Below are positions 1 to 58,488 of a stretch of 58,488 nt of DNA, piece after piece. This stretch comes from Rhodospirillaceae bacterium. GTDB taxonomy: Bacteria > Pseudomonadota > Alphaproteobacteria > GCA-2731375. The stretch is from NCBI GenBank assembly GCA_018660265.1, contig JABJKS010000038.1, positions 1-58,488 of the forward strand, in the 5' to 3' direction. Under the pieces are notes generated by a model that worked only from the letters and a program-made list of their open reading frames with translations, made no database searches and was not told where the DNA came from. The first letter of the stretch is position 1. Each line of letters opens with the position of its first letter. The position numbers and the translations under genes were made by a program.

Positions 1-1278
1 CAGATCGGCGAAGGCACCCGGACGAACTTCGCCGCGATCCATAAAGCCGAATTGTGCTGCCGGCAAACCGGTCATGCGATGCACGGCGGCCTCCAAAGGC
101 ATCAGACCCAGATCGCGCGCGTAATGGCCCAGAACCCTGGGGAAGGTGCCCCATAATCTGGGGTGGGGATACAAATCGTCTGGGATGCCGTCGGATCCGA
201 TCATGGCACCGGGATATGACAGCACCCGTTGCACATCTTCCTCGTCCAGTTGGAAATAGATCGCGCCGCCGGGGCACAGGGCTTCCGCCGCCTCCGCTGG
301 CGTCATATCCATTTCAACTGCCAATTCCGCCAGATCCCGGCCACGAATATCGGGCCGGGGCTTGGACCAGGTGATCAGAACCTTCCGCGCCCGGCTGACC
401 AAATGGGGCAGGATCATGGTGGAAGAGGCATGGTAGGGATAGACGTCCAGGGTCAGGCGCTGTTGGCTTTGAAATTTCTCGATCAGGGGCAGGGTCTGTT
501 TGGTTTTACCAAAATTGTCCAACCCCGCCGCCTTGTGGTGAGAGATTACCACCTGCACGCCTGCATCCCGGCCGATTTGGGCCACTTCCTCCAACGCATC
601 CATGACCTTATCCGCCTCGTCCCGGATATGGGCTGTATAGATCCCGTCTTTGGCCGCCATGACAGAGGCAACGGCGGTGACTTCCTCTGTCTTGGCATTC
701 TGTGCCGGCGGGTAAAACAATCCCGACGACATGCCCAGGGCACCTTCATCAATGCAGTCCCGCAGGCTGTCCTGCATGGCACCTATTTCAGCGTCCGTGG
801 CGGCGCGGTTCAGATCATCCATTACGCCATAGCGCAGGGATGAATGGCCCACCAACATCGCAGCGTTCAGGGCCGCCGGAGTGCGCTCCAGGCCGTCCAA
901 ATAATCCCCAGCCGAGGCAAATTTCAAATCTTCCCGGTCCTGCCACAACGAGAACGGAAATTGCTCCGGCCCATAGTTTTTCCACGGAGCCAGGGAAAAG
1001 CCACAATTGCCCACCACCACGGATGTCACGCCCTGGCTGGCTTTTGGTGCCATGTCCGGGTGGGTGAACAGATAGCGGTCATCGTGGGTATGGACATCGA
1101 TGAAACCCGGCGCGACGACTTGATCCTGGGCATCGATGTCCGTGCTGGCTGACATAGCGCCTAAATCACCGACGGCTGTGATCCGATCATTAGAAACCGC
1201 GACGTCAGCTCTGACGGCAGCGGCACCGGTGCCATCGATCACTGTGCCGTTGCGGATGATGACGTCGGCGCTGGTCAT
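1..1278 (-). CDS. N-acyl-D-amino-acid deacylase (D-aminoacylase) family amidohydrolase, 3' end outside window
   Basis: A continuous reading frame runs from ATG at 1278 off the left edge (426 codons seen, no stop). The translation begins MTSADVIIRNGTVIDGTG, the usual urease-superfamily amidohydrolase start. It contains HTHDD (His63/His65, metal binding), GNCGFSLAP (Cys92, diagnostic of D-aminoacylases), a VVISHHK motif and GSDGIPDD (the catalytic-Asp region). Known family members hydrolyse N-acyl-D-amino acids, or act as dihydroorotase-like or D-glutamate deacylases; the substrate cannot be read from sequence. The start lies only 3 nt beyond the carA stop on the same strand, so the two are probably cotranscribed and may be translationally coupled. 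This frame is easily missed because its stop is outside the window; the plus-strand ORFs over it are shadows. Confidence 0.88.
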   Translation of the reverse strand, partial: MTSADVIIRNGTVIDGTGAAAVRADVAVSNDRITAVGDLGAMSASTDIDAQDQVVAPGFIDVHTHDDRYLFTHPDMAPKASQGVTSVVVGNCGFSLAPWKNYGPEQFPFSLWQDREDLKFASAGDYLDGLERTPAALNAAMLVGHSSLRYGVMDDLNRAATDAEIGAMQDSLRDCIDEGALGMSSGLFYPPAQNAKTEEVTAVASVMAAKDGIYTAHIRDEADKVMDALEEVAQIGRDAGVQVVISHHKAAGLDNFGKTKQTLPLIEKFQSQQRLTLDVYPYHASSTMILPHLVSRARKVLITWSKPRPDIRGRDLAELAVEMDMTPAEAAEALCPGGAIYFQLDEEDVQRVLSYPGAMIGSDGIPDDLYPHPRLWGTFPRVLGHYARDLGLMPLEAAVHRMTGLPAAQFGFMDRGEVRPGAFADL

Positions 1279-1281
1279 GTT

Positions 1282-2472
1282 TTAGGCTGCCATTAGATCG
1301 ATGAAGCGCTGAAACAGGTAATGGCTGTCCTGTGGCCCGGGGGAGGCTTCGGGATGATACTGCACCGAAAAGATCGGTTGACCCGTCACCCGGATGCCTT
1401 CGAGGGAGCCATCAAAGAGAGAGGTATGGGTTTCCACCACGCCACTGGGCAGGCTGTCCCGTTGGACAACGAAGCCGTGGTTCTGCGAGGTGATCTCTAC
1501 CTTGCCCGTAGCCAGGTCCTTGACCGGCTGGTTGGCACCGCGATGACCTTGATGCATCTTTTCCGTCGCGGCACCAAGGGCGAGAGAGAGGATCTGATGG
1601 CCCAGGCAGATGCCGAAAATTGGCTTGCGTGATTTAATCAGACCCTGAACCTCTGCCACCGCATATCGCCCCGTGGCTGCCGGATCGCCGGGCCCGTTGG
1701 AGAGAAAGATACCATCCGGGTTCAGGGCCAGGATATCTTCCGCACTTGTCGATGCGGGGACCACCGTGACCTTGCATTTGGCGGCGGCGAGGCAGCGCAG
1801 AATATTGCGCTTAATGCCATAGTCCACGGCCACCACGTGATAGTCCGGGTTTTCCAGACGGCCATAGCCAAGGCCCAGCTGCCATTGGGTTTCATCCCAG
1901 GAATAACTTTGTTTGCAGGTTACTTCCGCCGCCAGATCCATGCCCTCAAGGCTGGGCCAGGCAGCAGCCTTTGCCTGTAGGGCAGGGATGTCAAAGGTGC
2001 CGTCGGGGCTGTGGCAGACAACGCCGCTGGGGGCGCCATCATCCCGGATCAGGCGGGTCAGGGCGCGGGTGTCGATACCGGCGATGCCCGGTAAATCATG
2101 CTTCACCAGCCAGGCGTTCAAATTGATCTGGGCCCGATGGTTTGATGGCTGGGTGATATCGGCGCGCAGAACCACGCCGCGCGCGGCGGGGTTCAATGTC
2201 TCAATATCCTCTTCATTGGCCCCCACATTGCCGATATGAGGAAAGGTAAAGGTGATGATCTGACCGGCATAGCTGGGATCGGTCAGAATTTCCTGATAGC
2301 CGGTCATGGAGGTGTTGAAGCAAACTTCACCGGCAGCATCGGTTGCAGCGCCAATGCCCTGGCCCCAAAAGATCCGGCCATTGCCCAGAACCAGGGCTGC
2401 GGTGGCCCAATCCGGTGCTTTCTCCTGGGCGGGCACCTTTGCGGTGTCGGCGCTGTTTTCTTGACTGTTCAT
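1282..2472 (-). CDS. carA: Carbamoyl-phosphate synthase small (glutaminase) subunit
   Basis: CarA hydrolyses glutamine and channels ammonia to CarB for carbamoyl phosphate, feeding pyrimidine and arginine synthesis. The N-terminal CPSase small-chain domain starts at LVLGNGRIFWGQG. The C-terminal class I glutamine amidotransferase domain shows FLSNGPGDP, the nucleophile elbow FGICLGHQ (Cys) and YHPEASPGP (catalytic His/Glu). The frame is open back to a TTG at 2574; in-frame ATGs lie at 2517 and 2472. I chose 2472 (396 aa) because it gives the usual family length, but 2517 is also possible and no strong Shine-Dalgarno sequence separates them. carB is not in the window. The gene is divergent from yqeY across an AT-rich spacer and is followed after 3 nt by the deacylase gene. 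Confidence 0.93.
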   Translation of the reverse strand: MNSQENSADTAKVPAQEKAPDWATAALVLGNGRIFWGQGIGAATDAAGEVCFNTSMTGYQEILTDPSYAGQIITFTFPHIGNVGANEEDIETLNPAARGVVLRADITQPSNHRAQINLNAWLVKHDLPGIAGIDTRALTRLIRDDGAPSGVVCHSPDGTFDIPALQAKAAAWPSLEGMDLAAEVTCKQSYSWDETQWQLGLGYGRLENPDYHVVAVDYGIKRNILRCLAAAKCKVTVVPASTSAEDILALNPDGIFLSNGPGDPAATGRYAVAEVQGLIKSRKPIFGICLGHQILSLALGAATEKMHQGHRGANQPVKDLATGKVEITSQNHGFVVQRDSLPSGVVETHTSLFDGSLEGIRVTGQPIFSVQYHPEASPGPQDSHYLFQRFIDLMAA

Positions 2473-2624
2473 GGTTGTTGCGGCTCCGGGCGTGCCTGCG
2501 GGGGTATCTGCGGACATCGCGATAGGGGTGGGCAAATTGGCGCGGAGATTAAGCAAATGCCGGGTCCCCGTCAAGCGTCGACCATAATAAAATAATTAAC
2601 AAAATCAATGACTTAGAATTATCG

Positions 2625-2639
2625 CATCCTGCCAGGATG
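2625..2639. promoter_or_regulatory. Palindrome in the carA/yqeY divergent spacer
   Basis: CATCCTG-C-CAGGATG is a perfect 7-bp inverted repeat around one base, in the spacer between divergent carA and yqeY and next to an AT-rich run (2582-2620). It could be an operator, but it could also be chance; no family match is recognised. Confidence 0.25.
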
Positions 2640-2641
2640 GA

Positions 2642-2670
2642 TTGCCATTTGGAAGATTATCCACTATCCT
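2642..2670 (+). promoter_or_regulatory. Candidate sigma-70 promoter of yqeY
   Basis: TTGCCA (2642-2647), a 17-nt spacer and TATCCT (2665-2670) fit a housekeeping promoter with optimal spacing. Predicted transcription would begin near 2677. That is downstream of the first in-frame ATG (2637) of the long yqeY frame, so it supports the GTG start at 2739. Confidence 0.5.
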
Positions 2671-2738
2671 TCTGCCCCAGCAAAGAACATTGCATTGAAG
2701 ACAGCGAAAAGCTCAACAACAAGTACGGGGACGAAGCG

Positions 2739-3194
2739 GTGCGCGAGCAACTGAAGGACATGCTGACAACGGCCATGAAGGCTGGGGAAAAGCGCCGGGT
2801 CGCCACGCTTCGCCTGATCCTGGCGGCAATCAAGGACCGGGATATCGCCAACCGGACCGACGGCGCGGGGGAGATTGTCAGTGATGATGAAATCCTGTCG
2901 ATCCTGCAAAAAATGATCAAGCAACGGCGCGAATCGACCGCATTGTATCTGGAAGGCGGTCGTATGGAGTTGGCGGAACAGGAAGAACAGGAAATTGCCA
3001 TTATCGAAGAGTTCCTGCCGGAACAGATCGGCGGTGATGAGATGGCAGCGGCCATTGCCGCAGTGGTGGCCGATTGCGGCGCGACGAGCCTGAAAGATAT
3101 GGGCGGTGTCATGGCGGCACTGAAAGAGCGTTACGCCGGGCGCATGGATTTTGGCCGGGCGGCGGGGCAGGTTAAAGGTCTGCTGGGCGGCTAG
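2739..3194 (+). CDS. yqeY: GatB/YqeY family protein
   Basis: A 151-residue protein whose body (REQLKDMLTTAMKAGEKRR, then TLRLILAAIKDRD, EEFLPEQI and GGVMAALKERY) is the YqeY fold, related to the C-terminal tRNA-binding domain of GatB. It may play an auxiliary role in tRNA amidation, but its biochemical function is not firmly established. The frame is open from ATG 2637, but those first 34 codons do not resemble the family and contain a likely promoter. GTG 2739 has a Shine-Dalgarno-like CGGGGA 7 nt upstream and gives the family's normal length. It precedes dnaG and rpoD, a common alphaproteobacterial order. Confidence 0.9.
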   Translation: MREQLKDMLTTAMKAGEKRRVATLRLILAAIKDRDIANRTDGAGEIVSDDEILSILQKMIKQRRESTALYLEGGRMELAEQEEQEIAIIEEFLPEQIGGDEMAAAIAAVVADCGATSLKDMGGVMAALKERYAGRMDFGRAAGQVKGLLGG

Positions 3195-3219
3195 GCTGGA
3201 TTCCGGCAGGTCCGATCGG

Positions 3220-3275
3220 CCCGATAGAGACTGCCCGATAGAGACTGCCCGATAGAGGCAGCCCGATAAAGGCGA
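3220..3275. repeat. Four 14-bp tandem repeats ahead of dnaG
   Basis: Units: CCCGATAGAGACTG (3220-3233), the same again (3234-3247), CCCGATAGAGGCAG (3248-3261) and CCCGATAAAGGCGA (3262-3275). They fill the yqeY-dnaG gap. The last, diverged unit contains AAAGG (3268-3272), which sits as the Shine-Dalgarno sequence 7 nt before the dnaG ATG. Confidence 0.9.
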
Positions 3276-3279
3276 TGGC

Positions 3280-5157
3280 ATGGCGATACCGGAGCATTTT
3301 ATAAATGAATTGCGCAGCCGCGTCGGGCTGGTGGATCTGGTTGCCCGGCGGGTGAAGCTGACAAAGCGGGGCCGGGAACATACGGGCCTGTGCCCCTTCC
3401 ACAATGAAAAGACGCCGTCCTTTACCGTCAACGACGACAAGGGTTTCTATCACTGTTTTGGCTGCAGCGCCCATGGTGGTGCCATTGACTTCATCATGGC
3501 GACCGAGGGGCTGACATTCCCCGAAACTGTGGAGCGGCTGGCGGCTGACGTTGGCATGGAAGTCCCCCGTTCGGCACCCCGTGACCGGGAGGCGGAGGAG
3601 CGTCGGAAAAGTCTTTATGACGTCTGCCAGATTGCCGCCGATTGGTTTGAGGGGCAGTTGAACGGTATGGCCGGCAGGGACGCCTTGAGTTACGTGCAGG
3701 GCCGGGGCCTGACGCCTGCGACTATGGCGCGCTTTCACCTTGGTTACGCGCCAGAGGGGCGCAACGCCATGAAGCGCACATTGATCGACAGGGGCATTGA
3801 GGAAGCGCAGTTGATCGAGGCGGGATTGTTGATCGCGCCCGAGGACGGCGGTGAAAGCTATGACCGTTTTCGCAATCGCCTGATGTTTCCCATAACAGAC
3901 GCCCGCGAGCGTGTCGTGGCCTTTGGTGGCCGGGCCCTCGGCGAGCAGCGGGCGAAATACCTTAATTCGCCGGAGACGCCGATCTTTCACAAGGGAGATC
4001 TGCTGTACAATCTGGCCAATGCGCGCAAACCGGCACGCGATGACGATGTTCTGGTGGTGGTCGAAGGTTATATGGATGTGATCGCGCTGGATCAGGCCGG
4101 TCTGCCCAATGTAGTGGCACCCTTGGGTACCGCATTGACCGAGAACCAGATGACGGCCCTGTGGCGTATTGTGGCAGAGCCCGCCCTTTGTTTTGACGGT
4201 GACGCCGCCGGCCAGCGGGCCGCCCAACGGGCCGCACAACGCTCTCTGCCGTTGTTGAAGCCGGGCCATTCCCTGCGCTTTATTGCCTTGCCTGAGGGGG
4301 ATGACCCAGACAGCCTTGTGCGGGCCAAAGGAACCGCCGCTTTCACGGATCTGCTCAATAGTGCATTGCCGCTGTCAGAAACCTTGTGGCGCATGCAGGT
4401 CGCCAACAAAAATCTTGAGACACCGGAACAGCGTGCCGGGTTGCGCAAAGACCTGCGCGATATGGTCAAGGAAATTGCGGACAGCACGGTCCGGGACTAT
4501 TATGACGATCATTTCAAGGATCGCCTGAACAAGGCGTTCGCACCATCGGGAAGCCGTTCGAATGGCACCTATAACAGGAAAGAATACGCCAAAAACCGCC
4601 ATTCCGGCAGATATCCACGGCCATTATATGCCCCGCCCATCGCGGCCCGCAGTGGCCTTGGTCAGGGCTGGAAAGCGGATACCTATCGCCGGGAACGTCT
4701 ATTGATTGCGGCGCTTTTGAACCATCCCGACCTTATCCATGAAGTTTTTGAAGACGTCGGCCAATTACATCTTTCCTCACCGGAGCTTGACAACATCCGT
4801 CGCTCAATAATAGAAAAGGCTACTTCCGACGCGCCCCTTGACCTTGAAGGCCTTCGTAACAATTTGCATAGCAGTGGAATGGCAGATGCCACCACAAAGC
4901 TATTGGCGGAATTGACGAGCCCAGGTATTGCGAAACTAGACCCGCTGGCGCGCCCGGATGCAACGTTGACGCAGGTTGTGAAGGACTGGACGAACGTTTC
5001 TCGATGGCACCAACTGGAAGAATTGCGCCATGAATTTGAGGCGGCGCAAGTCGATCTTGGTCATGATATGACCGAGGAGAAGCTGACCCAGTTTTATAAT
5101 CTGCAGGAAGCCTATAACGTAGCAAAGGCGGAAGCGATCAAGGTCGAGGATACGTGA
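3280..5157 (+). CDS. dnaG: DNA primase
   Basis: DnaG synthesises RNA primers at the replication fork and works with the DnaB helicase. The 625-residue protein shows the N-terminal CHC2 zinc-binding domain (LCPFHNEKTPSF then HCFGCSAHG), the RNA polymerase basic domain (FGGRALGEQRAKYLNSPETP), the Toprim domain (VVVEGYMDVIAL, then FDGDAAGQRAAQRA) and a C-terminal helicase-interaction region, preceded by a basic linker around residues 410-450. Length is normal. The ATG at 3280 has AAAGG 7 nt upstream, inside a tandem repeat. It lies between yqeY and rpoD, resembling the macromolecular synthesis operon. Confidence 0.97.
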   Translation: MAIPEHFINELRSRVGLVDLVARRVKLTKRGREHTGLCPFHNEKTPSFTVNDDKGFYHCFGCSAHGGAIDFIMATEGLTFPETVERLAADVGMEVPRSAPRDREAEERRKSLYDVCQIAADWFEGQLNGMAGRDALSYVQGRGLTPATMARFHLGYAPEGRNAMKRTLIDRGIEEAQLIEAGLLIAPEDGGESYDRFRNRLMFPITDARERVVAFGGRALGEQRAKYLNSPETPIFHKGDLLYNLANARKPARDDDVLVVVEGYMDVIALDQAGLPNVVAPLGTALTENQMTALWRIVAEPALCFDGDAAGQRAAQRAAQRSLPLLKPGHSLRFIALPEGDDPDSLVRAKGTAAFTDLLNSALPLSETLWRMQVANKNLETPEQRAGLRKDLRDMVKEIADSTVRDYYDDHFKDRLNKAFAPSGSRSNGTYNRKEYAKNRHSGRYPRPLYAPPIAARSGLGQGWKADTYRRERLLIAALLNHPDLIHEVFEDVGQLHLSSPELDNIRRSIIEKATSDAPLDLEGLRNNLHSSGMADATTKLLAELTSPGIAKLDPLARPDATLTQVVKDWTNVSRWHQLEELRHEFEAAQVDLGHDMTEEKLTQFYNLQEAYNVAKAEAIKVEDT

Positions 5158-5333
5158 GCTGGTTCTGAGGCGAATTTGCGGTTGAAATTTGCAGATGAAA
5201 TTTATGGGAGAATGGGCGGCTGAAAATAATTCAGTTGTAATTCTGTCCATTAAGTTATTTTTAGCGAAATTGTGCGGGTTTAGGGGCTGCAATAGCTCCC
5301 TAGGTCCCGGGGCACGAAGATAGGCGGGAATTC

Positions 5334-7538
5334 ATGGCGAAAGCACAGGTAGCGGAAAAGACGGAACGGGAAGACACGGGCGAGCAGCCATTGATCGATT
5401 CCCAGGCCGAGGCAAATCTGAAAAAGTTGATCGCGCAGGGCAAGGAGCGCGGTTACATCACCTATGATGAACTGAATGAAGCGTTGCCTCAGGAACAGGT
5501 TTCTTCCGAACAGATCGAGGATTTTATGACCTTGCTTTCGGAAATGGGCGTCAACCTGATCGAGGCGGATGACGCCGAAGAACAATCGGTCAATGGCGAG
5601 GCCACAGGGGCCAATGGCACCAACGGGGCCACAGGGACCAATGGGGCTGCCGCCGCCAGTGATAGCGACGATGATGAGACCGAGGCCGAAGATGACAGCG
5701 GCGTCGAAGCCACTGATCTGGCCGCCGCGAAAACCACCGCCGTGGCCGCCAAGCCGACGGGCAAGGACGCACCGTTGGAGCGCACGGACGACCCCGTGCG
5801 CATGTACCTGCGTGAGATGGGCAGTGTGGAGCTGTTGTCCCGCGAAGGCGAGATTGCCATTGCCAAGCGTATTGAGGCCGGCCGTGAAGCCATGATCGCC
5901 GGCATTTGCGAAAGCCCCCTGACCATCCGCGCCGTTATTGACTGGCATGATATGTTGATGGCCGGCACAGTGCTGTTGCGGGAAATCATCGATCTGGATG
6001 CCACCTATGGCGCCGGCCCGGACGGCAAAAAGAACCAGGGCATGGCCAATCATGCAAATAATCCCAACAATCCGAACAATCCCAATAACCCGAACAATCC
6101 AAATGCTGCGAACGGCGCGACAAATGGTGCGACCAACGGTGCTGGGAATGGTGCGGCAGCGCCGGCCAATGACGATACCGTAAAAGCCGAAAGCGCCGAT
6201 GACGACCAGAATGGCGAAGGCGCGGAAAAAACCGAAAACGCGGACGACGATGATGAGGATGATGAAGTCACATTGTCCCTTTCGGCGATGGAAGAAACCC
6301 TGAAGCCGGAAGTCATTGCCAAGTTTGAAAAGATTTCGAAGGTCTATAAACGCTTCAAAAAAGTCCAGGACATGCGCGTTGAAGCGGCCCTGAAACAGCA
6401 GGAGCTGACCGCAGCCCAGGAAAAACGCTACCTCAAACTGCATGAGGAACTCATCGAACTGGTCACCGGGGTTCACCTGAACAACAACCGGATTGAGGCG
6501 TTGGTTGATCAGCTATATGGCATCAACCGCCGCCTGATTGGTCTGGAAGGCCGCCTGTTGCGTCTGGCGGAATCCCGCCGTGTGCCGCGCCTGGACTTCC
6601 TCAAGCATTATCAGGGCCATGAAACGGATCCCCGCTGGGTTTCACGCGTGCGCCGCCTAAAAGGCAAGGGCTGGGCCGATTTCGCCACCAAGGAACGGGA
6701 CGAGATTAAAGTCATTCGTGGCGGCATCGTCACCGTGGCCTCTGAAACCGGTCTGCCGATCCCTGAGTACAAGCGTATTGTCGCCACCGTGCAAAAGGGT
6801 GAGCGGGAGGCGCGCCAGGCCAAGAAAGAAATGGTCGAGGCGAACCTGCGCCTGGTGATCTCCATCGCCAAGAAATACACCAACCGGGGCCTGCAATTCC
6901 TCGACCTGATCCAGGAAGGCAATATCGGCCTGATGAAGGCGGTGGATAAGTTCGAATATCGTCGCGGCTATAAATTCTCCACCTACGCCACCTGGTGGAT
7001 CCGTCAGGCGATCACCCGCTCCATCGCCGATCAGGCCCGGACCATTCGTATCCCGGTCCACATGATCGAAACCATCAACAAGCTGGCCCGCACCTCGCGC
7101 CAGATGCTGCACGAAATCGGGCGGGAGCCGACGCCGGAGGAACTGGCCGAAAAGCTGGGCATGCCTTTGGAAAAAGTCCGCAAGGTGATGAAGATCGCCA
7201 AAGAGCCCATATCGCTTGAGACCCCCATTGGCGATGAGGAAGACAGCCATTTGGGCGATTTCATCGAGGATAAGAATGCCATCCTGCCCGTGGATGCGGC
7301 GATCCATTCCAACCTGCGGGAAACCACGACCCGGGTTCTGGCCTCCCTGACGCCGCGGGAAGAACGCGTCCTGCGCATGCGCTTTGGCATCGGCATGAAC
7401 ACGGATCACACGCTGGAGGAAGTCGGCCAGCAATTCTCGGTCACCCGGGAACGTATCCGCCAGATTGAGGCGAAAGCCCTGCGCAAACTAAAACACCCCT
7501 CCCGCTCCCGCAAACTGCGCAGCTTCCTGGACACCTAA
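5334..7538 (+). CDS. rpoD: RNA polymerase primary sigma factor RpoD (sigma-70)
   Basis: A 734-residue housekeeping sigma factor. Region 1.1 is at about residues 22-85, region 1.2 begins at [13 protein letters not shown] (about 153), and the non-conserved region is long. Region 2 has [19 protein letters not shown] and [14 protein letters not shown] (promoter melting and -10 contact). Region 3 follows, and region 4.2 has [20 protein letters not shown] (-35 helix-turn-helix). Two low-complexity insertions stand out: a Gly/Asn/Ala/Thr and acidic stretch at about residues 85-125, and an Asn-Asn-Pro repeat followed by an Asn-Gly-Ala-Thr repeat at about 242-275 in the non-conserved region. The ATG at 5334 follows AGGCGGG. 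A 398-codon antisense ORF across its 5' half is a shadow. Confidence 0.98.
6057..6155 (+). repeat. In-frame 9-bp and 12-bp tandem repeats in rpoD
   Basis: Five 9-bp units coding Asn-Asn-Pro occupy 6057-6101, followed at 6111-6155 by about four 12-bp units coding Asn-Gly-Ala-Thr/Gly. They lie in the sigma-70 non-conserved region, which tolerates length variation. Confidence 0.85.
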
Positions 7539-7561
7539 GGACATTTTATGTATGCCTAGCT

Positions 7562-7628
7562 GGCCCGCTCCCCCACCCGGCCACCCAATGAGTATAATTC
7601 CATGGGTGGCCGGGTGGGGGAGCGGGCC
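7562..7628. terminator. Perfect 26-bp inverted repeat after rpoD
   Basis: Arms 7562-7587 and 7603-7628 are exact reverse complements, with a 15-nt loop. The very GC-rich stem would fold strongly on either strand. It begins 23 nt after the rpoD stop, so it probably ends or protects the rpoD transcript. No U-tract follows, so it is not a textbook intrinsic terminator; it could be a mobile palindromic element. The right arm ends 30 nt before a tRNA gene. Confidence 0.55.
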
Positions 7629-7658
7629 GGTATTGTTCCTATAAGTTTATCGAGTTAC

Positions 7659-7735
7659 GGGCCTGTAGCTCAGTTGGTTAGAGCCGGCCGCTCATAACGG
7701 TCTGGTCGCTGGTTCGAGTCCAGCCGGGCCCACCA
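7659..7735 (+). tRNA. tRNA with anticodon CAT, probably tRNA-Ile2 (lysidine-modified)
   Basis: 77 nt with encoded CCA. Acceptor GGGCCTG pairs with CGGGCCC (one G-U), D arm GCTC/GAGC, anticodon stem GGCCG/CGGTC with loop CTCATAA, and T arm CTGGTTCGAGTCCAG. Anticodon CAT leaves tRNA-Met, initiator tRNA and tRNA-Ile2 as options. C4-G69 and C5-G68 in the acceptor stem and the TGGTCGCTGGTTC stretch match known tRNA-Ile2 rather than elongator tRNA-Met, and the paired 1-72 end excludes the initiator. If so, TilS would convert C34 to lysidine to read AUA. Confidence 0.85.
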
Positions 7736-7763
7736 CCTCCTTCTCTGTTTCCCATATGACGCG

Positions 7764-7782
7764 AAGCACCCTCAGGGTGCTT
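7764..7782. terminator. Short perfect hairpin after the tRNA
   Basis: AAGCACCCT-C-AGGGTGCTT is a 9-bp palindrome 28 nt beyond the tRNA. It may define the tRNA 3' trailer or end the convergent TPR-gene transcript. There is no T-run. Confidence 0.35.
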
Positions 7783-7838
7783 AAGTTGCTGGCGCTGACG
7801 ATAAAACCAGATGGCCGGGCCGAAGAAGCTAATCTGTT

Positions 7839-9059
7839 TTATTTCAACTTCGCTCGCAGTTGTGTCAAGCGGCGTGTGGTGATCTTTACATCAGATTGAA
7901 ACTGCAAATGACTGGGAAACCGATCGGCGAGCGACTGTGCTATGGGCAAGCTGTTTTCGTACTCCACTATAGCCGCCGCAATATCACCACGAGCTTCTTC
8001 AAGATCGCCGACCTTTTCATAGGAGACCGACAGATCGCGCTGCCAGCCGGCGTGCTTTGGGTCGGCATCAGCCAGGCGCTCGGCAATAACCAACGCGGCG
8101 CGGTAGCTTTGCAGGGCCGCTGAAAGGTCGCCCTGGTCCTTCAGCACGTTGGCGACATTATCATAGGAGACCGACAGATCGCGCTGCCAGCCGGCGTGCT
8201 TTGGGTCGGCATCAGCCAGGCGCTCTCTGATGACCAACGCGGCGCGGTAGCTTTGCAGGGCCGCTGAAAGGTCGCCCTGGTCCTTCAGCACGTTGGCGAT
8301 CCCGTCCAAAAGGACAGCGCGATTCCGCTTTTCAGATTCCGGCAGGCGGGCCAGCGCGTCCCTGTAGGCTCTCCACGCATCGGAAAGCGCACCAGCGCGT
8401 TGGTGGAGACGACCAAGATAAATTGCGTCCCAGGGGTCGGATTGATCGAGCTGGACGATTTTTTCGTACGCGTTCAGTGCTCGCGCCGTGTCAACCGGGT
8501 AGGCCAAGCGTCCTATGCGCCGCCATTGCGCCACATTTTCGACCGCCGCGGCAAAGGCTAAATCAGACAAAAGCTGCAAGCCGCCGTCGAGGTCATCTTC
8601 TGCAATCATGGCCAGCGCGCGGCGTTCGTCGGCGTCGCCTTCTTCAATTGTCTCACGCAGTGCTTCGCGCGTGTTGCGCTTGGTTTGAGCGTCAGCCTGG
8701 GTCTCTTTGAGGCCCGCCGATTTCATCAACACTGTGAATGCACGCTGTTCGAAATGGGATTCAAGTTCGCGCAATTGCGCAAGGCGCTCGGGGCTGAGTT
8801 GGTCTTCCCGACCTTTAAGGTATTCTAAGAGTGCCAGCAGATTAGTTTCGTCTGGCGGGGCTTCCGCCTTTCGGCAGAAATTTACCGCTTCCTTCTGGCC
8901 GGCAAGTGCTGCCACGTCGCAGAGAAAAAGGTCCCCTTTATTGCGGACAACGTCATACCAACCGAGGAAAGCGACCAGTAACGTCGCAACAACCGTAGCC
9001 TTGCCCCAATGCCGCGCAATCCTACTTTGATTTTTCTGTCCAGTAATTTTGTTTGCCAC
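7839..9059 (-). CDS. Membrane-anchored TPR-repeat protein
   Basis: A 406-residue protein with one N-terminal membrane segment (about residues 20-38, ATVVATLLVAFLGWYDVV); the rest is probably periplasmic. The C-terminal half has TPR-type helical repeats, including two almost identical 48-residue units (VANVLKDQGDLSAALQSYRA, then ALVI, ERLADADPKHAGWQRDLSVS) and a diverged third. Such repeats occur in large TPR proteins of marine bacteria, often with enzymatic domains, none of which is present. GTG 9059 is favoured by an AAGGGGGGG Shine-Dalgarno run 4 nt upstream. Function unknown; probably a protein-interaction scaffold. Confidence 0.75.
   Translation of the reverse strand: MANKITGQKNQSRIARHWGKATVVATLLVAFLGWYDVVRNKGDLFLCDVAALAGQKEAVNFCRKAEAPPDETNLLALLEYLKGREDQLSPERLAQLRELESHFEQRAFTVLMKSAGLKETQADAQTKRNTREALRETIEEGDADERRALAMIAEDDLDGGLQLLSDLAFAAAVENVAQWRRIGRLAYPVDTARALNAYEKIVQLDQSDPWDAIYLGRLHQRAGALSDAWRAYRDALARLPESEKRNRAVLLDGIANVLKDQGDLSAALQSYRAALVIRERLADADPKHAGWQRDLSVSYDNVANVLKDQGDLSAALQSYRAALVIAERLADADPKHAGWQRDLSVSYEKVGDLEEARGDIAAAIVEYENSLPIAQSLADRFPSHLQFQSDVKITTRRLTQLRAKLK
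8021..8308 (-). repeat. 144-bp tandem duplication inside the TPR gene
   Basis: 8021-8164 and 8165-8308 are consecutive copies with a 144-bp period (48 codons). They are near-identical over about 130 bp, differing mainly in a few bases around the codons preceding ERLADADPK. This indicates recent expansion of the TPR array. Confidence 0.85.
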
Positions 9060-9269
9060 GGCACCCCCCCTTAGGCGCTTTGGTCATCCCTTGGGTTGCG
9101 TTGATCCAAAGTCAACGTGCAAAGAACAGACATTAAATATCCAATCAGTTGAAACGCCCCATTGTCAAGCCGAAGTGAAGTAGGGTCGGTTTGGGGTTAT
9201 GAGTAAAAAAACTGAATGCTGACAATTGCATTGGTGGTCAGACTCACTAACGACGTGCAATTTCCATAC
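9060..9269. other. Intergenic region upstream of the TPR gene
   Basis: About 210 bp with no ORF that looks real. It contains the Shine-Dalgarno region of the TPR gene (minus strand) at its left end and ends at the duplicated segment starting near 9270. I see no clear promoter. Confidence 0.4.
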
Positions 9270-9474
9270 GACCGGGAACGGCCTTTAATTGTTCCGGGCA
9301 TTCGATCCAGCGGATCGTAAAGTCCATAAAATCACCCGTTTTCAAGAAAGTCGCCGTAGCCGCCAAAACGATATTTATCCGGATGGCGCTGAATAAAGTG
9401 CAGCAGGTGCTCCAATTGGCGCTGGTTGTGGGAATTAAAAAGTTTTGGGTGGCCGATCAGGACGAAGGGGACAG
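9270..9474 (-). repeat. Copy A of a ~205-bp direct repeat (other copy 13761-13966)
   Basis: Strongly similar, gap-poor match to 13761-13966 in the same orientation, including identical stretches such as CGCCGTAGCCGCCAAAACGA. It covers the 3' end and downstream flank of the deacetylase-like gene. Confidence 0.9.
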
Positions 9475-9559
9475 CCGTCTCGCAGCGAGCGGGCAAGACA
9501 CCGTCTTCCTTGAGCCTTAACGCTGTTTTGGCCAATATGTCCGGCCTTGAAGGCGGCAA
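9332..9559 (-). pseudogene. Truncated 3' fragment of the deacetylase-like gene
   Basis: The last ~45 residues (PFVLIGHPKLFNSHNQRQLE, then HLLHFIQRHPDKYRFGGYGD) are almost identical to the C-terminus of the intact gene at 13824-14885. The preceding ~28 codons, starting at an in-frame ATG (9559), have no counterpart there. The metal-site N-terminal domain is absent. It is best read as a relic of a segmental duplication or of recombination, not a working gene. Confidence 0.8.
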
Positions 9560-9629
9560 CTTTTCATGGACAGAATACCTTTTAGAATATCCCGCGTTCG
9601 ACCAGACATGGATAACTGGCAGATGACGT

Positions 9630-12173
9630 TCAAGGCTGGCGGTTGCGCAGGAAATTCGCGGGGGCTGCGGAATAAGTACTCAATGTCGTCAATAAACCAA
9701 CAACCAGCGTTACGAAAATCGCCACCACGGCCAGCGCGATGCTACCGGTTCCCGATACGCTCACACTACCAAGGCCAGCCGCGCTCGTGACACCGTAGGC
9801 GACGCTTAGTCCCAACGGCACCGCGGTCAGAGCCACCAGTGTGCCCAGGTATAAAAACTCCATCGCCAACTGGCCGAGCAACTGCCGCCGGCTCGCGCCA
9901 AGCACTTTGCACAATACGGTTTCGTTGGTGCGTTCTCCAAGCCCCTGAAGCACACTGCCCGCGAGCACCACCAAGGCCGCCATCCCGCACATCACCGCGG
10001 CCGCTTTCAATCCCGCCACGATAGCATCCAAAGCAGTGGCCAGCGAACGCAGTACGTCCACCACGCGGATCAAGGGCATGTCTGGAAAGCGGTTTTTGAC
10101 GAATGCCTCCAGTGTTGCCTCCTCGCCGCTTTTCGCTTTCAAGGACGCAGCAAGGGTATAGGGAATACCCGTGAACGTGGCCGGCGTGGCGATGATGGGA
10201 AAGTCCAGATCCAACCCCGTCCAATCCACGTTATGAAAATTCAAAATCAAACCGGTGCGGACTTGCCCGCCAACATTCAGGGTGATCGTATCGCCCAGAG
10301 CAAGGCCCAGATTTTTAGCCACCTCCGCGTCCATTGAATAACCGGGACCTTCTGATTGACGATCACCCCACCGCACAGCGTCGGGAAGTTTTGCCGCGAA
10401 CGACACCCCGCGATCGCCGCGGATAACCCAATTTAGGGATCTTGGAATTCTGAGGTCGCGCACTGCGACGCCGTTGATGGCCTGCACGCGGGCGTGCAGA
10501 AAGGGCATGATGCGCTGGCGCTCTACGATCCCGGACGCCGCCAGTTCCACGCCAAGCCGTGTCGCCATGTCGGGCTTGATCGAAAATGCAACCAGGTCCG
10601 GTGCGCTGTGTGGCAGGGTCTTTTGTACGTGGCGGTTGGCAGCACCGCCGATGGCGTCCAACGCCACCAATAATGTGAGGGTCAGGCCTAACGCCATCAC
10701 CACGGGACCGGTCGGCGCCCCCGCCCGATGCAAGTTGCCAAGGGCCAGACGCAAGTTGGCACCTTTGCCTTTGGCCAAAGCCTTGGCCAAGCGCGACAGG
10801 CCAAGGCCTAGGGCATAATAAAATGCCGCCAATGCCAATGCACCGATCAGGAACCCTACGGTCAACACGGGCATGGGCGAAACCCAAAACACCAGCATGA
10901 CAAGCGCCAACAAGATTATGCCTGCGCCGAGCCAAACCTTTACACCCGGCTTCCCCGGTGGATGCGTGATCGGTTTGCGCAGCAGTATCCGGGGGTTCAT
11001 ATCGTGCACCCCCATTAACGGCCACCAGGCAAACAGGGCTGCCACCAAAATGCCGAACAGCCCCGCCGCCAACATTGGTTTTATACCGGGGGTAGTTTCT
11101 AACGCGAAGGGCAATTGATCCGCCAACACGGAGGTGATTATGGCGGGACCAAACGCACCCAGACCAACCCCTGAAACGGCACCAATAGAGGCTGCTGCCA
11201 GGACTTCGAGCCCGATGGCCATGGTGATGACGCGGCGCGGTGATCCTATGGATTTCAAGATCGCAATGATCATCATCTTCTTCGCCACGTGCGCACGAAC
11301 CGCCCCGGAAATGCCGCTTCCCCCTACCAGCATTACGCCCAGGCCGATAAACAGCAGCAACACATTCGCCATGGCCAAGGTACGCTCCACCCCTGGCACG
11401 CCGTCATGGGCATTGACCATGCGCCAACCCGATTGCGGAGAGAATTGATCAATACGCGCCAAGGCCGCCCTGGCATCAACCCGTCCAGCGGATTTTGGTG
11501 GTAACTTCACACGGGTATAATAATAAACCTCCGCTCCGTAGTCGGTAACGCCGGTAGCGGGAAAGCTTTCGCTCAATACCATGATACGCGGGCCCAAGGT
11601 AAAGGCACGAAAAGCGCGATCCGGTTCAACAACAAGTGTGCCACGTAATTGATACCGGGCACGGCCAATTTGAAAGCTGTCTCCCGGTTTCAGGTCCAAG
11701 GCGTCGAACAACGCCGGATCTGCGACCGCACCATACAGGCCTGCGTGTTGATCCAGGGTTTGATAAAGGTTGGACGTGGGTAGAGTTTCGACAGCGCCGT
11801 AAAGTGGGTACTGCTGGTCCACGCCTTTGAGCTCAACCAGCAACGGCACGCCTTGTGCTCGACCATTTCTGACCGCGCGGGCCATGGGGCGTAGTTCGGT
11901 GGAAATGCTGACGTCGCCTTCACGGCGGATAATGGCAAGTTCGGCGTCGCTGGGGGGACGATGAAACAAGCGCAGGCTCAAATCGCCACCTATCGATTCC
12001 AGCGCGCCCCGGCGTGCGCCATCGACGAGGCTTTGCGACGTTGTTCCCAGCAGTGCCACAGCCGCAGCCCCGACGAAGATCCCCGCCACCAATAACCACA
12101 AACTACGCGCGCCACCACGCATGTCCCGCACCGCTATGCGTGCCGCAAGGGCGATGTCGTTAAAAAGCGTCAT
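9630..12173 (-). CDS. FtsX/YbbP-like ABC transporter permease
   Basis: An 847-residue membrane protein with the double FtsX/MacB permease organisation of YbbP. It has an N-terminal membrane helix (WLLVAGIFVGAAAVALLG) and a large periplasmic domain. A block of helices follows near residues 260-400, then more helices, a second periplasmic region and a C-terminal FtsX block (AALVVLAGSVLQGLGERTNE, then VLCKVLGASRRQLLGQLAME). YbbAP-type systems are thought to move lipid or hydrophobic compounds across the envelope. ATG 12173 is chosen because GGAGG lies 6 nt upstream; the frame opens further to 12230. No ATPase gene of the YbbA/LolD type is adjacent, which is unusual. The gene lies inside the segment bracketed by the 205-bp direct repeats. 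Confidence 0.88.
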   Translation of the reverse strand: MTLFNDIALAARIAVRDMRGGARSLWLLVAGIFVGAAAVALLGTTSQSLVDGARRGALESIGGDLSLRLFHRPPSDAELAIIRREGDVSISTELRPMARAVRNGRAQGVPLLVELKGVDQQYPLYGAVETLPTSNLYQTLDQHAGLYGAVADPALFDALDLKPGDSFQIGRARYQLRGTLVVEPDRAFRAFTLGPRIMVLSESFPATGVTDYGAEVYYYTRVKLPPKSAGRVDARAALARIDQFSPQSGWRMVNAHDGVPGVERTLAMANVLLLFIGLGVMLVGGSGISGAVRAHVAKKMMIIAILKSIGSPRRVITMAIGLEVLAAASIGAVSGVGLGAFGPAIITSVLADQLPFALETTPGIKPMLAAGLFGILVAALFAWWPLMGVHDMNPRILLRKPITHPPGKPGVKVWLGAGIILLALVMLVFWVSPMPVLTVGFLIGALALAAFYYALGLGLSRLAKALAKGKGANLRLALGNLHRAGAPTGPVVMALGLTLTLLVALDAIGGAANRHVQKTLPHSAPDLVAFSIKPDMATRLGVELAASGIVERQRIMPFLHARVQAINGVAVRDLRIPRSLNWVIRGDRGVSFAAKLPDAVRWGDRQSEGPGYSMDAEVAKNLGLALGDTITLNVGGQVRTGLILNFHNVDWTGLDLDFPIIATPATFTGIPYTLAASLKAKSGEEATLEAFVKNRFPDMPLIRVVDVLRSLATALDAIVAGLKAAAVMCGMAALVVLAGSVLQGLGERTNETVLCKVLGASRRQLLGQLAMEFLYLGTLVALTAVPLGLSVAYGVTSAAGLGSVSVSGTGSIALAVVAIFVTLVVGLLTTLSTYSAAPANFLRNRQP

Positions 12174-12379
12174 ATATCCCTCCGGCATCCTGTCGAAACT
12201 TACGTCGGTCAAGATGCTGCAACACTTCAAGGCTGTCCAGGCTGATGTCCTGAAGGGAGGGGAGAATATGGAATTCCATCACCTATTGCACCCGACGGGG
12301 GAAACTGGGAGCCGAGTTTGCTCCAGACGACGCCCGCCACCTCCTCTTTTTATTCCAGGAAAACTGCAGGGTTGCCGGG

Positions 12380-13384
12380 TCAATCCCAATCCATGTTCAG
12401 GACAGCCGCGCCATCGAATTTGCCCGTGCGCAGGTCATCGAGGGCCCGGTTTGCCTCGGCCAAAGAATAGATGTGGGTTGTCGTCCTAATGGGGACCTGT
12501 GGTGCTACATCAAGGAAGGCGATAGCGTCTTGCCGCGTAAGATTGGCGACCGAGCGGATGGTTCGTTCCCCCCACAGGATTTCGTACGGAAACGAAGGAA
12601 TGTCGGTCATATGTATCCCGGCGCAAATCACCGTGCCGCCTTTGCATACCGCAGCAAGTGCCGTTGGCAACAGCGTCCCGGCGGGCGCAAAGATGATCGC
12701 AGCGTCCAATTCGTGGGGCGGTTTTTGCTCACTGCTGCCCGCCCAGACAGCGCCAAGCGCACGGGCAAAGGCTTGCCCCTTTGTATCGCCTGACTTGGTA
12801 AAGGCCAGAACCTCCCTGCCTTCATGGCAGGCAAGTTGTGCGATAATGTGGGCAGCGGCACCAAAGCCGTATAGCCCGATGCGGCGGGCGTGGCGCACCA
12901 TGTTGTAGGCGCGAAAGCCGATCAAGCCAGCGCACATCAAGGGCGCGGCTTCTACGTCACCATAGGCGTCGGGGACAGGAAATGCATAGGCTTCGTCCGC
13001 GACCATGAATTCGGCAAAGCCACCGTCCAAGGAATAGCCAGTGAATTGTGCGCGGTCGCAAAGGTTTTCAGCCCCATCGCGGCAATACCGGCAATTGCCG
13101 CAGGTTCTGCCAAGCCATGGCACGCCGACGCGATCATGCATCTTCATATTGGTGACGGCGGAACCGGTTTGATCAATATATCCGATCACTTCATGTCCGG
13201 GGATCAATGGCAATTTCGCCTCCGTCAAATCCCCATCAACCACATGCAGATCGGTGCGGCAAACCGCGCAGGCTGTAATTTTGATAAGAACCTCATTGGA
13301 TCCGGGGGCGGGACGCTTGACCTCTCTCATCTGCAAGGGCAGGCCGGGTGCTTCGAGCACCATCGCGCGCATGGTATCTGCCAT
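12380..13384 (-). CDS. Zinc-dependent alcohol dehydrogenase (AdhA-like MDR family)
   Basis: A 334-residue medium-chain dehydrogenase. The catalytic zinc site is CAVCRTDLH (Cys and His at about 38-44) and GHEVIGYI (the following His/Glu). The structural zinc loop is CGNCRYCRDGAENLC with four Cys. The Rossmann region is weaker than usual (IGLYGFGAAAHIIAQLA). Members oxidise alcohols or reduce aldehydes with NAD(P); the substrate is not evident. ATG at 13384, with an alternative ATG at 13372. It is upstream of the ABC permease on the same strand but separated by about 200 bp, so a shared operon is uncertain. Confidence 0.9.
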   Translation of the reverse strand: MADTMRAMVLEAPGLPLQMREVKRPAPGSNEVLIKITACAVCRTDLHVVDGDLTEAKLPLIPGHEVIGYIDQTGSAVTNMKMHDRVGVPWLGRTCGNCRYCRDGAENLCDRAQFTGYSLDGGFAEFMVADEAYAFPVPDAYGDVEAAPLMCAGLIGFRAYNMVRHARRIGLYGFGAAAHIIAQLACHEGREVLAFTKSGDTKGQAFARALGAVWAGSSEQKPPHELDAAIIFAPAGTLLPTALAAVCKGGTVICAGIHMTDIPSFPYEILWGERTIRSVANLTRQDAIAFLDVAPQVPIRTTTHIYSLAEANRALDDLRTGKFDGAAVLNMDWD

Positions 13385-13823
13385 AGGCTATTTCCCGTTT
13401 TCGCCAGACTAAGAAACGCAAATGCAAAATGATTTGGATGATCATAACGGTGATTGCCGGACTGCGATATTCACTTTATTACCGCACCTTGGTATAAGTC
13501 GCGGTGCTAATTTTGTCGGCCAATCTGAATATTGTTGAGTAGATGTCTCATCCCTTTCCCAACAACGAACTCGAACGCTTGGCGGCTCTTGAAACATATG
13601 GCGACACCAAGTTAGATATTGATATCCGAAAAAACCTTCAACGTTGTCAATGAACACTTCGAAATAGCGTTCGGCGAGGAAATCGATACAGCCAAGAAAA
13701 ATGAGCCGTATTCGGTGCAATATTCTAGACGGTGGAAAATAGCCCAGCGATCAGGAACAGGACCGGGAACGACATCTAATTGTTTCGGGGCATTCGATCC
13801 AGAAGTTCATAACGTCCGTAAAA
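13385..13823. other. Gap between the dehydrogenase and the deacetylase-like gene
   Basis: Holds a possible gene remnant (13543-13653) and copy B of the direct repeat from 13761. A 92-codon minus-strand frame (13442-13720) shows no recognisable feature. I see no clear promoter. Confidence 0.4.
13543..13653 (+). pseudogene. Possible N-terminal remnant of a GAF-type signalling protein
   Basis: A 36-codon frame beginning MSHPFPNNELERLAALETYG resembles the start of many GAF-domain sensor proteins (N-E-x-x-R-L-A-A-L then Y-x-x-L-D-T). It runs into a stop after 36 codons, and no GAF body follows in any frame that I can recognise. It may be a broken gene left at the edge of the duplicated segment, or a chance resemblance. 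Confidence 0.3.
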
Positions 13824-13966
13824 TCAACCGTTTTTAAGAAAATCGCCGTAGCCGCCAAAACGATATTTATCCGGATGGCGCTGGATAAAGTGCAGCAGGT
13901 GCTCCAATTGCCGTTGGTTGTGGGAATTGAAAAGTTTTGGGTGGCCGATCAGGACGAAGGGGACAG
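13761..13966 (-). repeat. Copy B of the ~205-bp direct repeat (other copy 9270-9474)
   Basis: Covers the 3' end of the deacetylase-like gene and about 60 bp downstream of it. With copy A it brackets about 4.3 kb carrying the ABC permease and the alcohol dehydrogenase. Confidence 0.9.
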
Positions 13967-14885
13967 GGGTTTCGTGGTTGCCGTATTTTCCATGGGCCCG
14001 TTCCAAGGCGGCGATGAGTTGGCGGGCGGAGGCTTGGTTGAAGTCTGCTTTCCAGGCGTGTTTTTGCAATAGTAATTGTTTGAGTTTTGCCGCGATAGAT
14101 TGGCCCGACAGGCGATCGCCGTTGGTTTTATGCGCTGGGGCGGCAAGCTGGTGCCGGTAGGATTGATAGAGACGGAATAATCTGTTGAGGCTTAGAAAGG
14201 CCGTGATCCAACGATGTTCGGCGTAGATGGGAAATTCCGTCAGGGGGCTGGTCGCGTCGCGGTGACAGAAATTCTTTTGGTCCGCCGGCCAGGGCAGGGT
14301 TTCGCTCTCGGCGTCAGTATAGTCAAAATTTACCAGGCCATGGCTTTGGCCATACTTGAACACTGAACTGTCCGCCCGCATGCCGCATGCGATCAGGGCA
14401 TCGGCGATATTGCCCGATGGCATGACCGACAGATTGCAGGCCCGAAAGACCGAGGCGCGATAGCCAGGATGCGCGGCGGCCATTAATTGTTCCAGGAAGT
14501 GTTTCGATCCTGCAATCATATCCCTGGTGCGTTGGGCGGATAATGCTGCGAGGTCGTATTCCGACCAATCCTGCATCCAGCCCCGCTGGCGGCTTTCGGC
14601 ATGGTCGTAAGAGGGATGAATATGCAATTCGACCTCGTGCCCCGCGCCGTATGCACTGTGGAGTTGCTGGACGATTTTGTCATAGTGAAAGCGGTCGAGG
14701 CCGGTATCGTCTTTGTAGGTTTTGAATTTCGCGATTTCAGCCGCTTCGGCAAAGATCGATAATTTTGCGCCGAATTTGTTCAGCTGCGAGATCAACCGAT
14801 CCGTCGGCGCCACCATCAATTCAAGCGGGTCGCCTTCACCGTTGCCATGAATTTCATAATCCAATGAAAAGATGACTGTTATCAC
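13824..14885 (-). CDS. Polysaccharide-deacetylase-like protein
   Basis: 353 residues. The N-terminus VITVIFSLDYEIHGNGEG fits the first NodB-type motif (catalytic and metal-binding Asp). ELHIHPSYDHAE (about residues 87-98) gives the His-x-x-x-His-like metal motif on the next strand. The C-terminus (VPFVLIGHPKLFNSHNQ) resembles the end of the barrel in this superfamily. The family removes acyl groups from polysaccharide or peptidoglycan sugars; the substrate is unknown. No signal peptide is seen, so action may be cytoplasmic on nucleotide- or lipid-linked sugars. The start is GTG 14885. It neighbours an EPS-type sugar transferase and c-di-GMP genes, consistent with surface glycan synthesis. Its 3' end is duplicated at 9270-9474. 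Confidence 0.6.
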   Translation of the reverse strand: MITVIFSLDYEIHGNGEGDPLELMVAPTDRLISQLNKFGAKLSIFAEAAEIAKFKTYKDDTGLDRFHYDKIVQQLHSAYGAGHEVELHIHPSYDHAESRQRGWMQDWSEYDLAALSAQRTRDMIAGSKHFLEQLMAAAHPGYRASVFRACNLSVMPSGNIADALIACGMRADSSVFKYGQSHGLVNFDYTDAESETLPWPADQKNFCHRDATSPLTEFPIYAEHRWITAFLSLNRLFRLYQSYRHQLAAPAHKTNGDRLSGQSIAAKLKQLLLQKHAWKADFNQASARQLIAALERAHGKYGNHETPVPFVLIGHPKLFNSHNQRQLEHLLHFIQRHPDKYRFGGYGDFLKNG

Positions 14886-14976
14886 GTGTCTGCCTACGAC
14901 CGGGAAATTTAAGGGAACGATCCATCATCGCAACGTGGTTTTGCCGGAGCAACCCTTCATTCGTAAATGGCGCCGA

Positions 14977-15019
14977 GATTTAGTCATGGGATTTAGTCGT
15001 GGGATTTAGTCGAGGGATT
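14977..15019. repeat. Three 13-bp tandem repeats
   Basis: GATTTAGTCATGG, GATTTAGTCGTGG and GATTTAGTCGAGG follow each other (14977-15015), then GATT. They lie between the stop of the GGDEF/EAL gene and the start of the deacetylase-like gene, both on the minus strand. Confidence 0.8.
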
Positions 15020-15044
15020 GAACTGTGGATATTAAGCGGGGGAA

Positions 15045-17297
15045 TTACCCGGCAGCATTCATGGCATAAAATTCGACGGCCGGGACCGGGCGTCCGAAAT
15101 AATAGCCTTGCGCGCTGCGGCAGCCCATATTGCGCAAACAATCCGCCTGTTCGGCTTCCTCCACGCCCTCGGCCACCACGTTCAGTCCAAGGCTTTGGCC
15201 CAGGTTGACGATGGCGGATGCGATGGCGGCATCTTCGGGGTTGGTCAAAATATCCTGAACAAATGATCGGTCGATCTTTAAGACCTGGACGGGGAATTTC
15301 TTCAAATAAGAGAGCGATGAAAAGCCGGTACCGAAATCATCAATGGCCAGACTTACGCCGATTTGACGTATCGCGGCCATCGTCTTGATAGCCTTGTCCA
15401 TATCGGTCATCACGGCACTTTCCGTGATCTCCAATTCCAGATGTTGGGGGGGGAGGCGCGTTTCCAGCAAGACCGCCTTGACCTTCTCCAACAGATCATC
15501 GCTCATGAATTCCACAGCCGACAGATTGACAGATACCTGTATCGCTGGATGGCCGGCATCCATCCAACTGCGGGCCTGGGCACAGGCGGTCCGTAAAACC
15601 CAATGACCGATCTCGCGGATCATGCCGTTGCTTTCCGCCAGGGGAATGAATTCAAAAGGCGGGATATTGCCCCGGGTCGGATGTTGCCAACGCAGCAAGG
15701 CTTCGGCCCCGAATACGGCCCCATCCTCAAGATGTAGTTGAGGTTGATATGCCAGGGAAAACGCGTTTTGATCAATCGCCTGCCGTAGATCTTCTTCCAT
15801 CGCCTTGCGCCGGCGCATTTCTTCGTCCATGCCGGCATTAAAGTATTGAAAGCAATTCCGCCCCATGGATTTCGCGTGATAGAGCGCCATATCGGCGAAC
15901 TTGATTAACCGATCAGTCCTATCCGTATCATCGGGAACAAGGGCGACGCCAATAGAGGCGGAGGTTCGGATCCGCTCTCCGTCAATCAAAAAAGGTTCTG
16001 AGATTAAATTGATGATCCGCTGGGCCATGGGCTGGACCAGGCCACTATCTTCAAGGTTGGAATAAACGATTGCGAATTCATCTCCCCCCAGGCGCGCTAC
16101 GGTGTCTGACTGGCGAACGCATGTTTGCAGTCTTGCCGCGACCTGGCGCAATAATTGATCGCCTATGGGGTGGCCCAAGGTGTCATTGACGTCCTTAAAA
16201 TTGTCCAGATCAAGGAACAGCAAAGCGGTTTGCTTTTTGGTTCTTAGGGTCATGGCACTGGCCTGATCCAGACGATCCTGAAAAAGGGACCGATTGGGCA
16301 ACCCGGTCAAACTGTCATGATGGGCGAGGTGCTGGATGATGGCATCCGACTTTTTACGCTCGGATATATCCATGAGGCTCAACAGCACGCTGCCATCCTG
16401 CTTGTCGTGGGGAGAAAAAGGCGAGCCGGCGATAAACAGATGCTTTTCGATACCACTTACAGGGCCAATGATCCGGCATTCCACTTCTCGTGGCGCGCCC
16501 CTACGCCAGGCCTGTTGCGGGGCTTCCAGGCGGGAGAGTTCGGCAGGTACGACCAGGTCTTCAAGATTGATATTTGTTGTGTCGGCCTGTTCGTCCACTT
16601 CCAAAATATCGGTGGCCGTGGAATTGAGATAAATCGTCCGGCCATCCGGGCCAAGATGCCAGATGCCTATGGGGCTGTGCTCGGACAGACGCCGAAAACG
16701 CACTTCGCTGTCCTGTGCCGATTGCAGAGCAACTTCCAACTGTTGCTTGGCCTGGGCCAGTTCATCGGCTATCCGCTTATTCGCCTGGCTTTGCGCCTGG
16801 GCCTGTTCCTTGGCTTCGCGTTGTTGCAGGATGCCCCGTATCAACTCATCATTACTTTCCCGCAGCGTACCTTCCGTTCGCTTGCGGGTTTGGCTGTAGC
16901 GAACCATTCGTCGCATGAGCGCCGGCGTCAACTCATCAAGTGCGATACAATCCGCCATGCCGTCGACGATGATATCGGCCTCTATCGCATGCGATGTCGC
17001 GGAGGTAACCAGAATAAAAGGCACCCTTGCATTGACCGTCAGGGCTTCACGGATCGTATTGAGGCCATTCTCACCGGTGCCCAGGTCGAGAAAAATCGCA
17101 AAGTCATAGTCGTGGATTGCCAGGTCGATTAGGGCATCTTCACCGGCATTGGTCCAGGCAAACTCTCCATCCACGCCAAAACCTTCGCGCAAAAGGTTAC
17201 CCATCTGCGCGTTTTCCCGGTCACAAAAATCAACGATCAAGACCCGCGATGGTCGATCCATTTGTGGCTCAAGAGCTGATGCTAATGTCTTATTCAC
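15045..17297 (-). CDS. Receiver-PAS-GGDEF-EAL c-di-GMP signalling protein
   Basis: 750 residues. A response-regulator-like receiver domain covers about 18-130 (RVLIVDFCD, then FLDLGTGENG with a candidate phosphoacceptor Asp). A Gln/Ala-rich coiled coil covers about 145-205 and a PAS domain about 205-320 (FRRLSEHSPIGIWHLGPDG). The GGDEF domain has an intact RLGGDEF at about 400 and begins HHDSLTGLPNRSLF. The EAL domain has EALLRWQHPTRG at about 529 and DDFGTGFSSLSYLKKFP. Both catalytic motifs look intact, so it could make or degrade c-di-GMP; which dominates is not predictable. It probably takes its phosphate from a separate kinase, since no histidine kinase is adjacent. A PilZ effector lies 3 kb away, across a divergent sugar transferase. 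Confidence 0.93.
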   Translation of the reverse strand: MNKTLASALEPQMDRPSRVLIVDFCDRENAQMGNLLREGFGVDGEFAWTNAGEDALIDLAIHDYDFAIFLDLGTGENGLNTIREALTVNARVPFILVTSATSHAIEADIIVDGMADCIALDELTPALMRRMVRYSQTRKRTEGTLRESNDELIRGILQQREAKEQAQAQSQANKRIADELAQAKQQLEVALQSAQDSEVRFRRLSEHSPIGIWHLGPDGRTIYLNSTATDILEVDEQADTTNINLEDLVVPAELSRLEAPQQAWRRGAPREVECRIIGPVSGIEKHLFIAGSPFSPHDKQDGSVLLSLMDISERKKSDAIIQHLAHHDSLTGLPNRSLFQDRLDQASAMTLRTKKQTALLFLDLDNFKDVNDTLGHPIGDQLLRQVAARLQTCVRQSDTVARLGGDEFAIVYSNLEDSGLVQPMAQRIINLISEPFLIDGERIRTSASIGVALVPDDTDRTDRLIKFADMALYHAKSMGRNCFQYFNAGMDEEMRRRKAMEEDLRQAIDQNAFSLAYQPQLHLEDGAVFGAEALLRWQHPTRGNIPPFEFIPLAESNGMIREIGHWVLRTACAQARSWMDAGHPAIQVSVNLSAVEFMSDDLLEKVKAVLLETRLPPQHLELEITESAVMTDMDKAIKTMAAIRQIGVSLAIDDFGTGFSSLSYLKKFPVQVLKIDRSFVQDILTNPEDAAIASAIVNLGQSLGLNVVAEGVEEAEQADCLRNMGCRSAQGYYFGRPVPAVEFYAMNAAG

Positions 17298-17767
17298 GTC
17301 CCCTCACAGGAATGTCGTCCGCTTGCGAGGTATTATTATCAAAAAATAATAATCAATTGGTAAACGAGAATTAGCGGAAACGAACCTGTATGAAACCGTA
17401 TCGCAACGCTTTACACTTTCTGTTGACCTGCGCCGGGGCTATTGCAGTTGTCTATCGGTTTCCCGCCAATCGCTTATGCTGCAATGGTTTTACCCAATCA
17501 ACTATTCCATCGACGTCGCTAACGCCCTATTCTGCGTAACTGCTGTAGATGCGTCTGCGAGAATTCTGCCAGAGATCGCCAATCAATTGGTTAGGGCAAT
17601 TTTCGATCAATTGGAATTGCTTGCACGATCTAAGTGATTGTATTAATTGCAATATTCTTAAGTATCCGAACACATGGTTCTCATTGGGTGTTCAAAGGCC
17701 GGTATGGAGCATTGAGATGTTTGATTTGGATAGCGTGCTTGCCTGCAGGAAGGCCCGGTAGACAGGC
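17298..17767. other. 470-bp divergent regulatory region
   Basis: Lies between the GGDEF/EAL gene (minus) and the sugar transferase (plus). It contains AT-rich runs and three copies of ATCAATTGG (17352-17360, 17582-17590, 17606-17614), each centred on the palindrome CAATTG. A 70-codon ORF (17549-17761) has no recognisable protein character. This is the likely site of control of EPS initiation. Confidence 0.45.
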
Positions 17768-19222
17768 ATGATCTATCCACGGATCCGCATTTTCCGGCAC
17801 TATATTTCGCGTGCGTCCCTTCTTTTGGTACTGATTGAAAGCGCTATGCTGTTGCTGTTGGCGCATGTGTTGTTGGCCACGCAAACCAGCGCAGTCGCCA
17901 GTGCACAGGCCGGCGGCATTGCCGGGTTATCCTGGTTTGCCGTGGCCATCGCCTTGATTTGCGTGGTTATTTTCCTGTCCCTCGGATTATATAACCGTAC
18001 CATAATTCCCAACATTCAGGTCATGATGGTGCGGTTCTGTATTGGCCTGGCCATCGTCGCAATCGTCACATATTTGATGATCAAGGCATATTTGGGCGTC
18101 ATTCCGGCGGAAAAATATCCACCCGATCAATATTACTATCTGCCCACGGCGATCATGCTGGGCGTGGCGGCTTTGTTGTGTACCAGATTACTATTTCTTT
18201 ACGTCTCTGATTTGGGTGTGCTCAGACAGCGGATTGTCATGATCGGCTCTCGCGAACTGGCCAATACATTGCAAAGTTCGATGATTGGTGATCAGGCATT
18301 AGGTTTTGAAATTGGTGCCGTGATGGACCCCGACATTGATATCACCGATCGTGCGTTCGAAACCGGTCGGGGACCAAATTCGGTGCCCATCATCCCACTT
18401 GAAACCGATCCGGCCGCGATGTCGGCAGTTCTTGTCCAGTTCGAGGCGGATGAGTTGGTTATCGCTCTTGATGACGATGCGTTGTTACCCACCGACGCCT
18501 TGCTGGATTGCAAATTGCGGGGCATCCGGGTGACCGAATACTTGAGTTTTGTTGAACGTGAAATGGGTCGCATCGACCTGGCGCGTCTGGATCCCAAATG
18601 GTTCATATTCTCTGACGGGTTCCGCGAAGGCATTGTTGTGAATATAGTTCAGCGCAGCCTCGATATCCTGGTCAGCTCGGCCATTGTTATTTTTGCCGCA
18701 CCAATCATTGGCATCATTGCGCTATTGATAAAGCTGGACAGCAAGGGTGGTGCGTTTTACCGGCAGGAGCGAACGGGGCGGCATGGCGATGTTTTTACCT
18801 TGCTGAAATTTCGCAGTATGACCGTGGTTGATACCAGCGGCGTTGGGCCGCGATGGGCTGAGGTGGATGATGATCGGATTACTGGTATGGGGTATTTCAT
18901 ACGGCAAACCCGGATTGATGAAATACCGCAAATTTTCAATGTTTTGCGGGGCGACATGAGTATTATAGGTCCGCGTCCCGAGCGGCCCTTTTTTGTTAAT
19001 TCACTGTCCCAGCATATCCCTCACTATAAGGAGCGTCATAGGGTCAGGCCTGGTATTACCGGTTGGGCGCAAATCAATTATCCCTATGGTGCCTCCGTCG
19101 AGGACGCCCGGGAAAGACTGGCCTATGATCTCTACTATGTGAAAAATCGCAGCTTGTTTCTTGATATTGTCATTTTGCTGCAAACCGTTCGGGTCGTCCT
19201 TTGGCCCTCAGGCCAGCATTAA
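17768..19222 (+). CDS. EpsB-like polyprenyl sugar-phosphate transferase (PEP-CTERM/exosortase-associated type)
   Basis: 484 residues. Four N-terminal membrane segments lie within about residues 17-147, followed by a CoA-binding/Rossmann-like middle part. A further membrane helix at about 298-322 precedes the C-terminal bacterial sugar transferase domain (FYRQERTGRHGDVFTLLKFR, SIIGPRPERP, RHRVRPGITGWAQ). Such enzymes load the first sugar phosphate onto undecaprenyl phosphate to start exopolysaccharide repeat units. The stretch FVEREMGRIDLARLDPKW then FIFSDGFR is typical of the subfamily found in genomes with exosortase and PEP-CTERM proteins. One such protein is encoded 3 kb downstream (21836-22576). 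No glycosyltransferase operon follows. Confidence 0.9.
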   Translation: MIYPRIRIFRHYISRASLLLVLIESAMLLLLAHVLLATQTSAVASAQAGGIAGLSWFAVAIALICVVIFLSLGLYNRTIIPNIQVMMVRFCIGLAIVAIVTYLMIKAYLGVIPAEKYPPDQYYYLPTAIMLGVAALLCTRLLFLYVSDLGVLRQRIVMIGSRELANTLQSSMIGDQALGFEIGAVMDPDIDITDRAFETGRGPNSVPIIPLETDPAAMSAVLVQFEADELVIALDDDALLPTDALLDCKLRGIRVTEYLSFVEREMGRIDLARLDPKWFIFSDGFREGIVVNIVQRSLDILVSSAIVIFAAPIIGIIALLIKLDSKGGAFYRQERTGRHGDVFTLLKFRSMTVVDTSGVGPRWAEVDDDRITGMGYFIRQTRIDEIPQIFNVLRGDMSIIGPRPERPFFVNSLSQHIPHYKERHRVRPGITGWAQINYPYGASVEDARERLAYDLYYVKNRSLFLDIVILLQTVRVVLWPSGQH

Positions 19223-19248
19223 TCGATCTCGTGCTAAACGGAACAGTG

Positions 19249-19608
19249 CTAATTCGAACGTTCGTTGATGGCCAGCCAATCGCCGGCTGCCGTGCGATGG
19301 TCTATATCTGCTGAATTGGCATAGATATGCGCCTGGCTCAAATCTTCCACGTCCGCGGCGCCCAACTGCTCGATGGTTTGTTCGACGAATTTGGGAAAAA
19401 CATCGCAAAAAACTTCGAAATCTGTGAAGTCATCCCGCAATTGATCGTGCAGCTGCATGAGGGCATCCATGCGCCCCGTCCAATCCATCGGGCGCAGTAA
19501 GTCAATGCAGCGGCCAACCCATTCTTCAGCCAATTGTTCTGGTGACAAGCGGCTGTCATGGGTGCCGTCTGGGGCAGTATTGGGTGGCAATTCGCTGGAT
19601 GAATTCAT
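19249..19608 (-). CDS. Hypothetical acidic protein
   Basis: 119 residues, acidic, no membrane segment and no family that I recognise. It begins MNSSSELPPNTAPDG, and the body reads SPEQLAEEWVGRCIDLLRPM, then DFEVFCDVFPKFVEQTIEQL, suggesting a small helical protein. ATG 19608 has no strong Shine-Dalgarno sequence. It is convergent with the sugar transferase gene (26 nt between stops). Amino-acid composition is coding-like, but the call rests on frame length alone. Confidence 0.5.
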   Translation of the reverse strand: MNSSSELPPNTAPDGTHDSRLSPEQLAEEWVGRCIDLLRPMDWTGRMDALMQLHDQLRDDFTDFEVFCDVFPKFVEQTIEQLGAADVEDLSQAHIYANSADIDHRTAAGDWLAINERSN

Positions 19609-19889
19609 CGGATATCGGTCTTCTTACACCATCTACGGATCTCGCCCCTGTCATTCATAACCATTCACTCAACGACTAAAGTGGAATGGCAAAAAACAAC
19701 AGTCCTCAACAGCGCGCCTTAGTGTTGCATATATTTAAGAATTGAGCAAAGCGAACAGAAGGAGAATTCGTCATACCATTGACCGGCCATTGTAACCGGT
19801 CATTGTTGATGTTCTTGGGTAAAAACTTGCAAATGGGATTCTATTAGCCATAATTAATTTGTAAGACGAAATGATTCGAGGGCTGGGGC
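19609..19889. other. Intergenic region with a small inverted repeat
   Basis: No gene recognised. TGACCGG (19780-19786) and CCGGTCA (19796-19802) form a 7-bp inverted repeat about 90 bp before the small membrane ORF, with a CATTG direct repeat flanking. It may be an operator. Confidence 0.3.
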
Positions 19890-20048
19890 ATGGGTGATCG
19901 CGACGCGTTCGTAGAACGGCAAGGCTTCCGCGACGTCCGAGACCACACGAATGATCCCCTATCACCACGCATGGCAGTTCTGGTTTGGTTACTGCTTGGC
20001 GTGTTGTGTTGGTCAGGCGTCATCGGCCTGTTCATGCTGATTTTATAA
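19890..20048 (+). CDS. Small single-pass membrane protein, 52 aa
   Basis: ATG at 19890 preceded by GAGGG with 7-nt spacing; stop at 20046. The protein has a charged N-terminus (MGDRDAFVERQGFRDVRDHT) and one C-terminal hydrophobic helix (VLVWLLLGVLCWSGVIGLFM). It matches no family that I know. The tail-anchor-like layout, good ribosome binding site and position in an EPS/c-di-GMP region make it a credible small protein. Its 3' end overlaps that of a second small ORF on the other strand by 6 nt. Confidence 0.45.
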   Translation: MGDRDAFVERQGFRDVRDHTNDPLSPRMAVLVWLLLGVLCWSGVIGLFMLIL

Positions 20049-20150
20049 TACCGCACCGCCCAGCGTGCGCCCACCCACGGGGCCTTGGTCGGCGGTCAAA
20101 TGGTTCACAATATCTCGGAAGCGCTCTGGTCCCATTAATCCTGAATTCAT
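20043..20150 (-). CDS. Tiny ORF, 35 aa, with strong ribosome binding site
   Basis: Begins MNSGLMGPERFRDIVNHLTA and ends GGRTLGGAVL. ATG at 20150 has GGAGG with 5-nt spacing, the best kind of support for so short a frame. No family recognised and no membrane segment. It is tail-to-tail with the 52-aa ORF, their stops overlapping. It could be a real small protein or a degraded gene end. Confidence 0.35.
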   Translation of the reverse strand: MNSGLMGPERFRDIVNHLTADQGPVGGRTLGGAVL

Positions 20151-20297
20151 CTGGACCTCCGGATTGGCAAGTTCCAAGGGCAGATGGTGCCGCCTCTGCG
20201 GGATCTCGTTGTTAACCATTTACTAAAAAATTGACCGTAGAATTCTGATCTCCAGGTCCAGGCTCTGTATAGCCGGCCAACGGATAGGACGGAAAAC

Positions 20298-20693
20298 ATG
20301 GTTACGCCTTTGCGGCGCCTGCTCACAGTAGCCAAGAATATTGTCACTGGTTCTCAGGACAGCGGCTTTGAGGCCCTGCGCGATTTTGCCCGCGCCGATG
20401 TGAATGCTGAGGTAAGGGTCTTTCTTGGTGGAGAAACCCTGAACTGCAATCTCCGCGATGTTTCAATATCTGGTGCCTTGTTGGTGCCCGATTGCGGTAT
20501 GGAAAAGGGCGCAGTTTTTGAATTGGAATTAGACAGTATTCCCGGTCGTGTAGAAGCGGAGGTGATGCGCTTGACGGACGCGGGTGCGGGGATCCGCTTT
20601 GCCAATCCCAGCATCGGGGTTTTGGTCGCTGGTTGGAGCCGGGGCACCTCAAGCGGTGCAATGGCCGTCGGATCCGGTGGTAACCGGCGTTGA
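20298..20693 (+). CDS. PilZ-domain protein
   Basis: 131 residues. The core reads ARADVNAEVRVFLGGETLNC, then NLRDVSISGALL, giving the D-x-S-x-x-G PilZ motif at about residues 54-59. The upstream R-x-x-x-R motif is degenerate (Arg32, then no Arg at the fifth position), so c-di-GMP binding is likely weakened or altered. PilZ proteins transmit c-di-GMP signals to motility or polysaccharide machinery. ATG 20298 follows AGGACGGA. The methyltransferase-like gene starts 10 nt after its stop, indicating one operon. Confidence 0.78.
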   Translation: MVTPLRRLLTVAKNIVTGSQDSGFEALRDFARADVNAEVRVFLGGETLNCNLRDVSISGALLVPDCGMEKGAVFELELDSIPGRVEAEVMRLTDAGAGIRFANPSIGVLVAGWSRGTSSGAMAVGSGGNRR

Positions 20694-20703
20694 TGGTGCG
20701 GAG

Positions 20704-21648
20704 ATGGCGCAAACTCTAAATAATTTGGCTGCCAGCGGTATATCGGGCCGCTTTAAGGCGTGGTGGAATGGCGATGAAGTGGAAGCCGCCGCAGCCAAGG
20801 GTAACGCGCGGGCCGGCAAGGTCGAAAAAGTTGAGGTTGAGGAACTACCGTCCCCGAGCGGTATCGCGGAATGGACGCCGCAACGGATCGCGGCGATCCA
20901 ACGTCTCTTTGGCGAAGGTTTCGACGGTCCCGCGTCTCAGGAGCGGGCCCGCGACCTCGTTAATCCCATCGGACTCAATGAACAGATGACAGTCCTGGAT
21001 GCTAGTGCGCGTCTGGGCTCGGCGGCGCGTACCATCGCCAAGGAAACCGGTGCCTGGGTAGATGGACTTGAGATGGACGAACTTCTTATGGAAGAGGCCG
21101 TTCGCCTGTCTGCCAAAGCCGGCCTCGCCAAGAAGGCGGTAATCCGGAAATTGGAACTGGATGATCATGAGGTCAAGGAGCATAAACGCGACGCAATTGT
21201 GATCCGCGAGGGGCTTTATCAAATTTCCGATCGGGAGCGTATTTTCAAAACTTTGTGCGACCTTCTCAAGCCCAGCAGCCATTTATTGATGACGGAATTC
21301 CTCTCGGTTCCAGGCAAGGGGCAGGAAGAACGGGCCGAATGGGGTGCCTTGCATCGTACCAGCCCGCGACTGTTTGAGTTGGATGAACTCCGTGAAGGTT
21401 TAAGCAAAGTGGGTTTCGATGTCCGTGTCGCCAAGGACGAGACGAAAGCCTACAAGGCCATGCTTTTGAACGGTATTCTGCGTTTTGGTAAAACCGTGCC
21501 AAAAGAACCCGTGCTGCGGGAACTGCAGGAATGGGTTATGTGGGAAGTGGAATATTGGGCCCGAACTTATAACGCCCTGGAGGCCGGCGGCATCACCATG
21601 CACCGCATCCACGCCGTCACCCCCATGTCCGATCCCACCAAAATGTAG
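20704..21648 (+). CDS. Degenerate SAM-methyltransferase-like protein
   Basis: 314 residues from ATG 20704; the frame is open to 20584, but that part overlaps the PilZ gene. Residues 90-200 follow the class I methyltransferase layout: TVLDASARLGSAARTIAKET, VDGLEMDELLMEEAVRLSAK, AIVIREGLYQISDRERIF. Motif I, normally D-x-G-x-G-x-G, is replaced by DASARLG, so SAM binding may be lost. The C-terminal region (LQEWVMWEVEYWARTYNALE) is unlike standard members. The close start after the PilZ stop suggests joint function, perhaps as a c-di-GMP-responsive partner protein. This could be a genuine but divergent enzyme. Confidence 0.6.
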   Translation: MAQTLNNLAASGISGRFKAWWNGDEVEAAAAKGNARAGKVEKVEVEELPSPSGIAEWTPQRIAAIQRLFGEGFDGPASQERARDLVNPIGLNEQMTVLDASARLGSAARTIAKETGAWVDGLEMDELLMEEAVRLSAKAGLAKKAVIRKLELDDHEVKEHKRDAIVIREGLYQISDRERIFKTLCDLLKPSSHLLMTEFLSVPGKGQEERAEWGALHRTSPRLFELDELREGLSKVGFDVRVAKDETKAYKAMLLNGILRFGKTVPKEPVLRELQEWVMWEVEYWARTYNALEAGGITMHRIHAVTPMSDPTKM

Positions 21649-21835
21649 CGCGGTCTTTCCTTATTTCGATGACGGTATATTTTTCTTTTTCGCCCTGTGT
21701 TTTCGCCCTGTGTTTTCGGCCCGCGCTTGCCCGCCTTCAGGCTCCGGTCCAGGCGGCTTTCCAGGTTTGTAAGCCAGGCATCCGCGCCCGCGCGTATTTG
21801 GGACTGAAATTTCGTGGTTGGGGCGCAATGGGCCA

Positions 21836-22576
21836 TCAGACCGCTGCCTTCAGTTTACGCCTACGCCTACGCATAGCACCCAAGCCTAGCAGGGCAGTGC
21901 CGAAGAGGATTGCTGAGGATGGGAGAGGGACGACTGATGGCGGAGGCGTGATGATGGAATAGGTTTCCATCTGGTTCACAGTAATATTCCAGACGCCCGT
22001 TTCGCCCAGAATATTTGGACCTAATGCGCCGATTTGGGCGCTGTCGGCACCATAACTGTAAGGAGATAAAGTACCAAAAAAATCATTATCTACAAACAAG
22101 TCGGGCCCGCCGCCAAAGGTAGGCCCATAAATCGCTTCGTTAAGAGTTTCGTATTGCCCTTCAGCAGTTTTTTTCTGATCCTGAAAAATTGATAGGGTGA
22201 GATTGAACAGGAATGCGCTCCGGTCCAGGGGATCTTCGACAAAATTATAACCACCAACGCTATCCCAGTCTGAAGGATTGTAACCGCCGATAATCATTGG
22301 GCCGCTAAACGTCCCAGAAGATCCAAAAGCTGGACCAGCAACAAGAATCTCTAATAAAGTGAATGTCCGACCTTTATTGTCGACTTTTTCGTGCCAGGTC
22401 GCGATTCCCCCATCATCATTCGCTCTCGCATAGATCTGTGTGACAGTGATATTGCTTTCGCCAAGATGGGTCTTGAGCGAATTAAGTCCCGCCAGGTCAA
22501 GCAACGCGGCCTGCACGCCGCCCACTTGAAAGAAGGCACCTAGCACAGCAGTCCATAATAGTTTTCTGATTTTCAT
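21836..22576 (-). CDS. VPLPA-CTERM (PEP-CTERM class) sorted protein with TLDc-like domain
   Basis: 246 residues. An N-terminal signal peptide (about 1-23, RKLLWTAVLGAFFQVGGVQA) is followed by a C-terminal sorting signal: VPLPSS, a hydrophobic helix AILFGTALLGLGA and the basic tail RRRRRK. This is the layout of exosortase substrates, which are cut and attached or released at the surface. The middle resembles TLDc domains: IIGGYNPSDWDSVGGY, RSAFLFNL, YGPTFGGGPDLFV. TLDc-like regions occur in some PEP-CTERM proteins; their role is unknown. No exosortase gene is in the window. The EpsB-like transferase at 17768 belongs to the same kind of system. Confidence 0.85.
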   Translation of the reverse strand: MKIRKLLWTAVLGAFFQVGGVQAALLDLAGLNSLKTHLGESNITVTQIYARANDDGGIATWHEKVDNKGRTFTLLEILVAGPAFGSSGTFSGPMIIGGYNPSDWDSVGGYNFVEDPLDRSAFLFNLTLSIFQDQKKTAEGQYETLNEAIYGPTFGGGPDLFVDNDFFGTLSPYSYGADSAQIGALGPNILGETGVWNITVNQMETYSIITPPPSVVPLPSSAILFGTALLGLGAMRRRRRKLKAAV

Positions 22577-22959
22577 GCTAATTCCCGAATTTATATGTTA
22601 TCGAACCTAGTGCGCACCTAGTTGATCTGATCACAAACGATGCTGCCTTTGATGGAGTTTGAGGCACTAACCATGGCGAGAGCGGCAAGCCCTTGAAGAT
22701 TGGTCAGAAATTATTGATCCTCACAATTGCTGATGTGATACGTACGGCCAGTGTCCTCAACAGTGTCGGAACACGCCAATACTACCTTTGGCAGCAATGC
22801 TATCCCCCACATGCCACGAAACATATATAACCCATTTGGGTGAGTCAATGGAGGTGCGGGTATTTGTTCGCCGTTAATCCGGAAATTCACCTTTTGTGAA
22901 CCTAGAATTACGGTGACGAATTACGTTGACCATCACTAAATTGCTCGAGGCGGTGCAGA
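22577..22959. other. Intergenic region, no gene recognised
   Basis: 380 bp upstream of the VPLPA-CTERM gene (minus) and downstream of the esterase gene. It contains CCTAG-TGCGCA-CCTAG (22607-22622), a repeat around a 6-bp palindrome, in the promoter-proximal part. I see no frame with protein character. Confidence 0.35.
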
Positions 22960-23820
22960 TCACAGGCCCATCTGCTGCAAAATGGCGGGCAGCACGGGGC
23001 CTGCTTCATCGCCCATGGCGGCTGTCATATCGAAATGGTCGGCACCGGGGACATCCATGAATTGGGCGTTGATGCCGTTGGCCTGGCATAGATCCACATA
23101 GGCGCGGGTTTGTTTGATCCATTCCGTGGTCTCGGCCCCGCCTACGGGGACGAGGAGGGGGAGGTCGCGCCGGGGTAGGTTGAGCATGGGGGAGACGGCC
23201 CCGATCATATCCGGGGTCAGGCGAACGGCGTCGTTGACTGTGATGCCCATGACCGGGGTGGGGTCATAGACGCCGGTCAACAATGCCGCGCCCTTGATGA
23301 TGTCGTCCGGCTGGCCATCGGCGGCCCAGTCGCGGGCCAACAGCATGGCGCCCAGGTGCGCGCCGGCGGAATTGCCGGAGATAAAAATCTGCTCCGGATC
23401 ACCGCCCCATTCGGCGATGTTTTCCCTGGTCCAGATCAGGGCGCGGACGGTTTCGGCCATGATCTCGGGCAGGCTGGCGTTGGGGCATAGGTCATAATTG
23501 ATAATCACCACACAGGCCCCGGCGGCTGTGAATGGTTCGGCCAGAAAGCTGACGTCGGATTTATCCTGGGCCCGCCAATAACCGCCGTGGATATAGAACT
23601 GTACCGGCGCATTTTCGGCCTCTGCCGGATAGACGTCCAATACCTCTAACGGTCCGGGGCCATAACGCAGATCATAGACGCCTTCGATACGGCAACGCGC
23701 CTCGGCTGAGGCGATGACACGGGAATCGATTTTGGGCTGATGGTCAGGCACCGCCTGGCGGGGGTTAAACTGCCGCTCAAAATCCTCAACCGAATAGCCG
23801 CCGCGATCAATCTCCGTCAT
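22960..23820 (-). CDS. Alpha/beta hydrolase, arylformamidase-like esterase
   Basis: 286 residues with the hormone-sensitive-lipase/kynurenine-formamidase pattern: oxyanion motif FYIHGGYWR, nucleophile elbow ISGNSAGAHLG (Ser), a late Asp/Glu region around GAETTEWIKQ and the catalytic His in VPGADHFDM. Known relatives hydrolyse N-formylkynurenine or other small esters. It sits directly after gcdH on the same strand (25-nt gap). Both arylformamidase and glutaryl-CoA dehydrogenase act in tryptophan breakdown, so a catabolic pairing is plausible, but the substrate is unproven. Confidence 0.82.
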   Translation of the reverse strand: MTEIDRGGYSVEDFERQFNPRQAVPDHQPKIDSRVIASAEARCRIEGVYDLRYGPGPLEVLDVYPAEAENAPVQFYIHGGYWRAQDKSDVSFLAEPFTAAGACVVIINYDLCPNASLPEIMAETVRALIWTRENIAEWGGDPEQIFISGNSAGAHLGAMLLARDWAADGQPDDIIKGAALLTGVYDPTPVMGITVNDAVRLTPDMIGAVSPMLNLPRRDLPLLVPVGGAETTEWIKQTRAYVDLCQANGINAQFMDVPGADHFDMTAAMGDEAGPVLPAILQQMGL

Positions 23821-23845
23821 GTCACCTAACTCCCCAAAGGATTTT

Positions 23846-25081
23846 CTATGCGAACGCCTGCAGCCCGGTCATGGCACGACCCAGGATCAGGGCGTGCACA
23901 TCGTGGGTACCCTCATAGGTGTTCACGGTTTCCAGGTTCACCATGTGGCGCATCACATGATATTCGTCCGATATGCCGTTGGCACCATGCATGTCACGGG
24001 CGGTCCGGGCAATATCCAGCGCCTTGCCGCAGCAATTGCGTTTGATGATGGAAATCATCTCTGGCGCCGCGCGGTGTTCATCGATCAGGCGACCCACGCG
24101 GAGGCAGGCTTGCAGGCCGAGGGAAATTTCCGTCTGCATATCGGCCAGCTTTTTCTGCACCAATTGCGTAGCCGCCAGTGGACGGCGGAATTGTTTCCGG
24201 TCCAGGGTATATTGCCGCGCCCCTTCCCAGCAGAATTCAGCCGCACCCATAACGCCCCAGGCGATGCCATAGCGAGCTCGGTTCAAACAACCAAAAGGAC
24301 CCGACAGGCCCTTGGCCTCGGGCAGGTAATTCTCATCCGGCACGAAAACATCTTCGAGGACGATACCGCCCGTGATCGAGGCTTTCAGGCTTAACTTGCC
24401 CTCGATCTTCGGGGTGGAGAAGCCTTTCATGCCGCGCTCCACCAGATAGCCGCGAATATCGCCGTTGTCGTCCTTGGCCCAGATCACGGCCACATCGGCG
24501 ATGGGGGAATTGGTGATCCACATCTTGGCACCATTCAGGACCCAGCCGCCGTCGACCTTTTTCGCCTTCGTCACCATGGAACCGGGATCAGAGCCGTGGT
24601 CAGGCTCCGTCAATCCGAAACAGCCCACATGTTCGCCCGTGGCCAGCTTGGGCAGGAATTTTTGCCGTTGTTCTTCCGAACCATAGGCATAGATCGGGTG
24701 CATCACCAAAGATGACTGTACGGAAGCAGCGGAGCGATAGCCGCTGTCCACACGCTCTGTCTCGCGCGCGATCAGGCCATAGCAGACATAGGACAGGCCG
24801 GCACAGCCATAGCCGTCGATGGTGGCCCCCAGCATGCCCATCTCGCCCATCTCTGTCATGATTTCGCGGTGGAAGGTTTCCGTGCGCGTGGCCTCAATAA
24901 TCCGGGGCATCAGCTTGTCATCGCAATAGGCGCGGATGGAATCGCGCACCATGCTTTCGTCTTCCGTCAATTGATCGTTCAGCAGAAACGGATCCTCCCA
25001 GGCAAACGACCCGGTTGCAAGATAGTCTGTTTGGCTCTTGGCCTTATCCGTGCTCTTGGCCGTGCTGGTGTCCGTGCTCAT
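23846..25081 (-). CDS. gcdH: Glutaryl-CoA dehydrogenase
   Basis: 411 residues, the acyl-CoA dehydrogenase fold. It oxidatively decarboxylates glutaryl-CoA to crotonyl-CoA in lysine and tryptophan degradation, passing electrons to ETF. Signatures: [17 protein letters not shown] (FAD and substrate site), [30 protein letters not shown] and [17 protein letters not shown] with catalytic Glu390 ([13 protein letters not shown] is distinctive of GcdH). A Ser/Thr/Lys-rich N-terminus precedes the fold. The esterase gene follows closely. Divergent from hemA. Confidence 0.94.
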
Positions 25082-25383
25082 GTCCCTAAACTCCCAATAT
25101 GGTGCGACAATGATATATAAATCCGTGGGACGATCTTATTAGCCAATGAAGACGGCCCCGACAACTGCTAGGCTACAACCACTACGCAACAACCGCTATA
25201 AAATGACTTTGCTGGGAAATAACTTTTCTGCGACAAATTGTCTGTGGATCAAGAATAGTCTTGAATTCGCCGGCCCTGGGGGCAAAATGCATTGGTTAAT
25301 AGTTCTGTAATGCGTTTTATCAATACTGAACCTGATCGCTGCCGAATTAGGGGCGCAGGGTCGGACGCTAAAGGGGATTAACT
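25082..25383. other. Divergent spacer between gcdH and hemA
   Basis: 302 bp, AT-richer than its neighbours. A weak promoter candidate for hemA is TTGGTT (25292-25297), 17 nt, TTTTAT (25315-25320). AAAGGGG (25370-25376) is the hemA Shine-Dalgarno sequence. I see no clear FNR-type box. Confidence 0.4.
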
Positions 25384-26595
25384 GTGGACTATAAGAAATT
25401 GTTTGCGGATCGATTGGCCGAACTCCGTGGCGAGGGCCGGTATCGCGTCTTTGCAGAGCTGGAACGTCATGCCGGCAACTTCCCAAAAGCGACCCGTCAT
25501 ATAGATGGCAGGTGCGAAGAAGTAACCGTCTGGTGCTCCAACGACTATTTGGGTATGGGGCAGAACGAAGTTGTGCTGTCCGCCATGCACACGGCTTTGG
25601 ATAAAGTCGGAGCCGGTTCGGGCGGGACGCGAAATATTTCCGGCACCAACCATTATCATGTCCTGTTGGAAGCGGAATTGGCGGACCTGCACGGCAAGGA
25701 AGCCGCGCTGTTGTTTACCTCCGGCTACATCTCTAACGAAGCAACCCTGTCCACCTTGGTAACAGCCCTGCCTGGATTGATTATTTTCTCCGACGCTTTG
25801 AACCATGCCTCCATGATCGATGGCATTCGCCATGGCGGTGGGCCAAAGAAAATCTGGCGTCACAATGATACCGCCCATCTGGAAGAACTGCTGGCGGAAG
25901 CAGACCCGGAGGCACCAAAAATCGTGGCTTTTGAATCCGTCTATTCCATGGATGGCGACATTGCCCCCATTGCAGAGATTTGCGAGATCGCCAAAAAATA
26001 CGGTGCCCTGACCTATCTGGATGAAGTCCATTCGGTTGGCATGTACGGACCCAGGGGGGCCGGTGTTGCCGCCCGCGATGGTGTCATGGATCAACTGGAC
26101 ATTATCGAGGGTACCCTGGCAAAGGCCTTTGGCGTCATGGGCGGGTATATCACCGCCTCCGCCGATCTGGTGGATGTGATCCGCAGCTATGCCTCATCCT
26201 TTATATTCACCACCTCCATCGCGCCGGTCATCGCGGCCGGGGCCCTGGCCAGTGTCCGGCATCTAAAGGTTTCTGACGAGGTGCGGCATCTGCACCAGGA
26301 ACGGGCCGCGACTTTAAAGCGCCTGTTCCAGGAAGCTGAATTGCCCCTGATGCCGTCGGTCAGTCATATCGTACCCCTGATGGTGGGTGATGCCGCCCTG
26401 TGCAAGCAGGTCTCGGACGAATTGTTGGATGAATTCAACATTTATGTGCAGCCTATCAATTATCCTACCGTGCCGCGTGGCACGGAACGCCTGCGGTTTA
26501 CCCCGACGCCCTTCCATGACGATGTCATGATGGCGGAATTGGTTGCCGCACTCCGGACGGTCTGGTCCCGACTGGACCTGCGCCGGGCGGCTTAG
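25384..26595 (+). CDS. hemA: 5-aminolevulinate synthase
   Basis: 403 residues. This PLP enzyme condenses glycine and succinyl-CoA to 5-aminolevulinate, the first step of heme synthesis by the C4 route typical of alphaproteobacteria. Signatures: [52 protein letters not shown], and the PLP lysine in [16 protein letters not shown] (Lys247). The start codon is GTG with AAAGGGG 7 nt upstream. The small DUF6898-like gene follows 31 nt downstream. Confidence 0.97.
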
Positions 26596-26626
26596 GCGCG
26601 GTCCCGGAAAGGTTTGGCAGGCTATT

Positions 26627-26854
26627 ATGGCGTCACGAGAGGGCGATGGGCGGAGCTATATCGTCGAATTCATAGTTGTGGGCAATTCGGTTAAGGTCTG
26701 CGCACTGGATCCCCAGACCCTGCTGGAGGTCTCCATTGTCGGGCCGAAAAATGTTTCCGAAAAACAGCTATCACGGCTGGCTGTTCAGAAGCTGGAATAT
26801 ATGCTGCGTAAGCGTGGCGATGGGCCGGATAACCGGCCGGGCATAAAAGTGTAA
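26627..26854 (+). CDS. DUF6898-like conserved small protein
   Basis: 75 residues starting MASREGDGRSYIVEFIVVGN, then SVKVCALDPQTLLEVSIVGP and LAVQKLEYMLRKRG. This pattern (aromatic FEF/VEF, VGNSVKV, D-P-x-T, IVGP, KLEY) is a short alphaproteobacterial family of unknown function; I name it from memory. ATG 26627 is chosen because the open frame further upstream (to 26543) overlaps hemA and does not resemble the family. Probably cotranscribed with hemA. Confidence 0.75.
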   Translation: MASREGDGRSYIVEFIVVGNSVKVCALDPQTLLEVSIVGPKNVSEKQLSRLAVQKLEYMLRKRGDGPDNRPGIKV

Positions 26855-26911
26855 GATGCGTTTTGCATGCTGGGTGCGCCACAAATTTCAAAGCCAAAAT
26901 GACAGGCCGGG

Positions 26912-28051
26912 ATGTTCAAACTGAAGACTGTTCGAAATAGGACTATGTTGCCAATGGGGACATCAAGAATTGCCATCGGCGCTGTGTTGCTCGCCCTGGG
27001 TCTCAATTGCGCAACCGCACGGGCTGATATCACGATTGCCGCCGTGGGGCCCATGAAAGGGCCGTTTGAGGTCTTTGGCGAACAGATGAAACGCGGTGCC
27101 GAACGGGCGGTTGCCGACCTTAATGGCAAAGGCGGTGTGCTGGGGCAAAAAATTAAGCTGGTGATCGCCGACGACGCCTGCGATCCCAAGGAGGCCGTTA
27201 CCGTGGCGAAATCCATGCTTAATCAAGGGATCATCTTCGTCGCCGGGCATTTTTGTTCCGCTGCCTCTATCGCTGCCTCGGATATTTATAATGCAGAGGG
27301 GGTATTGCAAATAACGCCGGCTTCAACCAATCCCAATCTTACGAACCGAGGCTTTAAGAACGTCTATCGTGTCTGTGGCCGGGATGACCAGCAAGGTATC
27401 ATTGCGGGTAATTATCTCGCCGACAATTTCGGCGGCAAAAAGGTGGCAATAGCCCATGACAAGCAATCCTATTCCAAGGAGTTGGCAGAAGCCGCAAAGG
27501 CACAGTTGAACCAACGGGGTATAAACGAGGCGCTGTACGAGACAATCGGTGTCGGCAAGAAAGACTATTCCGCCTTTGTCGCCATGTTGAAACGCAACAG
27601 GATCGATGTTCTGTACTACGGCGGCTATCATAGGGAAGCCGCCTTGATCGTGACGGAGATGCGCAAGAAGCATATGAAGACCATCCTGGTCGCAGGCGAT
27701 GATTTGATGACGAAAAAGTATTGGGCCATTTCAGGCGCGGCCGGGGAAGGGACCTTGATGACCTACCCCAGGGATCCGTCCGCAATGGAACACGCCAAAT
27801 CAGTTGTTAAGGCCATATCAAAAAAGGGTGTGGGCAATTTGCATGCGATTTACACCTATGCCGCCATACAGGTCTGGGCCCAGGCGGCAGGTAAGGCGGG
27901 CAGCCTGGATCTGAAAAAGATCATCAAAGCATTGGGCAGCAATACCTTCAAGACGGCTGTGGGTGACATTACCTTTGATGCCAAGGGTGACATCAAGGAA
28001 CCCGCCTATGCCTGGTATAAGTGGAGCAAGGGTGACTTTATCGCCCAATGA
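26912..28051 (+). CDS. Branched-chain amino-acid-type ABC transporter substrate-binding protein (LivJ-like)
   Basis: 379 residues: N-terminal signal peptide (hydrophobic GAVLLALGLNCATARA, cleavage near residue 38), then the type I periplasmic binding protein fold. ITIAAVGPMKGPFEVFGEQM, NGKGGVLGQKIKLVIADDAC and HFCSAASIAAS are typical of Leu/Ile/Val-binding proteins. It captures amino acids or amides in the periplasm for an ABC importer. No livH/M/G/F genes are adjacent, so it is an orphan binding protein. In-frame ATGs at 26945 and 26954 would give a more normal signal-peptide length. Confidence 0.9.
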   Translation: MFKLKTVRNRTMLPMGTSRIAIGAVLLALGLNCATARADITIAAVGPMKGPFEVFGEQMKRGAERAVADLNGKGGVLGQKIKLVIADDACDPKEAVTVAKSMLNQGIIFVAGHFCSAASIAASDIYNAEGVLQITPASTNPNLTNRGFKNVYRVCGRDDQQGIIAGNYLADNFGGKKVAIAHDKQSYSKELAEAAKAQLNQRGINEALYETIGVGKKDYSAFVAMLKRNRIDVLYYGGYHREAALIVTEMRKKHMKTILVAGDDLMTKKYWAISGAAGEGTLMTYPRDPSAMEHAKSVVKAISKKGVGNLHAIYTYAAIQVWAQAAGKAGSLDLKKIIKALGSNTFKTAVGDITFDAKGDIKEPAYAWYKWSKGDFIAQ

Positions 28052-28077
28052 AGGCGTTTTCGACTGGTCTTTGACCT

Positions 28078-28130
28078 CGTGGTGCGAGGGAAACAGAAGA
28101 GTCCTTCTGTTTCGTGTCTCGCGCACCACG
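28078..28130. terminator. Long hairpin after the LivJ-like gene
   Basis: An inner 10-bp perfect stem GAAACAGAAG/CTTCTGTTTC (28090-28099 with 28104-28113), 4-nt loop. An outer arm CGTGGTGCGAG pairs with CTCGCGCACCACG apart from a small bulge. It starts 26 nt after the stop. No U-tract, but folding should be very stable; a terminator or mRNA 3' stabiliser. Confidence 0.5.
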
Positions 28131-28141
28131 ATCCTTAAGAG

Positions 28142-28196
28142 TCTAGTGGTCCGATCCTAACGATTGGGAACCATTCGTTAGGATCGGACCACTAGA
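28142..28196. terminator. Perfect 22-bp inverted repeat between convergent genes
   Basis: Arms 28142-28163 and 28175-28196 (TCTAGTGGTCCGATCCTAAC and its complement) with an 11-nt loop. It lies between the convergent LivJ-like and MucR-like genes, next to a second large hairpin. Likely a bidirectional terminator or a dispersed palindromic element. Confidence 0.5.
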
Positions 28197-28241
28197 TCGT
28201 ATCGCGCTGGTGCATCGCCTATATAATTTGTAACGCGGTGC

Positions 28242-28688
28242 CTATTTGGTATCTGTGCCACCCGCAGGACCCCGACGAACCCGGCCCAGGCCAATTTCCT
28301 TGGCGTGGTTGGAGCGCAATGAAGAATAACTTGGCGCGACCATGGGGTAATCAGCTGGCAGACCCCATTTGCGGCGATATTCGTCAGGCGTCATATTGTA
28401 TCGGGTCCGCAAATATCGCTTCAACATCTTTAATTCCCGACCGTCTTCCAAACAGATGATGTAATCCTGTTGGACCGACCGACGAATTGGCACGGCGGGT
28501 TTGCGCGCCTGTTCAACTATTTCCTCATTGCTATCGCTGCCTAGATTAGTAAAGGCCCCATGGACTAATTTGATAAGTGAGGGAAGTTCTGATTTGGATA
28601 TCGTATTGTAACCAACATAAGCGGAAACGATATCCACAGAAATTCGGCGTAGTTCATCTTTAGGTATATTATTATTCTGTTTATTCAT
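28242..28688 (-). CDS. MucR/Ros family transcriptional regulator with lost zinc ligands
   Basis: 148 residues. The C-terminal domain reads DYIICLEDGRELKMLKRYLR, then NMTPDEYRRKWGLPADYPMV, then APSYSSLRSNHAKEIGLG, the MucR/Ros DNA-binding fold. These proteins bind AT-rich sites and control exopolysaccharide, motility and cell-cycle genes in alphaproteobacteria. Of the four zinc ligands of Ros (Cys79, Cys82, His92, His97), only Cys79 is present here; the others are Asp82, Tyr92 and Tyr97. Zinc-free members are known from Mesorhizobium, so it may still fold. A consensus TTGACA -35 lies upstream on the minus strand (28741-28746). Confidence 0.9.
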   Translation of the reverse strand: MNKQNNNIPKDELRRISVDIVSAYVGYNTISKSELPSLIKLVHGAFTNLGSDSNEEIVEQARKPAVPIRRSVQQDYIICLEDGRELKMLKRYLRTRYNMTPDEYRRKWGLPADYPMVAPSYSSLRSNHAKEIGLGRVRRGPAGGTDTK

Positions 28689-28966
28689 TGCCCCGACCTT
28701 GTTTTATTTTAGGTTATTGTTTCGTATAAAGTGTGCGGTTTGTCAATAAAATTAGAAACTGTTTCAAATCAGATATTTATCAGACGACGAAATTTCTGTT
28801 CGTTTTAGCCGGGCAGGTGCTGTGATACGTTGGCAGTACCGTCTACATATGGTATTTAAGCGGTCCAAAATGCCGATGATGCGCAGGATTGTGTCATCTG
28901 GACGGACTATCTGATTTACAGTACCCAATATCCAATACCCAACACTCTATGGAAAAGGATCGTTGC
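28689..28966. other. Divergent spacer between the MucR-like gene and glyA
   Basis: 278 bp, AT-rich at the left end, containing the likely MucR-gene promoter. Near glyA there is a short TACCCAATATCCAATACCCAA repeat-like run at about 28922-28942. I see no glycine riboswitch or other known RNA fold by eye. Confidence 0.35.
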
Positions 28967-30271
28967 ATGTCATCTAACTCTGCTTTCGCGGGGTCGCCCG
29001 TTGAAAATGGGTTCTTTTCGCAAGATGGTTCAGACCGGGATCCGGAAGTATTTGCCTCATTGGCGGACGAATTACGCCGCCAACAGAGCCAGATTGAGCT
29101 GATTGCCTCTGAGAATATCGTCTCCCGCGCTGTTTTGCAGGCCCAGGGTTCGGTCCTTACGAACAAATATGCCGAGGGTTACCCGGGCCGGCGCTATTAT
29201 GGCGGCTGTGAGTACGTTGATGTGACCGAACGTATCGCGATAGAGCGGGCAAAAAAGATCTTTGGCTGCTCCTACGCCAATGTACAGCCCCATTCGGGAT
29301 CCCAGGCCAACCAGGCTGCTTTTATGGCGATTTTGAAGCCTGGCGATACGGTATTGGGTATGTCACTGGCGGCGGGGGGGCATTTGACCCACGGCGCGCC
29401 GCCCAATCAGTCGGGCAAATGGTTCGATGCGGTGCAATACGGCGTTCGCCTCCAGGATGCCCAGATAGACATCGACGAAGTAGAGCGTCTGGCCAAGGAA
29501 CATCTGCCGAAATTGATCATTGCCGGTGGCTCTGCCTATCCACGGGTAATTGACTTTGCCGCCTTCCGCAAAATCGCCGATGATGTCGGGGCCAAGTTGA
29601 TGGTGGATATGGCGCATTTCGCGGGCCTTGTGGCAGGTGGCAGCCATCCCAGCCCCTTGCCTCACGCGGATGTTGTCACCACCACCACCCATAAGACCCT
29701 GCGTGGTGCCCGCGGCGGCATGGTGCTTTCCAACGACGACGCCTTAGGGAAAAAGATTAATTCTGCGATCTTTCCCGGTCTCCAGGGCGGCCCCCTGATG
29801 CATGCCATTGCCGGCAAGGCGGTCGCATTCGGTGAAGCCCTGACCCCGGAGTTCAAGCTTTACGCCCGCGCCGTCGTGGACAATGCCCGCGCCTTGGCCG
29901 AAGTTCTGCAAGCCCGTGGCCTTGATATCGTCTCGGGCGGGACGGATACTCATCTGATGTTGGTGGATTTGCGGCCCAAGGCGCTGACCGGTGATATTGC
30001 CGAGGCGGCCATGGAACGGGCTGCGATAACCTGTAACAAAAATGGCGTGCCATTCGATCCCGAAAAACCCACCGTGACCTCCGGCGTCCGTCTTGGTACG
30101 CCTGCGGGTACCACCCGGGGCTTTGGGGTTGAGGAGTTTCAGGCGGTCGGGCATCTGATCGCAGATGTCCTGGATGGCTTGGCTGCGAACGGTGTTGACG
30201 GAAACAGCGCTGTCGAGGGGGAGGTTCGTGCGAAGGTAGAAGCCTTGTGTGCGGATTTTCCAATTTACTAG
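28967..30271 (+). CDS. glyA: Serine hydroxymethyltransferase
   Basis: 434 residues from ATG 28967, favoured by AAGGA 7 nt upstream; the open frame to 28889 adds 26 unrelated codons. SHMT interconverts serine and glycine with tetrahydrofolate, giving one-carbon units. Signatures: [40 protein letters not shown], and the PLP lysine in [16 protein letters not shown] (Lys243). First gene of the run glyA-nrdR-ribD-ribE-ribBA-ribH-nusB-thiL. Confidence 0.97.
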
Positions 30272-30272
30272 A

Positions 30273-30293
30273 GCATGTTTCTTTTAAACATGC
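30273..30293. terminator. Short hairpin after glyA
   Basis: GCATGTTT/AAACATGC with a CTTTT loop starts 2 nt after the glyA stop. No U-tract follows. The sequence resembles small palindromic elements common in alphaproteobacterial intergenic DNA. It may attenuate read-through into nrdR. Confidence 0.4.
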
Positions 30294-30430
30294 CCAAAGC
30301 CCTAGGACTCTTGAGGACCGAGCAATTGAACCAATCACCCAGATCGCGCAAGCGATTCCAATGAATTGATAATTGTTCTAGTTGAATACTTAAATATTGC
30401 GCCAAATCTAAACGAGGATAATCAGCTCTG

Positions 30431-30904
30431 ATGCGTTGCCCATTTTGCGGTCATAATGATACACAGGTGAAGGATTCACGCCCCACCGAAGATAACGCAG
30501 CCATCCGCCGCCGGCGCTTTTGTACCGATTGCGGCTCTCGCTTCACTACTTTTGAAAGGGTGCAATTGCGGGATCTGATGATCTTGAAAAAGAACGGTCA
30601 GCGGGTTGCTTTTGATCGGGATAAGTTGATCCGCTCCATCCAACTGGCCACACGCAAACGACCGGTGGATGAGGAACGGGTGGAACGGGTGGTCAACGGG
30701 ATTCAGCGTCGTCTGGAAAGTTCCGGCGAGAACGAAATCCGCTCCGAAGCGGTTGGTGAACTGGTGATGGAAGCTTTATTGAACCTGGACCAGGTTGCCT
30801 ATGTGCGTTTTGCCTCCGTCTATCGTAACTTCCGCGAGGCCCGCGATTTCGAGGATTTTGTTGGCCAGATCGGTGGCGAAGAAGAGGATTTCGAAGACAA
30901 TTGA
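30431..30904 (+). CDS. nrdR: Transcriptional repressor NrdR
   Basis: 157 residues. N-terminal zinc ribbon [17 protein letters not shown] with [13 protein letters not shown], then the ATP-cone domain ([40 protein letters not shown]). NrdR senses ATP/dATP and represses ribonucleotide reductase genes through NrdR boxes. Length is normal with a short acidic tail ([10 protein letters not shown]). The ribD start lies just 14 nt after its stop. Confidence 0.97.
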
Positions 30905-30917
30905 TGCCCGCCGGCCC

Positions 30918-32087
30918 ATGCAGAATATTTCACGCAGCGATAAAGATTATCTAGACCTTTCGTTGGCCTTGGCCCGCCGGGCCTTGGGTAATGTTTGGCC
31001 CAACCCTGCAGTGGGCTGTGTTTTGGTTGCCCAGGGTCATTCGGCGGGTCATTCGGCGGGTCATTTGGCAGATCATGTGGTGGGCCACATCGTCGGTCGG
31101 GGTTGGACGCAACCAGGCGGGCGTCCTCATGCTGAGGCTAAGGCTTTGGAACAGGCAGCTGCCGCCGCCAAAGGTGCCACTGCTTACGTCAGCCTGGAAC
31201 CTTGCGCACATCATGGTCAAACCCCGCCCTGTGCCGAAGCTTTGATCGCGGCAGGTATTGCGCGCGTGGTCATTGCGGTCGGTGATCCGGATCCGCGGGT
31301 CAATGGCCGTGGTGCCAAAATGCTGCAGGATGCCGGGATTGAAGTAGACTGGGCCGAACCGGGCATAGCGCAGGCGGCGGCGGCCTTGAATGGTGGCTTT
31401 ATCGCCAAGGTCAGGGATGCCCGGCCACTTGTGACCCTGAAACTGGCCTCAACCCTGGACGGACGCATCGCCACCGCCACGGGGGAGAGCCAATGGATTA
31501 CCGGCCCCCAGGCCCGCGCGAAAGGCCATATGCTCCGCGCCGAACATGACGCAATTTTGATCGGGATCGGCACCGCCCTGGCGGATGATCCGGAATTGAG
31601 TTGCCGCTTGCCGGGCATGTTAGGGCAATCTCCCATACGTGTGGTGCTCGATAGCCGTCTGCGGCTGCCCGGCGATTGCCGTTTGGTCCAGGGTGCGCCC
31701 GATCTGCCGCTTTGGCTGATGACCGGGCCGGATTGTCGCAACGCGGATATGCAAAGCAAGGGTGTGGACGTAATAGGTGTTGGCTTGGATGACCAGGGCC
31801 GGATCGATCCTGCTGCCATGCTGGCCGTGTTGGCGGGACAGGGCATAACCCGGCTGTTGGTGGAAGGCGGGAGCGCCGTCGCGACCTCCCTATTAGCCGC
31901 TGGTTTGGTCGATCGTCTGGCCTGGTTTCGTGCGCCGGGCCTTATGGGCGGGGACGGATTACCCGTCGTCGGCTCCCTTGGGGTAGAGGCTTTGGCGCAA
32001 ATGCCGCGCTTTCGCAGGGACGTTCAAAATCAAGGAATTGAGCTTTTAGGGGATGATGTACTGGAAAGCTACGTCTTTCAGGCGTAA
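30918..32087 (+). CDS. ribD: Bifunctional riboflavin deaminase/reductase RibD
   Basis: 389 residues. The N-terminal deaminase domain has GRPHAEAKAL and the zinc site EPCAHHGQTPPC. The C-terminal reductase domain has LKLASTLDGRIATATGESQW and LLVEGGSAVATSLL. It carries out the second and third steps of riboflavin synthesis from GTP. The frame is open to 30795, but that part overlaps nrdR, so ATG 30918 is used. Between VGCVLVAQ and GRGWTQPGG there is an insertion of about 20 residues, GHSAGHSAGHLADHVVGHIV, encoded by 12-bp tandem repeats; homologues normally have only a short loop here. Confidence 0.95.
   Translation: MQNISRSDKDYLDLSLALARRALGNVWPNPAVGCVLVAQGHSAGHSAGHLADHVVGHIVGRGWTQPGGRPHAEAKALEQAAAAAKGATAYVSLEPCAHHGQTPPCAEALIAAGIARVVIAVGDPDPRVNGRGAKMLQDAGIEVDWAEPGIAQAAAALNGGFIAKVRDARPLVTLKLASTLDGRIATATGESQWITGPQARAKGHMLRAEHDAILIGIGTALADDPELSCRLPGMLGQSPIRVVLDSRLRLPGDCRLVQGAPDLPLWLMTGPDCRNADMQSKGVDVIGVGLDDQGRIDPAAMLAVLAGQGITRLLVEGGSAVATSLLAAGLVDRLAWFRAPGLMGGDGLPVVGSLGVEALAQMPRFRRDVQNQGIELLGDDVLESYVFQA
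31035..31094 (+). repeat. 12-bp tandem repeats in ribD coding a His-rich loop
   Basis: GGTCATTCGGCG (31035-31046), the same again (31047-31058), then diverged units GGTCATTTGGCA, GATCATGTGGTG and GGCCACATCGTC to 31094. They encode repeated Gly-His-x-x units in the deaminase domain. Confidence 0.85.
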
Positions 32088-32095
32088 ACAAGGGT

Positions 32096-32683
32096 ATGTT
32101 TACAGGAATTATCACAGATATAGGCCAAATCGATAAGGTCGAACCCGCCGGCGATACGAAATTCGTGATCGCCTCCCACTATGATAGCGCCTCCATCGCC
32201 ATTGGGGCTTCCATCTGTTGTTCGGGAATTTGTCTGACAGTGGTGGATAAGGCAGCGGGATGGTTTTCTGTCACCGTCTCGGCCGAGACGCTGGCTTGCA
32301 CCAATCTTGGTGACTGGCAGGTGGCAACCCCTATCAACCTCGAACGGGCCTTAAAGGTGGGGGATGAATTGGGCGGGCATATCGTGTCGGGCCATGTGGA
32401 CGGAGTGGTCGAGATTGCCAAGGTTACGGACGATGGGGATTCGAAGCGCTTTCGATTTACCTTGCCCGATGATCTGGCACCCTATATTGCGCCAAAAGGT
32501 TCTGTCTGCCTGAATGGTGTATCCTTGACGGTAAATGAGGTGGATACCGACGGCTTTGGTATTAATATCATTCCACACACACAGGAGATGACGACGTTCG
32601 GCACCGCAAAAGCCGGCGATCGGGTCAACCTGGAAATCGACGTGCTGGCTCGCTACGTGGCGCGACTGGCGCAAAAGGAGTAA
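32096..32683 (+). CDS. ribE: Riboflavin synthase, alpha subunit
   Basis: 195 residues, beginning MFTGIITDIGQIDKVE with the typical MFTGI start. Two homologous lumazine-binding barrels follow: first half CCSGICLTVVD and FSVTVSAETL, second half CLNGVSLTVNEVD and INIIPHTQEMTTFG. It dismutates two 6,7-dimethyl-8-ribityllumazine molecules to riboflavin. It starts 8 nt after ribD, and its end carries AAAAGGAG, the Shine-Dalgarno sequence of ribBA. Sometimes named ribC in other bacteria. Confidence 0.96.
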   Translation: MFTGIITDIGQIDKVEPAGDTKFVIASHYDSASIAIGASICCSGICLTVVDKAAGWFSVTVSAETLACTNLGDWQVATPINLERALKVGDELGGHIVSGHVDGVVEIAKVTDDGDSKRFRFTLPDDLAPYIAPKGSVCLNGVSLTVNEVDTDGFGINIIPHTQEMTTFGTAKAGDRVNLEIDVLARYVARLAQKE

Positions 32684-32685
32684 TT

Positions 32686-33816
32686 GTGAACAAAGTTATT
32701 GTGGAAGATCAGACATATCTCTCCAGTATCAAGGAGATATTGGAGGACGCCCGCCAGGGCAAAATGTTTATCCTGGTGGATGATGAAGGTCGGGAGAACG
32801 AGGGAGATTTGATCATTCCTGCCTCGATGGCAACACCGGAAGCGATCAATTTCATGGCCCGTTATGGCCGCGGTTTGATCTGCCTGTCGTTGAATGGCGA
32901 ACGGGTCCAAAAACTGGGCCTGCCCTTGATGGCGCAGCGCAATGAATCCCGTCACGGCACCGCCTTTACGGTATCTATTGAGGCGCGCGAAGGTATTTCC
33001 ACGGGCATCTCGGCTGCTGATCGGGCCCGTACCGTCGCCGTGGCGATTGATCCCGATACCGATGCCACGGATATCGCAACGCCGGGACATATTTTTCCCC
33101 TGATGGCCCGTGATGGCGGCGTCCTGGTTCGTGCCGGGCATACGGAAGCCGCAGTGGATGTCGCGCGCTTGTCCGGCCTGTCACCCGCCGGTGTGATCTG
33201 CGAGATCATGAACGATGACGGCACCATGGCGCGGATGCCGGATCTGGTAAAGTTCGCGCAATTTCATGGTCTTAAAATTGGCACGATCGCGGACCTGATC
33301 GAATACCGGCGGGCCACGGAGACATATGTCGAACGCCGCTCGGAAGCTGAAATCGACAGCCAGTTCGGTGGCAAATTCCGCGCCGTGGTCTATGTCAACA
33401 AAATCGCCTATTCCGAACATATCGCCCTTGTTAAAGGTGACGTTACAGCGCCCGGCGCTGTGCCCGTGCGTATGCATGCTCTGGATGTACTAAGTGATGC
33501 CCTGGGCGATAAGGCCGGCAAGGCTGGTCTTTTGCAGTCTGCCATGCGCCTGATCGCGAACGAAGACCGAGGGGTCATCGTCCTGATCCGCGAGGCCATG
33601 CCCACAGCCGTGTCCGATAAAATCCGCCGCAAGGCCGGAGAAAATGTCCCCCATCAGGTGGAATTGCGGGATTACGGTATTGGGGCCCAAATTCTGTTTG
33701 ATCTTGGTGTCCGGGAGATGGAGTTGTTGACCAACTCCGACTATGACGTCGTCGGTTTGGAAGGCTATGGCCTGACCATAAATGGCACCCGTAGCATTCC
33801 GATTGAGGAATTGTAG
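32686..33816 (+). CDS. ribBA: DHBP synthase fused to a degenerate GTP cyclohydrolase II domain (RibBA/RibBX type)
   Basis: 376 residues, GTG start with AAAAGGAG 5 nt upstream. The N-terminal domain (about 1-205) is an intact 3,4-dihydroxy-2-butanone 4-phosphate synthase: [44 protein letters not shown]. The C-terminal half follows the GTP cyclohydrolase II fold but lacks its zinc cysteines: the expected C-L-T-G-D and R-C-D-C segments read [20 protein letters not shown]. The RQEGRGIGL loop is missing too. It therefore probably makes only DHBP, and a real GTP cyclohydrolase II should be encoded elsewhere. Confidence 0.92.
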
Positions 33817-33821
33817 CCAAG

Positions 33822-34286
33822 ATGAGTGATGCACCCCATCTTCTTATTGTTGAGGCGCCTTACTATCAGGCGATCTCCGACGAATTGGCAAAGGGCGCCG
33901 TGACGGCACTTGAAGCGGCAGGGGCCAGCTATGATCGACTGGCGGTGCCCGGCGCATTCGAAATTCCGGCCGCCATTCGAATGAATATCAAGGCCATGGA
34001 ATTGGTTGGTGGCCGTCGCCGCTATGACGGCTATATCGCCCTGGGCTGTGTCATTCGCGGTGAGACGTCCCATTATGACTATGTCTGTGGTGAATGCGCC
34101 CGGGGCTTGATGGATCTGTCCCTGGATTTCTCCATCGCCATCGGCTTTGGCCTACTGACGGTTGAGAACGAAGCGCAGGCCTGGGCGCGTGCCTCTGTCG
34201 ATCAAGGGGACAAGGGCGGCTTTGTCGCAAATGCGGCCCTGCGGATGATCGAGGTGAAACGCGAATTTGGATATTTCCCGCGATGA
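33822..34286 (+). CDS. ribH: 6,7-dimethyl-8-ribityllumazine synthase
   Basis: 154 residues. Motifs VPGAFEIPAAI (substrate pocket) and GCVIRGETSHYDYVCGE (catalytic His) identify lumazine synthase, which joins the DHBP and the RibD product. GFGLLTVENEAQA replaces the more usual G-V-L-T-x-x-N. It follows ribBA after 5 nt; the stop overlaps the nusB ATG (ATGA). Confidence 0.95.
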   Translation: MSDAPHLLIVEAPYYQAISDELAKGAVTALEAAGASYDRLAVPGAFEIPAAIRMNIKAMELVGGRRRYDGYIALGCVIRGETSHYDYVCGECARGLMDLSLDFSIAIGFGLLTVENEAQAWARASVDQGDKGGFVANAALRMIEVKREFGYFPR

Positions 34287-34831
34287 CTGATAGTGCTGGC
34301 GCAAAAGGTGGGAAAAAAACTTCCAGCGGTGCCTTACGCCGGGGGTCGCGTTTAGCGGCTGTCCAGGCGTTGTATCAACTAAGCCTAAGCGGCGACGCGG
34401 CTGACGATACGGCTGACGAGATTGTGGTTGAGGATGCGATTATTGAATTCCTGGCCCACCGTCCCGGTGCTGAATTGCCCGAAGACGCCTATGCAGAAGT
34501 TGATGGCGATCTGTTTTCCGATCTGGTACGCGGCGCCCGCCGCCATCAAGTCGGCTTGATCAAAGTCCTTGATGCCGCATTGCCCACCCGTTGGCGTTTT
34601 GAGCGTCTGGACCGAATTTTGGCAGAGGTTTTGGGCTGTGCCGCCTACGAGATGAAATACCGCCCCGACGTGCCCGTCGCCGTGATTATCAATGAATATG
34701 TGGAGATCACCAAAGCCTTCTATGAAGGCAAGGAAGGTGGCTTCATCAACGGTATCCTGCAGGAGGTCGCACAAGGCCTGCGTGGGGATGAAGTCCTGGA
34801 ACACAGGAATGAACGGGCAAAAACCACCTGA
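34283..34831 (+). CDS. nusB: Transcription antitermination factor NusB
   Basis: 182 residues. SRLAAVQALYQLSLSG opens the NusB helical fold; RWRFERLDRILAEVLGCAAYEM, VAVIINEYVEITKAFYEGKE and GFINGILQEVAQGLR are family hallmarks. NusB binds boxA RNA with S10 to prevent premature termination of rRNA transcripts. The ATG overlaps the ribH stop by 4 nt, and its own 3' end overlaps thiL, so translation is tightly coupled. Confidence 0.95.
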   Translation: MTDSAGAKGGKKTSSGALRRGSRLAAVQALYQLSLSGDAADDTADEIVVEDAIIEFLAHRPGAELPEDAYAEVDGDLFSDLVRGARRHQVGLIKVLDAALPTRWRFERLDRILAEVLGCAAYEMKYRPDVPVAVIINEYVEITKAFYEGKEGGFINGILQEVAQGLRGDEVLEHRNERAKTT

Positions 34832-35819
34832 AACCCGGGATCGTTCGGAATTGCCATCGCAACAAAGGCGTGGCGAATTCGATCTGATCGAACGTTACTT
34901 CGCCCCTCTGGCTGGCCCTGGTGCCTTTGCCCTGGGTGATGACGCGGCCCTGTTGACGCCGCGACCGGGCGAGCAGTTGGTTTTCACGGCTGACGCCATA
35001 ATCGCCGGCGTCCATTTTCTGGGCGATGATCCGGGTGCGGATGTTGCCCTGAAGTTGTTGGGCGTTAATCTCTCCGACCTGGCTGCCATGGGTGCGCGGG
35101 GGGTGGGCTATTTGATCACCACCGCCTGGCCCCGGACCTTGCCTGAAGCCTGGATTGCTGATTTTGCCACGGGCCTTGGCCGGGGGCAGGCCTTGTACGA
35201 TGTGGAATTGCTGGGCGGTGACACGGTGGCGACAGATGGCCCTTTAAGCCTGTCCCTGACGGCAATCGGTGCGCTACCTACCGGTGAAGCCCTGCGGCGC
35301 AATGGGGCCAAGATTGGCGACCGGATCTATGTTTCGGGATCCATCGGCGATGGTGGTGTGGGGTTGCAAATTCTGCGCGATGCTTTGCCGGGGGGGGACA
35401 CGGCAGACCGGCAAAGGGCGATAGAACGCTATCGCAGCCCGCAACCGCGCCTGGCCCTGGGCCAGGCTTTACGGGGCCTTGCCAGTGCCTGTATTGATGT
35501 TTCAGACGGCTTGGTTGCGGATCTTGGCCATCTGGCCGAGCAATCCGGTGTTCGAATGGCGGTTGAACTGCCCCTGATACCACTGTCACCCCTGGCTGAT
35601 CTAATCGGTGGCGTGCAAGGTGCCATAACTGCCGGTGACGATTATGAGCTTTTGTTCACGGCTCCACCGGCGGTGGAAGACCAGGTTTTGGCCGCCGGGC
35701 AGGGGGCCGGGACCCCGGTGCATTGTATCGGTCAGGTCATTGCGGAGCAGGGGGTGGCATTACGTAATGCGGCGGGGCATCTTGTTACCCTTGATCGGCC
35801 CGGCTACCGCCATTTTTGA
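34809..35819 (+). CDS. thiL: Thiamine-monophosphate kinase
   Basis: 336 residues from ATG 34809. GEFDLIERYFAPLAGPG, GDDAALLTPRPGEQ, GVNLSDLAAMGARGVGYLIT, LLGGDTVAT, CIDVSDGLVADLGHL and TAGDDYELLFTAP match ThiL of the AIR-synthase-like kinases. It phosphorylates thiamine monophosphate to the active diphosphate. The frame is open further upstream (ATGs at 34788 and earlier), but those codons lie inside nusB. AGGA directly abuts the chosen ATG, so the exact start is uncertain by a few codons. Confidence 0.93.
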   Translation: MNGQKPPETRDRSELPSQQRRGEFDLIERYFAPLAGPGAFALGDDAALLTPRPGEQLVFTADAIIAGVHFLGDDPGADVALKLLGVNLSDLAAMGARGVGYLITTAWPRTLPEAWIADFATGLGRGQALYDVELLGGDTVATDGPLSLSLTAIGALPTGEALRRNGAKIGDRIYVSGSIGDGGVGLQILRDALPGGDTADRQRAIERYRSPQPRLALGQALRGLASACIDVSDGLVADLGHLAEQSGVRMAVELPLIPLSPLADLIGGVQGAITAGDDYELLFTAPPAVEDQVLAAGQGAGTPVHCIGQVIAEQGVALRNAAGHLVTLDRPGYRHF

Positions 35820-35966
35820 GCTGTTAAGACAAGCGGCAAATAAGATAAGCGGCCAAACCGTAACCTTCTCCTAACCATTTTTTGCCATGCTGCAGGCTGG
35901 ATCAGGGCCCGGACTGATCAATTGGCGGACTATTTCGCCGGGCCCGGGCGTTTTAGTGGGGCTAAC

Positions 35967-36461
35967 GTGAAAAAGATCATCATCATCGTGGTGGGATTGG
36001 TTGTGCTGCTGGGCGGCGCCGGTGCCGGCTTGTTCTTCATGGGTATGCTTGATGAACCCCTTGGTCTGACCGAGCATGTGGAGGGTGAGGAAGGCGAAAG
36101 TGCGGGTGAAGGCAGTGGTGAGGGTAGTGACGCCGAACAGGTTGCCGAGGCTTTGTTTGTGCAATTGGAACCGATCTCCGCCCCCGTTATCAGCAAAGGC
36201 CGGGTGGAATACCAGGTTCTATTGACCCTCAGCCTGCAAGTCTCCGGCATTGGTGCCAAGAATGATGTGCAGGCCGTCCTACCCAGGTTGCGCGATGCCT
36301 TGCATACGGAGCTGTTCAGTGGCCCTATTCAGCGGGATGAGGAAACCGGGGTCATCGACCTTACGGATCTGAAAAAACGGGTTTTAAGTTTGACCCGTAA
36401 CATGATCAACAGCGACGGGATTGAGGATGTGCTGGTCCTGAAAATATTCCGCATGGGCTGA
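35967..36461 (+). CDS. FliL-like single-pass membrane protein
   Basis: 164 residues from GTG 35967 (GGGG about 5 nt upstream); a TTG at 35922 would add 15 residues. VKKIIIIVVGLVVLLGGAGA is a membrane anchor, followed by an acidic Gly/Ser/Glu linker and then a periplasmic domain: FVQLEPISAPVISKGRVEYQ, LPRLRDALHTELFSG, DLKKRVLSLTRNMI. This is the layout of FliL-related proteins, which support flagellar stators. No flagellar genes are nearby, and the acidic linker is unusual, so the role may be different. Confidence 0.6.
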   Translation: MKKIIIIVVGLVVLLGGAGAGLFFMGMLDEPLGLTEHVEGEEGESAGEGSGEGSDAEQVAEALFVQLEPISAPVISKGRVEYQVLLTLSLQVSGIGAKNDVQAVLPRLRDALHTELFSGPIQRDEETGVIDLTDLKKRVLSLTRNMINSDGIEDVLVLKIFRMG

Positions 36462-36484
36462 TCGTTAGACAAGATCGTCGTCAT

Positions 36485-36519
36485 GCGCAGCAACTCTGCG
36501 CTTGTCCTTGCCAGGACAA
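36485..36519. promoter_or_regulatory. Two small adjacent hairpins before the MFS gene
   Basis: GCGCAG/CTGCGC (36485-36501) and TTGTCC/GGACAA (36502-36519) form consecutive 6-bp stems between the FliL-like and MFS genes. There is no U-tract; the role is unclear. Confidence 0.3.
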
Positions 36520-36536
36520 ATCACTAGATTTCCACA

Positions 36537-37748
36537 GTGTTTAAGCATCCCCAATATCGCAATGTCACCTTGCTGGCTGTTTGTCAGTCGATTTTCGTCT
36601 GCGGACAAACAACGCTGTTTTTTGTCGGTGGTCTGATCGGCTACAAATTAGCTGCGGACAAGGCGCTTGCCACCCTACCGGTCAGTGCCGTGATCCTGGG
36701 TACGGCGTTGATGACTATTCCCGCCTCTATGGTGATGCGCCGGGTCGGACGGCGGGCCGGTTTCATGGGGGCTGCGGTTGTTGGGTTCACCGGGTTGTTG
36801 ATCTGTGCTTTTGCACTTTATACCTCCGCCTTTTGGCTGTTGGTGGCGGGTGCGCTGACGGTGGGATTTTACAACGCCTTTTGCCAATATTACCGTTTTG
36901 CCGCCGCCGATGCCGCGACGCCTGCATTCCGCCCCAAGGCGATTTCCCTGGTCATGGCCGGTGGCATCGTTGCCGGTGTGATTGGCCCCACCATTGCCAT
37001 CCAGACCCGAAGTTTGATGGATTATGAGTATCTGGCGTCTTATCTGACCCTGGCGGTGATGGTGGTCTGTGTCTTTGGTTTGGTATCTTTCGTTCGCATT
37101 CCAAGGCTGTCCGAGACCGAATTGAAAGAAACAGGTCGGCCCCTGCTGACCATTATGCGACAGCCGAAATTCATCGCTGCTGCGGGGTCGTCCATGATTG
37201 GCTATGGCATTATGGCATTATTGATGACGGCGACGCCGCTGGCCATGATCGCCTGTGACCATCCCGTCGATGATGCCGGTTTCGTCATACAATGGCACGT
37301 GGTGGGGATGTTCGCGCCATCGTTCTTCACAGGCCATCTAATCACCCGATTTGGCTTGGTCAAAGTGATGCTGACAGGTGCCATTCTGCTACTCGTCGCG
37401 ACCGGGACGGCTTTGTTGGGCATTGATATGCTGCATTTTATGATTTCCATGTTCCTGTTGGGCCTGGGTTGGAACTTCCTGTTCGTCGGCGGCTCTACTT
37501 TGTTGACAGAGGTCTATACTCCGGCCGAGCGTGCCAAGACCCAAGCCGCCCATGATTTTATGGTTTTTGCCACCACGGCTGCCGGCTCTTTCCTTTCGGG
37601 CCAATTGCTCTATCGGGTTGGCTGGGAAATGGTCAACGTCATCGCCCTGCCGTTCATCGTTGCCGTCACCTTGCTGGTGATCCGCTATGCCTTTATCCGC
37701 AGGGCCGAAGAACAGGCCGCAGCCAGCCCTGCCACAGCCACGACCTAA
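36537..37748 (+). CDS. MFS transporter
   Basis: 403 residues with about 12 hydrophobic helices (for example TLLAVCQSIFVCGQTTLFFV). The MFS loop motif between helices 2 and 3 is a variant, MVMRRVGRRAGFMG. A cytoplasmic loop follows helix 6 (RIPRLSETELKETGRP). The drug or metabolite carried is not evident. The start is GTG without a strong Shine-Dalgarno sequence. No regulator or enzyme next to it hints at a substrate. Confidence 0.85.
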   Translation: MFKHPQYRNVTLLAVCQSIFVCGQTTLFFVGGLIGYKLAADKALATLPVSAVILGTALMTIPASMVMRRVGRRAGFMGAAVVGFTGLLICAFALYTSAFWLLVAGALTVGFYNAFCQYYRFAAADAATPAFRPKAISLVMAGGIVAGVIGPTIAIQTRSLMDYEYLASYLTLAVMVVCVFGLVSFVRIPRLSETELKETGRPLLTIMRQPKFIAAAGSSMIGYGIMALLMTATPLAMIACDHPVDDAGFVIQWHVVGMFAPSFFTGHLITRFGLVKVMLTGAILLLVATGTALLGIDMLHFMISMFLLGLGWNFLFVGGSTLLTEVYTPAERAKTQAAHDFMVFATTAAGSFLSGQLLYRVGWEMVNVIALPFIVAVTLLVIRYAFIRRAEEQAAASPATATT

Positions 37749-38011
37749 AGCGTATCGCGGCTAATCCACATTGCGGCGCAAAGCCGACGATCCCAGAGAA
37801 TCGCCGCATTTTGTAACATCGAGTTCTTTTGCGCGACTGCTCGGAGGGCATTTTTTATATCATCCCTGCGATTGTGAAGGCTTTGGTTGCGTTTCCTGCG
37901 CTTCTCTGGCATTTATCGCCCGAATTTTCACCAAACGGCGGATAACGGGGGTTCGCCCCGTCCTTCAGCTCCACGAATTTCGAATTGTATCCAACAAAGA
38001 GGTTGTGACCT
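37749..38011. promoter_or_regulatory. hppA upstream region
   Basis: 263 bp without a gene. CGGGG-GTTCG-CCCCG (about 37946-37960) forms a small hairpin about 50 nt before the ATG. AAGAGG (37998-38002-region) is the Shine-Dalgarno sequence. No promoter stands out. Confidence 0.35.
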
Positions 38012-40120
38012 ATGTCAGATGGATTGGCTTTTGCCATCGTGTGCGGATTTCTCGCACTAGTGTACGGGATCTGGGCGGTGCGCTCTGTCCTATCGGAGAG
38101 TGCCGGTAATGAGCGCATGCAGGAAATTGCAGCGGCGGTGCAGGAAGGCGCGAAAGCCTATCTGAACCGACAGTACCTAACGATCGGCGCGGTTGGCATC
38201 GTGATCTTTATTATCTTGGTGCTTCTTTTCAATCTGTCGGTGGGTCTGGCCTTTTTGGTCGGTTCCGTGCTTTCAGGTGCGGCGGGTTATATCGGTATGA
38301 ACGTCTCTGTCCGTGCCAATGTGCGTACCGCTGAGGGCGCCCGCCAAAGCCTGGCCAAAGGCCTGGACATTGCGTTTAAGTCCGGTGCCATCACGGGCAT
38401 GTTGGTTGCAGGCCTGGCCTTGTTGTCAGTGGCTGTGACCTATGCCGTGCTTTTGAAAATGGGCGTTTCGGGCCGTGATCTGATTGATCCCCTGGTGGGC
38501 CTTGGCTTCGGTGCCTCCCTGATCTCCATCTTCGCCCGTCTGGGCGGCGGCATCTTCACCAAGGGTGCGGATGTTGGCGGCGATCTGGTTGGTAAGGTTG
38601 AGGCCGGCATCCCCGAGGATGACCCCCGCAACCCAGCCACCATCGCTGATAATGTTGGCGACAATGTGGGCGATTGCGCCGGCATGGCCGCTGATCTGTT
38701 TGAGACCTACGCTGTGACCGTGGTAGCGACCATGGTTTTGGCCTCCATCTTCTTTGCGGGTGACGCGGTATTGGCGAGCAAGATGATGCTCTATCCCCTG
38801 GTTATTGGCGGGGCCTGCATCATCACCTCGGTGATCGGCACGTTCTTCGTCAAGCTGGGCGCCTCCCAGAACATCATGGGTGCCATGTACAAAGGCTTCA
38901 TCGTCTCGGCGGTGTTGTCCGCTGTCGCCTTGTATCCGGTGACAAACTGGATCATCGGCATGGGCGAGATCGGTGATAAAGGCTTCACCGGTATGGATCT
39001 GTTCCTTTGTGGCCTTGTCGGCCTGGTGGTGACGGGCCTGTTGATTTGGGTGACGGAATACTACACCTCGACCGAATATCGTCCGGTCCGCAGTGTCGCC
39101 CAGGCCTCAACCACAGGCCATGGCACCAACGTCATTCAAGGTTTGGCCATTGGTATGGAATCAACGGCGATCCCCGCCATCATCATCATAGCCGGCATAT
39201 TGGCCACGTTCAATCTGGCCGGTCTGATGGGTATTGCCATCGCCGTGACCACCATGCTGGCCCTGGCCGGTATGGTTGTTGCCTTGGACGCTTACGGTCC
39301 CGTGACCGACAACGCCGGCGGCATTGCCGAGATGGCGGAGATGGACGAAGAAGTCCGCAAAACAACGGATGCCCTGGATGCGGTCGGTAACACCACCAAG
39401 GCAGTAACCAAGGGTTATGCCATTGGTTCCGCTGGTCTGGGTGCCCTGGTGCTGTTCGCGGCCTATACGGAGGATCTGAAATTCTTCACGGCCAATTCTG
39501 AAAAATATACCTACTTCAAGGATGTGACGGTCGATTTTGCCCTGTCCAACCCTTATGTGGTGGTTGGCCTGATCTTTGGCGGTCTGTTGCCGTTCCTGTT
39601 CGGTGCCATGTCCATGACGGCTGTTGGTCGCGCGGCGGGCACGGTTGTTGAGGAAGTGCGTAGCCAGTTCGCGAATGACCCCGGCATCATGAAGGGAACC
39701 TCAAAGCCTGATTATGGCCGCACGGTTGATCTTCTGACAAAGGCAGCGATCAAGGAGATGATCATTCCATCGTTGCTGCCTGTGCTGGCTCCCATCGCGC
39801 TGTATTTCGTCATGGTCGGTATCGCCGGCAAGGGCGAGGCGTTCGCAGCCGTTGGTGCCATGTTGCTGGGCGTTATCGTCACGGGTCTGTACCTGGCGAT
39901 TTCCATGACGGTCGGCGGCGGTGCCTGGGATAATGCCAAGAAATATGTCGAAGACGGCAACCTTGGCGGCAAAGGCTCTGAAACTCATAAGGCCGCGATT
40001 ACCGGCGATACGGTTGGCGATCCTTACAAGGATACGGCCGGGCCGGCGGTGAACCCGATGATCAAGATCACCAACATCATGGCTTTGTTGTTGTTGGGTG
40101 TCCTGTCTCATTGGAACTAA
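38012..40120 (+). CDS. hppA: Membrane-bound H+-translocating pyrophosphatase, K+-independent type
   Basis: 702 residues with about 16 membrane helices. It couples hydrolysis of pyrophosphate to proton pumping. Substrate-site motifs: [66 protein letters not shown] and [16 protein letters not shown]. The ion-dependence site reads GNTTKA, with Lys in place of the Ala found in K+-dependent enzymes, so this is predicted to be a K+-independent H+ pump. A standard terminator follows. Confidence 0.97.
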
Positions 40121-40163
40121 GGTTACGGATTTAAATCGCGGCAAGACTTGCTGTGATCGAAAT

Positions 40164-40196
40164 AAAACCCCGTCGGCAGAGCCGGCGGGGTTTTTT
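40164..40196 (+). terminator. Rho-independent terminator of hppA
   Basis: AAAACCCCGTCGGC-AGA-GCCGGCGGGGTTTTTT: a 14-bp stem (one G-T pair) and T6 tract, 44 nt after the hppA stop. The A-run on the left could also make it work for the convergent bamE transcript. Confidence 0.9.
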
Positions 40197-40251
40197 AATG
40201 TTGGTGCGAAATTTGTGTGGCGGCGGCGCTATCGCCCCGCTTTATTGGCCC

Positions 40252-40740
40252 TTATTGGCCTTGGCCCGTAAAGCGTCCGACATTGCCAAATAATTGTTCC
40301 AGAACGGTCATTTCCTTGCCGCGGGTCGGGGTTTTGCGTTCGACGGGGGTCAGGACCTTGCCATCCGCCATGGCATAGCGCTTAACCCCGCTCACGACGC
40401 CGGCTTTGTTGAAGCGAATAGCCAGGACATCCTGTTCCATGATCTTTTCATCAAAGAATGCGATATGTTCTGATTCTCGCTTCACATACAGCCAGGTCTC
40501 ACCATTAAATTGGGCGACCGAGGAGGGGGAACCGAAAAGCGATGTGACGCTATCGCGGTCATGGACCCCGGGGCGCAGTTTGGCGACCAGCTCTTCATCC
40601 GGGATATAGCCATGGCTGCTGTGCATGGGCGAACAGCCGATCACGGTCGCCATGGCTGTCATGGTCAGGGCCACGACCAACCCTTTTAAGGATTGGTAAG
40701 TACGCGTTGACCGTTGATTGTGTATAAGAGGTGTGTTCAT
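40252..40740 (-). CDS. bamE: BamE/SmpA/OmlA-like outer-membrane assembly lipoprotein
   Basis: 162 residues from ATG 40740 (the frame opens to 40758). The N-terminus has a lipoprotein signal, GLVVALTMTAMATVIGC, with the lipid-modified Cys in VIGC. IPDEELVAKLRPGVHDRDSV then TSLFGSPSSVAQFNGETWLY is the SmpA/OmlA domain. It helps BamA insert beta-barrel proteins in the outer membrane. Divergent from the bc1 chaperone gene, an order common in alphaproteobacteria. Confidence 0.9.
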   Translation of the reverse strand: MNTPLIHNQRSTRTYQSLKGLVVALTMTAMATVIGCSPMHSSHGYIPDEELVAKLRPGVHDRDSVTSLFGSPSSVAQFNGETWLYVKRESEHIAFFDEKIMEQDVLAIRFNKAGVVSGVKRYAMADGKVLTPVERKTPTRGKEMTVLEQLFGNVGRFTGQGQ

Positions 40741-40816
40741 TTGCGCCGAACATGCCACCGTTGGTTAAGCGCTGTCAATGTAGGGTTTTGGCTCGCAATT
40801 ACAGGATTGAGGCAAG

Positions 40817-41413
40817 GTGTTGAGAAAATTATTTCGTCGCCGTGACAAAGGCGAAGATATCGCCCACGAGCTCTATTTAGGGGCGGTGGCCCAGGCCCGA
40901 ACGCCGGTTTTTTACGCCAAACATGGGGTGCCTGATTCGTTGGATGGACGCTTTGATCTGATCGTTTTGCACGTCTATCTGCAATTGCGTCCCCTGAATG
41001 CCATTGCTAAGCGGGACGCCGGAACAGGGGGGGGCGATGCCCGCCAACAGTCCCTCCGTGCCGGCGAGATTGCCCAGGCCCTATTTGATACCATGTTCGG
41101 TGATATGGACCGCTCCCTGCGTGAGATGGGGGTCTCGGACATTGCGGTGGGTAAGCGGGTCAAACAGATGGCCAAGGCGTTCTATGGCCGCGTCAGCGCC
41201 TATGATGAGGGGTTGGAGGGCGATGACGGGCAGTTGGGTGAAGCGCTGAAGAGAAACCTGTTTGGTACCATAGAGCCTGCCACAGAACAGGTTGAGGCTA
41301 TGGCAGACTATTTCCGCTGTCAGGCAAAGCACCTGGATGCCGCTGTGGACGACGCGGTGCTTCTGGGCCAAGTGCAATTCGCGCCATGGTCCGGAAAAGA
41401 CGTTGACCGTTGA
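40817..41413 (+). CDS. Ubiquinol-cytochrome c chaperone family protein (CBP3-like)
   Basis: 198 residues: AHELYLGAVAQARTPVFYAK then GVPDSLDGRFDLIVLHVYLQ is the signature, followed by ALFDTMFGDMDRSLREMGVS, VGKRVKQMAKAFYGRVSAYD and ALKRNLFG. Homologues (yeast Cbp3, human UQCC1) assist assembly of cytochrome b in the bc1 complex. GTG 40817 with GAGG just upstream; TTG follows directly as an alternative. About 100 nt before the YceD gene. Confidence 0.92.
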   Translation: MLRKLFRRRDKGEDIAHELYLGAVAQARTPVFYAKHGVPDSLDGRFDLIVLHVYLQLRPLNAIAKRDAGTGGGDARQQSLRAGEIAQALFDTMFGDMDRSLREMGVSDIAVGKRVKQMAKAFYGRVSAYDEGLEGDDGQLGEALKRNLFGTIEPATEQVEAMADYFRCQAKHLDAAVDDAVLLGQVQFAPWSGKDVDR

Positions 41414-41514
41414 ATTCTATGTCTATATTTTGCGCCCGCTTTGGTACGTTGTTTGCCCTCTAAGCGAAACTTTGGTACCCGGCTCCGCCAGCCATAATTT
41501 TTGGAGAAACTACG

Positions 41515-42144
41515 TTGACCGATGGGTTGACCCATATACCGGTAACGCCGGAATTCAGCCGCTCCGTGCAGGTTGAAGGCCTTGGTGCCAATGGTGCGAC
41601 AATTGCCCTGAAGGCTGATGCCGGGGAATGCACGGCCGTGGCAAATCGTCTGGACCTGCAGGAAGTAAAGAATTTGCAGGCTGAGGCGACGTTGCGCCGG
41701 ACGGCTGTGGGATTGGTCAGGTTAAATGTTGAATTTTCTGCGAATGTGATACAATCGTGTGTCGTGACCTTGGATCCCGTACCGGGCAGGGTGGCTGACC
41801 GATTTACCTTGCTATGTGAGGGTGAGCAAAAGCAGGGACGGGACGACGACGGCGGGGACGTTTACGTGGATCCGTTCGGCGAGGATCCGGTAGAAGTCCT
41901 GACGGATGGTTGTCTTGATATCGGTGAATTGCTCATACAGCATTTGTCGCTTGCGCTTAACCCTTATCCCCATGCTGATGGGGTCGAAGAAGGTGTGGTG
42001 ATGGAGGATGCCCGGGGTGAGGGGGCTTTTGATATCGTATCGACTGCCGGTTCGGGGCTGAAACCCGCACACGAGGCAGAGCCGGAGCGAGAAAATCCAT
42101 TTGCCGTACTGGCGCAGATGCGCGCCGGCGGCAGGAAGGATTAG
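41515..42144 (+). CDS. yceD: YceD (DUF177) family protein
   Basis: 209 residues. The family core is present: ECTAVANRLDLQEVKNLQAE, SCVVTLDPVPGRVADRFTLL, DPVEVLTDGCLDIGELLIQH and the C-terminal NPFAVLAQM. YceD homologues are linked to 23S rRNA accumulation and almost always precede rpmF, as here. The start is TTG 41515, with GGAG 9 nt upstream; no in-frame ATG is near. Confidence 0.9.
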   Translation: MTDGLTHIPVTPEFSRSVQVEGLGANGATIALKADAGECTAVANRLDLQEVKNLQAEATLRRTAVGLVRLNVEFSANVIQSCVVTLDPVPGRVADRFTLLCEGEQKQGRDDDGGDVYVDPFGEDPVEVLTDGCLDIGELLIQHLSLALNPYPHADGVEEGVVMEDARGEGAFDIVSTAGSGLKPAHEAEPERENPFAVLAQMRAGGRKD

Positions 42145-42166
42145 GCCGGAGTTCACGGGGGTACCT

Positions 42167-42192
42167 GGGGTTTTCCGGGGTTTTCCGGGGTT
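42167..42192. repeat. GGGGTTTTCC short tandem repeat
   Basis: Two full 10-bp units and a partial third, in the leader between yceD and rpmF. The flanking GGGG/CC content could form small hairpins; no clear function. Confidence 0.6.
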
Positions 42193-42355
42193 AAATTGCA
42201 ATTCGCCCCATACTAAATCGGCGTTGATCCGATGTTGGTTTGGGACGAGTAAGACTATTCGAAGAATTTAGAGTATAAAGACGTGTGAATTATCGGGATG
42301 TGGCTGCTCTAGCCAAAATAGGCATTCCGGACAACTTGGATGAAAATGTGAAATC

Positions 42356-42541
42356 ATGGCTGTACCTAAGAAGAAAATTTCAGTGGCCCGTCGCGGTCAA
42401 AGACGCTCCCACGATGCATTAAAGGCTGCTGCCTATGCTGAATGTCAGAATTGTGGCGAGCTGAAACGTCCCCACCATGTCTGCTCGGCATGCGGTTACT
42501 ATAACGACCGCGAGGTCAGCGAACCCTCAAGTGCGGCCTAG
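42356..42541 (+). CDS. rpmF: 50S ribosomal protein L32
   Basis: 61 residues: [20 protein letters not shown], then the zinc ribbon [20 protein letters not shown] with four Cys, so it is the zinc-binding form of L32. Normal length. Sits between yceD and plsX, the conserved order coupling ribosome and lipid synthesis. Confidence 0.98.
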
Positions 42542-42583
42542 ACCCGATAATATGCTGCTTGGGGATACATTTGGGCCTTTCGC

Positions 42584-43633
42584 GTGACCACTGAAATCAC
42601 GATTTCACTGGATGCGATGGGGGGCGACGCAGCCCCCGGCATGGTGGTCGGCGGTGCCGCGTTGGCGCGTGAGCGCCATCCGAACCTGCGATTTATCATG
42701 TTTGGCGACGAGGCCGAGATTAATCCCCTGTTGTCCCGTCATCGTGCCTTGCGCGATTGCGTAGAGGTGCGCCATACCGAGCATAAGATTATGGCGACGG
42801 ACCGGCCCAGCCAGGCCTTGCGCCAGGGCCGTCAGTCCAGCATGCGCCTGGCTATTAACGCGGTTGCTGATGGTGAAGCGGGCGGCGTTGTCTCTGCCGG
42901 CAACACCGGTGCCCTGATGGCTATGTCTAAATTCGCTTTAAAGCCGATGAAGGGTATTGATCGCCCGGCGATCTGTGGCTTTCTGCCCACCTTGCGCGGG
43001 GAAAGCGTTATGCTTGACCTGGGTGCGAATGTCGAATGCGATCAGGATAATCTTGTACAATTCGCCATCATGGGTGCCGCCTTTGCCCGCACCATTCTAG
43101 GGTTGCCGCGACCAACTGTCGGGCTGTTGAATGTGGGTGAAGAGGAAATGAAGGGCAACGAGGCCGTCAAGGGCGCGGCCGCGGTCTTGAACGAAGCGGA
43201 ATTGCCCCTGCGGTTTCATGGTTTCATTGAAGGCGATGATATCGCAAAAGGCACGACGGATGTCGTGGTGACCGATGGCTTCAGCGGTAATGTGGCTCTC
43301 AAGACGATCGAGGGCACGGCAACGCTGTTTTCGCAATTCCTGCGCCGGGCGTTTAGCCAGTCGATTCTATCAAAACTGGGCTATATGCTGGCGAAACCCG
43401 CCATGATGGCGTTGCGCGAACGCATAGATCCGCGCCATCATAACGGCGGCGTGTTTTTAGGCCTGAACGGTATTAGTGTGAAAAGTCATGGCGGTATGGA
43501 TGACGTTGGCTTTGCGACAGCAATTGGCCTGGCAGTGGATATGGTGGCGGACGATCTGGTTGGCCGCATTACCGCTGATATGGCACACTTTACAGATCAT
43601 GATGATGCACGAGATCGGGCCGTGGCCCAATAA
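42584..43633 (+). CDS. plsX: Phosphate acyltransferase PlsX
   Basis: 349 residues. [16 protein letters not shown] (phosphate site), [44 protein letters not shown] and [19 protein letters not shown] identify PlsX. It makes acyl-phosphate from acyl-ACP for PlsY in phospholipid synthesis. Start GTG 42584; 14 nt before fabH. Confidence 0.96.
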
Positions 43634-43647
43634 GGCGAACCGGTAGA

Positions 43648-44616
43648 ATGATGAAGTCGGTATTTACAGGCTGCGGTGCGTATTTGCCGCAACGAAAAGT
43701 CAGCAACGAGGAATTGGCGAAAACCGTCGACACGTCCGATGAATGGATCGTGGCGCGAACGGGGATCTGCAATCGCCATATTGCCGCGGACGACGAGATG
43801 ACTTCGGACTTGGCCTATGCGGCTGCGGTCGATGCCCTGGCATCCGCCGGCATGGCGGCGAGTGAGTTGGATTTAATTGTCTTGGCGACGGCGACGCCGG
43901 ATCAAACATTCCCTGCCACGGCGACACGCGTACAGGCCCGCCTTGGGGTTGCCGGTATCCCTGCTTTCGATGTGCAGGCGGTTTGCTCCGGCTTTATTTA
44001 TGCCTTGGCGGTGGCAGACAATTTCATTAAGGCCGGGCAGGCGCGCAATGTGCTGGTCATAGGGGCCGAGACATTTTCCCGTATCCTGGATTGGGAAGAC
44101 CGCACCACTTGCGTGTTATTTGGCGATGGCGCGGGCGCTGTGGTGTTGCGGGCCGAGGCTAATGGCGATGCAGGGGACCGGGGCATCATGTCAACGCATC
44201 TGCATGCCGATGGTCGCCATCACGACAAGCTGTATGTCGACGGTGGGCCGTCCTCAACCGGTACGGCAGGGTTTTTGCGTATGCAGGGTAAGGAAGTTTT
44301 CCGCCATGCCGTCGCCAATCTGGCCAGCGTGGTCCGTGAGGCGTTGACGGCAAATAATCTGCAGGCGGATGCCATTGACTGGCTGGTGCCCCATCAGGCA
44401 AATAAGCGCATTATCGACCACACTGCGAAAAAACTAAAAATGCCCACCGAAAAAGTCGTCCTGACAGTGGCGGAGCACGGCAATACCTCTGCGGCATCTG
44501 TGCCTTTAGCCTTGAACGAGGCGGTTTCGGACGGCCGCATCAAACAGGGCGATGTCATTTTGATGGAAGCTATGGGCGGTGGCTTCACATGGGGTGCCGT
44601 ACTGGCCCGCTGGTAG
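43648..44616 (+). CDS. fabH: 3-oxoacyl-ACP synthase III (FabH)
   Basis: 322 residues. Catalytic triad: Cys113 in [13 protein letters not shown], His in [13 protein letters not shown], Asn in [15 protein letters not shown]. It condenses acetyl-CoA with malonyl-ACP to begin fatty-acid synthesis. GSG-like end [14 protein letters not shown] is normal. Cotranscribed with plsX. Confidence 0.97.
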
Positions 44617-44730
44617 GCCTTGGGACAGGATATTTTCCTGATCCGTAGGGGACTACTTATGCACCTGGGCAGGGGCGAAAATACATCGAATCACTATATT
44701 ACTTAAACACCGCCCCGCATCCCTTTGATA

Positions 44731-44759
44731 TTGACTACAAACTTCCGATTTGCTAGGTT
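44731..44759 (+). promoter_or_regulatory. Candidate sigma-70 promoter of ihfA
   Basis: TTGACT (44731-44736), 17-nt spacer, TAGGTT (44754-44759), about 30 nt before the ihfA start. The -35 box is good and the -10 box weak. Confidence 0.45.
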
Positions 44760-44790
44760 TCCCGCTCTAACGGAACTGGGGGAAGTATAG

Positions 44791-45120
44791 GTGGCAGGTA
44801 ATACCGTTACGCGCGCGCAGTTGAGTGAGGCCGTCTACCAGGAGGTCGGCCTGTCGCGCAATGAATCTGCGCAACTGGTTGAATCCGTTCTAGGTGAAAT
44901 CTGTGACAGCTTGGTACAGGGCGAAACTGTAAAGGTTTCTTCCTTCGGTAGCTTCTCTGTTCGCCAAAAGGGCGGACGCATTGGCCGTAATCCCAAGACC
45001 GGCGAAGAAGTGCCCATCGCACCGCGTCGTGTGTTGGTTTTTCGTCCCAGCCATGTCCTGAAAGATCAAGTAAATCGGCAGCTTAGCGACTATTCCGCCC
45101 CTGACGGTTCGGAAGAATGA
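44791..45120 (+). CDS. ihfA: Integration host factor subunit alpha
   Basis: 109 residues. [40 protein letters not shown] and [20 protein letters not shown] match IhfA, including the Arg/Pro DNA-intercalation arm ([12 protein letters not shown]). With IhfB it bends DNA for recombination, replication and transcription. Start GTG with GGGGGAAG upstream. The MerR-type gene follows after 8 nt. Confidence 0.95.
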
Positions 45121-45128
45121 ACGGCTAG

Positions 45129-45716
45129 ATGACTGAAGCTGTGGACAACCCAACCCCATCCCCATCTTCGGGGCGCCGCCGGGTCAAGGCGCCGGGCGCA
45201 TTTCGCACCATTAGCGAGGTCGCGACGGATTTGGAAGTTCCGCAACATGTTTTGCGTTTCTGGGAGAGCAAATTCACGCAGGTAAAGCCGCTGAAACGTG
45301 GCGGCGGGCGGCGTTATTATCGGCCTGAGGATGTGGATCTGCTGCGTGGAATTCGCCATTTACTCTATTCCGATGGTTACACCATCAAAGGTGTACAGAA
45401 ATTGCTGCGTGAAATTGGTTCAAAAACCATAACGGAATCCGGTCGCTCCCTGTCCGGTAACAGTGCCGGTGGCGCAGCCAGCGTCGCGGCGGGACGTACG
45501 CGGCGCGAAAGCGGCGCAGCTGTACGTGCACAACAGCCTCCTGAAGATACATTGCCCTTGGGCAGCCAGGGGGAATTAGATGTCAATGCGATGGCCGGGA
45601 CAGGTGGCACTGAAGCGGGCACAAGTGGTTTGTCGGCGAACCAGCGCGGGAAGCTGCAGGAACTGGCGGCTGAATTGGGCGAATTGCGTAATATTCTGCG
45701 CCAGCCGAAAAATTAG
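45129..45716 (+). CDS. MerR family transcriptional regulator
   Basis: 195 residues. The N-terminal winged helix reads [40 protein letters not shown] and [20 protein letters not shown]. The C-terminal half is Gly/Ala/Ser-rich and then a coiled coil ([17 protein letters not shown]) that replaces an effector domain. It is nearly always found next to ihfA in alphaproteobacteria; no metal-binding Cys is visible, and its targets are unknown. Confidence 0.92.
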
Positions 45717-45777
45717 GCCTCCAATTTAGGACGCCGAAAAAATCTCAATAAATGTCTGGTTTTATTGTTGTTTGCGT

Positions 45778-45806
45778 TTGTCACCTTGGGTGACCATCGC
45801 TATATT
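45778..45806 (+). promoter_or_regulatory. Promoter of tRNA-Pro
   Basis: TTGTCA (45778-45783), a 17-nt spacer and TATATT (45801-45806), 12 nt before the tRNA 5' end. This is the cleanest sigma-70-type promoter in the window. Confidence 0.75.
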
Positions 45807-45817
45807 CGCCAAATTGT

Positions 45818-45894
45818 CGGAGCGTAGCGCAGCCTGGTAGCGCATCACACTGGGGGTGTGGGGGTCGGTGGTTCGAATCCACTCGCTCCGACCA
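45818..45894 (+). tRNA. tRNA-Pro (anticodon GGG)
   Basis: 77 nt with encoded CCA. Acceptor CGGAGCG pairs with CGCTCCG, the first pair being C-G as in bacterial tRNA-Pro. D arm GCGC, anticodon stem TCACA/TGTGG with loop CTGGGGG (anticodon GGG), T arm GGTGG-TTCGAAT-CCACT with one mismatch-type pair. Reads CCC/CCU codons. Confidence 0.95.
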
Positions 45895-45900
45895 AAAAAA

Positions 45901-45933
45901 GGGGGACGGTCCTGTCGGGCCGGCCCCCTTTTT
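45901..45933 (+). terminator. Rho-independent terminator after tRNA-Pro
   Basis: GGGGGACGGTCC-TGTC-GGGCCGGCCCCC followed by T5; the stem has one A-G mismatch. It begins 6 nt after the tRNA CCA end, behind an A-tract. Confidence 0.85.
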
Positions 45934-46010
45934 CATTTCCTGGGCAATGTTAAATTGATAATGTATAAGTTAAGAAAAACGAACCATCTTACTGATCTAT
46001 AAATAGAAAC

Positions 46011-47069
46011 GTGATTTTTATGGATAATTCAGAAACAAAGGCAATTCATGCTCGGTCCATGGTTGCCGGATGGCTGCTGATTGTGACCGTAATGGTCGCA
46101 GCCATGGTGATGTTGGGAGGTGCCACCCGGTTGACCCATTCAGGCCTGTCCATGGTGCAGTGGCAGCCTTTGATGGGTACGCTGCCCCCGATGGGAGAGG
46201 CAGCCTGGACGGAGGTGTTCGAGAAATACAAGCAGTACCCGGAATATCAAAAAATCAACCAGGGCATGACCCTGGAGGAATTCAAAGGCATTTTTTATTA
46301 CGAGTATGGCCACCGGGTGCTTGGCCGCAGCATTGGTCTGGTCTTCGCCCTGCCGTTCCTATGGTTTCTGTTCAGCGGCCGGATTGAGAGGCATCGTCGC
46401 AAGGCGCTGTTCGGGCTGTTCCTGCTGGGCGGGCTGCAAGGCCTAATTGGTTGGTGGATGGTGAAAAGCGGCCTGGTGGATCGACCCGACGTCAGCCAGT
46501 ACCGCCTATCCATTCATTTAGGTGTGGCGTTTTTGATCTTTGGCGGCCTGATTTGGGTCGCATTGGATCTGGTTTCCAAGGCCGCGACGGGCGAGGCCGG
46601 GCAGACATTGCAATCCCATCGATCCCTCAGAACGCTGGCCTGGGTGGCCGTGGTATTGGTCCTGCTTCAGACCCTGTCCGGCGGCCTCGTGGCAGGCTTG
46701 GACGCGGGCTTTGTCTATAATACTTTTCCCATGATGAATGAATATTGGTTGCCGCCGGAGTTGGGCCAGCTGTCGCCGTGGTGGCTGAATATGTTTGAGA
46801 ACGTCGTCACGGTACAGTTTGACCACCGAATTGGTGCCTATCTTGTCACCCTGCTTGTCATCTGGATATGGTTCAAGGCCAGTTCCATGACGATTGCGGG
46901 CCCGGTAAAAACGGCCTTGTATTTGGTATTTCTGGCATTGGCGGTACAAGTGGCTTTGGGCATCGGGACGTTGGTGTTGATTGTGCCGATCACCTTGGCG
47001 GTTCTGCATCAGGGCGGTGCGTTATTACTGTTTGCGGCGGTGGTGAATTTTGCCTACCGGCTGCGATAG
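46011..47069 (+). CDS. ctaA: Heme A synthase, COX15/CtaA family
   Basis: 352 residues from GTG 46011 (ATG 46020 is an alternative, 349 aa). Eight membrane helices. GGATRLTHSGLSMVQWQPLM, YYEYGHRVLGRSIG (His), SIHLGVAFLIF (His), VAGLDAGFVYNTFPMMNEYW and VQFDHRIGAYLV (His) are family signatures; these His residues bind heme. The enzyme oxidises heme O to heme A for cytochrome oxidase. The length matches alphaproteobacterial type 2 (COX15-like) enzymes. No other oxidase gene is in the window. Confidence 0.93.
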   Translation: MIFMDNSETKAIHARSMVAGWLLIVTVMVAAMVMLGGATRLTHSGLSMVQWQPLMGTLPPMGEAAWTEVFEKYKQYPEYQKINQGMTLEEFKGIFYYEYGHRVLGRSIGLVFALPFLWFLFSGRIERHRRKALFGLFLLGGLQGLIGWWMVKSGLVDRPDVSQYRLSIHLGVAFLIFGGLIWVALDLVSKAATGEAGQTLQSHRSLRTLAWVAVVLVLLQTLSGGLVAGLDAGFVYNTFPMMNEYWLPPELGQLSPWWLNMFENVVTVQFDHRIGAYLVTLLVIWIWFKASSMTIAGPVKTALYLVFLALAVQVALGIGTLVLIVPITLAVLHQGGALLLFAAVVNFAYRLR

Positions 47070-47087
47070 AAATTGAGAGTGTGAAAT

Positions 47088-47405
47088 ATGGAAGAGCTGA
47101 CCCTTTTATATGTCACCTGCGCCAATGGGCAGGAGGCCAGGACCATCGCCCGCACCCTGGTCGAAGACAAGCTGGTTGCCTGCGCCAATATTCTTGGCCC
47201 GTCCACAGCCATTTATCGCTGGGAGGGGGACGTGCAGGAAGATGAGGAAGTGGCTATGATCCTGAAAACCCGTCGCGATATGACGGTCCATGTGGCGGCC
47301 CGGATCAAGACCATGCATTCCTATGACACACCTTGTGTGGTCGGCCTGCCCATCCAGGGTGGCAATCCCGATTTCCTGGCCTGGCTGCATCGCGAGGTCG
47401 ACTAG
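47088..47405 (+). CDS. cutA: Divalent-cation tolerance protein CutA
   Basis: 105 residues: LYVTCANGQEARTIARTLVE, DKLVACANILGPSTAIYRWE and YDTPCVVGLPIQGGNPDFLA are the CutA1 trimer motifs. The family is linked to copper tolerance, though its physiological role is disputed. Starts 18 nt after ctaA; the heme-copper oxidase link of the two is suggestive only. Confidence 0.93.
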   Translation: MEELTLLYVTCANGQEARTIARTLVEDKLVACANILGPSTAIYRWEGDVQEDEEVAMILKTRRDMTVHVAARIKTMHSYDTPCVVGLPIQGGNPDFLAWLHREVD

Positions 47406-47410
47406 TTTTA

Positions 47411-48619
47411 ATGTCGCAACCTGCCCGTACGGCAACCGTCGCGTTGAGCTTTGCTTCCGCGGCCCATACTTATTCCCACATGTTCGTGCTGTTCTATGCC
47501 ACCGTCGTTCTGGTTTTGGAGCGGGTTTGGCAGATGCCCTATGCAGAACTGTTTGCCCTGTCGATCCCCGGTGCCGTGATGTACGGCGTCGCCGCCCTGC
47601 CGGCAGGCTGGTTGGCGGATCGGTGGAGCGCGGCTGGGATGATGGCGATCTTTTTTATCGGCACCGGCGGGGCCTCCATCCTGACCGGCTTGGCTGAGGG
47701 ACCATGGCAACTTGCGGCAGGGTTGACGGCGATTGGGACATTTTCGGCCATCTATCATCCCGTCGGCGTGCCGTGGTTGATCAAGCACAGCCGTAATCAT
47801 GGCCGGGCCCTGGGGCTGAATGGCGTCTTTGGCTCAGGCGGCACCGCGATTGCCGCGTTGGTGGCCGGTGCCTTGGCGGATCTGTGGGGTTGGCGGGCGG
47901 CCTTTATGTTGCCGGGATTGCTTTGCATTGCCACTGGCATCGCCTTCATCATCGCCATACGCCTGGACTTTATTGTTGAAGGGGAGGGCGAGGCGTCGCC
48001 CGCCCCGTCGTCTGCGCGCAGTGATCGGGCCCGGGCCTTTGCCTTGCTGGCCATCACCGTGATGTGTAGCGGTTTGATCTATCAGTTGACGGCCTATGCC
48101 CTGCCGAAAATTTTCGCCGAGCGGCTGTTTGATTTTGCCGGGCAATCCGTGCTGGGGATCGGCGGCTTTGTCTCTCTGGTCTATCTGGTATCGTCGTTCA
48201 GTCAATTGTTGGGTGGTGAGTTGGCCGACCGGCTGCCGCGGAAACTGGTTTATGCCGCTTGCCAATTATTACAGGTGCCGATATTTGCCTTGGCCTACCT
48301 GATCCTTGGCCCGGCCCTGATCCCCTTGGCGGCTGTGATGATCAGCATGAACCTGATGGCCCAACCGGCGGAGAATTCTCTGTTGGCCCACTACACACCG
48401 TTGAGCTGGCGGGGCAAAGTCTTTGGCGTGAAGTTCTTGTTGACCCTCGGCGTCTCCGCCGTTGGGCTGTCATTGATCCCCTTGATACATGCTGCGACAG
48501 GCAATCTGAATGCGCTGTTCATCCTGCTGGGTTTTGCTGCAAGCCTAAGCTTCCTTGCCGCCATCGCATTACCCCACGAACGACCAAAATTGCGGGTTGA
48601 TATGGAAAGTGGCGATTGA
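47411..48619 (+). CDS. MFS transporter
   Basis: 402 residues from ATG 47411; the open frame to 47333 overlaps cutA. About 12 helices. FASAAHTYSHMFVLFYATVV, AALPAGWLADRW, YHPVGVPWLIKHSRNHGRAL and NGVFGSGGTAIAALVAGALA resemble the fosmidomycin-resistance-like or YfcJ-like subgroup. Substrate not evident. It begins 5 nt after cutA, so it is probably cotranscribed. Confidence 0.85.
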   Translation: MSQPARTATVALSFASAAHTYSHMFVLFYATVVLVLERVWQMPYAELFALSIPGAVMYGVAALPAGWLADRWSAAGMMAIFFIGTGGASILTGLAEGPWQLAAGLTAIGTFSAIYHPVGVPWLIKHSRNHGRALGLNGVFGSGGTAIAALVAGALADLWGWRAAFMLPGLLCIATGIAFIIAIRLDFIVEGEGEASPAPSSARSDRARAFALLAITVMCSGLIYQLTAYALPKIFAERLFDFAGQSVLGIGGFVSLVYLVSSFSQLLGGELADRLPRKLVYAACQLLQVPIFALAYLILGPALIPLAAVMISMNLMAQPAENSLLAHYTPLSWRGKVFGVKFLLTLGVSAVGLSLIPLIHAATGNLNALFILLGFAASLSFLAAIALPHERPKLRVDMESGD

Positions 48620-48805
48620 CCCAGTTGGCTATACGATCCGGCATTTTGTAACGGTGCCATTTCATTTCTTGTGCCTATCGGTTTTACCGGCCTATTCTGT
48701 CAGCCAAGAGAGTGTATTGGCGTATCCGTCGGAATTTGTGGTGCGTCGTTGTAACGTTTCGCCTAAAGAGAACCCATATAACTAAAACCAACTGGGAGAT
48801 AAGCT

Positions 48806-49780
48806 ATGAATAAATTGGCACTTACAACTTTTGCTGCGGCTGGCATCGCGGCAGGGGCTTTGATTGGAACGCCGGCAGTGCAGGCGGCGCAGAAATTCGT
48901 CTCTATCGGGACGGGCGGCGTGACCGGTGTGTATTATCCCACTGGCGGTGCCATTTGTCGTCTGGTGAACAAAGGCCGAAAAAAACACGGGATCCGCTGT
49001 TCAGCCGAGTCCACGGGTGGCTCGATTTATAACATCAACACAGTTCGTGCGGGTGAGTTGGAATTTGGCGTTGCCCAGTCCGATTGGCAATATCATGCCT
49101 ATAACGGCACATCAAAATTCAAAAATCAGGGTGCTTTCAAGGATCTGCGGGCAGTCTTTTCCGTGCATGCGGAGCCTGTGACCATCATCGCGTCTGATAA
49201 ATCCGGTATAATGAACATCACGGATTTGAAGGGCAAACGGCTGAATATCGGCAACCCCGGTTCCGGGACCAGGGGAACCTGGGAAGTCCTTGAAGGTGCT
49301 CTTGGCTGGCAGCGCAGTGACCTGAAATTGGCCGCTGGTATGAAATCAGCGGAAACAGGTGCGGCGGTCTGCGACGACAAGTTGGATGCCTACTTCTGGT
49401 TGGTGGGGCATCCCTCTGCCTTGACCCAGGAAAGCCTGGCTTCGTGCGCGGCCCATCTGGTGAATGCGACTGGACCTGCCATCGACAAACTGGTGGCTGA
49501 CAATTCCTACTATCGCAGGGCAACCATTCCCGCCGGCATGTATAACAACAAAGCCGACGTCACCACCTTTGGCGTGGGTGCCACCTTTGTGACATCCGCC
49601 AAGGTTCCCGATGACGTGGTCTATATTCTGGTCAAATCCGTATTTGATAACTTTGATCAGTTCAAGAAACTGCATCCCGCCTTTGCCAATCTGAAGCCGG
49701 CGGAGATGATCACCGACAGCCTGTCGGCCCCCCTGCATGCAGGTGCCGTCAAATACTACAAAGAACGCGGCTGGATGTAG
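48806..49780 (+). CDS. TAXI-family TRAP transporter substrate-binding protein
   Basis: 324 residues. Signal peptide ends near residue 28 ([11 protein letters not shown]). [76 protein letters not shown] and [18 protein letters not shown] are typical of TAXI proteins, which bind carboxylates such as glutamate-like ligands in the periplasm. ATG 48806 with GGGAGA upstream. Followed by a stem-loop and the cognate fused permease. Confidence 0.93.
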
Positions 49781-49787
49781 TCCAACC

Positions 49788-49832
49788 TGATCTTTGGGCG
49801 GGGCGGCATTGATCGCCCCGCCACGAAGATCA
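49788..49832 (+). terminator. Intercistronic stem-loop between the TAXI gene and the permease
   Basis: Inner stem GGCGGGGCG/CGCCCCGCC (49797-49805 with 49814-49822), loop GCATTGAT, and an outer 7-bp stem TGATCTT/AAGATCA (49788-49794 with 49826-49832) across a small internal loop. No U-tract. It probably protects the upstream binding-protein mRNA or attenuates read-through. Confidence 0.6.
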
Positions 49833-49894
49833 TTAAGAGATGTTCTGTCAGGAATTAAACGGGGACGCCCTCCGGCCTCTCTGGGGGGTGTTGA

Positions 49895-52510
49895 ATGTCG
49901 GATAGTACTGTCGTGACGAACCAGGCTGAAGACCTGGTCGCCCAAGTTGATACAGGGGCCCGCCGTCCGGCCAACTGGCAGGGCAAGTTTATCCCCATCA
50001 TGTGCTTCGTCTGGGCCGCCTACCAGATCTTCATCGCCTCAAACCTGCCCTTCACCTTGGGTGTCCTCACCGGCTCCAACTTTTTTATTATCATTAAGTC
50101 CGAGGCGCGGTTTGTACATTTAGCCTTTGCCATCTTTTTGGCGGCCATGGCCTTTCCCCTGTTTAAGAACAGCCCCCGTGGCCATATCCCCTGGTACGAT
50201 TGGGCTTTGGGTCTGGTCGGGGCGGGCTGTTGCCTTTATTTGCTGATCTTCAATGTCGGCATCGCGGAACGCGCGGGCTTGCCGACCACGGCTGATCTGA
50301 CCATTTCGGCCATTGGCATGATCATCCTGGGAATTTCCGTCTATCGTGCCCTGGGCTTGCCCCTGGTCATTGTCGCCTCTGTTTTTGTGGCCTATGTCTT
50401 TTTTGGCTCCTCTCCCCTGTTGCCTGAGGCCGTGCAATGGAAAGGTGCGTCTTTTAACAAAGCCATGTGGCATTTTTGGATGCAGACCGAAGGTGTCTTC
50501 GGGGTTGCCCTGAACGTCTCGGCTTCGTCGATATTCCTGTTCGTGGTTTTTGGCTCAATTTTGGAAAAAGCTGGTGCGGGCAATTTTTTCATCAAGATCG
50601 CTTTTGCCCTGTTGGGCCATTTGCGCGGTGGCCCGGCCAAGGCGGCGGTGATTGCCTCCGCTATGAGCGGTCTGTATTCCGGCTCCTCCATCGCGAATAC
50701 GGTGACGACGGGGACGTTTACCATTCCCTTGATGAAACGCACCGGGCTGTCGGCGGAAAAGGCCGGCGCGGTCGAGGTTGCCTCCTCCACCAACGGTCAA
50801 TTGACGCCGCCCGTGATGGGGGCCGCGGCATTTCTAATTTCTGAATTCACCGGCGTCAGTTATCAGGATTTGATTATTCACGCGCTGGTGCCGGCTCTGG
50901 TTTCTTATATTGCCCTGGTCTACATCGTACATCTGGAAGCGATGAAGCTGGACCTGCAGGGATTGCCCCGGCCACCATCCTCCATGACCTTGAAATTGAA
51001 AGTTATCAGCTTTCTGGGCGGCTTTATCGGCATGGCCCTGTTGGGTATGGCGGTTTATTACGGCCTGGGCTGGATCAAAGTGGTGGCCCCGGATGCGGCT
51101 TTTTCTGTTGTCGTGGCCCTGTCTGCGGCGGCCTATTTGATCCTGTTGTGGTTCGCCTCCCGCCGTCCTGATCTGGTGGTCGATGACCCCGATGCTCCGA
51201 TCCTGGAGTTGCCCCGCCCCGGTGCTGTCGCCATCACGGGATTATACTATGTTCTGCCCATCGTCATTCTGATCTGGTGTATTACGTTGGAGCGGCTGTC
51301 GCCTGCCCTGGCGGCGTTTTGGGCTGTTATCGCCATGATTACCGTGGCCCTGACCCAGCATCCCATCAAGGCGTTTTTCCGAGGCAGTGGTGATTTTGCC
51401 GGCGTCTTCCGCCAAGGCGTTGATGAATGGGTCGACGGTATGATTTCGGGCTCCCGCAATATGATCGGGATCGGCGTTGCGACCGGTGCGGCGGGCATTA
51501 TCGTTGGCACCATCGCCCTGACAGGGGCCCATCAGGTGGTCGGCGAATTCGTCGAATTCCTTGCCGGTGGTCAGTTGCTGGTGATGTTGTTGCTGGTCGC
51601 GGTGATGAGCTTGATCCTTGGTATGGGTCTGCCCACAACAGCCAACTATATCGTCGTCTCTTCCCTCATGGCACCGGTAATCGTGGCTCTGGGGGCGAAA
51701 AGCGGCCTGATCGTACCTTTGGTTGCGGTGCATCTGTTCGTGTTTTATTTCGGTATTTTGGCGGATGATACCCCGCCCGTCGGCCTGGCTGCTTTTGCCG
51801 CCGCCGCGATTTCAGGCGGCGATCCCATCAAGACCGGCCTGCAGGGCTTTGCTTACGATATCCGCACCGCGCTTCTGCCCTTCCTGTTTCTGTTCAACAC
51901 CGAGCTGCTGTTGATTGATGTGAGCTGGGCCAAGGGGATATTTGTCTTTGTCATAGCCGTTATCGCCATGATGTTATTTGCCTCGGCCACCCAAGGATAT
52001 TTCTTCGTCCGCAACCGAATCTGGGAGTCCGCTATCTTGTTGGTGGTCGCTTTCACGTTGTTCCGGCCAGGTTTCTGGCTGGATATGGTTTCCCCGCCAT
52101 TTGAATCCCGGCCCGGCGCAGAGGTGATGCAGATTATCGATCGCTATCCGGCGGGCAGCGACCTTCGGGTACAGCTTCAGGGCACGGATATTTCCAATCC
52201 GGACCGCGTGTACGCCACGACTTTGATCATTCCTTTGGGGCCGGAAAAGACGGCCGATCAACGGTTGGGGAAACATGGCCTTATGATCATGGTCGATGAC
52301 GGCCAGGCGTTGGTGGAGGAACCGTTGCCCGGTTCCACATTCGCGTCCTTGGGCCGGCAGGTGGATTTCTATGGCGACGAACCGGTCAAACTCACCGCCA
52401 TTCTGTTGCCGCGGGAAAGGATATTCAAGGAAGTTTTCTATATCCCCGCAGTGTTATTATTGGCGCTTGTTGTCCTGTTGCAGCGCCAGCGACGTTTTGT
52501 TGAAGCTTGA
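49895..52510 (+). CDS. TRAP transporter fused permease (DctQM fusion with DUF3394-like tail)
   Basis: 871 residues. The N-terminal small-subunit part (about 30-220) is fused to the large DctM part: GSILEKAGAGNFFIKIAFAL, GPAKAAVIASAMSGLYSGSS, SSTNGQLTPPVMGAAAFLI, LILGMGLPTTANYIVVSSLM and LADDTPPVGLAAFAAAAISG. This is the TRAP permease pattern that pairs with TAXI proteins. After the last helix of the core, about 190 residues (from the ATQGYFFVRNRIWESAIL region to FVEA) form the extra DUF3394-type domain. It uses a sodium or proton gradient. UspA follows 15 nt later. Confidence 0.93.
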   Translation: MSDSTVVTNQAEDLVAQVDTGARRPANWQGKFIPIMCFVWAAYQIFIASNLPFTLGVLTGSNFFIIIKSEARFVHLAFAIFLAAMAFPLFKNSPRGHIPWYDWALGLVGAGCCLYLLIFNVGIAERAGLPTTADLTISAIGMIILGISVYRALGLPLVIVASVFVAYVFFGSSPLLPEAVQWKGASFNKAMWHFWMQTEGVFGVALNVSASSIFLFVVFGSILEKAGAGNFFIKIAFALLGHLRGGPAKAAVIASAMSGLYSGSSIANTVTTGTFTIPLMKRTGLSAEKAGAVEVASSTNGQLTPPVMGAAAFLISEFTGVSYQDLIIHALVPALVSYIALVYIVHLEAMKLDLQGLPRPPSSMTLKLKVISFLGGFIGMALLGMAVYYGLGWIKVVAPDAAFSVVVALSAAAYLILLWFASRRPDLVVDDPDAPILELPRPGAVAITGLYYVLPIVILIWCITLERLSPALAAFWAVIAMITVALTQHPIKAFFRGSGDFAGVFRQGVDEWVDGMISGSRNMIGIGVATGAAGIIVGTIALTGAHQVVGEFVEFLAGGQLLVMLLLVAVMSLILGMGLPTTANYIVVSSLMAPVIVALGAKSGLIVPLVAVHLFVFYFGILADDTPPVGLAAFAAAAISGGDPIKTGLQGFAYDIRTALLPFLFLFNTELLLIDVSWAKGIFVFVIAVIAMMLFASATQGYFFVRNRIWESAILLVVAFTLFRPGFWLDMVSPPFESRPGAEVMQIIDRYPAGSDLRVQLQGTDISNPDRVYATTLIIPLGPEKTADQRLGKHGLMIMVDDGQALVEEPLPGSTFASLGRQVDFYGDEPVKLTAILLPRERIFKEVFYIPAVLLLALVVLLQRQRRFVEA

Positions 52511-52525
52511 GGGAGGCATAGGATC

Positions 52526-52954
52526 ATGTTCAAAAATATTCTCGTCACCATCGATTTGGACGACAAACACACCTCCGACAGAGTGATGCAGGCGGCCAAC
52601 AGCATAGTCGCAGGCGACGGCGGCAAGATGAACGTGGTGACCATTGTGCCGAATTTCGGCATGAGCATTGTCGGTTCATTCTTTTCCAAGGACCACGAGG
52701 AAAAGATGCTGGCCCAGGCGCAAAAAAATCTGCACGCCTTTACCGCAGCCCATTTGGCTGACGCGATCGGCGTCCAGCATGTGATAGGCCGGGGCAATGT
52801 TTATGAAGAGGTGTTGATCTGGGCGGAGAAACTTGGCGTTGATCTGATAATCGTCGGAGCGCACCGGCCCAATGCGGCGGATTATCTGCTTGGCCCCAAT
52901 GCGGCCCGGGTGGTCCGCCATGCGAATTGTTCCGTGATGGTGGTTCGCGACTAG
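52526..52954 (+). CDS. Universal stress protein, UspA family
   Basis: 142 residues. FKNILVTIDLDDKHTSDRVM and the ATP-binding C-terminus (LIIVGAHRPNAADYLLGPNA, ARVVRHANCSVMVVR) with the G-x2-x-x9-G pattern. In Halomonas, TeaD, a Usp next to the TeaABC TRAP system, binds ATP and controls uptake. The 15-nt distance to the permease gene suggests the same role here; that is inference. Confidence 0.9.
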   Translation: MFKNILVTIDLDDKHTSDRVMQAANSIVAGDGGKMNVVTIVPNFGMSIVGSFFSKDHEEKMLAQAQKNLHAFTAAHLADAIGVQHVIGRGNVYEEVLIWAEKLGVDLIIVGAHRPNAADYLLGPNAARVVRHANCSVMVVRD

Positions 52955-53101
52955 GACTGCACGGCGAGGTTTTGCCTATACTCTTATTTGGCGATAAGTA
53001 AATATAAAGACATATGCCATAGGAATAAGGCTGGCAGTGCAATCGTTTGCAATCCCGACCCCCTGATCCAAGGAATTGCAAAGAACCTTTGAAAGTTGGC
53101 T

Positions 53102-53614
53102 ATGAGTAAAGAAGAGCGGATCAATCCTATCTGGCCCAGTCAGATCGTTGACGAACTTAAGTTCGAGCTTGATCGCGATCTGAACTGTGAAGACCCTATG
53201 ATCGTTGCCGCGCTTGACGTCTGGGATCAGGCACGTGGTAACCGGGACATGCCTTCCCGTAAAGATCTTGATCCACTGACGATGCCGCCATCCTTATTGC
53301 AGCACGTTTTACTGGTAGATGTGGAGCATCAACCGCAGCTGCGCTTCCGCTGGCGTTTGATCGGGACCCACATCACCACAAGATTGGGGCGTGATTCAAC
53401 CGGACGATATTGGGATGAATTATACAGTCCGGCTGTTTATGAGGCGATGAGTTTGAGCGTTCATTGGGTTATACGCGAAAGGCGTCCCCTACGCTCTTTG
53501 GGTTTTGCACCTGTGGAAGAACGAAAACATCTCGCCTCCGAAAGCGTTGATCTTCCGTTGTCTGAGGATGGCAAGGAAATCACCATGATCATGATCGCCA
53601 GCGTCTACAAATAA
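53102..53614 (+). CDS. PAS-domain protein (PAS_5/PF07310-like)
   Basis: 170 residues. RGNRDMPSRKDLDPLTMPPS, then VDVEHQPQLRFRWRLIGTHI, then LGRDSTGRYWDELYSP follow the pattern of PAS_5 proteins, single-domain proteins common in alphaproteobacteria of unknown signal. ATG 53102; the frame opens with a TTG at 53096. Convergent with the CoA-transferase gene (9 nt between stops). Confidence 0.8.
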   Translation: MSKEERINPIWPSQIVDELKFELDRDLNCEDPMIVAALDVWDQARGNRDMPSRKDLDPLTMPPSLLQHVLLVDVEHQPQLRFRWRLIGTHITTRLGRDSTGRYWDELYSPAVYEAMSLSVHWVIRERRPLRSLGFAPVEERKHLASESVDLPLSEDGKEITMIMIASVYK

Positions 53615-53623
53615 GCTAGCATC

Positions 53624-54745
53624 CTAGTCCTCCAACTCCGGCGCTATGTTGCGTAATGGCGGCCGCTCGCCGTCGAAGGATATTGGCAGCCCGGTCAGGG
53701 CGAGGCCCATGCCGGTGTCTTGCAGCATTTCCAACGCCTGGGTCTGCGGATGGGCGATGACTTCGCCCGCATGCTGAATAGGTGCGTTGGGCACCCCGGC
53801 GTTGTCCAGGCGGTCCTGCCAATGGCTGCGCGGCTGGGCCTTGAAGATCGGCATCAACAACCCGTTCAGCTCCTCCCGATGACTGGCCCGGGCCGGATTG
53901 TCCACAAAGCGTGGATCGTCCAACCATTCGGGATGCCCCAAATCGTGCGCCAGCGATGCGAATAGACGATCGTTGGAGGCGGCGACAACCAGATAACCGT
54001 CGGCGCATTCATAGGCCTGATAGGGCATGATGCCTCTGACGCCTGAACCATGGCGTTTTGGTGTCTCGCCGGTGACCTGAACATCGGTGTTGTAATAGGC
54101 GGTCCAGCCCAGGGCGGTCTCGAATAACGAGGTATCGATGACCCCGCCGCGTCCGGTGTCATGACGCCGGTTCAAGGCGGCCAGAATACCGATGGCACAC
54201 CACATGCCCGTACCCATATCGACCACCGAGATGCCGGCCCGCACCGGCGGCTGGCCGTCTTCGCCGGTCACGGCCATGATGCCGCCAAAGGCCTGCATCA
54301 AGGCATCGAAGCCCGGCCGTTCCGCCAGGGGCCCCTTGGCCCCGAAGGCCCAAAGGTTGCAGTAGATCAGGCTGGGGTTGGCGGCACACATCTGCGCAGC
54401 ACCCAGGCCCAGCTTGCCGGCCACGCCGGGGCGCAGGTTTTGCAGTACCACGTCCGTATCTTCGGCGATGCGCCTGCGAAGTTTCTGCAAGGCGGCTTCG
54501 TCCTTCAAATCAACTGTGGTGGATTTTTTGTCCCGATTAACGGTGTGGAACACCGTCGCCACCTTACGCCAGAACGGCGGACCCCAACCGCGTGCGTCAT
54601 CACCGCCTCCCGGCCGCTCTACCTTCAGGACGTCCGCGCCCAGTGCGGCCAGGATCCAGGTGCCATAAGGGCCCGCGATGTTGCTGCCCAATTCAATAAC
54701 ACGGACACCGGCCAGTGGAAGTTGGGTGGAGGGGGGCTGGGTCAT
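53624..54745 (-). CDS. CaiB/BaiF family III CoA-transferase
   Basis: 373 residues. LAGVRVIELGSNIAGPYGTW, LGADVLKVERPGGGDDARGW, NLRPGVAGKLGLG, PGFDALMQAFGGIMAVTGED and VVDMGTGMWCAIGILAAL (catalytic Asp) are standard. It moves CoA between carboxylic acids such as formate, oxalate, carnitine or mesaconate; the substrate is not determinable. Divergent from the DctP gene, so it could activate the acid imported by the following TRAP system. Confidence 0.92.
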   Translation of the reverse strand: MTQPPSTQLPLAGVRVIELGSNIAGPYGTWILAALGADVLKVERPGGGDDARGWGPPFWRKVATVFHTVNRDKKSTTVDLKDEAALQKLRRRIAEDTDVVLQNLRPGVAGKLGLGAAQMCAANPSLIYCNLWAFGAKGPLAERPGFDALMQAFGGIMAVTGEDGQPPVRAGISVVDMGTGMWCAIGILAALNRRHDTGRGGVIDTSLFETALGWTAYYNTDVQVTGETPKRHGSGVRGIMPYQAYECADGYLVVAASNDRLFASLAHDLGHPEWLDDPRFVDNPARASHREELNGLLMPIFKAQPRSHWQDRLDNAGVPNAPIQHAGEVIAHPQTQALEMLQDTGMGLALTGLPISFDGERPPLRNIAPELED

Positions 54746-54863
54746 GGCTGTACTTTCACGATTACTAATATTTGGGTGATCATTCTAGCGTCAAAGTATC
54801 GACCCATGGCGAAAATGATGACACCATGACGGCAGTGTAAAGAAACCTTGAGGGAGAGTAGCA

Positions 54864-55886
54864 ATGCAATTCATGAAACATTTGACCGTGGCGGCCCTTG
54901 CCGCAGGTATGGCGATGTCAGTCATGCAGGTCCGGGCGGCTGACAGCTATAAAATTGATATTTCCCTGGAAACCGGCCCCAATCATGTGCGCAACAAGGC
55001 CATGAATACCTGGGCGGAATATTTGCAGGATAAATCCGCTGGCCGCCTGAAGGTTCGGGTGTTCCACGGCGCGTCAAAATACAAAGGCTCCAATGTGCCC
55101 AAGGCGTTGGGACAGGGAGCCTTGGATATGGGCGCGCCGGGCCACTGGCACTTAGGCAAGTATGTGGCTGATTTCGGCTTGTTGTTCCTGCCCGCCTTCT
55201 ATGGTGCCTCGCGGGAGCAGATTTATGCAGTCATGGACGGCCCCATCGGCAAGGAGCTGAATGCCAAGATTGAGAAAAAGTTGAAGGTCAAAGTGATTGG
55301 CCGGCATTTCGATCTGGGCTATGGCACCATGTTCTTTACCAAAAAGGCGGTTACCTCTCATAAGGATATTTCGGGCCTGAAAATGCGGGTGCCGGGCGGT
55401 GCAGCCAATCTGCGGCGTTTCGAGACCTTTGATGCTTCGGCCATTAAGGTGAGCTGGCCCGATGTGCCCCAAGCTTTGCAGCGCGGCATGGTGGATGGCG
55501 TTCTAACCACTTACGAATCCGTGCGTAGCGCCAAGCTCTGGGATTCGGGCCTGCGCCATTCGTTTGACGACTATCAGGCCTATTTTCAATATGTCCCCAT
55601 GATGAGCCTGAAAGCCTGGAATAGATTGCCCAAGGATTTGCAAGACCTGGTCGTAACGTCTTGGGAAGAGCAGGTAGATCCCAATCGCAAGACGGCGGAA
55701 ATGCGTCAGGCTTCAGCCAAGGCGGCTGGTGTAAGTCATGGCATCAAGACCAATGCCGCCAGTGCGGCTGGCCTGGCCGCCATGCGGGCCAAGCTGCTGA
55801 TGGTGCAACCGGGCATCATCGAAGCCCTGCGTATGGATGTGGATTTTGTGGCCCGCGCCCAGGCAGCGGTTGATAAGGTAAAATAA
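54864..55886 (+). CDS. dctP: TRAP transporter substrate-binding protein, DctP family
   Basis: 340 residues with a signal peptide cleaved near residue 26 (MSVMQVRAAD). SYKIDISLETGPNHVRNKAM, HGASKYKGSNVPKALGQGAL, DISGLKMRVPGGAANLRRFE and MSLKAWNRLPKDLQDLVVTS are typical of DctP. The conserved ligand Arg is in KMRVPGG. ATG 54864 with GAGGGAGAG upstream. First gene of dctP-dctQ-dctM. Confidence 0.92.
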   Translation: MQFMKHLTVAALAAGMAMSVMQVRAADSYKIDISLETGPNHVRNKAMNTWAEYLQDKSAGRLKVRVFHGASKYKGSNVPKALGQGALDMGAPGHWHLGKYVADFGLLFLPAFYGASREQIYAVMDGPIGKELNAKIEKKLKVKVIGRHFDLGYGTMFFTKKAVTSHKDISGLKMRVPGGAANLRRFETFDASAIKVSWPDVPQALQRGMVDGVLTTYESVRSAKLWDSGLRHSFDDYQAYFQYVPMMSLKAWNRLPKDLQDLVVTSWEEQVDPNRKTAEMRQASAKAAGVSHGIKTNAASAAGLAAMRAKLLMVQPGIIEALRMDVDFVARAQAAVDKVK

Positions 55887-55909
55887 CGACGTACGGACGA
55901 GACTCTCCG

Positions 55910-55958
55910 CCCTGGGCCTTGCCTGGATCCTATATGGGTTCGGGTAAGGTACAGGGCA
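55910..55958 (+). terminator. Intercistronic stem-loop between dctP and dctQ
   Basis: GCCCTG pairs with CAGGGC, and CCTTGCC with GGTAAGG (one G-T pair), enclosing a loop near CTATATGG. A-rich rather than T-rich sequence follows. This is consistent with stabilisation of the dctP message, as in the TAXI operon. Confidence 0.5.
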
Positions 55959-56010
55959 AAAAATCCTGAGCGCGCTGTCTTCATCTTCATTCTGAGTTTG
56001 AGAGCCCTGC

Positions 56011-56532
56011 ATGTCATATCTGGTGCGTCATTGGGACGAGGTTGAGCGGGTTTTGACCGGCGTTGTCGCTTCCGTCGCCTTGTTGATCTCGTGCTACGAG
56101 ATGTTCACGCGTTATTTCTTTCCCCGCCAGTCACCGGACTGGGCGACGGAAATTGTCATTTACCTGATCGTCTGGGCGGTCTTCCTCTCGGGCTCCGCCC
56201 TGGTCCGGGATAACCGTCATGTTCGCGCCGACCTGGTGATCCGTCTGTTCGGGCCGCAATGGCAACGGGTTTTCGAGATTTTTAACTGTATGGTCGGCGT
56301 CCTGTTTTGTGGCGTACTTACCTATTACGGCTATGAAGTGGTGGAATTCGCCTACGAGGTGGACGAGCGGAGTGAGAGTTCCCTGCTATTTCCGATTTTT
56401 CTTTATTACCTCTGCCTGCCTGTGGGCATGTCCCTGATGACCGTGCGTTATGTGGTACGGGTGTGGCGTTATACGTTCGCGTTTGACCCCGAGACGATGA
56501 CCATCGTCGATGACGACGTGGAGGCGTTGTAG
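56011..56532 (+). CDS. dctQ: TRAP transporter small permease DctQ
   Basis: 173 residues, four membrane helices: VLTGVVASVALLISCYEMFT, ATEIVIYLIVWAVFLSGSAL, FEIFNCMVGVLFCGVLTYYG and SLLFPIFLYYLCLPVGMSLM. RDNRHVRADLV is the conserved loop. It is the stalk subunit that supports DctM. The dctM ATG follows the stop directly. Confidence 0.92.
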   Translation: MSYLVRHWDEVERVLTGVVASVALLISCYEMFTRYFFPRQSPDWATEIVIYLIVWAVFLSGSALVRDNRHVRADLVIRLFGPQWQRVFEIFNCMVGVLFCGVLTYYGYEVVEFAYEVDERSESSLLFPIFLYYLCLPVGMSLMTVRYVVRVWRYTFAFDPETMTIVDDDVEAL

Positions 56533-57813
56533 ATGCCTCATTTTGCCGTTCTGCCGGTTTTCTTCGCCCTGTTGGCCGTTGGCATGCCGATCTTCATGGT
56601 CCTGGGCTTCCTCTCCCTGGTGTTGTTCTGGGGTGAAGATTTCCCTCTGATCAACATGGCCCAAATGGTGGTCGATCAGTTGAATTCCATCGGCATCATG
56701 GCCATTCCATTTTTTGTCATGGCCGCGACGTTCATGCAGCGCGGCGGTATTGCCAAGGCGCTGATTGATTGCGCCCAGGCCTGGGTGGGCGGCCGGCGCG
56801 GCGGCTTGGCTATCGTCTGTGTTGTCGCAGCCACGATCTTTGCGGCCATCTCCGGTTCCTCCGTCGCCACCGCCCTGGCCATGGGTACGATCCTGGTGCC
56901 GGCCATGATAGCGGCGGGCTATGAACGCCATTTCGCTGTAGGCGTCGTCGGCTCCTCCGGCACCTTGGGTATTTTGATCCCTCCCAGCCTGGCCTTTATT
57001 ATATTTGCGATTATCGCGGATGAATCCGTGCCGCGCCTGTTCCTGGCCGGTGTCATTCCCGGCTTGATGCAAGCGGGCCTGTTTGTCCTGTGGATTATGT
57101 ATTACACGCGAAAACGCAAATACCCGGTAGAAGAAGGCCTGCCCCGGGATCAGTTCCTGGCCGTTAATCTGAATGCCATTCCTGCTTTATTGCTGCCGGT
57201 CATCGTCCTGGGCGGTATCTACGGCGGCTTTGTCACAGTCACCGAGGCAGCGGCTCTGTCCGCTTTGGTCTCCATCGTCGTCTCGGTCTACTTCTATAAA
57301 GGCTGCCGGGCCGGTGAGGTTTTGGGCCTGGTGGGGGAATCCGTCCGGATCACTGCGGTCATTGTTTTCATCATCGCCGGTGCATTGTTGTTCGGCCATT
57401 GGATCACCGATGCGGGCATCGCCTCGGACCTGGTGGAGTTCGTGGTCAGCCATGACCTGGAAGCCTGGCAGTTTTTGTTGTTCATCAACGTGCTGATGTT
57501 GTTGTTGGGTATGTTCCTGGAAGTTATCGCCGTGATCCTGATCACCGTACCGATAGTTTTACCGATCCTGGAACAGCTGGGTATTTCGACCATCCACTAT
57601 GCGGTTGTGGTCACGGTGAATATGGAACTGGCCCTGCTAACGCCGCCCATTGGCCTGAACCTCTATGTGCTATCGTCGATTTCCAAAGCACCCATAGGCG
57701 AGGTCATTCGCGGCACTTTGCCATTTATTCTGATCATGCTGTGTCTGCTGTTGGTGGTAACTTATATCCCGGCTATTTCACTATGGCTGCCGGAAATGGT
57801 CTACGGAAAATAG
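56533..57813 (+). CDS. dctM: TRAP transporter large permease DctM
   Basis: 426 residues with about 12 helices. GEDFPLINMAQMVVDQLNSI, IFAAISGSSVATALAMGTIL, VVGSSGTLGILIPPSLAFII, YGGFVTVTEAAALSALVSIV and LLTPPIGLNLYVLSSISKAP identify DctM. The protein is a sodium-driven elevator-type carrier for carboxylates. Start abuts the dctQ stop. Convergent with greB (7-nt gap). Confidence 0.94.
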   Translation: MPHFAVLPVFFALLAVGMPIFMVLGFLSLVLFWGEDFPLINMAQMVVDQLNSIGIMAIPFFVMAATFMQRGGIAKALIDCAQAWVGGRRGGLAIVCVVAATIFAAISGSSVATALAMGTILVPAMIAAGYERHFAVGVVGSSGTLGILIPPSLAFIIFAIIADESVPRLFLAGVIPGLMQAGLFVLWIMYYTRKRKYPVEEGLPRDQFLAVNLNAIPALLLPVIVLGGIYGGFVTVTEAAALSALVSIVVSVYFYKGCRAGEVLGLVGESVRITAVIVFIIAGALLFGHWITDAGIASDLVEFVVSHDLEAWQFLLFINVLMLLLGMFLEVIAVILITVPIVLPILEQLGISTIHYAVVVTVNMELALLTPPIGLNLYVLSSISKAPIGEVIRGTLPFILIMLCLLLVVTYIPAISLWLPEMVYGK

Positions 57814-57820
57814 GATCAAT

Positions 57821-58372
57821 TTAGACGTAGGTGATCGCGACCACCTCGATCTCCTCTATTCCCGATGGGGTGCGTAGTTTTACCACATCGCCCTCGCCAG
57901 CCTTGTGCAAGGCGCGGGCGATGGGGGAGACCCAGCTGACTTCACCATGCTCCTGGCGGGCCTCGTCCGCACCGACAATGCGCACGGTACGTTCAGCATC
58001 GTGATGATCAACATAGGTGACCGTCGCCCCGAAAAAGACCTGGTCGCGATTTTTCTGACGGTTTTGATCGACCACTTCCGCGATATCCAGGCGTTTCATC
58101 AAATAGCGCACCCGGCGGTCAATCTCGCGCAGGCGTTTTTTTCCATAAAGGTAGTCGCCGTTTTCGGAACGATCACCATTGCCTGCCGCCCAAGAGACGA
58201 CGCGGACCACGTCCGGCCTTTCGACCCGGCGCAATTGGGTCAATTCCGCCATCAGGCGGGCATGGCCTTCGGGCGTCAGATAGTTTTTCGCGCCAGGGGG
58301 CAAAGGGGCGGCAGTTTCAGGCAAATCATCGTCGCCGTCACCGTCGCTCTCTTTTGTGAATGCCTTGCTCAT
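57821..58372 (-). CDS. greB: Transcription elongation factor GreB
   Basis: 183 residues. The core NYLTPEGHARLMAELTQLRR, SENGDYLYGKKRLREIDRRV and RYLMKRLDIAEVVDQ is the GreB-type coiled coil with an acidic tip. SWVSPIARALHKAGEGDVVK ends the FKBP-like domain. It rescues backtracked RNA polymerase by transcript cleavage. An acidic leader of about 25 residues precedes the usual start. ATG 58372. Confidence 0.93.
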   Translation of the reverse strand: MSKAFTKESDGDGDDDLPETAAPLPPGAKNYLTPEGHARLMAELTQLRRVERPDVVRVVSWAAGNGDRSENGDYLYGKKRLREIDRRVRYLMKRLDIAEVVDQNRQKNRDQVFFGATVTYVDHHDAERTVRIVGADEARQEHGEVSWVSPIARALHKAGEGDVVKLRTPSGIEEIEVVAITYV

Positions 58373-58488
58373 GGTTAGATATGCTAGCCTGAATTATTCA
58401 CTCCAGCCTTTGAATTAGGCGGTGAACGTAGATTAACCTGTTGAAATATCGTAGTGTTTTGGATGTCTAGACCGAAACAACGACACCA
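58373..58488. other. Right-edge sequence
   Basis: 116 bp upstream of greB; a promoter probably lies here, but I cannot place it. No gene seen. Confidence 0.3.

Follow-up and report, generated by a model that had tools for sequence, protein, structure and literature searches.

The region beside a tRNA-Met gene of a Rhodospirillaceae bacterium carries the end of a polysaccharide-deacetylase-like gene twice: once as part of the complete gene and once as a truncated remnant, with an ABC permease and an alcohol dehydrogenase between the two. The best fit to these data, to which we give a probability of roughly 0.55, is that one of two diverged copies of the gene was truncated late, during gene turnover; the leftover gene end is most likely an ordinary scar of that turnover. 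The whole stretch of DNA analyzed, a contig of 58,488 nucleotides, is referred to here as the window, and all positions are window positions.

A direct repeat carrying the end of a gene

The features on which the analysis centers are as follows:

7659-7735, + strand: tRNA-Met (CAT), which lies behind rpoD and forms one anchor of the variable region
7736-20583, no strand: variable region, from tRNA-Met to the methyltransferase-like gene at 20584
7839-9059, − strand: TPR-repeat protein gene, with a 59% relative in one of 14 other family genomes (G008)
9270-9482, − strand: repeat copy A, the last 47 codons and stop plus ∼62 bases beyond
9483-9629, − strand: open stretch joined to copy A on its upstream side, with no likeness to the deacetylase family
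9630-12230, − strand: YbbP-like FtsX-family ABC permease; DNA homology to its relative in G002 covers 9642-12172
12380-13384, − strand: alcohol dehydrogenase of the zinc-binding type (TIGR02822, 346 bits; cut-off 283.5)
13385-13760, no strand: stretch without a recognized gene, low in GC (44%), which holds 13543-13653 and 13474-13498
13761-13974, − strand: repeat copy B, where the complete gene ends, together with its 3′ flank
13824-14885, − strand: complete polysaccharide-deacetylase-like gene, 353 amino acids

Alignment confirms what an earlier note on this DNA had claimed, namely a direct repeat with both copies in the same orientation: in the best local alignment 9270-9482 pairs with 13761-13974. 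The copies are ∼90% alike, with 16 mismatches in 184 aligned bases, four in another 29 and a single 1-base gap, so "near-identical", as the note had it, was an overstatement. They are spaced 4492 bases start to start, and the longest exact run common to both is 41 bases. Repeat finding over the whole window returned two direct families of at least 30 bases, namely copies A and B and, inside the TPR gene, a tandem repeat; other exact 20-base words recur only between near neighbors. The tandem repeat consists of two 144-base units (8009-8296), 95% alike, and is perhaps a recent repeat expansion.

Each copy comprises the last 47 residues and the stop codon of the deacetylase-like gene followed by ∼62 bases of 3′ sequence, and the complete gene is found only at 13824-14885, as had been described. 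The note had further proposed that part of the copy A reading frame derives from elsewhere. This holds insofar as the 5′ part of the frame bears no likeness, in an alignment judged by eye, to the matching part of 38 homologues (all but one of the 39 related loci discussed below; L071, a 32-residue match, was left out). As to where that part came from, no match was found: a DNA search of 11 genus genomes with the copy A region returned just the two known copies, and the protein of the frame had neither a Pfam nor a plasmid match.

The complete gene

The product of the complete gene is predicted to be a deacetylase-like enzyme of the type that modifies sugar polymers. A structure model (pLDDT 87.5), built on the window protein together with sequences from 26 of the 39 loci, has polysaccharide deacetylases as its top matches among solved structures in the PDB (top E 2.9e-08, TM 0.51/0.61), and D9, H88, H90 and H315 are invariant in the 27 aligned sequences. 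The predicted fold thus resembles the NodB/CE4-like fold of polysaccharide deacetylases at modest TM-scores. In contrast, the gene falls below the Pfam and NCBIfam cut-offs (PF01522, 13.3 bits against 23.1; TIGR03006, 14.8 against 276.2), and its relatives, encoded at 39 loci in many phyla in a collection of 84,980 species, are 26–50% identical over the best segment. Neighboring genes at the six of these 39 loci that were inspected by eye resemble polysaccharide genes.

At E≤0.001 the gene was absent from all other genomes searched, comprising 41 relatives and 385 genomes of the class (a sample drawn from a larger group). Besides copy A, its own genome holds only a distant paralogue (28%, contig C91), and a plasmid search returned one match, 31% identical over 68% of the protein. 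Copy A keeps only residues 307-353, which make up the closing strand-helix part of the model; D9, H88 and H90, all invariant in the alignment, are missing from this copy. Judged against the model, its protein would be unlikely to work as an enzyme.

Divergence of the two copies

The 48 codons common to the two copies (stop included) differ by six synonymous and two non-synonymous changes, at 31.5 and 112.5 sites, respectively, giving pS 0.19 and pN 0.018. The binomial probability of this bias is 0.002, a value resting on eight differences; the test treats all sites alike, and transition bias would weaken it. In the 3′ flank 10 of 62 bases differ, with one gap, which is approximately the level at silent sites. 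Had copy A been dead since the split, amino-acid changes would be expected to have accumulated in it. The changes are instead mostly silent, which suggests that both copies were probably coding during most of their divergence. Two sequences with such a history are better understood as two genes or alleles than as products of a target duplication, and the pattern favors a pair of diverged copies, either paralogues or imported alleles, of which one may have been truncated late.

Genes between the copies

The contents of the segment agree in part with the earlier note. The permease is confirmed: PF02687 is above its cut-off and NF041854 matches with an E-value of 3.7e-62, albeit at 210 bits against a cut-off of 999. 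That it stands without an ATPase also holds, there being no ATPase motif frame beside it; indeed a simple search for LSGGQ-like motifs found no ABC ATPase frame anywhere in the window, the one match to the motif being in a 64-residue frame at 52.1 kb. A 35% identical permease paralogue on contig C105 does have an adjoining ATPase frame. The alcohol dehydrogenase, above the cut-off of its profile, is likewise confirmed. A broken GAF gene, by contrast with these, finds no support. The frame in question (13543-13653) has 36 residues, the first ∼20 of which may resemble GAF proteins; it has no Pfam match at E≤5, and in 11 genus genomes it matched itself and one chance-level sequence (E 0.789).

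Relatives of the two genes are found at other places in the genus. The permease has a 76% identical relative in one of ten congeners (G002), and among the window genes tested the permease alone matched within the 19 kb around that relative. Dehydrogenase relatives, 71–76% identical, are present in five of the ten. In G010, G002 and G007 the dehydrogenase has as neighbors a J-domain gene and one that is FtsH-like, both named by eye; in G005 and G001 its surroundings match neither the J-domain place nor each other. Relatives of both genes lie on other contigs than the rpoD-tRNA locus of their genomes, and in the five congeners bearing the dehydrogenase the best permease match and the dehydrogenase are on different contigs. 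DNA homology stops at the gene ends in four of four comparisons (the permease with G002; the dehydrogenase with G010, G002 and G007). A move of the dehydrogenase from the J-domain place was also considered: the best J-domain match in its own genome is 48% identical, and none of six other genes of the J-domain place was detected within 16 kb around it, so the comparison did not demonstrate such a move.

Base composition and codon usage, suggested in the earlier note as a check on the segment, do not set its genes apart. The permease and dehydrogenase have a GC content of 58–59%, as against 57–58% for dnaG and rpoD; GC is lower in the repeat copies (49–52%) and in 13385-13760. The codon score of both genes is 0.08, equal to that of other genes of the variable region, with nine reference genes ranging from 0.08 to 0.26. 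Codon usage of the segment genes is therefore at the low end of the range in the window, yet inside it, and with GC also within range composition does not mark a foreign insert.

A variable region beside tRNA-Met

The segment had been regarded as accessory, and this is borne out: in both congeners whose fetched DNA spans the two anchors (G004 and G010) the content of the region differs from that of the window. The limits given for it (9270-13966) are too narrow. The region that varies is larger, running from ∼7.8 to 20.5 kb and including both repeat copies and the complete deacetylase-like gene, and from ∼20.6 kb onward there is a block that is kept in congeners. Between tRNA-Met and the gene at 22960, or its relative, lie 15.2 kb in the window; the corresponding figures are 6.8 kb (G010) and 2.9 kb (G004), and both of these congeners carry other genes there. 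None of six cargo genes from G004, G010, G007 and G001 is matched in the window. The content is not wholly different: an EAL gene (15045-17297) has a 55% relative in G001 near the same kept block and a 66% relative in G003, whose contig there gave no good match to any other gene of the kept block.

Two further features of the region were observed in passing. At 17768-19222 there is a sugar transferase above the cut-off of TIGR03013 (XrtA/PEP-CTERM system glycosyltransferase family). In G004 the methyltransferase-like gene (20584) is matched by its last 83 residues only (L087, 6060-6308), and this is perhaps a further truncated gene, at the edge of the region.

A tyrosine integrase gene adjoins the 3′ end of this tRNA-Met in three (G005, G008 and G006, the last partial, at a contig end) of the seven congeners that were read at least partly beyond the tRNA (G002, with only 365 bases, G004, G005, G006, G007, G008 and G010; the contig of G001 ends at the tRNA). 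The other four have no match to an integrase in the DNA read. Given three integrases among seven congeners, the tRNA-Met beside rpoD is very probably an integrase target in this genus. Like tRNA-associated genomic islands and integration hotspots, the region is bounded on one side by a tRNA gene, with a cargo that differs between kept anchors in two congeners and tyrosine integrases at the same tRNA in three others. It differs from them in that the window has neither an integrase match (tblastn with the G005 and G008 integrases) nor a second tRNA 3′ end (no other match to the last 14–25 bases, allowing one mismatch below 18 bases and three otherwise), and could contain at most a decayed island. 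In PMC5635113, many gene-transfer hotspots are described as having no recognizable mobile elements, and the region resembles hotspots so described: genes turn over at a fixed place and no mobile element is recognized in this genome. It adds one more documented example of gene turnover in a chromosomal region adjacent to a tRNA, in a genus with an integrase at tRNA-Met in three of the genomes read.

Origin of the truncated copy

We propose that the variable region once held two diverged deacetylase-like copies in the same orientation, the second being an old duplicate or an allele from a relative. Both would have been complete, and both would have remained coding sequences while most of the differences between them arose. 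Gene turnover would later have removed the 5′ part of the left copy, and the same turnover may have placed the permease and dehydrogenase between the copies; this order of events, and the link between truncation and gene arrival, we infer. The last 47 codons and the 3′ flank would have remained as a scar that is probably functionless. Consistent with this are the repeat itself, the silent bias of its differences, the other content of the region in two congeners, the integrases at the tRNA in three and the presence elsewhere of permease and dehydrogenase relatives. Against it, none of the 41 relatives and 385 class genomes has two complete copies or a complete left copy, the argument from selection is carried by only eight coding differences, and the integrases sit in congeners with none in the window.

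The earlier note had offered two explanations, of which a collapsed gene duplication fits better than the other, an insertion of 4.3 kb with duplication on the target side. An insertion, whether of a transposon-like kind or by an integrase element able to restore the 3′ terminus of a protein gene, would account for direct repeats flanking the segment on both sides at the end of a gene. It predicts copies that are near-identical, or else a copy A decaying neutrally, and is opposed by the ∼10% divergence and the mostly silent codon differences (p = 0.002). Moreover, profile searches recognized no recombinase or transposase among the proteins of the segment, the integrases of the congeners are unmatched in the window, and target duplications are usually far shorter than the repeat seen here. 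We consider such an insertion improbable.

The main rival, unlikely in our view but deserving of more serious consideration, is that homologous recombination, in the manner of a single crossover, joined a piece of DNA from a related bacterium to the resident gene. Along with the permease and the dehydrogenase, the imported piece would have brought the 3′ end of the donor's own diverged deacetylase gene, leaving a complete gene on one side and a truncated one on the other. Such an event would be expected to yield a complete copy and a truncated one in direct orientation, and it accounts for both the ∼10% divergence and the silent bias, because the donor and host genes would each have been under selection. 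However, no donor, circular form or recombination breakpoint was seen; composition is undecisive here, since DNA from a close donor would look alike. Misassembly, or the collapse of two loci, comes to mind because the genome is a draft of 121 contigs, and is very improbable: with ∼10% base differences and a longest shared run of 41 bases the copies are not one repeat read twice. We give the least credence of all to the idea that segments lacking a recombinase of their own become added at the 3′ end of the deacetylase-like gene, and that every one of them supplies a diverged copy of the gene end by which the gene stays complete.

One could take a leftover gene end of this kind for the trace of a discrete mobile element, and the pattern of silent change offers one way to distinguish the two.

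A dispersed palindromic element

The genome also contains a dispersed palindromic element of 198–265 bases, which has terminal inverted repeats (TTATACCAAGGTGCGGTAATA...) and inner hairpin-like repeats. As a boundary of the segment this element was rejected: the window has one lone end, at 13474-13498, and no second match. Other sites are L103, L110, L114, L115 and L119 in this genome and L138 (around 881-1143) in G002. A search of this genome for end-like sequences, allowing at most one mismatch, gave 21 matches as against none for the reversed control. Other lone ends of the element occur, and two of them seem, by eye, to follow a stop codon.
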